Source of the DNA: a virus
DNA: 46,659 bases
Strand: one strand, 5' to 3'
Virus record (IMG/VR): IMGVR_UViG_3300033141_004895
Span: 1 to 46,659 of that record
Shown here piece by piece: positions 1 through 46,659 of this stretch; the stretch's first letter is position 1, and every line of letters starts with the position of its first letter. A program made the translations under genes and the position numbers. Under the pieces are notes generated by a model, which was given only the letters and a program-made list of their open reading frames with translations, did not search any database and was not told the DNA's origin.

Positions 1-114
1 AAACCTAAAGGGGGAGGAGGCATTGTCCTCTTCCCCCTTTTGAGGAGGGCGTTGCTATGCCAAGGGACGAGCTGTACGAGAGCACTCAGGGCGAAGGCAG
101 TCTCACGGCAGTAG
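1..114. repeat. 114-bp terminal direct repeat, left copy
   Basis: Bases 1-114 are identical to 46546-46659. The repeat holds a terminator hairpin, a ribosome binding site and the first 19 codons of the gene at 57. A repeat that cuts through an ordinary gene start is most easily explained as assembly overlap of a circular or circularly permuted genome. True short direct terminal repeats cannot be excluded from sequence alone. Confidence 0.97.
7..41 (+). terminator. Intrinsic terminator-like hairpin after the head decoration genes
   Basis: Bases 7-20 pair with 27-40 in a 14-bp stem with one G-U pair and a 6-base loop (CATTGT), followed by TTTT. On the circle it lies directly after the stop codon at 46545 and directly before the ribosome binding site of the gene at 57. 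No promoter separates it from that gene, so it must be partly read through or act as an attenuator or mRNA end stabiliser. The same hairpin recurs at 46552-46586. Confidence 0.8.
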
Positions 115-404
115 GGGACCAGACCATCATTTCTTCTCCCGGCAGTGGCAAGAAGCTGAGGATCACCCATGCCATTGTCTCCGTGCTTTCCGTGGGCACA
201 GACGCTGTTATCGCCCTTGAGAAGGGAGCTGGAGGCACCAAGTTTTGGGCCACCAATCAGGTCGGCACTCATGTTCTGAACTTCGGCCCCCGTGGCTATG
301 AACTACCTGCCGATACTGCCCTGAACCTCACCGTGGAAACTGCTAATAGTACTGTTTACTGCGCTGCTGTGGGCTACATTGTGAGGGAAGGTTATGAGTA
401 CTAA
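57..404 (+). CDS. Putative virion beta-sandwich protein
   Basis: 115 aa, ATG start with GAGGAGGG upstream. After a polar start, alternating hydrophobic beta strands dominate (LRITHAIVSVLS, DAVIALEKG, TVYCAAVGYIV). That pattern is common in small phage decoration or neck proteins. It lies between the head decoration genes (across the circle junction) and the adaptor genes, which fits a structural role. No catalytic motif is visible and I do not recognise a named family. Its last codons overlap the next gene by 11 bases, showing tight operon packing. Confidence 0.8.
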   Translation: MPRDELYESTQGEGSLTAVGDQTIISSPGSGKKLRITHAIVSVLSVGTDAVIALEKGAGGTKFWATNQVGTHVLNFGPRGYELPADTALNLTVETANSTVYCAAVGYIVREGYEY

Positions 405-732
405 GAAGCTGAGGACTATGCCATGGGACCGGCTCCTTGAGCAGTCTCCCACCATCTGGCGGGCTGCGGAAATCCTGTGGCGGCGCAAGAAGGCATCGGA
501 ACTGGGATACAAGAGCCCACGGGAGCTTGACCCCCTGTTGAAGAAGCTGGCCACCGAGCCCCGGATGCCGGCTGCGAGGAAGTCTCCCAACCAGCGCTCC
601 AGCCCCCAAAGCCAACGCCCAAAGGCAAGTGAAAAAAGGAACAAGGGATTGTTGGGGAAGCTGAAGCAGTTGGGGCGTAAGGTTTTGGGGAAAAAGAAAA
701 AGCAGCAGCGTAAGGCGGCGAGTAAGAGATGA
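394..732 (+). CDS. Basic hypothetical protein, head/neck operon
   Basis: 112 aa, ATG start overlapping the upstream gene. The N-terminal half has ordinary composition; the last 50 residues are rich in Lys, Arg and Gln with KKKK runs and almost no acidic residues, typical of a flexible nucleic-acid-contacting tail. No known domain recognised. Its place between head and connector genes suggests a minor head or DNA-binding virion component; this is inference. The stop overlaps the next start (ATGA). Confidence 0.7.
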   Translation: MSTKKLRTMPWDRLLEQSPTIWRAAEILWRRKKASELGYKSPRELDPLLKKLATEPRMPAARKSPNQRSSPQSQRPKASEKRNKGLLGKLKQLGRKVLGKKKKQQRKAASKR

Positions 733-1148
733 CGCTTTTGGGGACAGGTATGGGAGCGCAAGTCAAAAGAAAGGATGATTTGCAAGAGATACAGAAGATA
801 TTGCAGCGCAACGAGTCCAAGCCGTTTGTCAAGCGTATTCTATATCCTCAGAAATATCCAAGGCTAAAAATAGACAACCGTGAGGCTACCCACTTGATGA
901 CATGGATGGAAGTGGGGAAAGGGAGATATGTGGTATTCCCCACGATCCTCTATGAAAAAGGAAAACTGGTTCGTTATTCTCCACGGGAGGCATGGGAAAA
1001 GGTGCGCAAGAGTGGGAATTTTATCACCTTTCAGGATCCTCGGAGGGCAGCTTGGTTCTCCAAAAGCTACAAGAGGTACTGGGAAAAGTTGAGAAGCAAA
1101 AAGAGAGAAAGTGGAGTTCCCCGTGGTCTTATGAGGGGTAGAAGATGA
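729..1148 (+). CDS. Basic hypothetical protein, head/neck operon
   Basis: 139 aa, ATG overlapping the upstream stop. Strongly basic with many Lys, Arg and Tyr. A central segment (LMTWMEVGKGRYVVFPTILY) followed by PREAWEKVRKSGNFITFQ resembles phage proteins of unknown function carried near internal virion genes. No catalytic residues can be assigned. Translationally coupled at both ends, so it belongs to the connector operon. Confidence 0.72.
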   Translation: MTLLGTGMGAQVKRKDDLQEIQKILQRNESKPFVKRILYPQKYPRLKIDNREATHLMTWMEVGKGRYVVFPTILYEKGKLVRYSPREAWEKVRKSGNFITFQDPRRAAWFSKSYKRYWEKLRSKKRESGVPRGLMRGRR

Positions 1149-2038
1149 CGCTCTTGGAGATAGCCGTAAACATCCACCGCTATGTCCCTGAGCTGGACTT
1201 GGCGGCAATCAAGGAGGTTCTCAAGCGCAGGTATCAAGTTCTCCTTTCCTCCTGGCCCTGGGCGGCCTTGAGGGGAGTTTCCTATGTCTACACCAAGGGC
1301 ACCTATTCCACGGGCACAGTTTCCGTAAGCTCCGGTTCCACCTCTGTTACGGGTTCTGACACCACCTGGACCTCCTCCCACGAGGGCATGTTTATCCGCT
1401 TCGGCAATGAGCGGTATTACTACACTATTTCCTCTGTGAGCGGCAACACCTCTCTCACCATTTCCCCTGCTTACCAGGGATCAGACGACCTATCCGACAG
1501 CAGCTATACCATTTTCCAGCACATCTACTCCCTCCCCTCGGATGTAGCAGAGGTAGAGGCCGTGGTCCACGATGTCAAGGTGAAGAGAAGCTCCAGAGAT
1601 GCCATGGACCGCTTTGATCCTCAGTTGACCACCACAGGCCCTCCTTGGCTCTGGGCACCTGTTGGAGAGGACAGTAACCAGTACCAGCAGATCCGCCTCT
1701 TCCCCATCCCCGATCAGCAGTATGGTGTCCGTGTCCACTATGTGAAGAGGATAGACTACTCCGATAGTGCCACCTGTTTGCTTCCAGAGGATCTGGTGGA
1801 GCAGTTCACCCTGATTAGCTGTTACCAAATGGCAGCCACCTGCAATGCCAACTACGCTTCCCTCATCCCCCTTGCCTCCCAGCAGGCCCAAATGTTGTAC
1901 CAGATAGCCAAGGAGGAGGACATCAGGCACCGGGACCTTCCCGACCGGGTAAAGGACGAGATGTTCAGCGCCGAGTTGCCCAAAGGAGACGACTTCCTCT
2001 ATAAGCACGATGTCTACTGGTGGGATGCTCAGAGGTGA
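1145..2038 (+). CDS. Putative head-tail adaptor with inserted beta domain
   Basis: 297 aa. A helical frame at the N-terminus (about residues 1-45) and C-terminus (about 205-297) encloses a Ser/Thr-rich beta domain at about 50-115. A second beta-rich segment contains QIRLFPIPDQQYGVRVHY, the 'output-as-plot' motif typical of phage adaptor proteins that sit under the portal. It is followed by two further adaptor-like genes. Start overlaps the upstream stop (ATGA). Assignment rests on architecture and order; the exact ring it forms is unknown. Confidence 0.68.
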   Translation: MTLLEIAVNIHRYVPELDLAAIKEVLKRRYQVLLSSWPWAALRGVSYVYTKGTYSTGTVSVSSGSTSVTGSDTTWTSSHEGMFIRFGNERYYYTISSVSGNTSLTISPAYQGSDDLSDSSYTIFQHIYSLPSDVAEVEAVVHDVKVKRSSRDAMDRFDPQLTTTGPPWLWAPVGEDSNQYQQIRLFPIPDQQYGVRVHYVKRIDYSDSATCLLPEDLVEQFTLISCYQMAATCNANYASLIPLASQQAQMLYQIAKEEDIRHRDLPDRVKDEMFSAELPKGDDFLYKHDVYWWDAQR

Positions 2039-2044
2039 AGCGCC

Positions 2045-2656
2045 ATGACGGGCACGGAGATGGAAACCTACATCTCTCGTATCCTGATGGACGAGAACGA
2101 GGTCTTCTACACCCAGTCCGAGATTTACAAAGGGATCAACTTTGCCCTCTATGTGTTAGCCATCCTCTTCCATGCCTTCTTCAAATCCCACTCTTTCTCA
2201 GGCACCTACCCCCTGGACATCCCATCTGATTTCCTCTGTCCCTATAGCCTCTACTGCGATAACACCAGACTGTATCCCATGAGCCTGTCTGAACTGCGCA
2301 ACTTGGGCCTTTCTGCCACAGGCACCCCTCAGTACTACGCCTTCACCTCTTCCCACATCCTCCTGTGGCCCAAGCCTACTTCATCCCATGATTACATTCT
2401 CAACTACGCCTATATCTCTGATGAAATTGCCGATGGCTCCGATCCTCCGCTTGATGACCCCTGGCACTATCCAATGGCCCACATGGCAGTTGGCAGATGC
2501 CTCATGGTTGACCTCAAGGAGCACATGCTGGCCAGATCAGGCTACTGGCTCCGCAGGGGAATAGAGGAGGCCAGCTACCTGGCCCTTGGCATAGACAGGG
2601 ACAGCGACTTCCACTACCCACGCTTCAACCTCTCTGCACTTGGAGGAGGGAAATGA
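2045..2656 (+). CDS. Putative head-tail adaptor (second copy type)
   Basis: 203 aa. Residues about 1-45 are helical, then come LDIPSDFLCPYSL, GTPQYYAFTSSHILLWPKP and a C-terminal helical part. The GTPxYY...LWPxP core is shared with the split adaptor downstream (GTPTYWY...LSLWPPP), so the two look paralogous. Adaptors of this kind connect portal to tail in short-tailed phages. RBS is AGAGGTGAAG 5 bases upstream. Stop overlaps the next start. Confidence 0.68.
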   Translation: MTGTEMETYISRILMDENEVFYTQSEIYKGINFALYVLAILFHAFFKSHSFSGTYPLDIPSDFLCPYSLYCDNTRLYPMSLSELRNLGLSATGTPQYYAFTSSHILLWPKPTSSHDYILNYAYISDEIADGSDPPLDDPWHYPMAHMAVGRCLMVDLKEHMLARSGYWLRRGIEEASYLALGIDRDSDFHYPRFNLSALGGGK

Positions 2657-2862
2657 CCTTCGAGGACGTACTGGACTTCGTAGATCCCAACGATGAGATC
2701 TGGAGCAGCAACGTCAGGACCCAGATATCCAACCAGGCCCTCAGCCACCTGGAAAGCTACGGTTTGTTTGTGGCTGTAAAGAAAATCAGCTCTGTTGCCG
2801 ACCAGGCTTCTTACAGCATTACCACAGTAACCAACGCAGAGGAGGAGACTGCCCTTGGCTGA
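2653..2862 (+). CDS. N-terminal part of a split adaptor protein
   Basis: 69 aa ending at TGA 2860-2862. Its sequence (VLDFVDPNDEIW..., then ADQASYSITTV) matches the N-terminal pattern of phage adaptor proteins. Such a protein would normally continue with the segment encoded in the next frame from 2855. Reading through by a +1 shift near GGC-TGA would give a single adaptor of about 200 aa. Alternatives are two coupled subunits, or an indel in the source sequence. Confidence 0.6.
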   Translation: MTFEDVLDFVDPNDEIWSSNVRTQISNQALSHLESYGLFVAVKKISSVADQASYSITTVTNAEEETALG

Positions 2863-3250
2863 TGTGCTGGACATAATCCACGTGTTCTACGATTCCTCTG
2901 GGCTTTACCAGGTGGACCCCCGTTCTCTGTCTTCCTCTTGGAAATCCGAGGACTCAGGCACTCCCACTTACTGGTATCAGACCGAAGGCGATCCAACCGA
3001 CCTTTCCCTCTGGCCTCCTCCTGATGCAGACAACGAGGACATCCACGCCATACTCAAGGTGGGCACGAGGCTCGACGCTTCAGGTGTTCCGACGGTCTTC
3101 GCCTTGCCCCACTACCTCTACGCCCTCCATCTTGCCTTCATGTACGAAGGGGAAGGAAAGGACCCAGACCGCTCCCAGTTTTTCCTCACCCTCTTCCAGG
3201 CAGTCATGTCCCACCTGATGTCCACCATCCTTGCCTACAGGAGGCTCTGA
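2855..3250 (+). CDS. C-terminal part of a split adaptor protein
   Basis: 131 aa from a TTG start with GAGGAGGAG 7 bases upstream. It begins ADVLDIIHVFYDSSG and contains GTPTYWYQTEGD and LSLWPPPD, the core seen in the adaptor at 2045, then a helical C-terminus. The start overlaps the upstream stop by 8 bases in the +1 frame. The good ribosome binding site allows independent translation, but the family core is complete only when joined to the 2653 ORF. Confidence 0.62.
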   Translation: MADVLDIIHVFYDSSGLYQVDPRSLSSSWKSEDSGTPTYWYQTEGDPTDLSLWPPPDADNEDIHAILKVGTRLDASGVPTVFALPHYLYALHLAFMYEGEGKDPDRSQFFLTLFQAVMSHLMSTILAYRRL

Positions 3251-3251
3251 T

Positions 3252-5936
3252 ATGCCGAGGACGTGGATACCAGCACCAGCAAAGGGCATGGCTATAGGCG
3301 ACACAGATCCCTCCTTTGCCGCTGAGATCAAGAATTACGTCTTCCAGCAGGATGGAAGCCTTTTGGTCTGTCCTGCGCCTTCCGCTGTTTCTTCTGAGAC
3401 TTGGACTGATTATGGATTGCCTGTGGAGGTTCTTCCTGCCCTCGTAGGTACTAATGCTTTTTTATTGATTGGGACTTTACAATCACAAGGATCCACATGG
3501 ACAAAGGTTACTAGTATCACAGAAGATTCTTATTATACCCTTTCTGTCTATGGATATGGTTTATTCTTTAAGCCGGATGGCACTAAGTTTTATACCACAA
3601 GTATAAGAACCGAAGACAATGGGGCAATTGCGCAATATAGTCTTTCGACAGCTTGGGATTTGACAACTGCATCTCATGAGAAAACGATACATGTTTCCGA
3701 TCAAACTCAATTTGTAGGAGATGTTGCCTTCAAACAGGATGGAACAAAGATGTATGTTACTGATGAAACAGGAGAGAAGATTTTCCAGTATTCCTTAAGT
3801 ACTCCATGGGATATTGGAACAGCCAGCTACGAAGGAAAAGTTTTGACTGTTGAGGGAACGAGTGTAAATTTGGGGGGTATAGTCTTTGGATTAAATGGAA
3901 GTAAGATGTATGTTATTGACATAAACAATGTTGTTTTGCATCAATTCAATCTTTCTGACCCATGGGATATTGAAACGGCTACACTTTTTGCTACCTTGGA
4001 TCTTAGTGCACAAACAAGTGATCCCTATGGAGTAACGTTCAACCCAGATGGCACATTTTTGTACATAACAGGAACTGGTGTAGGTGAAAGGACAATATAC
4101 GTTTATTCTCTGAGTACAGCATGGGATATCAGTAGTGCAAGTTATGATAGTTCTTTAAGTACGGGAGATCAGGGTGTTTACGATATAGTTTTTAAAACAG
4201 ATGGCACTAAGCTTTATGGAACAGCATTGGACAAGCTTTATCAGTACTCGGCAACGTCGTCAAAATATACAAATTTTCCCTATTGTATTCGCTTTTACGA
4301 TTTAGTTAACGATACTTTTGAGGATTATTTGCCTTGTGACCAGTACAGCAATTTTTCTGCTTACAACATTCCTCTTTTCAATCCTTATTCCTCTTCCACC
4401 GCTCCATGGGCATTTGTAGGAGGATGGGGCAACCAGCGGTCGATAAAGATCAAGGTGTCCAGTGATAGCACTTGGAGGTATTTGGGAATAGAAGCACCTA
4501 CCCAAGCTCCTTCCGCCGCTGCAGGGAATGCGGGTTCCTTAGATGGCACTTACTATTTCCGCTACACCTATTACGATTCGTCTTTGGACATCGAGAGCAA
4601 TGGGTCTCCCGCTTCGGATGCCGTTACCGTGGCCAACCAGGAAGTGGATTTGAGCAACATAGCCGGCACAGGGCAGCCGGGAGTGGATAAGATCAGGATC
4701 TATGGCTTGGGAGGGGCAGTAACAGAGTACATGCTGATTGCCACCATTGATAATCCCGGAGAAGGGCAGACCACCAGCTATACCGTGTCCACGGCCGAAA
4801 GTGAGTGGGGGCAAAACATCCCAACCGACCACGATCCCCCACCTTCCGATATTGTCTACCTCGAGTGGAACGAGCAACTGGGCCGCCTCTTTGCCATAGA
4901 CGACGATGGTCGGCTCTGGTGGTCTTCTTCTTGGCAGCCCGATTACTGGCCTACCGATAACTACATAGATACAGGTAGGAAACTCTTGGCTCTTGCCACC
5001 TTCCGGGGCACCACCTATGCCTTTGACCAACATGAAGCCTTTCAGGTTGTGGGTCCAATAAATGACACCTTTGAACTCAGGAAGGTGGCAGACATTGGCA
5101 TTATCAGCCCGACGGCAATAAGGGTGACCAATGCTGGGATAATGGGGATAACTCCTTCCAAGACCGTCTTCCTGTTTGCAGGAGGCTTTGCCAAAAGCAT
5201 AGGAGAGCAGATAGAGCCTTTCCTCAAGGGGGAATACTTGCCCGGTTCCTACTATGGCTACAACCTCTGGGTAGTCTCACAGGCAGGGGATAAGGGCTTT
5301 GTGACCATAGCAGAAGTAGCCCAGGATGGTTCTGAATTGGATATCAAGAGCATTTACACCTTTGTTCTGCACTCAGAAGGGAAATGGACAATGGACGGGC
5401 ATGGCTATATGGCCTTCTGTGATGATCCCCAGTTCCAGCCTCCGGATATTACGACTGGCAGTAGCTATTGGGGCGATAATGATGCAAGGAGAGGGCTTAG
5501 GCTTATAGCCATGTTGCCCAATGGGAAGCCTTACTACTATTACCTTAGCCCACAGGCTACTTATCCAGACAACACTTCTCCTTCCCCGGATAGCCTAAAC
5601 CTCATCCAGAGCAACAGGATTTTCCCCGCCGGCCCGGGCAGGAAGTTCCGCTTAAGAGGCTTTAAGTTCAAAGTGCACAGGGTCCAGGGTACGCCAGAGG
5701 TCAGCGTTACTTTCAAGGTGGATGGTGGAGGTGCAGGGAAGGAGTATAGTAAGAACAACATTTCCATTACGACTGATTACGGTGCACTTGGAACTTTTTA
5801 TCCCACCACCAACTTGATAGGCCATTATCTGAATTATGAGGTTTCCATTTCCAGCAACATTGCTAAGTTCTATGGCTTGGAGATAGAATGGGAACCCATA
5901 GGAGGAGCAACTGAACCAGTGGAGGCACCTGCATAA
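3252..5936 (+). CDS. Large tail-nozzle-like structural protein with propeller-like repeats
   Basis: 894 aa, ATG chosen because AGGAGG lies 7 bases upstream; a TTG at 3231 is less likely. The start (PAPAKGMAIGD) and a later stretch (LEWNEQLGRLFAI, WWSSSWQPDYWP, FRGTTYAFDQHEAFQVVG) resemble the nozzle or tubular tail proteins that follow adaptors in podophages. Between about residues 130 and 300 a motif of the form SLSTxWDIxTASY recurs four times about 50 residues apart with DGTKMYV-like strands, as in beta-propeller blades. This block uses more A+T than the rest and may be an acquired insertion, perhaps for receptor or glycan binding. Confidence 0.72.
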   Translation: MPRTWIPAPAKGMAIGDTDPSFAAEIKNYVFQQDGSLLVCPAPSAVSSETWTDYGLPVEVLPALVGTNAFLLIGTLQSQGSTWTKVTSITEDSYYTLSVYGYGLFFKPDGTKFYTTSIRTEDNGAIAQYSLSTAWDLTTASHEKTIHVSDQTQFVGDVAFKQDGTKMYVTDETGEKIFQYSLSTPWDIGTASYEGKVLTVEGTSVNLGGIVFGLNGSKMYVIDINNVVLHQFNLSDPWDIETATLFATLDLSAQTSDPYGVTFNPDGTFLYITGTGVGERTIYVYSLSTAWDISSASYDSSLSTGDQGVYDIVFKTDGTKLYGTALDKLYQYSATSSKYTNFPYCIRFYDLVNDTFEDYLPCDQYSNFSAYNIPLFNPYSSSTAPWAFVGGWGNQRSIKIKVSSDSTWRYLGIEAPTQAPSAAAGNAGSLDGTYYFRYTYYDSSLDIESNGSPASDAVTVANQEVDLSNIAGTGQPGVDKIRIYGLGGAVTEYMLIATIDNPGEGQTTSYTVSTAESEWGQNIPTDHDPPPSDIVYLEWNEQLGRLFAIDDDGRLWWSSSWQPDYWPTDNYIDTGRKLLALATFRGTTYAFDQHEAFQVVGPINDTFELRKVADIGIISPTAIRVTNAGIMGITPSKTVFLFAGGFAKSIGEQIEPFLKGEYLPGSYYGYNLWVVSQAGDKGFVTIAEVAQDGSELDIKSIYTFVLHSEGKWTMDGHGYMAFCDDPQFQPPDITTGSSYWGDNDARRGLRLIAMLPNGKPYYYYLSPQATYPDNTSPSPDSLNLIQSNRIFPAGPGRKFRLRGFKFKVHRVQGTPEVSVTFKVDGGGAGKEYSKNNISITTDYGALGTFYPTTNLIGHYLNYEVSISSNIAKFYGLEIEWEPIGGATEPVEAPA

Positions 5937-7804
5937 TGGCAAGGCAAAGGATCATAGGCGAATGGCTTGAGATCCCACCTGTGGCCTCTACGGAGGAAAT
6001 GATAGACCACCTGAACCGGACCATCAGGACCTTGGTGGAGGCCATAGAGAGGGTTGGGGCCTTTGTGATGTATCGGAGCACCGCCTCAGAGAAGGATCCC
6101 TCTGTCAATCCCCGTGGCATCTGGGATCTGCGTGACAACACCCTCATTCCCCACAGTACCACCAGCGGGGATGTGGAACCCAAGGAAGATGGGGAGAATG
6201 AGCTTGGCTCCAGCAGCTACAAGTGGCAAAAGGGGTGGTTCAACAATATCCATGTGGACAACCAGTTAACTGATGGAAGCAACGATACCACAGTCCAGGA
6301 AGTGAGGACCCATATTGATACCACCAGCGGTAATCCCCATGGAGTTGACTTCATAGAGCTGGACGATGCCCCTTCGGATTACACGGGCAGAGGGGGAGAG
6401 ATCGTTCTGGTAAAGGCCACAGAAGACGGCCTCGATACCCAACCTTGGCCTGCAACTGGGGTGAACCTGAACTACTTCCTCAGCGATGATGCTGCCGATA
6501 TTGGTGGCTATTATTACATGTATCCCACCGAGACCGGTGATACTTCTGCACAGCTCACCAGCTCTGCTTTGGGGGTTGGGGATGACCAGTTGCTGTGGAC
6601 CTTTGTGACAGAAACAGGGGAACCGGGAGTTGACACCCTTGCGCTTGGGGCTTACACGGCCACTCTATACCTGCAGAAATCTGGCAACAAGGATGCAAGG
6701 GTGTACTGGAAGTTATTCAAGCGGGATACGGCTGGAACCGAAACCGAGCTGTTGCAAAGTGCAGTCAGTGATCAGCTCACGGATACCAGTAGCCAATATG
6801 TGATCTCTGCCTACCTTAACGAAGACCAGGTTTTGGACCCTACGGACCGCCTTGTACTGAAGTTATACGCAAATGTCTCTGGAACCGGGAATGATGTGAG
6901 TATAACCCTGACGATGGAAGGGGATTACGATAGCCGAATTCTGATCCATATCCTAAGTTCTTCCTTCAGCTTGGATAGGCTTTCCGATGTGGATGTTTCT
7001 TCCCCTGCTGATGACGAGCTTTTGGCCTATGACTCTGGCTCTGGGAAGTGGACTAACAAGGCGCTTTCGGATGTGGGGACGGCTGAGCATGGGAATGAGG
7101 CTCATAACCCAGACTTCTTGGCAGCAGATGGCAGTAATTCACCGACGGCAGATATCAATTGGGGTGGGAACAAGATCACTAATGTCTCTGATCCTGCTGA
7201 TGCTCAAGATGCCGCTACCAAAAACTATGTGGATACTCAAGATGCTGGGAAGGCTGATGATCCCCACGGCAACGAAGCCCACGATCCAGATATGCTTCCC
7301 CTTAGTACTTCAAGTGCCATTAGTGCTTCTATGTCGGGAAATGAATGGCTCTCTGTGGCGACTTCGGGGATTGTGGGGTTGCCGAGGCAGAGTTTTGCCT
7401 ATGCGTACATGGATAACGGAGAAGCCAATTACTCGGTTTCCGCTACTACTTGGACGAAAGTGCCCTTTGATACCGTCGTAACGGATGTACAGAGCGAGTT
7501 CGATACGACCAATAATCGCTTTACTGCAACTGAGGATGGGAAATATCTGGCAATAGCAAAGATAAACATCTATGGCCTGCCTGATCAGAACTACTGCTTT
7601 GCAAGGTTTTACAAGAATGGCAGCCCTTTTCCGCCATACGCTCGGCTTATTGCCAGTGGTACCAAAACGCATACAGTATGGGTCATTAGTGCAATTCCTT
7701 GTGCTTCTGGTGATTATCTTGAATGCTGGATTTATGGGGAAAGTGGCTTTAGCATTGTATGGGGCGAGGATGATGCAGTGGTTTGGTATATCAAAGTAGC
7801 ATAA
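5936..7804 (+). CDS. Tail fibre/spike with C1q-like tip
   Basis: 622 aa, overlapping the upstream stop (TAATG). A Ser/Thr/Asp-rich shaft contains two HGNEAH(N/D)PD repeats and DAATKNYVD, a pattern common in phage fibres. The last ~140 residues (from FAYAYMDNGEANYSV, with FTATEDGKYLAIAKINI and YLECWIYGE) have the jelly-roll pattern of C1q/TNF-like trimer domains. Likely the receptor-binding trimer. Last gene of the tail block; a ribosome binding site for the next gene follows directly. Confidence 0.75.
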   Translation: MARQRIIGEWLEIPPVASTEEMIDHLNRTIRTLVEAIERVGAFVMYRSTASEKDPSVNPRGIWDLRDNTLIPHSTTSGDVEPKEDGENELGSSSYKWQKGWFNNIHVDNQLTDGSNDTTVQEVRTHIDTTSGNPHGVDFIELDDAPSDYTGRGGEIVLVKATEDGLDTQPWPATGVNLNYFLSDDAADIGGYYYMYPTETGDTSAQLTSSALGVGDDQLLWTFVTETGEPGVDTLALGAYTATLYLQKSGNKDARVYWKLFKRDTAGTETELLQSAVSDQLTDTSSQYVISAYLNEDQVLDPTDRLVLKLYANVSGTGNDVSITLTMEGDYDSRILIHILSSSFSLDRLSDVDVSSPADDELLAYDSGSGKWTNKALSDVGTAEHGNEAHNPDFLAADGSNSPTADINWGGNKITNVSDPADAQDAATKNYVDTQDAGKADDPHGNEAHDPDMLPLSTSSAISASMSGNEWLSVATSGIVGLPRQSFAYAYMDNGEANYSVSATTWTKVPFDTVVTDVQSEFDTTNNRFTATEDGKYLAIAKINIYGLPDQNYCFARFYKNGSPFPPYARLIASGTKTHTVWVISAIPCASGDYLECWIYGESGFSIVWGEDDAVVWYIKVA

Positions 7805-7819
7805 CGGGAGGTGTGAGAA

Positions 7820-8113
7820 ATGCTCACCATCACCATAGGTTCCAAATCCTTCACCCTCACCGACGAGGAGGAAAAGGCCCTTTTGACGGACATGGTGGAC
7901 ATTTTTCTATGGGTCAAAAACCTTGTGGAGAACAAGGTACGCCAAGTCATGGACAGGATCATCGAGGAGCAGACGGAGTACAACCCCAGACGGCTTGACC
8001 CTGTCCGTAAGCGGCAGATTGTAGCGGGCCTCAAACTCAAGACGGCTGTGGAGCGGATGGCGGAAGAAGAGGCAAAACTGAAGGAAGAGCTAAAAGGTGT
8101 TAAGAGAGGGTGA
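7820..8113 (+). CDS. Hypothetical protein downstream of the fibre
   Basis: 97 aa, RBS GGGAGGTG. Residues 1-20 form a short beta hairpin (LTITIGSKSFTLTDEEEKALL). The rest is helical and charged with a C-terminal coiled-coil tendency (ERMAEEEAKLKEELKGV). No family recognised. Its place between fibre and lysis genes could fit a chaperone or tail-tip component, but nothing in the sequence proves it. Confidence 0.7.
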   Translation: MLTITIGSKSFTLTDEEEKALLTDMVDIFLWVKNLVENKVRQVMDRIIEEQTEYNPRRLDPVRKRQIVAGLKLKTAVERMAEEEAKLKEELKGVKRG

Positions 8114-8306
8114 TGTAAAGGTGCTAATAATGCTGGTAAGGGCCTTCATCAAGCAGGCCGAGCGGTATGGTCATGATTACCATGAATTTGCAGGTTGTCC
8201 GCATGGTGCAATGGAATTCTCGGATTATGGCTTGCGACGGGGTTGCACACTATGCCAGATCAACCATCTGCTGTTGAAGTTGGAAAAATCAATGGAGGGT
8301 GGTTGA
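8097..8306 (+). CDS. Small Cys/His protein
   Basis: 69 aa from GTG 8097 (AAGGAAGAG upstream); GTG 8121 or ATG 8130 are possible shorter starts. It holds CPHGAMEF and RRGCTLCQINH, giving a Cys-His-Cys-Cys set that may bind zinc. Helical ends. Function unknown. Overlaps the genes on both sides, so translation is coupled. Confidence 0.6.
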   Translation: MLREGDVKVLIMLVRAFIKQAERYGHDYHEFAGCPHGAMEFSDYGLRRGCTLCQINHLLLKLEKSMEGG

Positions 8307-8307
8307 A

Positions 8308-8730
8308 GTGTGGAGAGAGTTCCTTGAGGCCATTGGCATATACACCATAGATTTCATAGACGATGGTTGCAGGCGCACGTGGGCTATTGCTTATGGGAAG
8401 AAGCCTCTGCAGTGGCTCTTCTGGGCTCTATTTGGCAACGATGACAATGGGCAGGATGAGGAGGGGTGTAGCTTCCTCACCTGGTGGCTTCGTAATCCCT
8501 GTCACAATTTGACCAAGTATGTTCTGGGATTTGGTCATGCAGAGTTGGAGTATTCTTCTGGTTTCCGTTACCCAAGCTTTTCCGCTGGCATACGGGTTGA
8601 CTACCTGCGTTGCAAATCCCATCCAACGTCCATTTTGCCCCGTGACCAATGGCTTCCGTTCTTCCATGGTCCATTTTTCTACTGGGGCTGGCGTTCGGAT
8701 GGGACTTTTGGGATAAAGGTGAAGCTATGA
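8308..8730 (+). CDS. Conserved phage protein of the WWLRNPxHN/GWR type
   Basis: 140 aa. GTG 8308 is preferred because GGAGGGTGG lies just upstream; GTG 8299 is the alternative. An aromatic-rich protein with a hydrophobic stretch (LQWLFWALFG), the signature FLTWWLRNPCHNLTKYVLGF and the ending FFYWGWRSDGTFGIKVKL. I recall similar proteins of unknown function next to phage lysis genes. Possibly membrane-associated. Stop overlaps the next start. Confidence 0.65.
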   Translation: MWREFLEAIGIYTIDFIDDGCRRTWAIAYGKKPLQWLFWALFGNDDNGQDEEGCSFLTWWLRNPCHNLTKYVLGFGHAELEYSSGFRYPSFSAGIRVDYLRCKSHPTSILPRDQWLPFFHGPFFYWGWRSDGTFGIKVKL

Positions 8731-8882
8731 GGTGGGTTGGGTGGATATACTTTGCCATAGTGACGCCAGTTGTGCTGTTTTCCTACTTGCTGGCTTTTGC
8801 AATCCTCTTTGGTGCCTTGTGCCCAGCATATCTGATCTGGAGGTGTTACCGATGGCTGAGCAGGATTTGTATGGAGAGATAG
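8727..8882 (+). CDS. Small membrane protein, holin-like candidate
   Basis: 51 aa, ATG overlapping the upstream stop (ATGA). One long or two short hydrophobic helices (IYFAIVTPVVLFSYLLAFAI then LFGALCPAYLIW) and a short basic tail. Position in the lysis cassette suggests a holin or antiholin, but size and topology alone do not establish this. AAAGGTG upstream serves as ribosome binding site. Confidence 0.6.
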   Translation: MRWVGWIYFAIVTPVVLFSYLLAFAILFGALCPAYLIWRCYRWLSRICMER

Positions 8883-9073
8883 GGGAAATCAGGGGCAAAC
8901 AGGAGATGATAGCGAGGCAGTTGGTGAACATCGAGGGGAAGGTGGACAAGATCGTGGATGACATCTCGGAGATGAAAAGCAAGGTGTCCAATGTTGAAGG
9001 ACGGGCCTCGGTGTGGGGAATTCTCACCGCTGCCATCACGACTGCCCTGATTAACCTTGGGCTGAGGAAGTAG
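8852..9073 (+). CDS. XhlA-like coiled-coil membrane protein
   Basis: 73 aa. ATG chosen because GGAGGTG lies 6 bases upstream. A heptad-rich coiled coil (GEIRGKQEMIARQLVNIEGK...ISEMKSKV) is followed by one C-terminal transmembrane helix (WGILTAAITTALINLGL) and a short basic end. This is the architecture of XhlA/haemolysin-type proteins that work with holins at the membrane. Overlaps the previous gene in another frame. Confidence 0.7.
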   Translation: MAEQDLYGEIGEIRGKQEMIARQLVNIEGKVDKIVDDISEMKSKVSNVEGRASVWGILTAAITTALINLGLRK

Positions 9074-9074
9074 G

Positions 9075-9260
9075 ATGCCTTTGCTCTGGTTGGAGTTGGA
9101 AGAGTTGGAGGCCATAATCAGGTGCCTTGCTGCCTATACAGAGGAGTGGAGGCAGAGGCCCTGGGCACCTGATTGTCAGATGGGATTGTCCAAGTTGGTA
9201 GAGGTATACATAAAAGAACGTAGGAAATGGTGGGAAAGAGGTAAGGCAAAGGAGGTGTAG
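9075..9260 (+). CDS. Small hypothetical protein
   Basis: 61 aa, ATG two bases after the upstream stop. Amphipathic, Trp-rich and charged (EEWRQRPWAPDCQ, IKERRKWWERGKAKEV); no membrane helix. Function unknown; co-transcribed with the lysis genes. Confidence 0.6.
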   Translation: MPLLWLELEELEAIIRCLAAYTEEWRQRPWAPDCQMGLSKLVEVYIKERRKWWERGKAKEV

Positions 9261-9262
9261 CC

Positions 9263-9496
9263 ATGGGAGAGTTGGTGGGTGTCTTTCTGTTGGGTTTGGC
9301 CGCAGGCATAGTGGGCACAGGTGCATTGGCCCACAATTGGCCGCTGATGTTTGTGAACCCCAAGGAGTATTTCCTGAAGCTGGAGAGGAGGGTGGAGAGG
9401 AAGCTGGACCAGTACGAGGAGGGTTCCAAGAAGGAGATCAAGGCGGCACTTAGGAAGTTGGTCAATGCCGTGAACCTGATTGACCTCATCAAGTAG
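9263..9496 (+). CDS. Membrane-anchored coiled-coil protein of the lysis region
   Basis: 77 aa, AAGGAGGTG upstream. N-terminal transmembrane or signal-anchor helix (LVGVFLLGLAAGIVGTGALA) followed by a charged helical domain (LERRVERKLDQYEEGSKKEI). The layout resembles phage spanin-like or tape-type membrane proteins, but no lipobox is present. Role unassigned; next to the holin. Confidence 0.65.
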   Translation: MGELVGVFLLGLAAGIVGTGALAHNWPLMFVNPKEYFLKLERRVERKLDQYEEGSKKEIKAALRKLVNAVNLIDLIK

Positions 9497-9506
9497 GAGG
9501 TGAGGA

Positions 9507-9974
9507 ATGTTAGCTGGTGCCATTTTGGGCTTGGTTGGCTCTGTCGTCCCAGAGGTCATCAAGATCTTCAGGGAGCGGCAGCAGCACAAGCAAGAGCTGG
9601 AGATGCTGGAGTTGCAGTTGAAGTACCAGCGGGAAATGGCCCAGATCAGGATAGCGGAGGCTGAGGCGCGGGCAGATATTGAGCTGGACAAGGCGGTTTA
9701 CAAGTTTGCAGAGCCACAGCCCATCAAACCCACGGGCAAATTCTGGTTGGACCTCCTCCAGATAATGGGCAACCTCTACAACCAGACAGTTCGTCCCACC
9801 CTGACCTATCTCATCATGGCCTGTTGGCTTGTGGTGAAGCTCTCGTTGGCTAAGGAAGCTGGGGGTCTTGCCGCTGTTTGGACACCCGCAGATGAGGAAT
9901 TCGTAGCTGCCGTTATCCTCTTCTGGTTTGGCCGAAGGGCAATGAAGAGGACCTTTGGAAGGAAAGACGGATGA
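9507..9974 (+). CDS. Holin of the 3-TM (GTA-type) class
   Basis: 155 aa. A short N-terminal hydrophobic helix (AILGLVGSVVPEVIKIF), a charged coiled coil (about 22-70), then PTGKFWLDLL and two more hydrophobic helices (TLTYLIMACWLVVKLSLA; FVAAVILFWFGRRAM). This order is that of the three-helix holin family found in gene transfer agents and many podophages. Holins make inner-membrane pores that release the endolysin. It overlaps the lysozyme start (ATGA), the usual pairing. Confidence 0.75.
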   Translation: MLAGAILGLVGSVVPEVIKIFRERQQHKQELEMLELQLKYQREMAQIRIAEAEARADIELDKAVYKFAEPQPIKPTGKFWLDLLQIMGNLYNQTVRPTLTYLIMACWLVVKLSLAKEAGGLAAVWTPADEEFVAAVILFWFGRRAMKRTFGRKDG

Positions 9975-10417
9975 CTCCACGGTGCATAGAGCTGGTCAAG
10001 GAATTCGAGGGCTTTCGTTCCCAACTCTACCTTTGCCCCGCAGGCTACCCCACCATCGGCTACGGCCACGTGGTAAGCCCACAAGAGGAGGAGCACTTTG
10101 TGAAAGGTATCACAAGGGAAGAGGCGCTTGAGTTGCTGGTGTTGGATCTTATCAAGGTGGAGTGGAAGCTGTATCCGCTTATCCATGTCCTGATCCACCC
10201 TTGGATGCGGGATGCTTTGGTTAGCTTTGCCTTCAACGTTGGCCTCTATGCCTTCAGGGCCTCTACTCTCAGGCGTAAGTTGAATGCTGGGGACCTTTGG
10301 GATGCAGCAGATGAGTTCCCAAGGTGGGTGTATGCAGGAGGGAGGAAGCTGAGGGGCCTGGTGAGGAGGAGGGAAGCGGAAAGGGCCCTGTTTCTGGAGG
10401 GACTAAGAGAGATGTAG
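9971..10417 (+). CDS. Endolysin, T4-type lysozyme (GH24)
   Basis: 148 aa. The glycoside hydrolase 24 active-site region is clear: E13 in EFEGFR, then C22 in LYLCPAG, then T28 in YPTIGYGH, spaced as Glu11/Asp20/Thr26 in T4 lysozyme. The Asp is replaced by Cys, a variant I recall from other phage lysozymes. It cleaves the glycan strands of peptidoglycan. No signal peptide, so release depends on the holin encoded immediately upstream. Confidence 0.9.
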   Translation: MTPRCIELVKEFEGFRSQLYLCPAGYPTIGYGHVVSPQEEEHFVKGITREEALELLVLDLIKVEWKLYPLIHVLIHPWMRDALVSFAFNVGLYAFRASTLRRKLNAGDLWDAADEFPRWVYAGGRKLRGLVRRREAERALFLEGLREM

Positions 10418-10427
10418 GAGGTGTGGG

Positions 10428-11078
10428 ATGAAGAGGATAAAGATAGGGCTATTGGGATTGGTGTTATGCCTCTTGCTGGTTGGCAGTCCATTGGCCGCTG
10501 TCTTTGAACCGGAGCCTCCCCCTTATCCTGTGGTCTCGATGAGCTACCGCTACTTTGTCCAAGATGGGATTGGCTATTATCTGCTCAATGGTACTGTTGC
10601 AGGGGAGTTCTCACAGTTCACAATAGCCAGCCACTTCTTCCAGCGCTACGGTGTTAAGCACATTGTAATCTACCTCAACTCCCCAGGTGGTGAGGTCTTT
10701 GAGGGGCTCGGCTTCGCTCAGCTTATGCTTGATCTACAGTCAAAGGGCATTACCATCGAAGTCCGCTGCTATGGCCTTGCCGCCTCTGCCGCTGCCATCA
10801 TCCTTGCCGCTGGCACTCCTGGCCATCGCTACATTGCCGATTGCTCCTTTGTCATGGTGCACGAGCTGTGGGTCTTCAAGCTGTTCTCGGTGCAAAGTGT
10901 TTCACAGGTTGAAAAGGAGGCAAAGGTGATGCGGAAGGTGCAGAATGCCATAATTCAGATGCTTGCAAATCGGACCAAGCTTTCTCCCGAAGAGCTGAAA
11001 CGCCGCTGTGCTGCGGAGACCTGGATCAGCGCCCAACAGGCAATAGAGTGGGGCTTTGCTGACCACCTGATTAAGTGA
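10428..11078 (+). CDS. Exported ClpP-like serine protease
   Basis: 216 aa, AGGAGGTG upstream. Residues 1-24 are a signal peptide (basic start, hydrophobic core, SPLAA end). A ClpP/crotonase-fold core follows: IVIYLNSPGGEVFEG, catalytic S120 in GLAASAAAI, H145 in FVMVHEL. The ClpP Asp position appears to be E197 in ETWISAQQAIEWGFAD. Phage ClpP-like proteases usually mature the head; here an export signal and a lysis-cassette position suggest action outside the cytoplasm, for example on envelope proteins at lysis. That role is inference. Confidence 0.8.
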   Translation: MKRIKIGLLGLVLCLLLVGSPLAAVFEPEPPPYPVVSMSYRYFVQDGIGYYLLNGTVAGEFSQFTIASHFFQRYGVKHIVIYLNSPGGEVFEGLGFAQLMLDLQSKGITIEVRCYGLAASAAAIILAAGTPGHRYIADCSFVMVHELWVFKLFSVQSVSQVEKEAKVMRKVQNAIIQMLANRTKLSPEELKRRCAAETWISAQQAIEWGFADHLIK

Positions 11079-11079
11079 G

Positions 11080-11397
11080 ATGCCACCAAAGGGACAGCCT
11101 ATCGGTCCTCCTTGCCACGAGTGTGGGGAAAAGACATATCCCCGGGGAAGATACTGGTATTGCCATAATTGTGGGGCTTGGAGACAGAAGGAGTACAGGT
11201 TGGCTAAGCGCACCCATCGTCCCAAAAGAGGCACATATTATGATCGTCCCCCCTGCCCCCATTGCGGTGAATATGGCTTGGTTCTCAACAAGCCTCCTTT
11301 CCAGTACATGTGCAACAGGTGTGGCCACTATGTCACCATTAAGCCGTGGCAGGAGCCTTTCTTTAGGGAGGAAAAACTGGAGGTGGAGATACTGTGA
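11080..11397 (+). CDS. Double zinc-ribbon protein
   Basis: 105 aa. Two CxxC...CxxC ribbons: CHECG...CHNCG in the first third and CPHCG...CNRCG in the second. Basic linker with many aromatic residues. It could bind nucleic acid or recruit partners; function unknown. Starts immediately after the protease gene and overlaps the next start. Confidence 0.75.
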   Translation: MPPKGQPIGPPCHECGEKTYPRGRYWYCHNCGAWRQKEYRLAKRTHRPKRGTYYDRPPCPHCGEYGLVLNKPPFQYMCNRCGHYVTIKPWQEPFFREEKLEVEIL

Positions 11398-12188
11398 AGA
11401 GATCCATTGCCTTTGTTGGAGACCTGCACGTCGGGAGCCGTTTTGCCGTGGCCCCGGCGGGCTATAGGATAAAGGAGGGCAATGCTATCCATATCAGCGA
11501 AGGGCAGATGACACTTTTGCAACACTTCAGGGACTTTTGCCAGAGGTGTGATGAGCTTGAGGTGGATACCGTGTTCCTGATGGGAGATTTAGTAGATGGA
11601 GCTAATCCCAAAGGCTATGGCCGTAACTTGGTAACGGCTGACCTGAACGACCAGATAGGCATGGCGGTGATGTTGCTTCGGGATCTGTGCAAGGGGCGTA
11701 AGGTCTATGGCATAGAGGGCTCAGGCTACCATGTGCTGCCCGGTGGTGTGAGTGCTGACCAGATGGTGGTCCAGCTTTTGGGGGGCGAGTGGAAAGGGAT
11801 GGTTTCTGTGTGCCAATTTGAGCCCTCCCAGTTGACCTTCTTCATCACCCATGGAACAGGGGGAGGGACTATCTACCGGGCAACGGCCATGGACAGGGAG
11901 AACCTATTCATCAATGCCTCTGTTGGCATAGGAAAGATCTCCCCCGTCCAGGTGATAGTCAAAGCGCACAAGCACTACCACCTGTACATGGAGCAGAATG
12001 GACAGTACATGCTCCAGATCCCATGTTGGAGCGCCTGGGTGCCCAACAAGATCTATCTGAGGCTCTACGGGAGGATGCAGCCTGATATTGGGGGATGTGT
12101 ACTGCAGATAACGGATGATGATAGGATTGTGCACCATGTTTTCCTTTACGAGTTGCCTCGGATAGCAGACAGGAAAGAGGTGCTGTAG
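11394..12188 (+). CDS. Calcineurin-like metallophosphoesterase
   Basis: 264 aa, GTG start. Motifs in order: GDLHVGS (D10, H12), FLMGDLVDG (D65), a GNHD-position motif altered to GSGYH (H113), FFITHG, and KAHKHYH. These are the metal ligands of the metallophosphatase fold; the Asn of GNH is not seen. Likely a phosphodiesterase or DNA/nucleotide phosphatase of the accessory region. Substrate cannot be told from sequence. Confidence 0.8.
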   Translation: MKRSIAFVGDLHVGSRFAVAPAGYRIKEGNAIHISEGQMTLLQHFRDFCQRCDELEVDTVFLMGDLVDGANPKGYGRNLVTADLNDQIGMAVMLLRDLCKGRKVYGIEGSGYHVLPGGVSADQMVVQLLGGEWKGMVSVCQFEPSQLTFFITHGTGGGTIYRATAMDRENLFINASVGIGKISPVQVIVKAHKHYHLYMEQNGQYMLQIPCWSAWVPNKIYLRLYGRMQPDIGGCVLQITDDDRIVHHVFLYELPRIADRKEVL

Positions 12189-12201
12189 ATAGGAGATTGA
12201 T

Positions 12202-12423
12202 ATGCTACGCCTAAAATACTTCTACCACAAATCCTGTTTGGGCTGTAGGAGGATCGCCAAGATGTTGCCACCTTGGGAGAATGTCGAGATGGTGGATGTG
12301 GAAACGGAAGATGGAGAGGAGCAGGCGATACTCTATGGGGTCCAGGCTATCCCAACCGTGGTGGCAATCATAGACGACTTTGAGGACATAGCAGTCTTTT
12401 GCAAACTATACCAGGAGGAATAA
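12202..12423 (+). CDS. Thioredoxin/glutaredoxin-like protein
   Basis: 73 aa, RBS AGGAGA. A redox CxxC (HKSCLGCRR) near the N-terminus after a beta strand, and a cis-proline motif (VQAIPTVVAI), as in small thioredoxin-fold proteins. Shorter than thioredoxin, close to glutaredoxin size. Such phage proteins usually supply electrons to ribonucleotide reductase or keep partners reduced; no reductase is in this window. Confidence 0.8.
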   Translation: MLRLKYFYHKSCLGCRRIAKMLPPWENVEMVDVETEDGEEQAILYGVQAIPTVVAIIDDFEDIAVFCKLYQEE

Positions 12424-12424
12424 A

Positions 12425-12592
12425 ATGGAAGCAGACGACGTTCTTTACCTATTGGCCATCGATGGTTACACTTTGGAGAGGAATGAAGAGGAAGGTGGAT
12501 TTATCTTGGTCAGGGAACTGGATGGAAAGCCTGTGGCAAAGGTCTGGTTGGAGATAGAACCCTTGGAAGACCAATATGAGGCGGTGGCATGA
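12425..12592 (+). CDS. Small acidic protein
   Basis: 55 aa, ATG just after the previous stop with AGGAGGAAT upstream; stop overlaps the next start (ATGATG). Acidic, beta-rich (GGFILVRELDGKPVAKVWLEI). No family recognised. Supported by the tight gene junctions on both sides. Confidence 0.6.
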   Translation: MEADDVLYLLAIDGYTLERNEEEGGFILVRELDGKPVAKVWLEIEPLEDQYEAVA

Positions 12593-13071
12593 TGCACAGG
12601 ACTGAGAATTTCCTCTATATGTGGTTCGACCCCAATATCTTTGATGCCTCTTTCATCTACCAATGGTGGCTCAGCATGAGGGAGGACAAGGCTTACAGGT
12701 ATGCTTTCCCTGGCAACAGCGGATGGGATAGTCTGGAGGACTTCTACCACGAGCTGTCCACCTTCCGCTGCCTCATGGCCTTCTACGACAACACCCTCGT
12801 TGCCTTTGCCTTTTTCTACGGGATATCAGGTGGCCTTGTCTTCTCCTTCTTCATCTACCCTGCCTACCGTCCGTATTTAGAGGAACTTTGCCGTGGGATG
12901 GAAGATGTGGTAAAACAAGTATATGGGGATGTGGTGTTGATGGGCTTCATCTGGAAAAGACACAGGGCAAGTTTGCAAGTGGCTAAGCAGTTTGGCTATT
13001 CCATCTGTGGAGAAGTCAAGAACCTGTTTGGCAGAGGGTATGATGCCATCATAGTTGCTAAGGAGGTGTAA
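12589..13071 (+). CDS. Putative GNAT-like acyltransferase
   Basis: 160 aa. Aromatic-rich; the order of strands and helices (RCLMAFYDNTLVAFAFFYGI, VFSFFIYPAYRP, then VVLMGFIWKRHRASLQVAKQFGY) resembles small GNAT-fold proteins, where the last segment is the N-x-x-S-x-x-x-x-x-x-GF part. Similar proteins lie before internal virion genes in some podophages. The acetyl-CoA loop is not obvious, so the activity is uncertain. Confidence 0.55.
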   Translation: MMHRTENFLYMWFDPNIFDASFIYQWWLSMREDKAYRYAFPGNSGWDSLEDFYHELSTFRCLMAFYDNTLVAFAFFYGISGGLVFSFFIYPAYRPYLEELCRGMEDVVKQVYGDVVLMGFIWKRHRASLQVAKQFGYSICGEVKNLFGRGYDAIIVAKEV

Positions 13072-13074
13072 GAG

Positions 13075-13965
13075 ATGGGTGGAGGAGGTCCAAAAGTAGA
13101 AAGTCCCAAGCCTGGTCCCTATGAGCAAAGGTTGGCCAAAGAAATGGAGATGCTCTGGCCTTATAAGCAACGTCTTTTGGAATCCTACGCGTGGGCTTTG
13201 CCTGGTGCTCCCAGCGGTGCTCCTGCTGCTCCTGCTACACCTGTAGCTCCAGTAGCTCCCGTATCCCCAGCTACTGGCCCATCTGCTATTACCCCACCGG
13301 TAAGCTTGGAAGATGAATATGTCAAGTATGGTGGGACTGTTTTGCCGTCCAAGGAATACCAGGCTCTTTGGCAGGAAGCCCAGCAATTGCCTCCTTGGGA
13401 GCTGTTGAAGCGTATACAGGAAATGGAGAGGCGGGAGGAAGTAGAGGGCTATCATCCAGTTTTTGACATTCCAAGTGAGCGCCTCAAGTATGATTTATTA
13501 AAACGTGCCTATGAGGCTAAGACCAAAGGTTATACTGCTCCTACTACCCCTGTTGCTCCCGGTGTAGCCCAAGTTCCCTCTCCTACTCGCCCCCCCACCT
13601 ATCTCCTTGCTCCCTATATGGAGAGCATTGAGAGGGAATACAGTAAAGCAAGGGAAGCCATCTCCGGCATGAGGCCCGGGGGAGCAAGGGAAAGGGCAAT
13701 GCTGGAGCTGGAAGCCTATTGGAAGCCCCAAGCCAAGGCGACTGCCACGAGGGCCCTCTACGAGGAAGCACGGGCGGGGTTAGCGGGGATGGTGGGAGAG
13801 TACACCCCTGCTCTCAGAACCCTCGTAGGACTTGAACAACAGAGAGGTGCCTTGGAATACCAACAGAGGGCTGCTGCTGCTCAGGCTTCTGCTGCCCAGC
13901 AGGCGTCCATGTGGCAGTCTCTTGGCGGGTTGGCGAGTCTAGGGATGATGGCGCTATTCTTTTAG
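13075..13965 (+). CDS. Internal virion protein 1 (putative ejection protein)
   Basis: 296 aa, AAGGAGGTG upstream. Starts MGGGGPK, has a Pro/Ala-rich linker (about 44-70), long charged helices, and an Ala/Gln-rich C-terminus ending in a hydrophobic segment (SLGGLASLGMMALFF). This design recurs in small internal core proteins of podophages, which are ejected with DNA and help cross the envelope. Followed by three larger proteins of the same block. Confidence 0.6.
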   Translation: MGGGGPKVESPKPGPYEQRLAKEMEMLWPYKQRLLESYAWALPGAPSGAPAAPATPVAPVAPVSPATGPSAITPPVSLEDEYVKYGGTVLPSKEYQALWQEAQQLPPWELLKRIQEMERREEVEGYHPVFDIPSERLKYDLLKRAYEAKTKGYTAPTTPVAPGVAQVPSPTRPPTYLLAPYMESIEREYSKAREAISGMRPGGARERAMLELEAYWKPQAKATATRALYEEARAGLAGMVGEYTPALRTLVGLEQQRGALEYQQRAAAAQASAAQQASMWQSLGGLASLGMMALFF

Positions 13966-13978
13966 GAGGTGAATTCTA

Positions 13979-15151
13979 ATGCCCAATGGTTTGGCTCCTT
14001 TTGTTACAGGCTTTGCCAAAGGTTTGACATACGAGATAGAGCGGCGGAAGAAGAAAAGGGAACAGGAAGAGGAACGGAGAAGGGAAGAGAGAAGGCATGC
14101 CGTTGATTTGCTCTTTGACTTGGTATCCAAAGGCTATCGCCCTGAAGAAGCCTATGGAACTGTGAAGCAGGTCTATCCCGAAGTGGCCACTGGGTTAGCA
14201 GAGGCTGTGGAGAAGATCCCCAGACCAGAGGAGCTGTGGGAAAGGCAATGGAAGAGGAAAAAGAAGGAGGTAAAGGCTGCTGCTGCCTTGAAGCGGGAAA
14301 TACAGCTTGAGGACTTGGAAACTGCCTATGGGTTTGTGGACAAGCTCTATGGGGACAACCCTCAAGTGGCAGCGGCTATGAAACGGTATGTGGCCTCCAG
14401 TAAGCTTCTGGGGATTAAGCCTACTGTGAAGCAACAGGTTGATAAGGATACAGGAACTATAATACGGACTGTTGATCTTGTGCCTGGAGTATTGCCTCCA
14501 AGTGTGCAGGTAATTGTGCCCAAGGAGCTTGTGGCGTTGAAGGAAAAAGCAAAGAGAAAAGAGGAAGTCAGAAAGGGGCGGAAGTTGAGGCAAATGCTGG
14601 AGGGAGTTCAGGACATTCTACAAAGGGCGGTAGGAACGGGGGCGAAGGTCATGGTCAAGCAGCAGATTGACGAAGATGGGAATTTGGAATTGACTTACAC
14701 TACCCAATATGGGCCTCCTGCAGCGGCTGTTGCAGGGGTTGAGCAGTCCCATATCGAGGCTATGGCAAATGTGCTGAAGCAAGTCCAAGACGAGACCATC
14801 CCTCTTGATGCCTCAAGTGCTGCCTCTATTATTGCCTCCAGGGGGGATCTCCTTATTGACACCTACATCCGATATGGGAAGTTGTCTCCCGAGGAAGCAG
14901 TTGCAAGAGGAGCTACGGTTACAAGGGATTACCTAAAGGCATTGGAGAACTATTATCTTGCACAGGGAAATGGCGAGGCCGCAGGGATAGTGGAAAGTGC
15001 TCTGAATGCATTCCTTAAGAGACATGGCATTGAGCTTCCTCCTGCTCCTGCAGAAGGGGCACCTACTAAAGAGGAAGAGGGGTGGTTGCGTGACTTAATG
15101 GAGGCAGCGGGGGAAACTTGGAAAGAGCTTGAGAGGAGGTTTGGCAAGTGA
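13979..15151 (+). CDS. Internal virion protein 2 (putative ejection protein)
   Basis: 390 aa, AGGAGGTG upstream. A short hydrophobic start is followed by a Lys/Glu/Arg coiled coil (about 22-45) and long helical regions with few aromatic residues. No enzymatic motif. Size, composition and order match the second protein of a podophage ejection set. Overlaps the next gene by 4 bases. Confidence 0.6.
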   Translation: MPNGLAPFVTGFAKGLTYEIERRKKKREQEEERRREERRHAVDLLFDLVSKGYRPEEAYGTVKQVYPEVATGLAEAVEKIPRPEELWERQWKRKKKEVKAAAALKREIQLEDLETAYGFVDKLYGDNPQVAAAMKRYVASSKLLGIKPTVKQQVDKDTGTIIRTVDLVPGVLPPSVQVIVPKELVALKEKAKRKEEVRKGRKLRQMLEGVQDILQRAVGTGAKVMVKQQIDEDGNLELTYTTQYGPPAAAVAGVEQSHIEAMANVLKQVQDETIPLDASSAASIIASRGDLLIDTYIRYGKLSPEEAVARGATVTRDYLKALENYYLAQGNGEAAGIVESALNAFLKRHGIELPPAPAEGAPTKEEEGWLRDLMEAAGETWKELERRFGK

Positions 15152-16497
15152 TAATCCCCCTTCCCAAGAAGCCTCCCACTAAGCTTGAGCGCTTTGCCAG
15201 AGGCTTTTTTACCCCCTCCATCCGCTTGGTGCAGAAGTATGTCCCTTCCATGGCAAGGCTTGAGTGGGAATACCCCCGGTTGGACCGTTTTATCCGGACT
15301 ATGAGGGCTAAGGGATACACGGAGGACCAGGTGAGGGAAGGGGTGAAGTTGCTCATCGATAAGACTGCCGAGAGGATGGCTAAGAGGAAGGGGCTGGAGG
15401 TGGAACAGGTTAGGCCCGTGCTTGAGGAGGTCCTTAAGAGGCCAACTGGAGCTGAAAGGATTGGAAGAGAGGCTTTTCGCTTTGGGCTCCTTTCTGCTGC
15501 TGCAGTGCCCACAGGTGGTATGTCTCTTCCCCTCGCTGCTGCCACCGAGGGGGCTCTTTTTGCTGGACTGGAGACCTTGGGAAAGGTGGCATTGGGAGAG
15601 GAGGTAACACCCAAGGGAATGGCTGAGAGCTTTGCTTTGGGAGCTGTTTTTCCTCCTATTCTCAGAGGCGCAGGGAGGCTATGGAGAGGCATAAGGAGGG
15701 TGAGACCCCCTGTTACAGCAGTAGAGGAAGCGGAAGTATTAGCCAGGCGGATGGAGGATGTGGCAGAGCAGTTGGCCAAGCGCATAGAGACCCCCGAGGA
15801 CTATGATGATCTCCTGAGTGCCATCACAGAGGTTTTCCCCACAGAGGCTCCTGAGAGGGCCATGGCAGAGGTGGCGGAAATGGCGGGGCTTGTGCCAAGG
15901 CCAAGGGTGCTGGCAGAAGAGGCCCCTGAGAAGGTTCTGGAGGAGTTGGAGGTTATTACAGGGGGAATACCAAGGGCTCCTGTGAGGGAAGTGGCTTTGC
16001 CCAGGCCTCCTGTGGAGAAGGTGGCCGAAAAGCCTTACGAAGGGTTGAAGCCCGGTACTGCTGAGTGGATGAGGGTGTGGAGGGAGCATCCGGAGTTGCA
16101 GAGGGAGATGCTGGAGTATAGGAGGGGGCTTGTCCCAGGGGAAATGGTGCCTCCAGAGCCCAAAATGGCCCCGCCTGAAGTGCCAAGGGAGCCAAAGGTG
16201 GAGGTGCCAAAAGTTGGAGAGAGGAAACCAGTAGAGGTGCCCAAGCCTCCTGTGAAAGAAGTGCCTAAGCCAATGGAAACAGTAAGCAAAGCAGGATGGC
16301 AACCCGTTGAATCCTACTCCCGCCTCAAGCCCGGCGACTACATCCGTGTCCGTTACAGAGGCAAGGTCTATGAAGGCCGCATAGCTGGCAAGCCCAAGCG
16401 GATGCGGTCTGGGGCTGTGATGGTGCCTTTGGAAGGTGGGAATAAAAAGTGGGCACCTTGGACGCCTATGGCTAAGTATGAGAGGAAGGTGGAATAG
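15148..16497 (+). CDS. Internal virion protein 3 with C-terminal beta domain
   Basis: 449 aa, GTG start overlapping the upstream stop. Helical N-terminus with a glycine/alanine-rich hydrophobic stretch (about 110-150) that could insert in membrane. A long Pro/Glu/Val-rich linker (VPREPKVEVPKV type) lies at about 330-380, then a compact basic beta domain (RLKPGDYIRVRYRGKVYEG) resembling SH3-like folds. Probable internal virion protein. The linker is low complexity, so homology calls there would be unreliable. Confidence 0.6.
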   Translation: MIIPLPKKPPTKLERFARGFFTPSIRLVQKYVPSMARLEWEYPRLDRFIRTMRAKGYTEDQVREGVKLLIDKTAERMAKRKGLEVEQVRPVLEEVLKRPTGAERIGREAFRFGLLSAAAVPTGGMSLPLAAATEGALFAGLETLGKVALGEEVTPKGMAESFALGAVFPPILRGAGRLWRGIRRVRPPVTAVEEAEVLARRMEDVAEQLAKRIETPEDYDDLLSAITEVFPTEAPERAMAEVAEMAGLVPRPRVLAEEAPEKVLEELEVITGGIPRAPVREVALPRPPVEKVAEKPYEGLKPGTAEWMRVWREHPELQREMLEYRRGLVPGEMVPPEPKMAPPEVPREPKVEVPKVGERKPVEVPKPPVKEVPKPMETVSKAGWQPVESYSRLKPGDYIRVRYRGKVYEGRIAGKPKRMRSGAVMVPLEGGNKKWAPWTPMAKYERKVE

Positions 16498-16498
16498 G

Positions 16499-19111
16499 AT
16501 GGCTGATGTGGGAAGAAAGATAGTCCTACCTCCTCCGCTTATTCCTCCTACAGCAATGTCTCCCACCCGAGGAGGACTTGTCAGGAGGAAAGAGGGGGGA
16601 TGGTTGGAGAAGACTTGGGAGGCCACCAAGGAGCATGCCCATTGGTTAGCTGCTGCAGGTGGAGCACTGGCCCTTTCCATCTTCCTCCGCAGGCCCTCCC
16701 TCCTGCGCAACCTGAAGCCTGAGATGGAGGCCCTCATGAAGGAGCAGGAGAAGCGGGCTGCGGAGGTGCTCGTGGGGAGTGTGTTCAAGGATTTGCCCAA
16801 GGGGGCACGGGAAACTTTCAAGGGGATGAAGGAGAAGTTGGTCAAGGAGGGGCTGCCTGAGCTTGATGCTGTGGAACGGGCCCTTGAACATGTGATCTCT
16901 GAGAGTGGCAAGAGGGTTCCTCTGGGCAAGAAGATAGTGAGAATGGACGATGAGGTGTTTGACCACTTGGATAAGCTTTCCAGGTGGGTGGCCCGGGACA
17001 TAAAGGAGATGGTGGAGGTGGCCCACAAAGAGGGGCCTGTGCTCAGGGTGGTGAGGACTGTCTTTCCCCGCTGGGACCTTCCTGAGCTTGTTCTCAGGCG
17101 GGATCCAATGGGGGGAAGACTGTACAAGCACACGGTGGACAGGCTCAGGTGGGCCAAGGTGGTAAAGAGGGAATTTATGAACAGGTTCAGGGCGTGGGTG
17201 GAAAAGTGGGGTGCTAAGAATTGGGATCAGGAGACAATTGACAGGTTCCTGTTCTACCACGAGCACAAGTCAAGGCTCAGGCCAGAGGAGATAGAGAGGT
17301 TTCCCAAGTGGATGCGGGAGGCTTCGGAGGAGTACAGAATCCGAATTACCGACCCCCTCCATGAGCTTGCCTCTCTCTTCGATCCCAACATCCGCTATCG
17401 GAAGGATTACTTTACCCACTATATGGTGAAGGGCTACAGGCAGATGCTGGAAGAAGAGCTTAAGAGGGCAGAACAGGAGTTGGCGATAGCTGCTGAGGAT
17501 CTCAAGCCTAAGTTGCTGGGGAGGGTAAAGAGGCTTAAGAAGCAATTGGAAGAGGCAAAATTGGTGGAGGAAAGCATCAGGAAGGTGATAGGAGAAAAGG
17601 GGTTCTTTGGCCCCATGATGGAGGCAAGGATAGCCAACCTCCCTTACGACAAAGACATTATTGGGGTAACGGAAAGGTACATAAACGGGGCCATAAATAA
17701 GATTTTCCTCGACAGCTACCTGCCCCAAGCCCGTGCCTACTTCTCTGCCATCGCCGATCCATTGCTCCGGGACTTCGCCCTTGACTACATCATGGTCCAG
17801 AAGGGGGCTTTCCAGAGGATGCATCGGATAGCCATAGGGAAGGCTCTGAAGGGATATTTCAAGGCGATGGAGGGAGCTGCTGAAAATGCCCTTCCCATCT
17901 CCGAACGGATCGATCCCATTTGGGTCGACAAGACTGTGAACTTCCTTACCAACCTGCAGTTTGCCGCCAAGGTGGGACTGAGCTGGGTGCGGTTCCCCAT
18001 CCTCAACCTCACCCAACCTATCCTTACCCTCTGGCCTGTTGCAGGTAAGTACTTTCTCAGCGGCTTCAAGCGGGCCATGAAGAAGGAGACCTGGGAGATG
18101 GCAAGGAAGCTGGGGGTGACGGACATGGCCTGGGAGGCGGTGAGGGAGGTGCCCTTCAAAGCCTACCGTGGCCTCCGGTTCCTGTCCCTACCGGCCGAGA
18201 TGTCCGAGCAGTTCAACCGGGTCTTTGCATTTTCCACGGGCCTCGAGATGGGGGCTGCCAAGGGGCTCAGGGGAAAGGCACTCACCGATTTTGCCATGAA
18301 CATGGTGGACAGGACCCAATGGGCTTACACCAAAGCCCACCTCCCCGTCATGGCCCAGCATCCCATCGGCAGGCTCTTCTACCAGTTCAAGACCTTTAGC
18401 CAGAACTATGTCAACTGGCTCTTGGATCTGTACAAGGTGGACAAGAAGGCTTTCACCCGGGCCATAGCCTCTCTGCTCTTTCTGGGGGGCACAGGCAGTA
18501 TTCCTTTCTGGAGGAGCATTCAAAAGGAACTGGCTTCCCACGGGATATACCTACCCGATAGCAATTTCCTCATCTATGCTTCTCACGCCCTCTTGCACCT
18601 GGATGTCCCCATGGATATCTCCGAGAGCCTCAACCCGTTTCCCATCCTCTACCCACCTGAATGGCTCCTTGGTCCCACCCTCGGCCCGGCCCTTTCCATC
18701 ATCTCGGTTCCAAGCTGGGAGGCAAGGGCAGAAAGGGCCAAGGACATTGCAGTTAGCTTCTTTCCACCTGTGAGGGCATTTACTAAAGGAGTGCTCTACC
18801 CAACCCCCAAGACCCTCGCTGGCAGGCCCCTTGGAGAGCGGTCTGTGCTTGAGCAACTGCAGCTTTCCCCCTCCCTTGAGGCCAGACGGTGGAAGTACAT
18901 GGACATGTTAGCTCACCTTTACTATACCCTCAGAACCACCAAGAGCGCCAAGAGGAAGACAAAGATCAGGAAGACCATCAGGGAGCTTATCCAGAGGGCC
19001 AGAAAGGAAGGCATCAGGCTCACCCGTAAGGACATATCCACAGTAAAAGGAAGGGCAACCCAAAGGATGCACTACGAGCAACTGCCACTCAGAGAGAGGA
19101 TCTATAAATAG
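16499..19111 (+). CDS. Large internal virion protein / large polyvalent-type protein
   Basis: 870 aa, ATG two bases after the upstream stop. A hydrophobic segment near residue 50 (HWLAAAGGALALSIFLR), long coiled coils (about 315-370), and a C-terminal part with VGLSWVRFPILNLTQ, NMVDRTQWAYTKAHLP and GRLFYQFKTFSQNYVNWLL. The last motifs are typical of the C-terminal domain of gp16-like internal virion proteins and large polyvalent proteins of podophages. Likely the main ejection protein. Last late gene before a fresh promoter. Confidence 0.65.
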   Translation: MADVGRKIVLPPPLIPPTAMSPTRGGLVRRKEGGWLEKTWEATKEHAHWLAAAGGALALSIFLRRPSLLRNLKPEMEALMKEQEKRAAEVLVGSVFKDLPKGARETFKGMKEKLVKEGLPELDAVERALEHVISESGKRVPLGKKIVRMDDEVFDHLDKLSRWVARDIKEMVEVAHKEGPVLRVVRTVFPRWDLPELVLRRDPMGGRLYKHTVDRLRWAKVVKREFMNRFRAWVEKWGAKNWDQETIDRFLFYHEHKSRLRPEEIERFPKWMREASEEYRIRITDPLHELASLFDPNIRYRKDYFTHYMVKGYRQMLEEELKRAEQELAIAAEDLKPKLLGRVKRLKKQLEEAKLVEESIRKVIGEKGFFGPMMEARIANLPYDKDIIGVTERYINGAINKIFLDSYLPQARAYFSAIADPLLRDFALDYIMVQKGAFQRMHRIAIGKALKGYFKAMEGAAENALPISERIDPIWVDKTVNFLTNLQFAAKVGLSWVRFPILNLTQPILTLWPVAGKYFLSGFKRAMKKETWEMARKLGVTDMAWEAVREVPFKAYRGLRFLSLPAEMSEQFNRVFAFSTGLEMGAAKGLRGKALTDFAMNMVDRTQWAYTKAHLPVMAQHPIGRLFYQFKTFSQNYVNWLLDLYKVDKKAFTRAIASLLFLGGTGSIPFWRSIQKELASHGIYLPDSNFLIYASHALLHLDVPMDISESLNPFPILYPPEWLLGPTLGPALSIISVPSWEARAERAKDIAVSFFPPVRAFTKGVLYPTPKTLAGRPLGERSVLEQLQLSPSLEARRWKYMDMLAHLYYTLRTTKSAKRKTKIRKTIRELIQRARKEGIRLTRKDISTVKGRATQRMHYEQLPLRERIYK

Positions 19112-19137
19112 AACATTGGTTTAAGAAAATTTCCGTA

Positions 19138-19166
19138 TTGACATTTGGGTTCAGGTGTGGTATATA
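19138..19166 (+). promoter_or_regulatory. Sigma70-like promoter of the early region
   Basis: TTGACA at 19138-19143, 17-base spacer, TATATA at 19161-19166, with TG one base upstream of the -10 (extended -10). It lies in the only gap between the last virion gene and the first early gene, 21 bases before the early gene's start. Likely recognised by the host housekeeping sigma factor. Confidence 0.75.
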
Positions 19167-19186
19167 GGGGCGCATGGAGGGGCAAA

Positions 19187-20164
19187 ATGGCATGTAAGCT
19201 GAGGAGGAAGGTGGAGGGAAAGCCCTGTGTGCACTACATCAAGCCTGGGTTATGTGCCCTGCCTCAGTTTTTCCGGTGTATTGAGTATGTGGAAAAGTTT
19301 GAGCCTCAGATGTCCTATTCCTCCCTTATGTCTTTCCTCCGCTGTAGGCGCAAGTGGTACATCGAGGAGATCCTTGGGCTTGAGCCTGTGGAGGAGATGG
19401 TGCCTTTGCCTCTGAAGCGGGGTAAGGACATGCACCGGGCTCTGGCTATGCTCATCGGGGATGAAGACATCCAGACCTTTTCCCTCAGCCCCCAGGACGA
19501 GCAGGAAAGGGTGGAAGTCAGGAAAATCTCCGCCCTCATAGAGGCAATGGAGGAGCTGGAACTACACGAACCTCTCAGGGGGCAAGTGGAGCGGGAGTTC
19601 ACGGTGGTGGAGGAGGGGCTTCCGAAGCTCCATGGGTTCATAGACGTGGTGGGGGATGACTGGTTTGCCGAGTTCAAGTACACAGGGAGGCCCCAGGAAT
19701 ATCTCCATCCCACCTTTGCCAAATCCCAGTTGGCCATCTACTTCCTTGCCCTGCCCAATGCTGACAAAGCTCTTATGAGACCAATCCGAGTGCCTCAGAT
19801 GAGGCCAGGGGCGAACGAGGATTTGGATAAGTACACGGAGAGGCTCAAAGAGGATATCCTTCGGCGACCTGCTTTCTATTTTCCAAATTACGATAGCAAG
19901 AGGAGGACTTGGGGAAGCAGCATCTACCGAACCGAGATTGAGTTCGAGGAGGTCAAGGAGAGGCTCAGATGGGCTGTGAGGGAGATCAAGAGGATGGTGA
20001 AGGAAAGGAGCTATTTCCGCAATGAGACTGCCTGTTTCTTCCCTGACCAGTGCCCATATCTTCAGCTCTGCGAGACTGGGCTTGCCTCTCCTCTGCTTTA
20101 CAGGAGGAAGGGGGATAAGCAGGTGGGGAATGGGGAGACGAAGCCGGAGGAGGTGGCATGGTAG
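19187..20164 (+). CDS. Cas4/RecB-like PD-(D/E)XK nuclease
   Basis: 325 aa. ATG 19187 chosen for GGAGGGG upstream; a TTG at 19145 would lie inside the promoter. Nuclease core: HGFIDVV (D153), AEFKY (E162, K164) and QLAIY (Q181...Y185), the QxxxY of RecB/Cas4-type enzymes. An N-terminal Cys set (C3, C14, C23, C31) and C-terminal cysteines (CFFPDQCPYLQLC) could hold an iron-sulphur cluster or zinc. Probably a 5' end-resecting exonuclease in a recombination module with the Sak4-like and SSB-like genes. Confidence 0.82.
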   Translation: MACKLRRKVEGKPCVHYIKPGLCALPQFFRCIEYVEKFEPQMSYSSLMSFLRCRRKWYIEEILGLEPVEEMVPLPLKRGKDMHRALAMLIGDEDIQTFSLSPQDEQERVEVRKISALIEAMEELELHEPLRGQVEREFTVVEEGLPKLHGFIDVVGDDWFAEFKYTGRPQEYLHPTFAKSQLAIYFLALPNADKALMRPIRVPQMRPGANEDLDKYTERLKEDILRRPAFYFPNYDSKRRTWGSSIYRTEIEFEEVKERLRWAVREIKRMVKERSYFRNETACFFPDQCPYLQLCETGLASPLLYRRKGDKQVGNGETKPEEVAW

Positions 20165-20376
20165 AGAAGGCCATAAAGGTGGCAGAGGTAGTGGCTGTGG
20201 TGAACTATGAACCTGATCGTAATACCCATTTAGTTGACCTGCAAGTGAGGTGGAGTGGCGGAAAGGTACAGAGGAGCTACCGGGTGCACGGGACCATGTG
20301 GGAGGAGGCATTGAGTGTGGCCTTTAGGATAGTGAGGGATGAGATAAGGAGGCAAATAAGAGGAGGGATAGCATGA
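20158..20376 (+). CDS. Small hypothetical protein
   Basis: 72 aa, ATG overlapping the nuclease stop, GGAGGTGG upstream. Alternating beta strands (AIKVAEVVAVVNYE, THLVDLQVRWSGGKV) and a C-terminal helix. Unknown function; co-translated with the recombination genes. Confidence 0.65.
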   Translation: MVEKAIKVAEVVAVVNYEPDRNTHLVDLQVRWSGGKVQRSYRVHGTMWEEALSVAFRIVRDEIRRQIRGGIA

Positions 20377-20621
20377 AGCCCAAACTAAGAATTAAAACAG
20401 AGGGTGCAAAAAATGTGGCGGAAGCAATGGGATTCGACTTTAACAAGGTGATGGCAACTGTAACAGCCATCTTTTTTACCCATAACACTAATAGTGCTTG
20501 CCTTTCTGAATTGTGGGATAAAGCTTCTACTCCAGAAGAGGCAATGCTTTTTGCATTTCTCTTGGGAAAGTGGACAGGATTTCTGGAGAAGGAATTTTCA
20601 GAAAGAGGAGGGGAAGGGTGA
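20373..20621 (+). CDS. Small hypothetical protein
   Basis: 82 aa, ATG overlapping the upstream stop (ATGA), GGAGGGATAGC upstream. Mostly helical, ends in SERGGEG. No recognised family. Coupled to the downstream zinc protein by overlap. Confidence 0.62.
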   Translation: MKPKLRIKTEGAKNVAEAMGFDFNKVMATVTAIFFTHNTNSACLSELWDKASTPEEAMLFAFLLGKWTGFLEKEFSERGGEG

Positions 20622-20839
20622 AAGTCAAATGCGAAAATTGCGGTGAGGTCCTTGAGGTCAACCCCATAGAAGTAGCAGCTGCAATGGAAGCACGCGGACC
20701 GTTTGGTGGTAGAGGATACTTGCCCTGTGCAAGGCCGGGTCTAATGTTGGCCTTTCTGCGGGCGACAATACAATGTTGTGATAATCCAAGTATAGTTTGG
20801 TATAAGGAGGAAAATGATGAAAATATGGAAGCCAGGTGA
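20618..20839 (+). CDS. Small zinc-finger-like protein
   Basis: 73 aa from GTG 20618, with GAGGAGGGGAAGG upstream and overlap with the previous stop. N-terminal CENCGEVLEV is a zinc knuckle; further Cys at C37 and a CC pair are present. Overlaps the next gene by about 23 bases. Function unknown. Confidence 0.6.
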   Translation: MKVKCENCGEVLEVNPIEVAAAMEARGPFGGRGYLPCARPGLMLAFLRATIQCCDNPSIVWYKEENDENMEAR

Positions 20840-21641
20840 GAAGCAAAGGTCCAACACTCCCCTCGTGCTGATCTACGGGGAGACCAATGTTGGCAAATCC
20901 ACCAGTTCCCTTGCCTCCCTTCCCGAGCCCATCTTGGACATTGTCACCGAGCCACGGGACCCTGAGATTGCCTTGAGAGCCATAGGGAGGAGAATAGATG
21001 TGACCTTTGTGATGATCGAGGATGTGGAGGAGGTCTCGGATTTCCTCGGGGAGAAGAGCCTTGAGCTAAAGCGAGGTAAGTTTCCCTACAGGTCCATCCT
21101 CCTTGACAGTGGTTCCTATCTCCTCAACGTAGCCATGATGATGAAGGCAGAGGCGCAGACGGCAGAGGCAGGGGTGTTCAAGTCGAGGCAGAAGGTTGGG
21201 GGGGTTGTGGTGGAGAAGTTCGAGAGGCCCTTTATTGACGAGACAAAGCTGGATTACAGCGCCTGGGGGGCTATAGGAAGGCACATGATGAGGATCACGG
21301 CATTGCTTGGGGAGTTTGCCCGCAATGGGGTTGTGGCTGTGATGACTGCTCTTCTGGACAAGGAGCCTAAGTGGGACAAGACCGGGAGGCTCAAGGCTGC
21401 CCCTGCTTTTGCCGGGAGGTACTATGCTGTCAACTGTCCGTCCTATTTTGACCTCATTGGGCTTGTGACCACTAGGACGGATGAGAAGGGCGAGGTGATT
21501 TATCCCCCGCTTGTGTCCTTTGGGTCTCCCAATGATGACTTTGTTGCCAAGTGGACTGGGCCGAGGGTCAATCCTGTGGGGGTGTTGGATTTTAAGAAGA
21601 TATTGGCTGTGTTCAGGAAGGGGGAGGGAAAGGAGGGGTGA
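20817..21641 (+). CDS. Sak4-like ATPase (recombination mediator)
   Basis: 274 aa. ATG 20817 is 6 bases after AAGGAGG (ATG 20814 also possible). Walker A GETNVGKS at residues 21-28, a Walker B-like strand (YRSILLDSGSYLL), and a RecA-like core with VAVMTALLDKEPKWDKTG. This matches phage Sak4/AAA_24-type proteins, which anneal or pair single strands with help from an SSB. The SSB-like gene at 21831 and the nuclease upstream complete the usual module. Confidence 0.78.
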   Translation: MKIWKPGEKQRSNTPLVLIYGETNVGKSTSSLASLPEPILDIVTEPRDPEIALRAIGRRIDVTFVMIEDVEEVSDFLGEKSLELKRGKFPYRSILLDSGSYLLNVAMMMKAEAQTAEAGVFKSRQKVGGVVVEKFERPFIDETKLDYSAWGAIGRHMMRITALLGEFARNGVVAVMTALLDKEPKWDKTGRLKAAPAFAGRYYAVNCPSYFDLIGLVTTRTDEKGEVIYPPLVSFGSPNDDFVAKWTGPRVNPVGVLDFKKILAVFRKGEGKEG

Positions 21642-21642
21642 G

Positions 21643-21828
21643 ATGTACAAAGTCTGGAGATTAGGAGGCTCGGTTTTAGGAATTGCCAGGATAGACCAAG
21701 TTGCCCTTGGTGGAGGGGTGAGGTGGGACATCTGCCGTCCCGTTTATGCTTGGCTGAACATAGTCCTGTGGCATATATGGTTTGCCTATGATAGGAAGGC
21801 AAATCCAAAAAACCAAAAGGAGGTGTAG
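21643..21828 (+). CDS. Small hypothetical protein with hydrophobic helix
   Basis: 61 aa; ATG 21643 follows AAGGAGGGGTG and the upstream stop. A central hydrophobic, Trp-rich stretch (VYAWLNIVLWHIWFAYD) could be membrane-associated. It ends in a basic tail. Unknown role between the Sak4-like and SSB-like genes. Confidence 0.55.
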   Translation: MYKVWRLGGSVLGIARIDQVALGGGVRWDICRPVYAWLNIVLWHIWFAYDRKANPKNQKEV

Positions 21829-21830
21829 GC

Positions 21831-22373
21831 ATGAGGATTACGCCGACCAAGGACAAGGTAGGAGGGTTTGAGCTTCCCCCTGAAGGGATTTGGGAAGCGA
21901 CGGTGCAGGTGGTGGAGGAGACCTTCAGGAACGAGGAGGAGAGGGCTGAGTTTGATGCCCTGAGCCCTGCTGAGAGGAAGAAGACACCTGTGAACAGGAT
22001 CAGGGTGCAGTTTGCCCTCCTGGAGGGAGAAGGGGAGGGCCTGCCAGTTTCCCATTTCTTCAGTCTGAGGGGGCGCAAGGGAATGGCGGATCTGCTGAAG
22101 CTGCTCTATGTGACAGGGATCCACAAGGCCATCGAGAAGAAGTATGGTCTGCCCTCCATAGAGGAAGGGTGGGAAGACAATGTCATCAGGTCAAGGAAGA
22201 TGTTGAATGAGCTTTCCACTTCCCTGGTAGGAGCTACCTGCAAGGTGGAAATAGAGCACATAGAGCGGGATGACAGGGTGTTTGCCAACATAGTGGACTT
22301 CCTGGAGGGTGGCTCTGTGCCTCCGAAGGTGGAGAGTGGAGGAGAGGAAGGGGAAGAGGACGAAGGGTGGTAA
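21831..22373 (+). CDS. SSB-like protein with acidic tail
   Basis: 180 aa, AGGAGGTG upstream. N-terminal beta-rich part (GIWEATVQVVEETF, NRIRVQFALLEGEG) and a C-terminal strand (TCKVEIEHIERDDRVFANIV) fit an OB-like fold. The end is a disordered acidic tail (GGEEGEEDEGW) like the partner-binding tails of SSB proteins. Sak4-type recombinases are commonly encoded beside such a protein. Assignment is by architecture and neighbourhood. Confidence 0.65.
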   Translation: MRITPTKDKVGGFELPPEGIWEATVQVVEETFRNEEERAEFDALSPAERKKTPVNRIRVQFALLEGEGEGLPVSHFFSLRGRKGMADLLKLLYVTGIHKAIEKKYGLPSIEEGWEDNVIRSRKMLNELSTSLVGATCKVEIEHIERDDRVFANIVDFLEGGSVPPKVESGGEEGEEDEGW

Positions 22374-22382
22374 TCAAACATG

Positions 22383-22607
22383 GCCGGCATGGCGGAATTG
22401 GTAGACGCAACTTACCGGGAGGAGCAAGCGAGCAGGGTTCGGGCAGGGGCTGCTGGGGAACCGGGAGGTAGTAGTACCCGGGAGGAAGGCCTACGAACCC
22501 TCTTTGGCTCCCCAGTGGTAGCAAAATCCCATAACCCAGCGAGCTGCCAAGGTAGGGCCCACCTCCCGGTAGGAAAGCCCGTGTGGGTTCAAGTCCCACT
22601 GCCGGCC
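22383..22607 (+). ncRNA. tRNA-Leu-like RNA with a large structured insert replacing the anticodon arm
   Basis: A perfect 7-bp acceptor stem (22383-22389 with 22600-22606), a bacterial tRNA-Leu-like D arm (GCG GAATTGGTAGA CGC) and a standard T arm (GTGGG TTCAAGT CCCAC) are all present. Between them no normal anticodon arm can be formed. Instead 22411-22422 pairs with 22562-22573 in a 12-bp stem (one G-U) closing about 139 nt. Inside, GGGTTCG/CGAACCC (22435-22441/22494-22500), CCGGG/CCCGG and TTGGC/GCCAA can pair; CTGGGG/CCCCAG would cross the first as a pseudoknot. The discriminator base is C and CCA is not encoded. It may be a tRNA-mimicking ncRNA; an intron-bearing tRNA is less well supported. 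Confidence 0.72.
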
Positions 22608-22623
22608 TCTCAAGTGGAAAGGG

Positions 22624-22710
22624 ATGTTGGTTAGGCCGGAGATAAGGAGGGAGATGTCTATCCTTGGGCTTCTCCCTCCCCACCAAGGAGAGATGGGATG
22701 TGGAAAGTGA
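22624..22710 (+). pseudogene. Short ORF copying the N-terminus of the ERCC4 nuclease
   Basis: 28-codon ORF whose peptide (VRPEIRREMSILGLLPP) closely matches the N-terminus of the nuclease at 22879 (IRPEIRREMPRLELLPP). Both follow an AAAGRG-ATG start context. The rest of the nuclease is missing. It looks like a vestigial duplicate, or the old gene start displaced by insertion of the zinc-ribbon gene between the two. It overlaps the start of the 22698 gene. Confidence 0.55.
22646..22679 (+). other. Hairpin after the tRNA-like RNA
   Basis: GGAGGGAGA at 22646-22654 is the exact complement of TCTCCCTCC at 22671-22679; loop of 16 bases. No U-tract follows, so it is not a typical terminator. It could protect or process the 3' side of the tRNA-like transcript, or mask translation of the short ORF it lies in. 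Confidence 0.45.
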
Positions 22711-22910
22711 TATTCGTGAGCACTTTGCCCTGTTATGATGACGATTGCCCGGGGTGTCTCAATGGATATTTGACTAGAGGGACCGATGGTGGGGTGGAGA
22801 TGGTGCTCAGGTGCAACGAATGTGGTCGTGAGTGGGGAAGGCTCGGTTGTGACTTTATCCGGAAGGAAGTAGAAAGAGATGGCTGTAATTCGCCCAGAGA
22901 TCCGGCGTGA
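22698..22910 (+). CDS. Small zinc-ribbon protein
   Basis: 70 aa, AAGGAG upstream. Two cysteine pairs, CPGC (with an extra Cys four residues earlier) and CNECG, spaced as in a zinc ribbon. Ends overlapping the ERCC4 nuclease start by 32 bases. Its position between the short nuclease-like ORF and the real nuclease suggests it was inserted there. Confidence 0.65.
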   Translation: MWKVIFVSTLPCYDDDCPGCLNGYLTRGTDGGVEMVLRCNECGREWGRLGCDFIRKEVERDGCNSPRDPA

Positions 22911-23373
22911 GATGCCCCGGCTGGAGCTTCTCCCTCCCCCCGATGAGGGGTTCTGGATCGTGGTGGACACCAGGGAACAGGCCCCTTACTTTAAGGATTA
23001 CCCACAGGTGGTGGTAAAGAAGCTGGATGTTGGGGACTATAGCTTGAAAGGCTTTGAGCAGGAGGTGGCAATAGAGAGGAAGGGGGTAAACGATTTCCTG
23101 ACCTGTGTGGGGAAGGAGCGAGAGAGGTTCCAGAGGGAGTTGGAAAGGATGGGGGGACACAGGCTAAAGGCCCTGGTGATAGAGGGGAGGGAGGAAGATA
23201 TCTACACTTCAGGCTTTTCCCAACTTCCCGCTGCCACTATCAGGTGGTCTCTCATGTCCTTTATGATCCGCTATGGGCTTCATGTTATCTTGGCTCCCAG
23301 GAAGCAGGCTGAAAGGTGGGTTTTTGATATGCTTTACTATTACTATACCAGGAAGAGGAAAGGTACTCTGTGA
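22879..23373 (+). CDS. ERCC4-type (XPF/Mus81-like) structure-specific nuclease
   Basis: 164 aa, GGAAGGAAG upstream. Core motifs in order: VVDTREQ (D30), VGDYS (52-55) and IERKGVNDF, the ERKxxxD signature (E66, R67, K68, D72). No helicase or helix-hairpin-helix domain, as in other compact phage ERCC4 nucleases. Likely cuts branched or flapped DNA during recombination-linked replication. It lies with the Sak4-like, SSB-like and helicase genes. Confidence 0.85.
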   Translation: MAVIRPEIRREMPRLELLPPPDEGFWIVVDTREQAPYFKDYPQVVVKKLDVGDYSLKGFEQEVAIERKGVNDFLTCVGKERERFQRELERMGGHRLKALVIEGREEDIYTSGFSQLPAATIRWSLMSFMIRYGLHVILAPRKQAERWVFDMLYYYYTRKRKGTL

Positions 23374-23419
23374 AAGGTGGTGATGGGGGATGACTGGGAG
23401 GAAGCGGTTGCCCAATGGT

Positions 23420-23551
23420 ATGAGGAGGGACAGTTTCCTGATGATTAGGTTGACCAAGGAGGAGAAGGCAAAGCTGTTCAGGGAGGCCAAGAGGGAGGGG
23501 AAGACTGTTAGTGCATACGTAAAGGAGAGAATATTTGGAAAGGGGGAATAG
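23420..23551 (+). CDS. Small ribbon-helix-helix-like protein
   Basis: 43 aa. The stretch LMIRLTKEEKAKLFREAKRE and then GKTVSAYVKERIF has the beta-helix-turn-helix pattern of CopG/Arc repressors. The start overlaps an earlier reading frame, but the next gene begins 2 bases after the stop. It may be a transcriptional repressor of the early region. Confidence 0.6.
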   Translation: MRRDSFLMIRLTKEEKAKLFREAKREGKTVSAYVKERIFGKGE

Positions 23552-23553
23552 GA

Positions 23554-24132
23554 ATGGCAAGGAGGATTAAGCCAACGCCCAAGGACAGCAAGATTGGCAC
23601 CGTGGTGAGCTTCGAGGAGGTCCAGAGGCATGTGGAGGAGATGACCAAGAGCGATAAGCCTCCTGTGATAGTGTCCTCCTCCGATCCCAAGGGGCACTCT
23701 ATCCTCATCCGGTTCTCGGCTCCCAAGTGGTGGGCAGGGGCTGCTGAGAGGGTGATGACGCTCTATCCCCAATGCCGGTCCATTACGGACGCCTACAGGG
23801 CCTGTTTCTATGCCGGTCTGGTGTGGCTCATCAAGGAAGCGGAGCGGTACGATGTGCAGGTGGACGATTACACCAAGGAGCTTTATCTCTACAACCGGAT
23901 AATCGAGATCGAGCTGAACCGGAGACAGATGGCAGATGTGGTAAGGGACACTATCTCAAAGCTGTCCACGGCAATGGAGGAGGGCTTCGTCACCATAGAG
24001 GAGATGGCCACCGTGAGGGATAACCTGGTGGAGAAACTCGCCAAGGCCCTGGAGATCTCCAAAGAGGAGGCCCACTCCATCGCTGCTCCTCCGCAAAGAG
24101 GCAGGCCAGCAAAGAGGCAAAAGGCAAAGTAG
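23554..24132 (+). CDS. Hypothetical protein with AT-hook-like tail
   Basis: 192 aa, AAAGGGGG upstream. Mixed alpha/beta N-terminus, a long helical middle, and a basic tail PQRGRPAKRQKAK containing the R-G-R-P AT-hook core. The tail suggests DNA binding in the minor groove. It is the last gene before the AT-rich inverted-repeat region, so binding to that region is worth considering. No family recognised. Confidence 0.7.
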   Translation: MARRIKPTPKDSKIGTVVSFEEVQRHVEEMTKSDKPPVIVSSSDPKGHSILIRFSAPKWWAGAAERVMTLYPQCRSITDAYRACFYAGLVWLIKEAERYDVQVDDYTKELYLYNRIIEIELNRRQMADVVRDTISKLSTAMEEGFVTIEEMATVRDNLVEKLAKALEISKEEAHSIAAPPQRGRPAKRQKAK

Positions 24133-24240
24133 CTAAGAGCAAGTGGCAATGAAGCCAAATAGTAAAATAGCAATGGGGGAGCAATTAGTAAAAGTCTATT
24201 GCTTGAGGGCTAAAAAGCAGAATAGCAACACGCTCAGGAG

Positions 24241-24394
24241 CCAGATAGCCAAAAAGCAAGATGGCAAATGTCAAAAATATACCCCATTGCATGATATATA
24301 TATTAGTAGTAGGAGGATACCCCCTATATATATATCATGCATTGGGTCTGATTTTTGACATTTGCTTTAGTGACATTTGCCATTTGCTATCTGG
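24241..24394. repeat. Nested AT-rich inverted repeat in a 288-bp non-coding gap
   Basis: The gap 24133-24420 contains no gene. Arms pair at several levels around one centre: CCAGATAGC (24241) with GCTATCTGG (24386); GCAAATGTCAAAAAT (24264-24278) with ATTTTTGACATTTGC (24351-24365); GCATGATATATATA (24289-24302) with its complement (24327-24340), extended by a CCCA-T flank. ATGGCAAATGTC can also pair with a second GACATTTGCCAT at 24372. The local base composition is far richer in A+T than the neighbouring genes. Candidate origin of replication, or a large regulatory hairpin. The left part of the gap has further TAGCAA/GCAA motifs. Confidence 0.85.
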
Positions 24395-24420
24395 TTATTT
24401 TGCCACGGGGGTGATGAGGG

Positions 24421-24594
24421 ATGGTGAAGTGTCCTGTGTGTGGGGAGTGGGTGAGTGAGTGGGAGAGGGGGACGCACGGATGTTATCTCAGATGGCTTAG
24501 GCAGGTGGACAAGAAGGTCAGGAATTTGGAGGAGGCTTTCTGGGGGAAGTATGAGGAGAGGTGGAGATTTAAAAGGAGGGTGGTGTTGACATGA
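24421..24594 (+). CDS. Small zinc-knuckle protein
   Basis: 57 aa, ATG with GGTGATGAGGG upstream. Starts MVKCPVCGEWV and has a later Cys (THGCY), a zinc-knuckle layout; the rest is a charged helix. Stop overlaps the next start (ATGA). Confidence 0.6.
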   Translation: MVKCPVCGEWVSEWERGTHGCYLRWLRQVDKKVRNLEEAFWGKYEERWRFKRRVVLT

Positions 24595-24893
24595 GAGAAG
24601 AGGGGCTTACGAGGAACATGTTAGAGACTATTGCCGAGGTGTTTGCCGAGGTGGGGGTCAATGTGGAGAGGCTGGTGAGGGAGTGTGAGAGGATCACCGG
24701 GGAGTGTAGGAAGTGGCCTGATGTGGCCAAGAGGTGGGAGGAGATAAGGGAACTGGAGGAAAAGGAGGACTGGGTTAAGATACTGGCTGCCCTCATGTGG
24801 GGCCTCTATATGGGGTGGAAGTTTGGGCTGTACCAAGCGGTGATAGACAGTTTGATCCAGGAGCCCAATACTGGGAACATAGTTGTCCAATGA
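24591..24893 (+). CDS. Hypothetical protein upstream of the helicase
   Basis: 100 aa, AAAGGAGGGTG upstream. Acidic and helical (EVFAEVGVNVERLVREC, WEEIRELEEKEDW), with a more hydrophobic C-terminal helix. Overlaps the helicase start. Unknown; may be a helicase partner by position only. Confidence 0.65.
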   Translation: MREEGLTRNMLETIAEVFAEVGVNVERLVRECERITGECRKWPDVAKRWEEIRELEEKEDWVKILAALMWGLYMGWKFGLYQAVIDSLIQEPNTGNIVVQ

Positions 24894-26398
24894 GGATTCC
24901 TTTTCACAACTTCAAGGAGCTGTACCCTCAGCAGAGACAGGCTTTGGATTTTATAGCCCGCTCTGAGGCCCCTATTATAGCCATATCAGCTCCTACGGGT
25001 AGCGGCAAGTCCTTGATCGGCATGATGGCTTCTGAAGTGCTCAGGACCCACAGGCAGGTGTATCTCTGTTCTTCCCGTCACCTGCAGGACCAGTTGTATA
25101 AGGACTTTCCTGAAGCGGTGGTGCTCAAGGGTAGGAGGAATTATCCATGCCCTCGGTTTAGCGCCTTTGATCTCACGGCTGAGGAGTGTGTGAAGGAGGG
25201 CTGTGAGCATGTGGAACAATGTCCCTATGAGGAGGCCAAGAGGATAGCCAAGGCGGCCAGGTGGAAGGTGATGAACTTTGCCTACTGGTTGCTTGAGGCT
25301 AACTATGTGGGGGTGTTCTCCAGGCAGGACTTGGTGGTCGTGGATGAGGCCGATCTGCTGGAGCAGGTGTTAACCGATTTCGTCTCCCTCAGCATTTCCC
25401 GCAAGAGGATGGCCAAGCTGGGGCTCAGGATGCCACGGTTCAAGACCAAGTGGGAGGCTTTCCTGGACTGGGCTAAGGAGGCTAAAGGGATGGTGGAAGA
25501 GAAAGCAAGGGCCCTGAAGGTGGAAGGACAGGAGGACCCAGAGGCCATGAGGGAGTATGTGAAGTACAGGAGGCTTGTGCAGAAGTTGGACCTCCTCACC
25601 AAGTGCCTCTCTCCCTCCTGGCTTATGGAGGACACAGGCTACAGGATTACCTTCAGGCCCCTGTGGCTCAGCAGGGAGCTGGTGGACAGGTTCCTGCTGC
25701 AGCATTCCCATAGGTTCCTCCTCATGTCCGCCACCCTTCCTCCTCGGGCTATCCTGTGTTCCCTTTTGGGCCTCAGACAGGAGGAGGTGGACTACCTGGA
25801 GCTTCCCTCTTCCTTTGACATCTCCAATAGGCAGGTGGTCTATAGGCCCGTGGGAAATTTGAACAAGGAGAATCTGGATGGACAGTTGGGAAAGCTGGTA
25901 AGGGCTATCAAAGACATACTGGACAGGCACAGAGACCAGAGAGTGCTCATCCACTCTGTGTCCTACTCCCTTGGAACCAGGCTGTATGAGAACCTCTCCT
26001 CCCTTTCCCGCCCTGTGTTCTTCCACCGGTCCTCGGAGGGCAAGCGGCAGGCTATGGAGAGGTACATGAGCCATCCTGATGCTGTGATTATCAGCCCGTC
26101 TCTGGAAAGGGGGGTTGATTTGAAAGACGAGGCGTGCCGTGCGATTGTGTGGGTTAAATGTCCTTTTCCAAGCCTGGGGGACAAGTTCACCTCCCTCCGG
26201 TTCTACTCCTCCCGCTTCGGGCGTCTCTGGTACAAGTACCAGGCTGCCTACACCCTTGTGCAGGGGGCAGGGAGAGGCGTGAGGCATCAGGGGGACTGGG
26301 CTGTGACCTATATCCTCGATGGGCAGTTCGAGAGGCTGCTTAGGGATAGGGCTACTCTGTTCCCCAGGTGGTTCAGGGAGGCTGTGGTATGGGAATAG
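24890..26398 (+). CDS. XPD/DinG-type iron-sulphur DNA helicase
   Basis: 502 aa, ATG overlapping the upstream stop. Walker A APTGSGKS (34-41), DEAD box VVDEAD (149-155), LMSATLPP, and C-terminal motifs SLERGVDLKD and YTLVQGAGRGVRH. Four cysteines between Walker A and DEAD (C87, C100, C105, C111) match the iron-sulphur cluster of Rad3/XPD/DinG helicases, which unwind 5' to 3'. It is likely the only replicative or repair helicase of this phage. Confidence 0.87.
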   Translation: MRIPFHNFKELYPQQRQALDFIARSEAPIIAISAPTGSGKSLIGMMASEVLRTHRQVYLCSSRHLQDQLYKDFPEAVVLKGRRNYPCPRFSAFDLTAEECVKEGCEHVEQCPYEEAKRIAKAARWKVMNFAYWLLEANYVGVFSRQDLVVVDEADLLEQVLTDFVSLSISRKRMAKLGLRMPRFKTKWEAFLDWAKEAKGMVEEKARALKVEGQEDPEAMREYVKYRRLVQKLDLLTKCLSPSWLMEDTGYRITFRPLWLSRELVDRFLLQHSHRFLLMSATLPPRAILCSLLGLRQEEVDYLELPSSFDISNRQVVYRPVGNLNKENLDGQLGKLVRAIKDILDRHRDQRVLIHSVSYSLGTRLYENLSSLSRPVFFHRSSEGKRQAMERYMSHPDAVIISPSLERGVDLKDEACRAIVWVKCPFPSLGDKFTSLRFYSSRFGRLWYKYQAAYTLVQGAGRGVRHQGDWAVTYILDGQFERLLRDRATLFPRWFREAVVWE

Positions 26399-26438
26399 GG
26401 ACAAAAAGGGAAAGAATTGTCCTTGCAGGAGGGGTAAA

Positions 26439-27008
26439 ATGGAGAGGACAAAGGAGGCATTGGAAAGGGCCTATTGGCAGGAGGGGTTGACCATGGAGCA
26501 GATAGGGGGGATATTGGGAGTGACCAAGGAGAGGGTCAGGCAGATCATGGAGAAGCTGGGTATTCCCAGGAGGTTTCCCCCGAGGGAGAGGACCAGGTTC
26601 TGTCCCAACTGTGGGGCTCCTTTGCCTACTGGGAAGCGGTATTGTTCCGAGGAGTGCAAGGAGGAGTACAGGAGGGAGAAGTACTGGGTCAAGCTGAAGT
26701 GCAATTACTGTGGGAGGGAGTTCTGGAGGAGGAGTGCATGGGTAAGGGCCTCCACTCCTGAGAGAGGTTATGTCACGGGGGCCGTTTACTGTTCCCGTAC
26801 CTGTGCTGCTAAGGCGAGGAGGGGAACCAATCTGCATCTCAATGGGGAAGAGGCCAAGATGATTGCCGACCTGTGGGATCAATTGATACCATTGGCTGAG
26901 AGGTGGTGTATGAGGACTGGGAGGTGGGAGGTGCTGGAGAGGGTGGGGAAGAAGGTGAGGGCTTTGCAGGAGGTAGAGGTGGGGCGTATTGGGATTGTAG
27001 GAAGGTGA
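26439..27008 (+). CDS. Sigma-region-4-like HTH protein with zinc fingers
   Basis: 189 aa, GCAGGAGGGG upstream. Residues about 13-45 (LTMEQIGGILGVTKERVRQI) read as a region-4 or transcription-factor helix-turn-helix. Two treble-clef-like fingers follow (FCPNCGAPL...YCSEECKEEY; CNYCGREF...YCSRTCAAKA). The C-terminus is helical. Plausibly a phage transcription regulator that recognises promoter -35 elements. It could also be a homing-endonuclease-like DNA binder, but no HNH residues are seen. Confidence 0.7.
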   Translation: MERTKEALERAYWQEGLTMEQIGGILGVTKERVRQIMEKLGIPRRFPPRERTRFCPNCGAPLPTGKRYCSEECKEEYRREKYWVKLKCNYCGREFWRRSAWVRASTPERGYVTGAVYCSRTCAAKARRGTNLHLNGEEAKMIADLWDQLIPLAERWCMRTGRWEVLERVGKKVRALQEVEVGRIGIVGR

Positions 27009-27011
27009 ACC

Positions 27012-27359
27012 ATGATACTGGAAGCCATTGAGAAGTACATAGAGGCTATTAGGAAAACTGAGGAATGGGGGAATATAGTTGGGCAGATGCTGGTGGATGC
27101 CTTGAGTACTATCATCCCGGATATAGAGTATAGCTTGGGATGGGCTGAAGCGGGAGTGGATACTATATGTTTTTGGTCTGAGACATATAAAGTTGGGAAC
27201 GTAGATCTGGAAAGGTTAGAGGAACAAGAGCGGTTAGCCGACATCATAGGTGAAATATTTGATGGCCTAACATGGCATGTTGACTGCCCTTCTGGAGTGT
27301 GGCTTCCGCCTGATGTGGCAGAGAGGGTGAGGAAAGCGTTGGAAGAGTTGAGGAAATGA
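27012..27359 (+). CDS. Hypothetical helical acidic protein
   Basis: 115 aa, AAGGTGAACC upstream. Acidic and mostly helical, with a Trp/Cys-containing middle (GVDTICFWSETY) and WHVDCPSGVWLP. No recognised motif. Stop overlaps the next start (ATGAGG). Confidence 0.65.
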   Translation: MILEAIEKYIEAIRKTEEWGNIVGQMLVDALSTIIPDIEYSLGWAEAGVDTICFWSETYKVGNVDLERLEEQERLADIIGEIFDGLTWHVDCPSGVWLPPDVAERVRKALEELRK

Positions 27360-27541
27360 GGTTCTTTTACAGCATTGCGGTCATTTTGCTTTATATACTG
27401 ATGGGGATAATCCTCAAGACTAAAGGGGTAACTCTGTCCACCTGGCAATTTTGGGCCTTGATGATTACAGTAGCCCTACTCATTCTTGTGACTGCAGTAG
27501 TGGGATTTTGGGAGGGGTTTAGGAATGGGCACAAGAAATGA
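27356..27541 (+). CDS. Small two-helix membrane protein
   Basis: 61 aa. Two hydrophobic segments (FFYSIAVILLYILMGIIL; FWALMITVALLILVTAVVGF) with a short basic loop and a basic end. Function unknown; an early-region membrane protein could be superinfection exclusion or membrane remodelling, which is speculation. Confidence 0.65.
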   Translation: MRFFYSIAVILLYILMGIILKTKGVTLSTWQFWALMITVALLILVTAVVGFWEGFRNGHKK

Positions 27542-27764
27542 AGAGGTCTACCGTCTAACGCCCAGGGGTTTAATTATTGCTGTTTTGGAACGGCATGGCG
27601 TGCAGAATGCTGAGTTTTTGGCGGAGGAGATCCTTCGTGAGCTGGAGTGGTGTTGTATGAAAGTGAGGCTACTTGAGGATGGGCAGTGGACTAAGTTGGA
27701 TTTGCCTGCCATTGTGAAGGACGGAGATTGGGATTTTCAGAAGGTGAGGAGGGTAAAGAAATGA
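27525..27764 (+). CDS. Small hypothetical protein
   Basis: 79 aa, GGGAGGGG upstream, overlapping the previous gene by 17 bases. Begins with a helical part (LTPRGLIIAVLERHGV), then a basic end. No family recognised. Confidence 0.6.
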   Translation: MGTRNEEVYRLTPRGLIIAVLERHGVQNAEFLAEEILRELEWCCMKVRLLEDGQWTKLDLPAIVKDGDWDFQKVRRVKK

Positions 27765-27973
27765 AGATAGATCCCAACAGGTGGAAGGATAAAGTGCTGT
27801 GGGAGGTATATGGAGATACTGGAGTTTACGTAAGGGCACAGGCTCCAGATGGCAAGTGGGAATCGGTAGACATTGTCTTCTTGGACAAGGAGTCCCTTGA
27901 GGAATGGTTGAGGGGGTTAACTAAGGAGGGGCTGATCCGTTTGGTCAAAATACTTCTGCAGCATGGGGGGTAA
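27761..27973 (+). CDS. Small hypothetical protein
   Basis: 70 aa; ATG 27761 preferred for GAGGAGGGTAAAG upstream, overlapping the previous stop. Beta strands (GVYVRAQAPDGKWESVDIVF) then a helix (LEEWLRGLTKEGLIRLVKIL). Unknown. Confidence 0.6.
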   Translation: MKIDPNRWKDKVLWEVYGDTGVYVRAQAPDGKWESVDIVFLDKESLEEWLRGLTKEGLIRLVKILLQHGG

Positions 27974-27974
27974 G

Positions 27975-28169
27975 ATGAAGAAACTGTGTCCCCAATGTGG
28001 TAAACAGATGATCAAAAGGTATGAAGACCGCGTACTGCCCACCAACCCTCCACAACATCCATGGTACTGGTGGTGTGGGTGTGGGCATACAGAGAAAGGA
28101 GGAGTGGATAGAGGAATCTTAATGGAAGACTTTTATCATCAACAATGGGAGGAGATAAATAAAGGATAA
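27975..28169 (+). CDS. Small zinc-ribbon protein
   Basis: 64 aa from ATG 27975 (GGGGGGTAAG upstream; ATG 27963 possible). CPQCGKQM and later WWCGCGH form a CxxC...CxC set typical of a zinc ribbon. One of many such small proteins in the early region. Confidence 0.62.
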   Translation: MKKLCPQCGKQMIKRYEDRVLPTNPPQHPWYWWCGCGHTEKGGVDRGILMEDFYHQQWEEINKG

Positions 28170-28180
28170 GCGGATTATAT

Positions 28181-28203
28181 TTATATAAATCCTGCAGTTG
28201 GTG
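28181..28203 (+). repeat. Copy 1 of an interspersed 23-bp repeat
   Basis: TTAYATAAATCCTGCAGTTG followed by GTG occurs here and at 32151-32173, 4 kb away, both directly after a gene end. Each is followed about 10-35 bases on by an AAGGGGG-GATA-AGC-like run. The non-coding stretch 28170-28324 otherwise holds only a possible 15-codon ORF from TTG 28222. Confidence 0.7.
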
Positions 28204-28324
28204 TAAAAGGGGGTGATAGCTTGGAACCGAGGGATACCGCTAATCCCGGTCTTTACTACATGAGGTAAAGGGTGGCAGGGTGGGCAAGGGAAGCATTAGG
28301 AAAGCTGAAAGAGAGGGGATGAAA

Positions 28325-28558
28325 ATGAAGCTCTTCGGTGCCATTGAAAACCTTCTCAAGGCCAAGAACGATCAGTATGGCCAGCTCAGCTCCAATCCAA
28401 CCCACCGATGGCTCTGTGAGAAGTTTCCCAATTTCCGTGTGGCCTCGGCAATCAAGCACCTGGTGGCCTATGCACGGACAGGGTCGGTGAAAGAGCTGGT
28501 GAAGGCGGGGGCTTATGTAGCGTTGGAGTATGAGGAGAAAGAGAGGGAAGAACAATAA
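28325..28558 (+). CDS. Small hypothetical protein
   Basis: 77 aa from ATG 28325 (AGAGGGG 7 bases upstream); GTG 28280 would add 15 basic residues. Helical: MKLFGAIENLLKAKNDQYG, then WLCEKFPNFRVASAIKHLV and an acidic end. Resembles small phage proteins near nucleotide metabolism genes, but no motif confirms this. Confidence 0.6.
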   Translation: MKLFGAIENLLKAKNDQYGQLSSNPTHRWLCEKFPNFRVASAIKHLVAYARTGSVKELVKAGAYVALEYEEKEREEQ

Positions 28559-28573
28559 GAGAGGAGGTGGCCA

Positions 28574-28936
28574 ATGGGAGCAGACATTTTTATTTTCACC
28601 AGGAGGGAACCAGACTTTACAGGGATTGACCCCGGGATAGTTGTCCAGGAGGAAAACTCTTCTTGGTATTTCCGGGACCCCTATAACGGTTATGGCTTGT
28701 ACCGAGTGATCGGCCTTTCCTATGGAAGAGAATTTGTGAAAGATCCTGTAAGCTCTCTGGAACGATTGTCTAAGATTACAGATGAACAGATAGAAAGATA
28801 CGCACGGGAGCAGTTGGGGGAGGAAACGGGGGTTAAATATGACGTTGAGTATTTTCTTCGACGGGCCAAGCTGCGGCGTGACTATTTGAGGAGGTTGGTG
28901 GAGGCTGGGATAGTGGAAGTGGAGTATGCCTTATAA
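28574..28936 (+). CDS. Hypothetical protein
   Basis: 120 aa, GAGGAGGTGGCC upstream. Begins with a beta strand (ADIFIFTRREPD), has SSWYFRDPYNGYGLYRVIG, and ends in a charged helical part. No recognised family or catalytic set. Confidence 0.65.
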   Translation: MGADIFIFTRREPDFTGIDPGIVVQEENSSWYFRDPYNGYGLYRVIGLSYGREFVKDPVSSLERLSKITDEQIERYAREQLGEETGVKYDVEYFLRRAKLRRDYLRRLVEAGIVEVEYAL

Positions 28937-28962
28937 GCTATAGGAAAAAGGAGGGAGCAATC

Positions 28963-29229
28963 ATGGAAGAAATTAAGAAGTTTCCCCTTAGTTTAGAACA
29001 GTTGGGATATACTCATTGTGGGCATCCTTCTTGGTGCCGAGTTAAACAGGTGGTAGGGTTCTCTGGACCCCCAATATATGTTCGGACGGAGATTAGATGT
29101 GGATTATGTTGGGCCACCTTGGACGAAAAAACTGGCGAATGGCGTGGCGGTACTGTTCTTGCTACGCCACATCCGGCTATTTGGAATAAATTACCGCCCA
29201 AATTTTGGGGGAGGGGAAGGGAGGGGTAA
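28963..29229 (+). CDS. Small Cys/His protein
   Basis: 88 aa, AAAGGAGGG upstream. HCGHPSWC and IRCGLCWATLDE supply two Cys/His pairs spaced like a zinc ribbon. A flexible C-terminus ends in basic residues. Function unknown. Confidence 0.62.
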   Translation: MEEIKKFPLSLEQLGYTHCGHPSWCRVKQVVGFSGPPIYVRTEIRCGLCWATLDEKTGEWRGGTVLATPHPAIWNKLPPKFWGRGREG

Positions 29230-29231
29230 TC

Positions 29232-29585
29232 ATGGAAGAAAAAGTCTTCGCAGTAAAGTTTGAATGTGCTAATTGCGGAGCCAAGTGGGAAGAGCAATTT
29301 TGTAGGGGCGACAGGGTGGATAAGAAGTCTTCGGGGGTTTGGGTTGAAGATCATCGTTGTACGGGAGGACCAAGCTGTCCCTATTGCCGGTATATTGAGT
29401 GCCCGGTGTGTGGAAGGGGGGACGATGTTCTCATCCGTGAGAGGTATCCCATAGAAGAGGAATACCAAGGGGGACAGAAGTCCAAGGTCCATGAGATGGA
29501 ATTTGTTGACGGGACTACATATAGCAGGTATACAGATGGGGTAAAGGTGGAATGGAAGACAAGTGGATTGGTCCCAGCGAAGTAG
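29232..29585 (+). CDS. Zinc-ribbon protein
   Basis: 117 aa; ATG 29232 preferred for GGGAGGGGTAATC upstream. FECANCGAKWEE, then CTGGPSCPYCRYIECPVCG give several CxxC pairs, enough for two zinc sites. The remaining part is beta-rich. Unknown role; next to a promoter-like element. Confidence 0.65.
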   Translation: MEEKVFAVKFECANCGAKWEEQFCRGDRVDKKSSGVWVEDHRCTGGPSCPYCRYIECPVCGRGDDVLIRERYPIEEEYQGGQKSKVHEMEFVDGTTYSRYTDGVKVEWKTSGLVPAK

Positions 29586-29589
29586 CATT

Positions 29590-29618
29590 TTGACAAATTT
29601 GCGAGATAGGGCTAAAGA
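29590..29618 (+). promoter_or_regulatory. Promoter-like element A (TTGACA-N17-TAAAGA)
   Basis: TTGACA at 29590-29595, 17-base spacer ending GGGC, then TAAAGA. It shares the layout TTTTGAC...GGGCTAA...AGCCTTTT with element B at 30971, where a hairpin overlaps the -10. It lies in the gap before the 29692 gene. The -10 is weak, so promoter activity is uncertain. Confidence 0.5.
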
Positions 29619-29631
29619 AATCAGCCTTTTT
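29610..29631 (+). terminator. Weak hairpin with U-tract
   Basis: GGCT (29610-29613) pairs with AGCC (29623-29626), followed by TTTTT. The stem is only 4-5 bp. By comparison with the stronger copy at 30991 it may be a terminator of the upstream zinc-ribbon gene that overlaps promoter-like element A. Confidence 0.45.
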
Positions 29632-29691
29632 GTGTTTGGGTGACTAAAGGAGGTAAGAATAAAAGGACCTTTACCTAAATCAATCAGCACC

Positions 29692-29871
29692 ATGGTAGAG
29701 TTCCACACCATGTATTGGACTTGTCCCCAATGTGGGATTGATTTTGCCGTGCTGGTGTTGCATGGAATAGACAAGGGAGAAGTTCCGGTGTCTTTTACTA
29801 CGGCCGTATTGGCTGACTTTTGCCCGTTCTGTGGGCAGGGATTGGAGGAGGTGAAGCATGAAAAGGGTTAG
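29692..29871 (+). CDS. Small zinc-ribbon protein
   Basis: 59 aa from ATG 29692. WTCPQCGIDF and FCPFCGQGL are two CxxC pairs 32 residues apart. A perfect AAAGGAGGTAAG lies far upstream, 5 bases before an in-frame ATA at 29659, so translation might begin at that rare start and add 11 residues. Overlaps the next gene by 14 bases. Confidence 0.62.
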   Translation: MVEFHTMYWTCPQCGIDFAVLVLHGIDKGEVPVSFTTAVLADFCPFCGQGLEEVKHEKG

Positions 29872-30232
29872 GAAGGTTGGAGTAATCCTGTTGGCTATGG
29901 GTCTAATAGTTGCCGTTGGTATCCCTAAGCTCTGGGCCCAGGAAGGAACATGCCTCATATTGGCTGAAATTGCTGTGGAGGCCATGGAGTTTGGTTACCA
30001 AGCCCAGAGTCGGGAGGCTTGCAGTATGCTGGTGGAAAGGATTGTGGAAAAGTGGAAGGACAAGGAGATCTATCTGTGGCAGGTTCCTTTCTATTTACCT
30101 GTCTATCGGAGGGCCTTGGACCTGATTGCCATAGGGTGTCTAAAAGGGGTGGAGTTGGCTGAAGCTGGGAAGCCATTTGTGAAGGAAGAGGCTTTTGAGG
30201 TCCTGTATGATGTTTGTGTAAATGGAGAATGA
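29858..30232 (+). CDS. Secreted small protein
   Basis: 124 aa, GGAGGAGGTG upstream. Signal peptide at residues 1-27 (KRVRKVGVILLAMGLIVAVG, then LWAQ). The mature part is helical with five cysteines, suggesting disulphides after export. An exported early protein could act at the envelope, for example in superinfection exclusion; that is inference. Confidence 0.7.
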   Translation: MKRVRKVGVILLAMGLIVAVGIPKLWAQEGTCLILAEIAVEAMEFGYQAQSREACSMLVERIVEKWKDKEIYLWQVPFYLPVYRRALDLIAIGCLKGVELAEAGKPFVKEEAFEVLYDVCVNGE

Positions 30233-30246
30233 AAGGGGGAAAGGGG

Positions 30247-30597
30247 ATGGATATGTTCTTTCTTCCTCGCAGGATCAAGATAGGTGGCCATTGGCTGAGG
30301 ATTGAGCTTCGTAATGGGCGGGCTGATGTTTTTGACAAGGGAGGGGCGACACATTTCTTTTCAGGGGTGATTATCCTCAATGCAGATCTGAGCCCTTCCA
30401 AGAAGTGGAGTTGTCTCCTGCATGAGGTGTTGCATGAGCTGAACTGGCAACTGGATTTGGGGCTGAATGAGGGACAGATTTCGGGGGTAGCGGAGGGGCT
30501 ATTTCAGGTGCTGACCGACAATGGTCTTTGGAATTGGCAAGAGGATACAGAAGGAGCTAACCATGAGATTGCCCAAACAAATAAAAAGAAGGCTTAA
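30247..30597 (+). CDS. HExxH putative metalloprotease-like protein
   Basis: 116 aa. The motif LLHEVLHELNW gives HEVLH, a zinc-dependent HExxH site, preceded by a beta-rich segment (IKIGGHWLRIELRNG, GVIILNADLS). Small phage proteins of this pattern occur widely with unknown targets. RBS is AAAGGGGG-AAAGGGG. Overlaps the next gene by 35 bases. Confidence 0.65.
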   Translation: MDMFFLPRRIKIGGHWLRIELRNGRADVFDKGGATHFFSGVIILNADLSPSKKWSCLLHEVLHELNWQLDLGLNEGQISGVAEGLFQVLTDNGLWNWQEDTEGANHEIAQTNKKKA

Positions 30598-30775
30598 AAA
30601 ATTAGACGAAGAAATAAGGCAGCTATGTAAGTATGTAAGACAGTGTCGCAATCCTGATGACTTGGCATATTGGAATTATAGAATAGACAAGTTGCGGGAG
30701 GGAAGGTTTTTGATGGAAGTTATAGGTCATGGTCTGGTGGCTATGTCTAAGAGTAAAAAGCGTAGGAGGAAATAA
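30563..30775 (+). CDS. Small basic helical protein
   Basis: 70 aa; ATG 30563 with AAGGAG 6 bases upstream. Very basic ends (RLPKQIKRRLKKLDEE; SKSKKRRRK) around a helical middle. May bind nucleic acid. Stop overlaps the next start (TAATGA). Confidence 0.62.
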   Translation: MRLPKQIKRRLKKLDEEIRQLCKYVRQCRNPDDLAYWNYRIDKLREGRFLMEVIGHGLVAMSKSKKRRRK

Positions 30776-30963
30776 TGAAACTGCCCAAGTACATCATCAA
30801 GCGGGACGAACAAGCTTACCTCGAACTTATCTGCCAGCGCTGCAATGGTTCTCTGAAGCTGTGGACAGACAACAGGGAGTGGCGGGAGAAGCATATCAGG
30901 TGGTTTGTGGAACATCACAGGGATTGTAAGGTGTGTGAAGGGGGAGTGTGCGAGGTGGGTTAG
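30775..30963 (+). CDS. Small zinc-binding protein
   Basis: 62 aa, AGGAGGAAATA upstream. CQRC near residue 20, then HHRDCKVCEGGVC, giving a zinc-finger-like Cys/His set. Mid-section charged and Trp-rich. Unknown. Confidence 0.62.
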   Translation: MKLPKYIIKRDEQAYLELICQRCNGSLKLWTDNREWREKHIRWFVEHHRDCKVCEGGVCEVG

Positions 30964-30970
30964 TGGGGTT

Positions 30971-30999
30971 TTGACGTTTGTGTAATAAGGGGCTAATTT
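30971..30999 (+). promoter_or_regulatory. Promoter-like element B (TTGACG-N17-TAATTT)
   Basis: TTGACG at 30971-30976, 17-base spacer ending GGGGC, then TAATTT at 30994-30999. The whole stretch 30970-31028 is flanked by TTTGAC and GTCAAA in inverted orientation. Same design as element A. It directly precedes the DNA methyltransferase gene, which lacks a clear ribosome binding site. Confidence 0.5.
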
Positions 31000-31011
31000 T
31001 GTTAGCCTTTT
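30991..31011 (+). terminator. Hairpin with U-tract before the methyltransferase
   Basis: GGCTAA (30991-30996) pairs with TTAGCC (31002-31007), 5-base loop, followed by TTTT. The stem overlaps the -10 of element B, so it could end transcription from upstream while the same bases begin new transcription. Confidence 0.6.
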
Positions 31012-31027
31012 CTTGCGTGTTTGTCAA

Positions 31028-32158
31028 ATGGAGTGGGTTAGCAAGATCCATTGTGGAGATGTGTTGGAGATCCTGCGGCAGATGCCTGATGAATTTGTGG
31101 ATTGTATTATCACCTCGCCTCCTTACTGGGGTTTAAGGGATTATGGTGTTGAGGGACAAATTGGGCTTGAACCGACGTTGGAGGAATATTTGGAGAAGAT
31201 GTTGGCGGTGACTGCTGAATTGAAGCGGGTGTTGAAGCCGACAGGGGTGTGCTTCTGGAACCATGGAGATAGTTATGGGGGTTCTGCTTCGCAAGGATAT
31301 GGAGGGAGATCTAATGACGATTTTTATGGCGGCCTTCATGCACATGGTAAAAAACGTCCTACCGGAAGAGAAAAATGCCTGAATCTCCAAAATTATCGCC
31401 TTATTTTCCGCATGGTTGACGAGCAAGGTTGGATTTTGCGAAACATCATCATCTGGCACAAACCCAACCACATGCCCTCAAGTGTGGGGGATCGCTTTAC
31501 CAATGCCTATGAGCCTGTGTTTATGCTGGTTAAGAGCAAGGAGTACTGGTTTGATCTGGATGCAGTTAGATTGCCTCACAAATGGGGAGAATGGTATGAG
31601 AAGCCCGGGGGAACGAAATACACTTATCACCCCCTGGATGGTCGCAAACTTTCTTTGAAAGAAAGAGTAGGACACCCATCAGGCAAAAACCCAGGCGACG
31701 TCTGGACGATTTCGACTCAACCTTTTCCCGAAGCCCATTTTGCCACTTTTCCAGAGCGATTGGTGGAGCCGATGATTAGGGTGGGGTGTCCACAATGGAT
31801 TTGTAAGAAGTGTGGGAAGGCAAGAGAGAGGATAGTAGAAAGGGAAGTTGGATACCAGGCCAGCAGTGCTCCTGATCCTAATTACCAGGAGATAAGACCT
31901 GGAGGAAACTCGAGACCCATCTCGGAGTTCATGAAACAGGCGCTTTCTACTAAAAGATATACTGTTGGCTGGACAGACTGCGGTTGCAATGCTGGCTGGC
32001 ATCCTGGAATTGTCCTTGATCCTTTTATGGGCTCCGGCACCGTGGCCAAGGTGGCAACCCGCTTAAGACGCCAATGGATTGGCATTGAGCTGAATCCTGA
32101 GTACGTGGAGATGGCTTACAGGAGGTTGAAGGGAACGCAGCTGGAAATGTTTACATAA
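31028..32158 (+). CDS. DNA methyltransferase (N4-cytosine/N6-adenine, beta class)
   Basis: 376 aa from ATG 31028. Catalytic TSPPYW (29-34) precedes the AdoMet-binding DPFMGSGT (about 331-338), the beta-class order; WIGIELNPEYVEMA follows. A zinc-ribbon-like insertion (CPQWICKKCGKARE...WTDCGCNAG) lies between, probably part of target recognition. SPPY enzymes modify the exocyclic amino group of A or C. No restriction partner is visible, so protection from host restriction is the likely role. Confidence 0.88.
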   Translation: MEWVSKIHCGDVLEILRQMPDEFVDCIITSPPYWGLRDYGVEGQIGLEPTLEEYLEKMLAVTAELKRVLKPTGVCFWNHGDSYGGSASQGYGGRSNDDFYGGLHAHGKKRPTGREKCLNLQNYRLIFRMVDEQGWILRNIIIWHKPNHMPSSVGDRFTNAYEPVFMLVKSKEYWFDLDAVRLPHKWGEWYEKPGGTKYTYHPLDGRKLSLKERVGHPSGKNPGDVWTISTQPFPEAHFATFPERLVEPMIRVGCPQWICKKCGKARERIVEREVGYQASSAPDPNYQEIRPGGNSRPISEFMKQALSTKRYTVGWTDCGCNAGWHPGIVLDPFMGSGTVAKVATRLRRQWIGIELNPEYVEMAYRRLKGTQLEMFT

Positions 32159-32206
32159 ATCCTGCAGTTGGTGAGCGTAGAAGGGACTAACTGCAATATT
32201 TATGTA
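32151..32206 (+). repeat. Copy 2 of the 23-bp repeat, within a long hairpin
   Basis: 32151-32173 repeats 28181-28203. Here it is part of an inverted repeat: TACATAAAT (32152-32160) with ATTTATGTA (32198-32206), and TGCAGTT (32163-32169) with AACTGCA (32189-32195). It overlaps the methyltransferase stop codon. Possible operator or transcript-end element. Confidence 0.65.
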
Positions 32207-32237
32207 AGGGGGATAATAAGCAAGGACGGAGGTGGCA

Positions 32238-32408
32238 ATGGAGGCAACCGCCAGGCTGATCGTTTTTGGTCCCCTCCTTGTGGCTTGGATTATATTGTTC
32301 TGTCGAGTGGCAACCGATCCAGTGTTTGAGACATGGGAAAAGGTCATCTGGACTGCGATAATGATGCCTTTTGTGCTATTCTTGTTGGGCAAAGTTTTTG
32401 GGGGATAA
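32238..32408 (+). CDS. Small two-helix membrane protein
   Basis: 56 aa, GGAGGTGGCA directly upstream of ATG. Two hydrophobic segments (ARLIVFGPLLVAWIILF; TAIMMPFVLFLLGKVFG) with a short polar loop. Last rightward early gene; it converges on the leftward operon. Function unknown. Confidence 0.6.
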   Translation: MEATARLIVFGPLLVAWIILFCRVATDPVFETWEKVIWTAIMMPFVLFLLGKVFGG

Positions 32409-32440
32409 AAAGGGGGCCCAGGCTGCAGAACCCGGGCCCC
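32407..32440 (-). terminator. Strong terminator of the leftward operon
   Basis: Read on the minus strand, GGGGCCCGGG (32440-32431) pairs with CCTGGGCCCC (32422-32413) in a 10-bp stem with one G-U, loop of 8, followed by CTTTTT. It lies between converging genes and overlaps the stop codon of the rightward membrane protein gene. Confidence 0.8.
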
Positions 32441-32465
32441 TGGTAGGTGCTTTCAATACCGTCAG

Positions 32466-32795
32466 TTAGTCCCTTTCTATAGCCTCAATCACATCACAGG
32501 CCCAGTCAACTGCCCGGTGGATTTCCTCCAGGCAGAAGCCGGCCTCTCCGTGTTCAATTTTCTCCATGGCGTTGTACAGGTGTTGAATGCTCCTACCCAA
32601 GCCGCTTCTCACGACTGTCTTGATATCCCTCGGGCGGTTCCGTATCTCCTTCAGGGTGTTGAGAAGGCAGGCGGTGCAAAAGGTAATATTCATTTCTGCC
32701 ACTCCGCTGTCTTGGTCTTCACAAAACTCAAAAAGAGCGACCTTTGTCCTCCTGCCGCAGAGAGTGCAAATCCCTTCTTCCACTACGGGCTTCAT
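32466..32795 (-). CDS. Zinc-finger-like protein, last gene of the leftward operon
   Basis: 109 aa. ICTLCGRR and, about 30 residues on, FCTACLLNTL form a CxxC...CxxC ribbon. The C-terminal half is helical and acidic (LEEIHRAVDWACDVIEAIE). Overlaps the upstream gene by 68 bases. Followed by the operon terminator. Confidence 0.68.
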   Translation of the reverse strand: MKPVVEEGICTLCGRRTKVALFEFCEDQDSGVAEMNITFCTACLLNTLKEIRNRPRDIKTVVRSGLGRSIQHLYNAMEKIEHGEAGFCLEEIHRAVDWACDVIEAIERD

Positions 32796-32928
32796 CTTTT
32801 TCCCTCCTTTCTATGGTATCCAAACAAGCCCTGCAGTCCCAACACACCCCATTGAGGGGGTTGAAAACTGCAGAGGCATCATGTATTGGAACCTCCTCAT
32901 CGAGCCAAAAGCAGTAGACCTTCTTCAC
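32728..32928 (-). CDS. Small Cys-rich protein
   Basis: 66 aa from GTG (32928), with GGGAGGG just upstream. It contains GVCWDCRACLD, three closely spaced Cys, and a basic tail. The long overlap with the downstream gene makes the C-terminus less certain. Unknown function. Confidence 0.55.
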   Translation of the reverse strand: MKKVYCFWLDEEVPIHDASAVFNPLNGVCWDCRACLDTIERREKDEARSGRRDLHSLRQEDKGRSF

Positions 32929-32992
32929 TTTTCCCTCCCTTCTCCCCCTCTTTGAAGTCAAGTTGGATAAGGTGTTCCTAATGCCGTTCTCT

Positions 32993-33250
32993 TTATCCTC
33001 TACCCCCATTGGGAACTACAATCAGCCCCTGTTGGGCCAGGAACCCAGAGGGCACCTCCACCGGTAGCTTCTCGAACGGCGAAGGCCCCAGGCTCCTGAT
33101 CCAGTGGGGCAGACCAGCGTAGAAAGGCCACCAGAGGGAGTTGACCTGCGACTCGATGGGTGGGAAGTACACCTTCACGCTGGGATCTGTGAAGGCCAAC
33201 TCCCAAGCTTCCCTCTTACGGTCAAAGTGTAAGACTGCCTTAATCCTCAT
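32993..33250 (-). CDS. Hypothetical protein of the leftward operon
   Basis: 85 aa; ATG at 33250 inside the previous gene's end, with GGAGGAAAAAG upstream. Beta-rich and aromatic (IKAVLHFDRKREAWELAF, VKVYFPPIESQ, LWWPFYAGLPHWI). No family recognised. Confidence 0.62.
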   Translation of the reverse strand: MRIKAVLHFDRKREAWELAFTDPSVKVYFPPIESQVNSLWWPFYAGLPHWIRSLGPSPFEKLPVEVPSGFLAQQGLIVVPNGGRG

Positions 33251-33419
33251 CTTCTTTTTCCTCCTCCCCATCATAGTATAACTTACCCCCACAGTCGGGG
33301 CACCTGATCCACTCATCAGACCACCGCTCTCCACAGCAGGAGCACACCCACGGGCAGTTTTCGGGGGATGCCCAGTGGTCCAGGAACTTCAGGTAGTCAT
33401 CATAGGTCTTGAACCTCAT
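33240..33419 (-). CDS. Small acidic zinc-ribbon protein
   Basis: 59 aa; ATG at 33419 overlaps the previous gene's end, with AGGAGGAG upstream. VCSCCGERW and IRCPDCGGKL make a zinc ribbon; the tail (DGEEEKEDED) is strongly acidic. Might contact basic or DNA-binding partners. Confidence 0.65.
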   Translation of the reverse strand: MRFKTYDDYLKFLDHWASPENCPWVCSCCGERWSDEWIRCPDCGGKLYYDGEEEKEDED

Positions 33420-33684
33420 CTTGTCTCTCCTCCTTTGGTAAGGTGTGTAAAGTAATCTCAACCCCATCTTTGCGCCAACTGTAGTACATGGCCCCATCTC
33501 CCCCTCTGAAGCTACGCACCAGTTCGAACCCTGCCTTTTCTACTTCCTCCCTGACCCTCTGAACCAGAACTCCTTGCAGTCTTACCACGTCCTCCCAAAT
33601 GTTCGTAGCGTAAAACTCAAAATTAATGTCCCCAAGCACCTCCTTAACCGTCCTGACTTTTTGCTCAAGTGTCTCAAGCCTCAT
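33400..33684 (-). CDS. Hypothetical helical protein
   Basis: 94 aa, ATG overlapping the upstream stop, GAAAGGAGGTGG upstream. Helical first half (LETLEQKVRTVKEVL; VVRLQGVLVQRVREEVEKAG) and a beta-rich end (AMYYSWRKDGVEITLHTL). No motif recognised. Confidence 0.65.
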   Translation of the reverse strand: MRLETLEQKVRTVKEVLGDINFEFYATNIWEDVVRLQGVLVQRVREEVEKAGFELVRSFRGGDGAMYYSWRKDGVEITLHTLPKEERQDEVQDL

Positions 33685-33908
33685 CTTTCCACCTCCTTCC
33701 TAAGTTTTTCTATCTCCTCCTTTAGGCCATCCTCCTTAAGGAAAGCCAAAAGCCTCTCTACTGCCTCCTGCAACTGGGCCCTCGATTTTTCCTCAAGGTA
33801 AGCCTCCACAGTCCGCCATATCTCTTCTGCCAAGTCCATGGCGAACTGCTGACAGGCCATGTCAACTTTGCTGAATACCCTTCCCTTTAGCCTCTTTAGG
33901 TCTGTCAT
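33681..33908 (-). CDS. Coiled-coil hypothetical protein
   Basis: 75 aa, ATG overlapping the upstream stop (ATGA), AAAGGGGGTGATGAA upstream. Almost entirely charged helix with heptad pattern (LKEEIEKLRKEVER at the end). Likely oligomeric. Unknown function. Confidence 0.65.
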   Translation of the reverse strand: MTDLKRLKGRVFSKVDMACQQFAMDLAEEIWRTVEAYLEEKSRAQLQEAVERLLAFLKEDGLKEEIEKLRKEVER

Positions 33909-34060
33909 TTCATCACCCCCTTTCTGTTGGTTTTACTGAGCTGCTTCCTTAAGAACAGCTCTATTTCCATCGGATACCGATCATCATAGCCCTCGAAGTA
34001 AAACATCGCCTTTGCTATCTCGAGGGCCCGGAGCCAGCGGTTGACCTGTTTCTTGCTCAT
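33905..34060 (-). CDS. Small hypothetical protein
   Basis: 51 aa. ATG at 34060, preceded by GGGAGGGTAAGCA; stop overlaps the next start. Helical with aromatic residues (VNRWLRALEIAKAMFYFEG). Supported by coupled junctions on both sides. Confidence 0.62.
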   Translation of the reverse strand: MSKKQVNRWLRALEIAKAMFYFEGYDDRYPMEIELFLRKQLSKTNRKGVMK

Positions 34061-34063
34061 TGC

Positions 34064-34336
34064 TTACCCTCCCTTTCCGCCCTTGGCTATTTCAGTTTTC
34101 CACAGGGCTACCTCATACCATGCGTCCCAGAAGGGGGCACCAATACGGCGCCAGTACTCTTCGGGCCCCTCACCGGGGCGAGCAGGAGGCAGTGGAAGGC
34201 TTTTGAGGACTTCCAGCTCCTCCCGATAGCACGTTGCGCACAGCGAGGCATATCCCCCGCAAACCCCCAAAACATGACGCTCGCCTCTCTTTTTCCTCTT
34301 TGCCACTATTTCCTCCCAAACTTCGTCCCAGTTCAT
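34064..34336 (-). CDS. First gene of the leftward operon, hypothetical
   Basis: 90 aa; ATG at 34336 with AGAGGGGGTG upstream. Cysteines in HVLGVCGGYASLCATCYREE may bind metal. The C-terminal half is Trp-rich (EEYWRRIGAPFWDAWYEVAL). It is followed by seven small overlapping or abutting genes, so it opens a single operon. No family recognised. Confidence 0.65.
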   Translation of the reverse strand: MNWDEVWEEIVAKRKKRGERHVLGVCGGYASLCATCYREELEVLKSLPLPPARPGEGPEEYWRRIGAPFWDAWYEVALWKTEIAKGGKGG

Positions 34337-34426
34337 CTCGACACCCCCTCTTTTTTGCCTTTGCCCACTTTCCCTGCAACCCCCATACCACCTCACCCAC
34401 CCCCAGAAAACCCGCATGAATACTGG

Positions 34427-34469
34427 ATTATATGATTATTCGAATATTCCTATATTGCCAAAAATTGGC
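34427..34469 (-). promoter_or_regulatory. Leftward -10 box with overlapping palindromes
   Basis: On the minus strand TATAAT occurs at 34432-34427, about 91 bases before the first leftward gene; no good -35 is seen at the right distance. Upstream, 34435-34448 is a near-perfect palindrome (ATTATTCGAATATT, 12 of 14 symmetric) and GCCAAAAATTGGC at 34457-34469 is a perfect one. This looks like an activator- or repressor-controlled promoter. Confidence 0.5.
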
Positions 34470-34526
34470 GCTGTTATTGACATTTCTCGGCACCTGCCGC
34501 CGGGAACTGTTGGCCTGTGCGGGCTT

Positions 34527-34570
34527 CGGGGGTGACATTCTGGGGCACCGGGGGTGACAAGATTTGGCAC
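34527..34570 (+). repeat. Tandem 22-bp repeat in the divergent control region
   Basis: Two adjacent units begin CGGGGGTGACA and end GGCAC, differing only in the middle. The surrounding gap 34337-35014 (678 bp) holds no gene I can support: the open frames lack ribosome binding sites. It is a GC-rich block between two AT-rich palindromic tracts, upstream of the terminase genes, so packaging or replication signals are possible. Confidence 0.55.
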
Positions 34571-34743
34571 CGTTCGGTTGAGGCAAACGTTTGGTGGGCC
34601 GATGTGGAGAAGTCTGTAAGTGCGCGTGGGGATTGGGTTTTCGCTGTTTGGGAGGGGCCCGGTTGGCCTGTTGCTTCCCGGGGGCGGGAGAGGGGCCAGG
34701 TGGATCCCCCTGGTGGTAAGTGCCCGCCAAGATTGGATTATGC

Positions 34744-34775
34744 GAACATTTGAATATTCGGATATTAGTATGTTC
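34744..34775. repeat. 32-bp imperfect palindrome
   Basis: GAACAT...ATGTTC flanks an inner GAATATTC...GATATT; about 12 of 16 positions are symmetric. A related AT-rich tract with GAATATTC occurs at 34440-34448, and CCGAATAT also at 36127. These shared motifs suggest binding sites for one regulator. Confidence 0.5.
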
Positions 34776-35014
34776 TTAATTGGATGCACCGTAATCGGCG
34801 CTGGGGGCGGTTTTGGTGTGTGGGATTGGGAATGGGATTGCGCTAGATGGGGGGTAGTGGGGAGGGATGCTTAGCGATTTTGTAGAGTTTGCTTGCCTAA
34901 TGCTTTTGCTTCTGCTAGAGGGTTGCGGCTGGTGGCACTGGATGTAAATGGGGTGGGCAATTGGTTGCGAGGGCTTGGTGGGGTGTGGTAGAAAGGGAGA
35001 TAGGAGGTGTTGGA

Positions 35015-35941
35015 ATGGGAAAAGAGGAGGCAATTCAAAAGCAGGAGGCAGGGGGGCAACAGGAGGCAGGGGCCCAGGAGCAGCCGAAGCGCAGGAGGGG
35101 GAGGCCGCCGGGAAGTGGGGTGGAGAGGCGGCGGCTGAAGCCATTGAGGCAGGCTTTGGAGAGAGGCGGGAGGCAGGTTGGGAACAGGATACAGCAGAAG
35201 GCCCGGAAGGAGGCTAAGAAGGTGCTGTGGGCGAGGGTGGAAGGACGCAGTTGGGAGGAGGTCTGGGAATGGGTTCCGTACGTGTGCCGGCTCCTGTGGG
35301 CTGTGGGGCTAGAGGTGGTAGATATACTGAGGGTGTTGGAGAAGGACATCGAGAGGCGGCGGCTGAAGGTGGCAAAGGTGAGGACGGAGTTCCAGGCGGG
35401 GCGGCTGCTGACGGAGGAGGAGGCGGAAAGGCTTTGGTTATGGTATAGGCAGGCGGTCTATCTGTGGGATTATGAAAGGCTAAGGGGGAGGAGGCTCACG
35501 GCAGCGAGAGAGTGCATGGTGGCCTATCGGGAGTTGCAAAGCTGGATCAGCCAGGAACACTTCCGGCAGGCCCGGCGGGAGGTAGATGAACGGATAGTGG
35601 AGATTGTAGAAGGCATCATGTGGAGATTGCTGGAGGAGGCCCAGGACAGCTCCCTTGTGAAGTTCTACCTGCGGGCCCGGGACAGGCGCTATAGCCCCCG
35701 GCTGGAGCTGGAGGGGGAAGTGGAGCACAGGGTGACCTTTGAGAACCTGCTGGAGCGCCTCGAGAAGGGAGATGTCGTGCTCGATGCGGAGGTCCTGAGC
35801 CAGGAGGAGCAGCAGGAACAGCCCCAGTTGCCCCAGGAGACGGACCTTGCTCAGTTCATTCCCCTTGAGGCCCCAGAGGAAGCAGAGGAGGAAGCAGAAG
35901 CAGGGCCACCAGCCCCAGGCCAGGCAGAAGAGGCCCCCTGA
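35015..35941 (+). CDS. Putative terminase small subunit with AT-hook
   Basis: 308 aa, AGGAGGTG upstream. N-terminal basic stretch PKRRRGRPPGS is an AT-hook core, followed by Arg/Trp-rich helices (WEEVWEWVPYVCRLLWAVGL, LRVLEKDIERRRLKVAKV). The C-terminal 60 residues are acidic and Pro/Gln-rich. DNA-binding start plus position two genes before the large terminase suggest it recognises packaging sites; there is no direct signature of small terminases, so this remains an inference. Confidence 0.55.
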   Translation: MGKEEAIQKQEAGGQQEAGAQEQPKRRRGRPPGSGVERRRLKPLRQALERGGRQVGNRIQQKARKEAKKVLWARVEGRSWEEVWEWVPYVCRLLWAVGLEVVDILRVLEKDIERRRLKVAKVRTEFQAGRLLTEEEAERLWLWYRQAVYLWDYERLRGRRLTAARECMVAYRELQSWISQEHFRQARREVDERIVEIVEGIMWRLLEEAQDSSLVKFYLRARDRRYSPRLELEGEVEHRVTFENLLERLEKGDVVLDAEVLSQEEQQEQPQLPQETDLAQFIPLEAPEEAEEEAEAGPPAPGQAEEAP

Positions 35942-36141
35942 CCCCTGCCAAATCCGCCCTCAGATCTAAAATTTGCCACCCAGGAGCCATTGGAAGCCCC
36001 AGGCGAATAGGCGACACCACGGACCGCCCCAGACCCCCCTTATTCTTCGCCCTCAAGACCAGGTCTAAGCTTAGAATTAGTCCAAAAGAGCCCAGAGGGC
36101 AGGCAATGGTGGGAATATATGGAAATCCGAATATAGGCAAC

Positions 36142-36171
36142 TTGACATGTTGGGTTGTGGGAGGCTAAATT
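36142..36171 (+). promoter_or_regulatory. Promoter-like element C before the packaging genes
   Basis: TTGACA at 36142-36147, 18-base spacer ending GGC, then TAAATT. It shares TTGAC...GGCTAA with elements A and B but has no hairpin. It lies 22 bases before the gene at 36193. The rest of the 35942-36192 gap shows only a palindromic AGACCAGGTCT at about 36056. Confidence 0.55.
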
Positions 36172-36192
36172 TGGGGTTGGGAGGTGACCGCA

Positions 36193-36498
36193 ATGGCTCG
36201 AGCCAAGCGTGGTGGAAGCAGGAGTGCTGGCAGGGGCACCAGGAGCAGGAGGGTTAGCCCCTTCAAATTCACCGCCACCGAGCGCTACTATGCCAAGGGC
36301 AGGGGGCGCAAGAGGCTTCCCCGGTCTGCTTTCCTGCTTCCTTCCCGGCGCAAGTTCCCCTATCGGACTGCCTCGGGTGCTGTTTCCTGTCGGATGCTCA
36401 AGGCGGCTGTTACCAGGGCGGCCCAGCATGGTTATCCAACTGTGAGGGCCAAGGCCAAGAGGCTCTATCAGCGCTACTGTGCCCGGAAGGCAGCTTAG
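36193..36498 (+). CDS. Very basic small protein upstream of terminase
   Basis: 101 aa; ATG 36193 with GGGAGGTG 6 bases upstream. Lys/Arg rich throughout with almost no acidic residues. The C-terminal part (RRKFPYRTASGAVSCRMLKA, then RAAQHGYPTVRAKAKRLYQR) resembles small phage head-region proteins of unknown function. Likely binds DNA or RNA. It starts a series of polybasic proteins found among the head genes. Confidence 0.7.
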   Translation: MARAKRGGSRSAGRGTRSRRVSPFKFTATERYYAKGRGRKRLPRSAFLLPSRRKFPYRTASGAVSCRMLKAAVTRAAQHGYPTVRAKAKRLYQRYCARKAA

Positions 36499-36532
36499 GG
36501 AAGGGCTTAGCGAGGCGTGAGGCAGAGGCACC

Positions 36533-38245
36533 ATGGGAATTCCCGATTTCAGGCGCTTTGAGGTCTATGCCCAGTTCCTGAAGGTCCGTCACAAGACCCA
36601 GAGGCGTCTCATCTCCTTCCATCCCCGCAACTGGTATCCCGCCCAGAGGGCCTTCCACCGGCTCGTTGAGGAGCGAAAGGGACGGGGTCTGCCGATGTGG
36701 TTCCTCTTGCTCAAGGCCCGTCAAGAGGGGATTAGCACTTACTCAGAGGCCCGGATCTTCCACGCCACAGCCACCCAGCGTAACACCAATAGTTTAATCC
36801 TTGCTGACAAGCGGGACCGGGCCGAGTACATCTTCGAGATGTGCAAGACCTTTTATGACTACTTACCCGATGCACTCAAGCCGGTTCGTAAGTACAGCAA
36901 CAAAAAGGAGCTGGTCTTTGACACCCGGGATGGCCACGGCCTCAAGTCGGGCATCTACATCGCCACAGCCCTTGACCAATTCACAGGCCAGGGGATGACG
37001 CTCCACAATGTCCATATTTCAGAAGCCTCTTCGTTTCCATACTTGGGCCTCGTTTTCACCACCCTGCTTCCGGCTGTTCCTCCCACTTCCGATACCATTG
37101 TGATAGTTGAGACCACAGCAAAAGGGGCCGGCACCGAGTTCCACGAGGAGTGGCAAAAAGCAAAGTCAGGCCAAAGTGCCTTTGTACCAGTATTCTTCCC
37201 TTGGTTCATCCATCCGGAGTACCGCAAGAGGCCCCCAGGGGAGGAATTAAGGCGGGGTAGGTTAGTCCTCACTGAGGAGGAAAGGAAGCTGGTCAAGCAA
37301 TTCCACCTTGACGACGAGCAGATCTACTGGCGCAGGTACATGATCGAGCAGGTTTACCGAGGGGATGAAGAGAGCTTCGCCCAGGAGTTCCCCGCCACAG
37401 ATGAGGAAGCCTTCATTGTCGCCGGCAACTGCTATTTCGACAAGGCCCGCCTCAAGGAGGCCCTTGTCAATTGCACCGATCCCAGGAAGCACTTAGAAGT
37501 GGAAACCGCCCTCCGAAGCCCTTATGACCTCGTTTACCGCCTCCGGGAGCATGACCGTGGCCGGCTTTGGATATGGCACGAACCCCAGAAAGGCCACCGC
37601 TACCGCATGGGAGTTGACGTAGCAGAGGGCAAAGGGCAGGACTACTCGGCAATAGAGGTCTTCGACGAAACCACCATGGAACAGGTGGCCGAGTGGATGG
37701 ACAACACCGTTGACCCCATCTCCTTCGCCCGCATAGTCGTGGCCATCGCCAAGTGGTACAGCAACGCCACAGTTGCCATCGAGATCAACGGCCCCGGGCT
37801 TGCCACCCAGAACGAGGCCAAACGCTTTTACTACAACTTCTACTTCCACCAGTACATCGACCGCTTCACCAACCGGAGGACGGATAAGCTCGGATGGCTC
37901 ACAACTCCCACCTTTAAGCGCTATCTTCTCAGCTATATGGAACACGTGATTGACCATGGGGTGTGGAAGTTCAATTCCTCTCGGCTTGTAGGACAGTTGA
38001 TGACCTTTGTGCACTCTGGTGATCTTGCCGAGGCAGCACCGGGTTGTTTTGATGACTTAGTAATGAGTTGTGCAATTGCCCTCTACACCGCCTACCAAGA
38101 CGGCACCATCTTCTGGGACAAACAGGAGGCAACAGGCGAAAGGATAATTGACCAGAAGAGAGATATTCTTGACCTTTCTCCTCCGCCGGATTATGATAGC
38201 TGGTGGCAGGAGAAGGAGCAGGAGGAACACTGGTTAGCCCTGTGA
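36533..38245 (+). CDS. terL: Terminase large subunit
   Basis: 570 aa. ATPase: arginine-containing Walker A-like KARQEGIST (61-69), Walker B-like NVHISEAS, and the coupling-type strand DTIVIVETTAKG. C-terminal RNase H-like nuclease: GVDVAEGKGQDYSAIEVFD, VAIEINGPG and DDLVMS supply the metal-binding acids. It powers DNA translocation into the prohead through the portal encoded at 39003 and cuts the concatemer. Confidence 0.93.
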   Translation: MGIPDFRRFEVYAQFLKVRHKTQRRLISFHPRNWYPAQRAFHRLVEERKGRGLPMWFLLLKARQEGISTYSEARIFHATATQRNTNSLILADKRDRAEYIFEMCKTFYDYLPDALKPVRKYSNKKELVFDTRDGHGLKSGIYIATALDQFTGQGMTLHNVHISEASSFPYLGLVFTTLLPAVPPTSDTIVIVETTAKGAGTEFHEEWQKAKSGQSAFVPVFFPWFIHPEYRKRPPGEELRRGRLVLTEEERKLVKQFHLDDEQIYWRRYMIEQVYRGDEESFAQEFPATDEEAFIVAGNCYFDKARLKEALVNCTDPRKHLEVETALRSPYDLVYRLREHDRGRLWIWHEPQKGHRYRMGVDVAEGKGQDYSAIEVFDETTMEQVAEWMDNTVDPISFARIVVAIAKWYSNATVAIEINGPGLATQNEAKRFYYNFYFHQYIDRFTNRRTDKLGWLTTPTFKRYLLSYMEHVIDHGVWKFNSSRLVGQLMTFVHSGDLAEAAPGCFDDLVMSCAIALYTAYQDGTIFWDKQEATGERIIDQKRDILDLSPPPDYDSWWQEKEQEEHWLAL

Positions 38246-38257
38246 AAGGAGGGAAAG

Positions 38258-38770
38258 ATGGCAGAGGCAAGAGTACCTTTGAATGTGAGGCCACAGGACA
38301 GGGACCTGATCAGAGACTTGGCCAAAGAAAGAGGCACCACCATGACGGCCGTGATCGACGAGATGTTCAGGATCTACCGCACCTACTTGGCCAACCAGCT
38401 GCGCACTGACATGCTTGACGAGAACTACATTAGGCGAGATGACCTTGATGCACAGGCCCGCAACATTGTCCAGAGCATGTTTCAGCCTGTCGATGCCGAT
38501 TATTTCTTTGAGCTTTGCGATTTGCAGTACAGGATCCCGGCTCATTTTCTCCTTGCTGGTATCCTGAAGATTGCAAGGGAGCAGGGGCAATGGACCGCTT
38601 TCATCATTGATCCGGCTTGGCAGTCGGGGGAAGTGTGGCAGAGGGAGGTGGAGTGCAGGCATTGCAACAAGGTGTTTTGCCCCAAGCGGATGGGGCAGGT
38701 GTACTGCTCCAACGAGTGCGCTGCCAAGGATGCTCAGGCCAATGTCCAAAAGGGAGTCGCAAATGGATAG
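38258..38770 (+). CDS. RHH-like protein with C-terminal zinc finger
   Basis: 170 aa, AAAGGAGGG upstream. Residues 1-40 (VPLNVRPQDRDLIRDLAKER, then MTAVIDEMFRIYR) fit a ribbon-helix-helix DNA-binding domain. The C-terminus has CRHCNKVFCPKRMG...VYCSNECAAKD, a zinc finger of the treble-clef kind. Between terminase and portal it might be a packaging accessory or a regulator of head genes. Confidence 0.65.
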   Translation: MAEARVPLNVRPQDRDLIRDLAKERGTTMTAVIDEMFRIYRTYLANQLRTDMLDENYIRRDDLDAQARNIVQSMFQPVDADYFFELCDLQYRIPAHFLLAGILKIAREQGQWTAFIIDPAWQSGEVWQREVECRHCNKVFCPKRMGQVYCSNECAAKDAQANVQKGVANG

Positions 38771-39002
38771 TGTGCTGACCGTAATCCTCCCTTTCGTCAC
38801 TATCATCATTATCCTACTCCTGAGCCAAATTTTCTTGCTACTTGCCATCCTCCGCAAACTGGACCGTTCCGAAGGCTCCTGGTTCCCTCTGCCTCGCCTT
38901 TCTTCCCCTCCACCACCTGAAGAGCAAATCATAGCCCCCAGCGAGGAAGAGCGGGACCTTCTGGAGTGGGAAAGGGAGAGGAAATCCAAGGAGGTGTCTT
39001 AA
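38763..39002 (+). CDS. Small membrane-anchored protein
   Basis: 79 aa, overlapping the upstream stop. A strong N-terminal hydrophobic helix (VILPFVTIIIILLLSQIFLL) is followed by a Pro-rich then acidic cytoplasm-like tail. Unusual as a membrane protein within packaging genes. Function unknown. The portal start follows directly. Confidence 0.62.
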   Translation: MDSVLTVILPFVTIIIILLLSQIFLLLAILRKLDRSEGSWFPLPRLSSPPPPEEQIIAPSEEERDLLEWERERKSKEVS

Positions 39003-41762
39003 TTGGATCTCAACCAGTATTTGGATAAGATTTACCAGGAGGCCAAGTTTGCCAAAGAGGAAGTGGCCAAAAATTACGACCGCTGGCTCAACCACTATAA
39101 GGGGCAATTCTGGCCCTCCAGGCGCCCCGATTGGCGGGTCTCGGCAGTCATCAACCACTTGGCAGAGCTAATCCAACGGGAAGTCGCCTACCTCACCGAC
39201 AGCCGCCCTGTGATCCGCATAGTGGCCCGCAATGACCACCTGCAGCCTGTTGCCGAGGTGCTCGAGGACATCATCGCCGCCCTCTGGGAGGAACGCAACT
39301 GGCAGCAGAAGCAGCAGGAACTCCTAGTCCTGGCCGCCATCTTCGGTGCCGCCTTTTCCCGCTGCATCTGGAACCCCCAGTTGGACGATGGGCGAGGCGA
39401 CATTGACATTGTGGTCGGTGACCCCCGGGTTTATCTCGTTGATCCCTTCTGCCTCCGGGCCAACCAGCTGGATGAGGCCGAGTACATCATCCACGAGTAT
39501 GTTGTTCCCAAGAATGTCCTCGACGAACAGTATCCCCATTTGGCCCCCCGAATAAAGCCCACCTATGGAGCAGATGAGGAGGAAAAGGGCTTCAGGCACT
39601 TCCTCCGCAAACTTCTCTTTGGCACAGAGAAGGAGCAGAAAGCTATTGTCCCCCGCTGCCTTGTCCAGGAATTCTGGATCAAGGACAGGAGCCGGGTGGA
39701 GCTTGAAGACGGCCAGTCGGTGCGCAAGTATCCAGGGGGCAGGCATATCGTCCGGGTCGGGAAGGTCATCCTCAAGGACGAACCTAACCCCTACATAGAC
39801 GAGCACTTCCCGATCGATATGTTCGACTGGAGCTTCAATCCCAACAATGCCTGGGGGATATCCGAAGTCGAATACCTCCACAGCCTCCAGGAGATGTACA
39901 ACAAGCTGATGGCCATCATAGTGGAACACGCCATCCTCACCTGCAATGCCGTCTGGATTGGCGAGGAGGACGCCCTCAGTCCCGCTGCCTGGAGCCGGTT
40001 GACCAACAAGCCCGGAGCCATCGTGAGGGTACGCCCTGGCAAGACCCTGCACCGGGAACCCCCTCCACCGCTTCCCGCCTATATCCAGAACGCAGTCCAG
40101 TACCTTGAGAACCAGATGCAGGTGCTGAGTGGGATGACGGATGTGATGAGGGGGGAGAGAGGGGCGCTGACATCGGGGGTGGCCATTGAGTGTGTGGATG
40201 CCGAAACGGAATGTTTGACGAAACGAGGGTGGAAGAAATATTGGGAGATTGAAGAAGATGATGAGATATATGTCTTCAATCCACAAACTGGCCATGGCGA
40301 ATGGTCCCCTCTTTTGAGGCTAAATGTGCAGGAAGAATATAGCGGCCCAATGTATGTGTTGAAGAATAAAAATATAGACGCCTTTGTGACTCCTAATCAC
40401 CGTTGGCTCGTGGGATCTACTAATGGGCATTTCAGAGGGGGAAAGTGGAAATTTTTACAGACCCCTGAGCTGAATACAGACGATTTTATTCCTTCGGTTG
40501 CCCCTATAGATGGAGTTGAGTGTTCTGAATACGATGATGCTCTTGTGGAATTGATTGGATGGATTGTTACCGAGGGAGCCTATTACTTAAAGAAAGTGGA
40601 TGGGCATACTTATCCAGAGATTCTTATCCACCAGTCAATTGCAAACGAGCGGAATTGTGATCGGATAGAGAAATGTTTGAGACAACTTGGGATCCATTTT
40701 ACAGTTCGACATGATAGCAGACCTTGCCGAAATCACCCGATTAGGATATGGACAATTCGTGGTGAGTGGGCTAAGAGGATTATGGGCCAGTTTCCCGATA
40801 AAAGGCCGGGGTATGAATTTATTACCTCCCTTCCAAGAAGGCAGTTGATTCTTCTTGCTGAAGCTATGCTCTTGGGGGATGGAAGGTGGTTTGGAATGAA
40901 TCCTCCACACAAGAATATAAGCATTGAGTTTTTCTCCTCGGATAAGGAGTTGATAAACCAGTTCCAGATGATCCTTACGTTAGCTGGTTTTGCAAGTTCT
41001 AATGGAATTGTACCACACTATGAAACAAGCTTCTTCAAGGGCAATCATAGGTCTGAGAGATATGGAGACTGCCTTAGAGTTACTTGTAAAAGAACCGGGA
41101 AAATAGGCATAAGGAATTTGCGGGACCATGGTGACTTTATGCAGGTTGATTATAAAGGACCGATCTGGTGTCCAACTACCACAACGGGCACTTGGGTAGC
41201 TAAGAGGAATGGAAAGGTCTATATTACTGGTAATAGCCTCCAAGTAGCCAGCCAGGCCATTGTCCGCCTCCGTGCCAGAAGCTTTGAGCAATTCCTCTCC
41301 CGCATAGGGCAAAAGCTGATATCGAGGATCTTCCAGTTCTACACCACGGATAGGGTTATCAAGATCCTCGGACCAGACGGAAACATCAGGCAGTACGAGT
41401 GGGTGAGGAAGCAAATCATGGATCCCATCCAGAGGTACTACGAGGGCGACTACCGCCAGAAGCTCCACTCCGCTTTCCGTGACCTCCAGTTCAAGGTGGT
41501 CGAAGGCTCCTCCCTCGCCATGAACAAGATCCAGAAGGTCATGATGGCTATTACCTTCTACCGCATGGGTGTGATAGATGAAAGGGCGCTGTTGGAGATT
41601 GCCGAGTGGCCTCACAGAGAGGAGATTTTGGAGAGGAAGGCTCAGGCAATGCAGCAGCAACAGAGCAGGCCCACCAAGTCGGTAAGGGTTCCAGAGCCCT
41701 CGAGGCAAATGGAGGCTGAGATGAGGGCAAAAGGATTAACAGGGGAGGCGTTGAAGCCATGA
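39003..41762 (+). CDS. Portal protein interrupted by an intein
   Basis: 919 aa precursor from TTG with AAGGAGGTG 6 bases upstream. Residues 1-396 and 745-919 together form a 571-aa portal: helical start (LDKIYQEAKFAKEEVAKNYD), FPIDMFDWSFNPNNAWGIS, then LQEMYNKLMAIIVEHAILT, SGMTDVMRGERGALTSGVAIE and, after the intein, SLQVASQAIVRLRARSFEQF. The portal is the twelve-fold ring for DNA passage and binds terminase. Splicing is required because the insertion splits the conserved GVAIE-SLQ segment. Confidence 0.88.
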   Translation: MDLNQYLDKIYQEAKFAKEEVAKNYDRWLNHYKGQFWPSRRPDWRVSAVINHLAELIQREVAYLTDSRPVIRIVARNDHLQPVAEVLEDIIAALWEERNWQQKQQELLVLAAIFGAAFSRCIWNPQLDDGRGDIDIVVGDPRVYLVDPFCLRANQLDEAEYIIHEYVVPKNVLDEQYPHLAPRIKPTYGADEEEKGFRHFLRKLLFGTEKEQKAIVPRCLVQEFWIKDRSRVELEDGQSVRKYPGGRHIVRVGKVILKDEPNPYIDEHFPIDMFDWSFNPNNAWGISEVEYLHSLQEMYNKLMAIIVEHAILTCNAVWIGEEDALSPAAWSRLTNKPGAIVRVRPGKTLHREPPPPLPAYIQNAVQYLENQMQVLSGMTDVMRGERGALTSGVAIECVDAETECLTKRGWKKYWEIEEDDEIYVFNPQTGHGEWSPLLRLNVQEEYSGPMYVLKNKNIDAFVTPNHRWLVGSTNGHFRGGKWKFLQTPELNTDDFIPSVAPIDGVECSEYDDALVELIGWIVTEGAYYLKKVDGHTYPEILIHQSIANERNCDRIEKCLRQLGIHFTVRHDSRPCRNHPIRIWTIRGEWAKRIMGQFPDKRPGYEFITSLPRRQLILLAEAMLLGDGRWFGMNPPHKNISIEFFSSDKELINQFQMILTLAGFASSNGIVPHYETSFFKGNHRSERYGDCLRVTCKRTGKIGIRNLRDHGDFMQVDYKGPIWCPTTTTGTWVAKRNGKVYITGNSLQVASQAIVRLRARSFEQFLSRIGQKLISRIFQFYTTDRVIKILGPDGNIRQYEWVRKQIMDPIQRYYEGDYRQKLHSAFRDLQFKVVEGSSLAMNKIQKVMMAITFYRMGVIDERALLEIAEWPHREEILERKAQAMQQQQSRPTKSVRVPEPSRQMEAEMRAKGLTGEALKP
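40191..41234 (+). mobile_element. Intein with LAGLIDADG homing endonuclease in the portal gene
   Basis: 348 aa in frame. Block A starts with Cys1 (CVDAETECLTKRGW); block B has TPNHR at 68-71 region; LAGLIDADG-type helices are LIGWIVTEG (about 121-129) and LAEAMLLGDG (about 221-231); the end is GTWVAKRNGKVYITGN before Ser +1. The usual penultimate His is Gly here. The element is visibly richer in A+T than the flanking portal sequence, indicating recent acquisition. The endonuclease acids (E or D ends of the helices) look intact, so homing may be active. Confidence 0.92.
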
Positions 41763-41893
41763 GGAAAAAGTGTGATATGCGCAGTAAAATCAGATCCAAA
41801 GGCATGGGCAGAGGCTTGGGCATCGGAAGGGGCAAAGGTCCCATAGGAATTCCCATCTTGAGGAAGAAAAGGAGAAAGAGGGCCAGGAGATGA
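41759..41893 (+). CDS. Polybasic Gly-rich miniprotein
   Basis: 44 aa, ATG overlapping the portal stop (ATGA). Arg/Lys/Gly rich (SKGMGRGLGIGRGKGPIG then KKRRKRARR), no acidic residue except one Asp. Junction overlaps on both sides support translation. First of six short basic genes before the scaffold gene. Confidence 0.6.
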   Translation: MRKKCDMRSKIRSKGMGRGLGIGRGKGPIGIPILRKKRRKRARR

Positions 41894-42069
41894 ACGCCAG
41901 ACTGACGCCCAGGGACATCGAGAAGATGATTGGGGAAGTGCGCACCATTGCCTCCCGCTATGGGGGATGGCTGAAGTTGGAAAAGATTTACGAGAGGCCG
42001 AACAGACTTGAGAAGGTGGAATTGCACCTGTTCTTCAAGTTGCCCTATGGAGACGAGCGGGAGGCTTGA
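41890..42069 (+). CDS. Small hypothetical protein
   Basis: 59 aa, ATG overlapping the upstream stop; CAGGAG upstream. Mixed charge (LTPRDIEKMIGEVRTIAS, then VELHLFFKLPYG). No family recognised. Its stop codon overlaps the -35 box at 42066. Confidence 0.6.
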   Translation: MNARLTPRDIEKMIGEVRTIASRYGGWLKLEKIYERPNRLEKVELHLFFKLPYGDEREA

Positions 42070-42094
42070 CATTAGTCTGAACATACTTTAGTCT
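42066..42094 (+). promoter_or_regulatory. Promoter-like element inside the head operon
   Basis: TTGACA at 42066-42071, 17-base spacer, TAGTCT at 42089-42094; TTAGTCT also occurs directly after the -35. A terminator-like hairpin begins about 20 bases after the -10, so new transcripts would meet it at once. Confidence 0.55.
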
Positions 42095-42113
42095 TTTTAC
42101 AGATAGCGCCGTG

Positions 42114-42154
42114 AAGGGGAAAGTTGCCTGTTGAGGGTGGCTTTCCCCTTTTTT
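42114..42154 (+). terminator. Terminator/attenuator before the basic miniprotein genes
   Basis: AAGGGGAAAG (42114-42123) pairs perfectly with CTTTCCCCTT (42141-42150), 17-base loop, followed by TTTT. It lies between a promoter-like sequence and a gene that has no clear ribosome binding site. Either it ends portal transcription or it attenuates the head genes. Confidence 0.75.
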
Positions 42155-42160
42155 ATTGCC

Positions 42161-42454
42161 ATGGCTTTGGGTGCGACAGAGAGAGCCAGAAGACGCAGGC
42201 AGGCCAAGAGGGTCCTGCTTCCCGCTGCCATCCGTGCCGCAGGGCGAAAGGGGTTCTATGCCACTGCCATTGCCCTTGCACGGCACCGGGACAAGATCTC
42301 CGATCCCCGCCGTCTTGCAGGATGGCTCAAGGCGCAGGCTCGGAAGCGTGGGTGGCTCAGGCCCGAGCACATGCGCCGTGGTTCAAAAAGCAAAAAGGTC
42401 AGGCGTCTCAGGAGGCAATACAGACAGGTCATGGGGCGTCTGGGATCGAGGTGA
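42161..42454 (+). CDS. Polybasic protein of the head operon
   Basis: 97 aa from ATG 42161, 6 bases after a U-tract and without a clear ribosome binding site. Strongly Arg/Lys rich. The middle (GFYATAIALARHRDKISDPR, then LAGWLKAQARKRGW) resembles small phage proteins often annotated as of unknown function near capsid genes. Probably binds DNA. Confidence 0.65.
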   Translation: MALGATERARRRRQAKRVLLPAAIRAAGRKGFYATAIALARHRDKISDPRRLAGWLKAQARKRGWLRPEHMRRGSKSKKVRRLRRQYRQVMGRLGSR

Positions 42455-42459
42455 TAGAG

Positions 42460-42672
42460 ATGTCTAATGGTTTTGGAGCCTTTTTGGGTGGTCTTCTTGG
42501 TGGTTTTGGAGCCTATGGTGTGGCCAGGCTCCTGAGAAAATGGGATCAGTCCCAGAGGCGTCGGTCTCGCACCCAGCAGCTTCCTGCTGTTCCCCGCTGG
42601 CAGCCTTACAAGACAAGGTTCCTCGGCAGGAAGCCCTCTGGTAGCTGGACCAGGCGGTGGATGTCCAGATGA
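42460..42672 (+). CDS. Small protein with hydrophobic Gly-rich start and basic tail
   Basis: 70 aa, GAGGTGATAG upstream. Residues about 4-26 (GFGAFLGGLLGGFGAYGVAR) could form a membrane or packing helix; the rest is Arg/Trp/Pro rich and basic. Stop overlaps the next start. Unknown. Confidence 0.58.
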   Translation: MSNGFGAFLGGLLGGFGAYGVARLLRKWDQSQRRRSRTQQLPAVPRWQPYKTRFLGRKPSGSWTRRWMSR

Positions 42673-42794
42673 AGAGAAGGGTGGGCAGAAGGGCACTAAG
42701 GCAAATGAAGCAAAAGCGGGCCAAGGCCAACATTCGAAAGCGGCTTGAGGAACGTCTCGCCAAGGGGCGTGGCAAATCCAAGAGAGGGAGGTGA
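42669..42794 (+). CDS. Polybasic miniprotein
   Basis: 41 aa, ATG overlapping the upstream stop. Roughly half the residues are Arg or Lys (MKRRVGRRALRQMKQKRAKA). Likely a single helix binding nucleic acid. Size and composition recall histone H1-like or protamine-like peptides; no homology is claimed. Confidence 0.6.
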   Translation: MKRRVGRRALRQMKQKRAKANIRKRLEERLAKGRGKSKRGR

Positions 42795-42800
42795 AAGGGA

Positions 42801-42899
42801 ATGGCCAGCAGGAAGCAGGTAGCCGCTGCGAAGCGCAACTTGAAGAAGGCCAGGGCTGCCAAGAAGAGGCTCGCGGCTGTTAGGAAGGCAAAGGCTTAG
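42801..42899 (+). CDS. Polybasic Ala/Lys-rich miniprotein
   Basis: 32 aa, GGGAGGTGAAAGGGA upstream of ATG 42801. Consists of Ala, Lys and Arg in H1-tail fashion (KKARAAKKRLAAVRKAKA). Clear ribosome binding site and in-order position argue that it is translated. Confidence 0.58.
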   Translation: MASRKQVAAAKRNLKKARAAKKRLAAVRKAKA

Positions 42900-42930
42900 G
42901 ATGTTCATCAAGTCAAAGGGAGGTGTCACT

Positions 42931-43017
42931 ATGGCGAAGAAGGCAAGGAAGGCCAAGAAGGGGCGCAAGAAGGTCCGCAGGGTGCGCAGGCGCAAAGCTG
43001 TAGCCAGGATTATATGA
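42931..43017 (+). CDS. Polybasic miniprotein
   Basis: 28 aa; ATG 42931 with GGGAGGTG 5 bases upstream (an upstream ATG at 42901 is in frame). Sequence is Lys/Arg with a few Ala/Val (MAKKARKAKKGRKKVRRVRR). Last of the basic series; followed by a terminator-like hairpin. Confidence 0.55.
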   Translation: MAKKARKAKKGRKKVRRVRRRKAVARII

Positions 43018-43024
43018 CCAACGT

Positions 43025-43060
43025 GAGGGGGAGCGAGAGATGTTCCCCCTCGTGATTTTT
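43025..43060 (+). terminator. Terminator after the basic miniprotein genes
   Basis: GAGGGGGA (43025-43032) pairs perfectly with TCCCCCTC (43044-43051), followed by GTGATTTTT. It separates the small basic genes from scaffold and capsid. No promoter is visible after it, so partial read-through is implied. Confidence 0.7.
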
Positions 43061-43072
43061 GAAAACAAATGC

Positions 43073-43140
43073 CCGTTCTGTCCGGTTCCTGCATTCGAGC
43101 CGGTTCGGGGACAAGGTTTGGGGCCATCCCCGAAGAACGG
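43073..43140 (+). promoter_or_regulatory. Structured leader of the scaffold/capsid genes
   Basis: CCGTTCT (43073-43079) pairs with AGAACGG (43134-43140) and encloses CCGG...CCGG and an 8-bp stem TTCGGGGA/TCCCCGAA (43104-43111/43127-43134; one base shared). This gives a compact three-way-junction-like leader ending about 12 bases before the ribosome binding site. It may stabilise or control the most strongly expressed mRNA of the phage. Confidence 0.55.
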
Positions 43141-43163
43141 AGAGAACAAGCAGGAGGTGTGAG

Positions 43164-43967
43164 ATGGCAGAGAAGTACAAAGTCAAAGTCGGTGACGAGG
43201 AGTTAGAGGTCACCTTGGACGAGCTGCTCCAAGGCTATATGCGTCAGGCGGATTACACCCGCAAGACGCAGGCTTTGGCTGAAGAGAGGAAGAAGTTCGA
43301 AGACCAGCTGAAGGACCTCGAGGCCAGGGCCAAGCAGGCCGAGGAGTGGCAGAAGTGGTATGACCAGATGGTCCAGTTTGGCTACTTCACCCCCGAAGGA
43401 CTGCCCGCCTGGGGACCCCAAGGGCAGCAACCACAGGGGACCAAGTTGGACTTCTCCTCTCTCCTCAACACAGAAGAGGAAGAGGAGGAAGAGGGAAACG
43501 TTATGCTGAAGAAGTTCGAGGAGATAACCCGCAGGTGGGAAGACCTCGCCAAGCAGTACGATGAGCGTCTTCACCGGATGGAACAGGCATTTAGATATAA
43601 GTACGACCTCGATCGGCTTCGGGAGTGGCACCGGCAGCAGTATCCGGACATTCCTTTCGACGAGGAGAGGTTACTTAAGATGGCTCAGGACTACGGCAAA
43701 CCCAGTTTGACCTTCGAGGACTGGCAGCGGTTGCACCAGTTTGCTTACCTCAACGAGCTGAAGGAGAAGGAAGTCCAGTCCAAGCTGCAGGAGCAACTCG
43801 AAGCCGAGAGGCAAAAATTGTTAGCCCAAAGCCCTTTGCCTTCTGCCGAGGGGCCTCCCCCTTCGGTCTTCCAGCTGCCCGAAGGTGAGGAGATCCCGGC
43901 TTCCATGGAAGAGGCAGAGGCGAGAGCTTTAGAGATACTCAGACAGGAGAAGCAAAAAACAGGCTAA
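43164..43967 (+). CDS. Scaffolding protein
   Basis: 267 aa; ATG 43164 with CAGGAGGTG upstream. The start (KVKVGDEELEVTLDELLQGY then YTRKTQALAEERKKFED) is typical of phage scaffolds placed just before the major capsid gene. Long coiled coils, an acidic run (EEEEEEE) near residue 105, and a Pro/Glu-rich end. It guides prohead assembly and is lost before or during packaging. Confidence 0.8.
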   Translation: MAEKYKVKVGDEELEVTLDELLQGYMRQADYTRKTQALAEERKKFEDQLKDLEARAKQAEEWQKWYDQMVQFGYFTPEGLPAWGPQGQQPQGTKLDFSSLLNTEEEEEEEGNVMLKKFEEITRRWEDLAKQYDERLHRMEQAFRYKYDLDRLREWHRQQYPDIPFDEERLLKMAQDYGKPSLTFEDWQRLHQFAYLNELKEKEVQSKLQEQLEAERQKLLAQSPLPSAEGPPPSVFQLPEGEEIPASMEEAEARALEILRQEKQKTG

Positions 43968-43982
43968 GGAGGTGTTTAAGGG

Positions 43983-44918
43983 ATGGCTTTGACGTATGAT
44001 GACCTTGATGTTGCTGTACGTAAAGCGTTTCTACCTGGTATTGTCAACCAGTTCTTCAAGGCCACCCCTTTGCTTGTCCGCTTGATGTCCAAGAACAACG
44101 TCAAGCTAAGGGGAGGCCGGAAGATCGCTCAGCCCGTGGTCTATGACGAGCTGCCCAGCGGCTACTACAGCGGTCTTGACACCTTCGACACCAGCTACAA
44201 GCAGACCCACACTTACGCTGAGTGGGACTGGAAGGCTGCCTATGTGAACGTGACCATTCCTGGTGACGACCTGGCCAAGGCCGAGAGCAACGAGGAGATC
44301 ATCGGCATTCTCAGGCCCAAGATGGAGGTGGCCAGTCTCACGATGCGCAAGAAGCTCTGCGAGGGCATCTATTCCGATGGCACTGGTGACGGTGGCAAGG
44401 CCGTGGACGGGCTGCTCAACGCCCTTGACAACGGCGACACCTATTCCACCTATGGTGGCATCAGCCGAAGCTCCAACACCTGGTGGAAGGGCAACATAGA
44501 CAGCACAGGTGGCAGTCTCACCCTGGACATGGTCCAGGACATGTACGGCACCTGCATGGACGGCGACGAGCATCCTGACCTGATCGTGATGCCCGTATCG
44601 CTGTACAACAAGCTCTGGGCGAGGGTGCAGCCTCAGCAGAGGTTCCTGCCCAAGGACAGCGACCTGGCCAAGGTTGGCTTCGAGGGCATCACCTTCAACC
44701 GGGCGGTGATCGTTCCTGACAACTACTGCCCCAGCGGAACCATCTTCGTGCTCAACACCAAGTACATCCAGTTCGTCATCAACACCAACCGGAACTTCGT
44801 CTGGACACCGCCCAAGGAGCCTACCAATCAGGATGCCTATGTGCGCCAGCTGCTGGTGATGTGCAACTTGATCGTGACTGCCCCATGGCGGTCTGGGATC
44901 ATTAAGAACGTGACCTAA
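43983..44918 (+). CDS. Major capsid protein (HK97-like fold expected)
   Basis: 311 aa, AAGGAGGTG upstream. Helical N-arm (DDLDVAVRKAFLPGIVNQF), KATPLLVRLMSKNNVKLRGG and SYKQTHTYAEWDWKAAYVNV, then a helix (EEIIGILRPKMEVASLTMRK), YSDGTGDGGKAVDGLLNAL and a beta-rich end. This is the usual order for podophage and siphophage HK97-type capsids. No N-terminal protease site is evident. It follows the scaffold gene directly, as expected. Confidence 0.87.
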   Translation: MALTYDDLDVAVRKAFLPGIVNQFFKATPLLVRLMSKNNVKLRGGRKIAQPVVYDELPSGYYSGLDTFDTSYKQTHTYAEWDWKAAYVNVTIPGDDLAKAESNEEIIGILRPKMEVASLTMRKKLCEGIYSDGTGDGGKAVDGLLNALDNGDTYSTYGGISRSSNTWWKGNIDSTGGSLTLDMVQDMYGTCMDGDEHPDLIVMPVSLYNKLWARVQPQQRFLPKDSDLAKVGFEGITFNRAVIVPDNYCPSGTIFVLNTKYIQFVINTNRNFVWTPPKEPTNQDAYVRQLLVMCNLIVTAPWRSGIIKNVT

Positions 44919-44932
44919 AGGAGGTCCTGACG

Positions 44933-45259
44933 ATGGCCGATCAAAGGAACCTTCCGCCCGTTCCTCCTCCGGCTGAAGGTCCGCAGGCCCCTCCTGACAT
45001 CTTCGGCTTGGCGGGGGCAGGTTCCCCTCCACCTGCCTCCGCCCCATCTCCTTCCCCGCAGGGAGAGGCTCGGGGACCAAACCCTGTTCTGATCTTCCGA
45101 CAGGTGGTGATGTTGCTTCAGATCCTCGTGCGCTACTTCCCCGAGCTTATGCCTGCTGTGAAGAGATTTCTGGAAGAGGTCCAGGAGATAGCGGCCGAGA
45201 GGAGCGGGGCTAAGAAGGGTAGGAAAAGAAGAAAGAAAGCAACTGCAGAGGAAGAGTGA
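44933..45259 (+). CDS. Hypothetical head-region protein, Pro-rich with basic tail
   Basis: 108 aa, AAAGGAGGTCCTG upstream. The first half is Pro/Ala/Gly rich and probably disordered. A helix (VLIFRQVVMLLQILVRYFPE) follows, then a basic tail (KKGRKRRKKAT). Likely a minor head protein or capsid-associated peptide by position only. Confidence 0.65.
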   Translation: MADQRNLPPVPPPAEGPQAPPDIFGLAGAGSPPPASAPSPSPQGEARGPNPVLIFRQVVMLLQILVRYFPELMPAVKRFLEEVQEIAAERSGAKKGRKRRKKATAEEE

Positions 45260-45260
45260 A

Positions 45261-45344
45261 ATGGCAACCGAAGGAAGAGATCCTTTCCGAGGCGAAGCCA
45301 ATCGCCTTCTGAGGTTGCCCATAACCAAAGGAAAGGAGGTATAG
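45261..45344 (+). CDS. Possible 27-aa miniprotein
   Basis: ATG immediately after the upstream stop, GAGGAAGAGTGAA before it; ends 4 bases before the next gene's start, with that gene's ribosome binding site inside its end. Sequence is charged (MATEGRDPFRGEANRLLRLP). Spacing favours a real gene, but evidence is thin. Confidence 0.4.
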   Translation: MATEGRDPFRGEANRLLRLPITKGKEV

Positions 45345-45348
45345 AAAG

Positions 45349-46119
45349 ATGGGAGCTGCTTCTGGTTTGATGCAGGGAGGTCCCAAGCAGGGACTGTATG
45401 AAATTTCTTCGACTGCCAAGCACAGGTTGGGCGAGAGGCTGGTGCTCAGCGATGGGCGGGAGTTCGTGTACTGCAAGGCTGGCTCTTCCGCTCTGAGCGC
45501 TGCGCTGTTCAACACCTACATCACCACTCCTACCCATGAGGACACGGTGACCGTGGCCCATGCCGCTGGCACTACGGAAGTGACCATCACCGCCGCCAGC
45601 ATCTCGGCCAATGACTTCGCTGAGGGCTACTTGGTGGTGACCGATGGCACCGGCATCGGGGAGATCTACAAGATCCGCTCCAACACGGCCACAGGTGGAG
45701 GCGGCAGCGGCAAGATCAAGGTGGTTCTCTACGATCCCCTTATCACCGCATGGAGCACCAGCGACACCGATGTTGACCTTTACCCTTCTCCCTACAATGG
45801 GCTTGTGGTCAACCCGGTCGACGCCCAGCAGAGGCCCGTGTGTGTGACCATCCGACCGGTGACTGCCGAGTACTACTTCTGGGGTCAGGTGAGAGGTTGG
45901 GCTCCTGTGAAGATCGACACAGGCGGCGGCAATGCTGGTCAGGAGCTTGACGAGAAGCTGGTCATTGCCTCCACCAACCACGCTGGTCAGGGCATGATTA
46001 TGGCCTCTCCGACTGCAGGCAACGGTGACTATGCCAACATCAACCCTGTGCTCGGCATAATCGTGAAGGAAGCGGATGTGGATGATGACACCGTCACTCT
46101 CGTTGACCTCATGCTGTAA
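45349..46119 (+). CDS. Putative head decoration protein
   Basis: 256 aa, AAAGGAGGTATAG upstream. N-terminus GAASGLMQGGPKQGLYEISS followed by GERLVLSDGREFVYCKAG, a start seen in phage decoration proteins encoded after the capsid gene. Beta-rich with Gly/Thr/Asp loops throughout. Probably binds the capsid surface and stabilises it. Confidence 0.68.
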   Translation: MGAASGLMQGGPKQGLYEISSTAKHRLGERLVLSDGREFVYCKAGSSALSAALFNTYITTPTHEDTVTVAHAAGTTEVTITAASISANDFAEGYLVVTDGTGIGEIYKIRSNTATGGGGSGKIKVVLYDPLITAWSTSDTDVDLYPSPYNGLVVNPVDAQQRPVCVTIRPVTAEYYFWGQVRGWAPVKIDTGGGNAGQELDEKLVIASTNHAGQGMIMASPTAGNGDYANINPVLGIIVKEADVDDDTVTLVDLML

Positions 46120-46131
46120 GGAGGTGTGGCA

Positions 46132-46545
46132 ATGGCTCTGACGATAAGCGTTGTGGAGAGGACGGTCTTTGGCAACAAGCGGATAGTGATTGCCGATGTG
46201 GATTTTGACGACTCTTACCCTACAGGTGGAGAGAGCCTGCAGGCTTCGGATGTCGGGCTTGAGGCGATTGACTTCCTCCAGGCCGCCCCAAAGTCCGGCT
46301 ACATCTTCGAGTATGACTACAGCAATGAGAAGCTGAAGGTGTTCTATCCCACCAAGTCCCAGGAATCCAACCTTGCCGCTACTGTGACCGTGACCGATAC
46401 CACTGGAGATGGAGACTCTGGCACCTTCGATGTGAGCTTCAGCGGGGAGAAGGGGGCTGTTGATGCTGGGCCTGCTGAGGAAGTGGCCGATACCGCTGAC
46501 CTAAGCTCTCTCACCGATGTGAGGGTGATAATCATCGGCAGTTAG
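46132..46545 (+). CDS. Putative minor head/decoration protein
   Basis: 137 aa; ATG 46132 with AGGAGGTG 5 bases upstream. Beta-rich (LTISVVERTVFGNKRIVIAD, GYIFEYDYSNEKLKVFYP), with a disordered middle and a strand at the end (DVRVIIIGS). The pattern is common in head-associated phage proteins of unknown detail. The terminator hairpin of the terminal repeat begins directly after its stop. Confidence 0.68.
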   Translation: MALTISVVERTVFGNKRIVIADVDFDDSYPTGGESLQASDVGLEAIDFLQAAPKSGYIFEYDYSNEKLKVFYPTKSQESNLAATVTVTDTTGDGDSGTFDVSFSGEKGAVDAGPAEEVADTADLSSLTDVRVIIIGS

Positions 46546-46659
46546 AAACCTAAAGGGGGAGGAGGCATTGTCCTCTTCCCCCTTTTGAGGAGGGCGTTGC
46601 TATGCCAAGGGACGAGCTGTACGAGAGCACTCAGGGCGAAGGCAGTCTCACGGCAGTAG
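46546..46659. repeat. 114-bp terminal direct repeat, right copy
   Basis: Identical to 1-114. Includes the terminator hairpin (46552-46586). See the left copy for interpretation. Confidence 0.97.
46602..46659 (+). CDS. Partial second copy of the gene at 57
   Basis: First 19 codons of the virion beta-sandwich protein gene, cut by the window end. On a circular genome it is the same gene as 57-404, not a true duplicate. Confidence 0.9.
   Translation, partial: MPRDELYESTQGEGSLTAV

Follow-up and report, generated by a model that had tools for sequence, protein, structure and literature searches.

A phage RNA with a tRNA-Leu body and a structured domain in place of the anticodon arm, and the RNAs that share its body

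In tmRNA (RF00023), the space between tRNA ends is taken up by an extended stem and pseudoknots that replace the anticodon arm, and the RNA has identity for a synthetase that ignores the anticodon. tmRNA is further defined by its alanine identity (G3:U70), a shortened D arm, a tag reading frame and the partner protein SmpB. The stable RNAs C and D of phage T4 (species 1 and 2) are phage-encoded and lie next to tRNAs, and RNA C has a tRNA-like T arm, CCGGGTTCGAATCCCGG, at its end. A tRNA-like fold is also found in the noncoding RNA YrlA, as a module of a Y RNA, and group I introns reside within tRNA-Leu(UAA) genes. In engineered tRNA scaffolds, an approach used in PMC3753655, the anticodon arm is swapped for a foreign structured RNA, which gives stable expression.

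The leucyl system is of particular relevance here. The determinants of E. coli LeuRS are A73, the A15-U48 pair, G18G19 and A20a, and the enzyme does not depend on the anticodon or on the long variable arm; a minimal tRNA-Leu that lacks both arms is charged, and C73 abolishes charging (tRNA identity review, PMC9976931).

In this paper we describe an RNA encoded by a virus genome, IMG/VR record IMGVR_UViG_3300033141_004895, whose whole 46,659-nt stretch is called the window below. The RNA lacks defining features of a tRNA, of tmRNA, of YrlA and of group I introns, and it is one member of a class, not the curiosity of a single phage. Its nearest described relative in kind is T4 RNA C, which differs in having no tRNA-Leu D arm, no clean 7-bp acceptor by eye and no sequence relation that we could see. 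Unlike tmRNA, the window RNA has a leucine-type D arm and A15-U48, no tag, and the window encodes no SmpB. YrlA contains its tRNA-like part as a module, whereas here the tRNA body is the frame. The inserts of the class, at 55-200 nt, are mostly too short for group I introns, and the anticodon arm of the exons is absent. Engineered scaffolds share the same plan and are artificial, whereas the phage RNAs are natural and variable. We found no description of such a class in a literature search whose scope stopped short of preprints and most subscription journals.

The window RNA and its genomic setting

The positions of the RNA and its surroundings are given in Table 1. The acceptor GCCGGCA/TGCCGGC is Watson-Crick paired at 7 of 7 positions, the D arm reads TGGCGGAATTGGTAGACGC, the T arm reads GTGGG-TTCAAGT-CCCAC, and U48 is in place to complete A15-U48, so the tRNA-Leu type of acceptor, D and T arms that had been recognised from the letters stands. 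A leucine-anticodon arm is absent. The discriminator is likewise not that of tRNA-Leu: it is C, not A, and G-1 could pair with this C73 to give an acceptor of 8 bp. The anticodon and variable arms are replaced by a GC-rich domain of 139 nt, closed by a 12-bp stem that begins 2 nt past the D stem. No terminal helix as good was found in 200 shuffled inserts, and the closing stem is thus real and beyond chance. Keeping the tRNA body and this stem gave -101.7 kcal/mol, 0.2 kcal/mol above the unconstrained minimum of -101.9, and the whole RNA had a folding z of -1.85 against dinucleotide shuffles (7 of 200 as good).

Table 1. Coordinates of the window RNA, its parts and its neighbourhood, with the evidence for each
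Feature	Position	Strand	Evidence
Window RNA, tRNA-Leu-bodied, no anticodon arm, acceptor to acceptor	22383..22606	+	sequence, structural filter, constrained fold
Acceptor 5' strand GCCGGCA, partner 22600-22606	22383..22389	+	7/7 pairs; all seven pairs covary across the class
D arm GCG-GAATTGGTAGA-CGC, tRNA-Leu type	22392..22408	+	sequence, constrained fold
Closing helix S1, 5' strand CTTACCGGGAGG	22411..22422	+	0/200 shuffles; constrained fold
Structured payload domain, 139 nt	22423..22561	+	-55.7 kcal/mol folded alone; insert z -1.81
Candidate helix GGGTTCG, partner 22494-22500	22435..22441	+	fold; not significant on its own
Candidate helix S2 CGGGC, partner 22577-22581 beside U48	22440..22444	+	weak here, p 0.5
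Closing helix S1, 3' strand CCTCCCGGTAGG	22562..22573	+	shuffle test; constrained fold
U48, Levitt pair partner of A15	22582..22582	+	U48 in 140/144 class members listed
T arm GTGGG-TTCAAGT-CCCAC	22583..22599	+	sequence, structural filter
Acceptor 3' strand TGCCGGC	22600..22606	+	structural filter, constrained fold
Discriminator position C; possible pairing with G-1 at 22382	22607..22607	+	A in 109/144 listed members
257-bp cassette holding the whole window RNA	22378..22634	+	blastn: 22377 and 22635 adjoin in both close relatives
Gene of 180 aa, upstream, co-oriented; stop 9 nt 5' of the window RNA	21831..22373	+	gene calls, protein search
ERCC4-type nuclease gene, downstream, co-oriented	22879..23373	+	protein search

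Inside the payload, two interleaved 7-bp helices are possible (22435-22441/22494-22500 and 22453-22459/22509-22515). The pseudoknot that the sequence-only reading had offered as a possibility can therefore be drawn, and its energy in this insert taken alone is not significant (p 0.23). S2 is an alternative to the first of these helices; together with S1 it could give the order S1-S2-S1'-S2' known from short members of the class. The payload had no match in 50,697 phage records, and its fold rests on one sequence because it is without a relative. A 15-nt direct repeat, GGGCAGGGGCTGCTG, occurs in the payload at 22441-22455 and at 23732, about 1.3 kb downstream, and may be a chance product of a G-rich region.

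Database models were silent at this locus. ARAGORN reported nothing in the window, which, with the missing anticodon arm, agrees with the first judgement that it is not a normal tRNA. None of the 4227 Rfam families matched at its gathering threshold over the window, permissive thresholds gave noise only, and scanning with a pattern specific to the window RNA turned up no further copy. There was accordingly no covariance-model match to tmRNA, to YrlA or Y RNA, or to group I introns. The acceptor pair 3:70 is C-G in place of G3:U70, SmpB was not found in the genome, and no exons join to a tRNA, so that the exclusion of tmRNA and of a group I intron was upheld. Kinship with YrlA had been entertained, and is not supported, in that a linked Ro/Rsr (TROVE) gene is also missing from the window, an absence that the sequence-only reading had itself recorded.

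The genome encodes a terminase, a P22-like portal, an SU10-like capsid protein, a Sak4-like annealing protein, an ERCC4-type nuclease and a helicase. The portal gene (39003-41762) has an apparent LAGLIDADG-type insert, likely an intein.

Two virus contigs (L004 and L005) have flanking proteins 85-91% identical to those of the window and, by blastn, lack exactly the 257 bp of the cassette, which consists of the window RNA with 5 nt before and 28 nt after it. Both relatives join the flanking bases directly, and therefore the cassette was gained or lost as a unit. A tRNA-Leu D arm at up to 2 mismatches is absent from the records of both relatives, one of which is a 21-kb fragment only. This presence and absence between close relatives was computed directly. 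A frame of 84 codons (22380-22634) starts 2 nt inside the cassette and ends with a stop codon formed by its last three bases, as a protein gene carried by the cassette might do. It is nevertheless hardly credible as a gene, with no Pfam, PHROG or tblastn match and a course that runs through tRNA arms under class-wide pairing constraint.

The class and the selection on its body

IMG/VR was first scanned with a pattern of D arm and T loop 150-180 nt apart. Matches to the generic pattern were largely tandem tRNAs, and an acceptor-pairing filter was applied; after tandem tRNAs had been removed, many matches had fully complementary acceptor stems. Further pattern scans with structural filtering gave at least 144 distinct Leu-bodied RNAs without a restorable anticodon arm, from unrelated viruses; Dysgonomonas macrotermitis DSM 27370 (L179) is a carrier by way of a prophage. 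The window RNA has the features by which the class is defined, namely a tRNA-Leu D arm, a T arm, 6-7 paired acceptor bases, an insert of at least 55 nt, and no tRNA recoverable by a single cut.

Of the non-redundant D-arm signatures, 64 had a distant T arm but formed no ordinary tRNA; in 59 of these the acceptor was paired at 6 or 7 of 7 positions, compared with 7% of permuted acceptors. Long tRNA-like structures of all isotypes numbered 121 in 1.67 Mb of loci and 0 in shuffled loci. The 144 listed class RNAs have 74 different acceptor stems, with compensatory changes. When one RNA was taken per acceptor (n = 74), every pair occurred as three to four Watson-Crick types and about 98% of pairs were standard, a proportion that is partly imposed because the filter demanded 6/7 pairs; the variety of pair types was not imposed. 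Also free of the search were U48 (140/144 listed members), A73 (109/144) and C74 (120/144), the last being just as frequent in the ordinary tRNA-Leu genes at these loci. Conservation of the D arm and the T loop is no evidence, because both were imposed by the search patterns. The body, the class, the compensatory acceptor changes and the lack of a restorable anticodon arm are thus direct results of computation, and phage RNAs with a tRNA-Leu body and variable inserts very probably form a class. The best reading is that these payload RNAs are a new class of phage RNA. A tRNA-mimic class outside Rfam had been suspected from the letters of the window RNA, and the compensatory changes whose absence would have counted against it are present in the relatives.

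The same results bear on whether the window RNA is a decaying, functionless tRNA gene of host origin, disrupted by an insertion. Its C73 and its absence from two close relatives would fit decay, but its seven acceptor pairs, its D and T stems and U48 are all intact, and compensatory change is strong across the class; we regard decay as very improbable.

Another possibility is a real tRNA gene from which a small intron of unknown type is spliced out. Precedent exists in 46 tRNAs that regain a good anticodon arm once an insert of 29-62 nt between nucleotides 28 and 29 is removed, and in L023, L054 and L250, which are tRNA-Leu with inserts. No single excision from the window RNA, however, gave a product with a Leu anticodon, and the best one-excision product of any kind scored 2.5 of 5.5 (p 0.13), in line with the original statement that no anticodon stem-loop can form; computation yielded no spliced tRNA. 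The closing stem, moreover, occupies the site needed for the tRNA's own anticodon stem. Across Leu-bodied RNAs, one cut restored a Leu tRNA in 6 of 152 (1.6 expected), the three loci just named being among these exceptions. In the control of non-Leu bodies, one cut restored a tRNA in 31 of 85 against 1.2 expected, so the one-cut test has power. One-cut splicing was rejected for this class on the basis of the 6/152 restored and accepted for the separate set of interrupted tRNAs, and for the window RNA an intron is likewise very improbable. Since the control still contains some non-Leu bodies whose inserts are unexplained, the restriction to leucine is a tendency and not a rule.

The 46 interrupted tRNAs, mostly of phages, comprise Lys, Asn, Gly, Ile, Pro, Cys, Ser, Phe and other isotypes (loci include L171, L038, L096, L318, L328, L335, L374, L403, L405 and L412). 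Removal of the insert, which lies exactly between nucleotides 28 and 29, gives an anticodon stem with a 7-nt loop. The motif ACAGC(AA) is common to 17 of the inserts, and another group ends in GTTACTT. Possibly these inserts are a new class of small tRNA intron. Clusters in the cyanobacteria Prochloron, Paraprochloron, Trichormus and Nostoc (L182 2502-5693, L175, L173, L178) contain tRNA-like genes of several isotypes in which the same domain, ATCCTTATTC..GGCCGAAGAATTGAGGGTTAT, interrupts each anticodon arm; several of them give perfect tRNAs on removal of the domain, such as Arg CCU (L182 3176).

Payloads and their exchange

Inserts of the class range from 55 to about 200 nt, and 115 of the 144 listed had no relative by blastn. 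Their structure as a group was computed directly: the mean MFE z was -0.90 against dinucleotide shuffles, and in 32 of the 144 listed inserts the pseudoknot score ranked among the top 5% of shuffles (7.2 expected). The order S1-S2-S1'-S2' is frequent in short inserts, in which 0-4 nt separate the end of the final strand from the T stem. Where inserts are related, changes in helices are compensated, as read from the sequences GTGG-ACGA/TCGT-CCAC (L109), GATG-ACGA/TCGT-CATC (L154) and GGTA-AGGA/TCCT-TACC (L139), and from GCTGAA/TTCAGC in L263 against GATGAA/TTCATC in L311. Antisense pairing of inserts within the same phage gave no signal (9.73 observed, 9.72 expected).

The RNAs of L263 and L311 have 56 of 59 insert bases in common, while their acceptor stems are wholly different, each of them fully base-paired; their flanks showed no similarity at the DNA or protein level. 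The payload of L134 and L167 is not tied to the tRNA-Leu body: in Proteus phage Brookers and fecal phage MT836137 it recurs inside another body, one built of an 8-bp outer stem and a pair of hairpin loops able to kiss. The 95% identical RNAs of Enterobacter phage EcP1 and Providencia phage PSTRCR_117lys, members of different taxonomic groups, combine this second body with another payload. The pattern is thus a constant frame with an exchanged payload, which recombination at the conserved D- and T-arm blocks would explain.

The second body occurs in Proteus, Enterobacter and Providencia phages (L192 2960-3160; L196 2500-2655; L197; L198; L199). Its outer stem is GATTGGTG/CACCAATC, the loops GGCTGA and TCAGC are able to kiss, and it carries differing payloads, one of them also found in the tRNA-Leu class. 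No kinship of this body was found with E. coli prophages. In Proteus phage BPM-V3, which hardly differs from Brookers in the region of the RNA site, a different small RNA with the same outer stem takes the same place (L195 1590-1670). Some inserts of the tRNA-Leu class contain a second T arm and a D-arm-like hairpin, and look like a tRNA-like RNA nested in a tRNA-Leu body (L067 4943-5066, L128 7916-8098, L131 3502-3654, L154 5553-5729, L191 7398-7572); L191 is a contig of Hoylesella buccalis in which the neighbours are phage recombination genes.

Probable maturation and charging, and possible roles

The window RNA retains from tRNA-Leu the acceptor stem, the D and T arms and the 15:48 contact, a large folded domain stands where the anticodon and variable arms would be, and it is one of a broad class of phage RNAs in which the tRNA-Leu body is nearly constant and the payload hypervariable and exchangeable. 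In the mechanism that we propose, RNase P and 3' processing would cut the RNA from an operon transcript, and CCA would then be added. No gene is common to the neighbourhoods among the class loci, and the nearest neighbour genes are co-oriented with about 78% of the class RNAs, which suggests processing from operon transcripts. The class RNAs are probably matured like tRNA.

The class has retained the features that LeuRS requires and dropped those that it does not need. By analogy with the E. coli determinants (PMC9976931), members with A73, which are the majority and include L263 and L113, are probably leucylated. The window RNA is probably not leucylated, the prediction resting on its C73, and it cannot decode because it has no anticodon.

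As a whole, we hold with moderate confidence that the best explanation is a phage tRNA mimic, one of a class with exchangeable payloads, matured like tRNA, with A73 members leucylated and a decoy or inhibitor as the likeliest role. That role in itself is put forward only tentatively: the body would provide stability or binding to tRNA proteins, and the payload would interact with a rapidly evolving factor of the host, such as a tRNA-targeting defence or a tRNA-handling enzyme. A host-directed role is placed first because payloads change fast and there is no partner gene. A more specific form, possible but somewhat unlikely, is that phages carry a large family of leucine-chargeable, anticodon-less bodies as a chassis, with pseudoknot payloads swapped at the D- and T-arm blocks and used against tRNA-directed enzymes of the host.

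Next likeliest as a role, and itself unlikely, is that of a stable scaffold on which the payload performs some other task. The body would then contribute only end processing and nuclease resistance, and the function of the payload would be unrelated, for instance the binding of a phage protein. The presence of the L134/L167 module also in the kissing-elbow body of Brookers and MT836137 is what such a scaffold would allow, but strict U48 and frequent A73 suggest that recognition as tRNA-Leu matters and not the ends only.

The layout of the class, with tRNA ends, an extended stem at the position of the anticodon and pseudoknots, also recalls a tmRNA-like device, in which a leucine-charged tRNA-like domain would act on stalled ribosomes. 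Leucyl- and alanyl-tRNA synthetases alike ignore the anticodon, and in phage L109 a real tmRNA gene (4277-4644, minus strand) lies about 1 kb from a Leu-bodied anticodon-less RNA (3113-3333, minus strand). Against this, besides the tmRNA features already found missing from the window RNA (SmpB could be supplied by the host), there is little space for a tag frame in inserts of 55-75 nt, and the inserts lack conservation. We consider such a device improbable.

If the class is real in cells, it would be a widespread tRNA-derived RNA platform in phages, missed so far because tRNA finders reject its RNAs and the inserts share no sequence. It would then bring to light a new kind of phage-host RNA conflict and natural examples of tRNA scaffolds, and would offer a direct test of LeuRS charging RNAs that are unable to decode.

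Two further features of the class concern its acceptors and copy number. The acceptor AGTCAGG/CCTGACT is present in 60 of the 144 listed class RNAs but, among the 109 ordinary tRNA-Leu genes found at those loci, in only 4. Two phages, L134 and L131, each encode two or more Leu-bodied RNAs with differing inserts, and in L134 both have the same acceptor stem.
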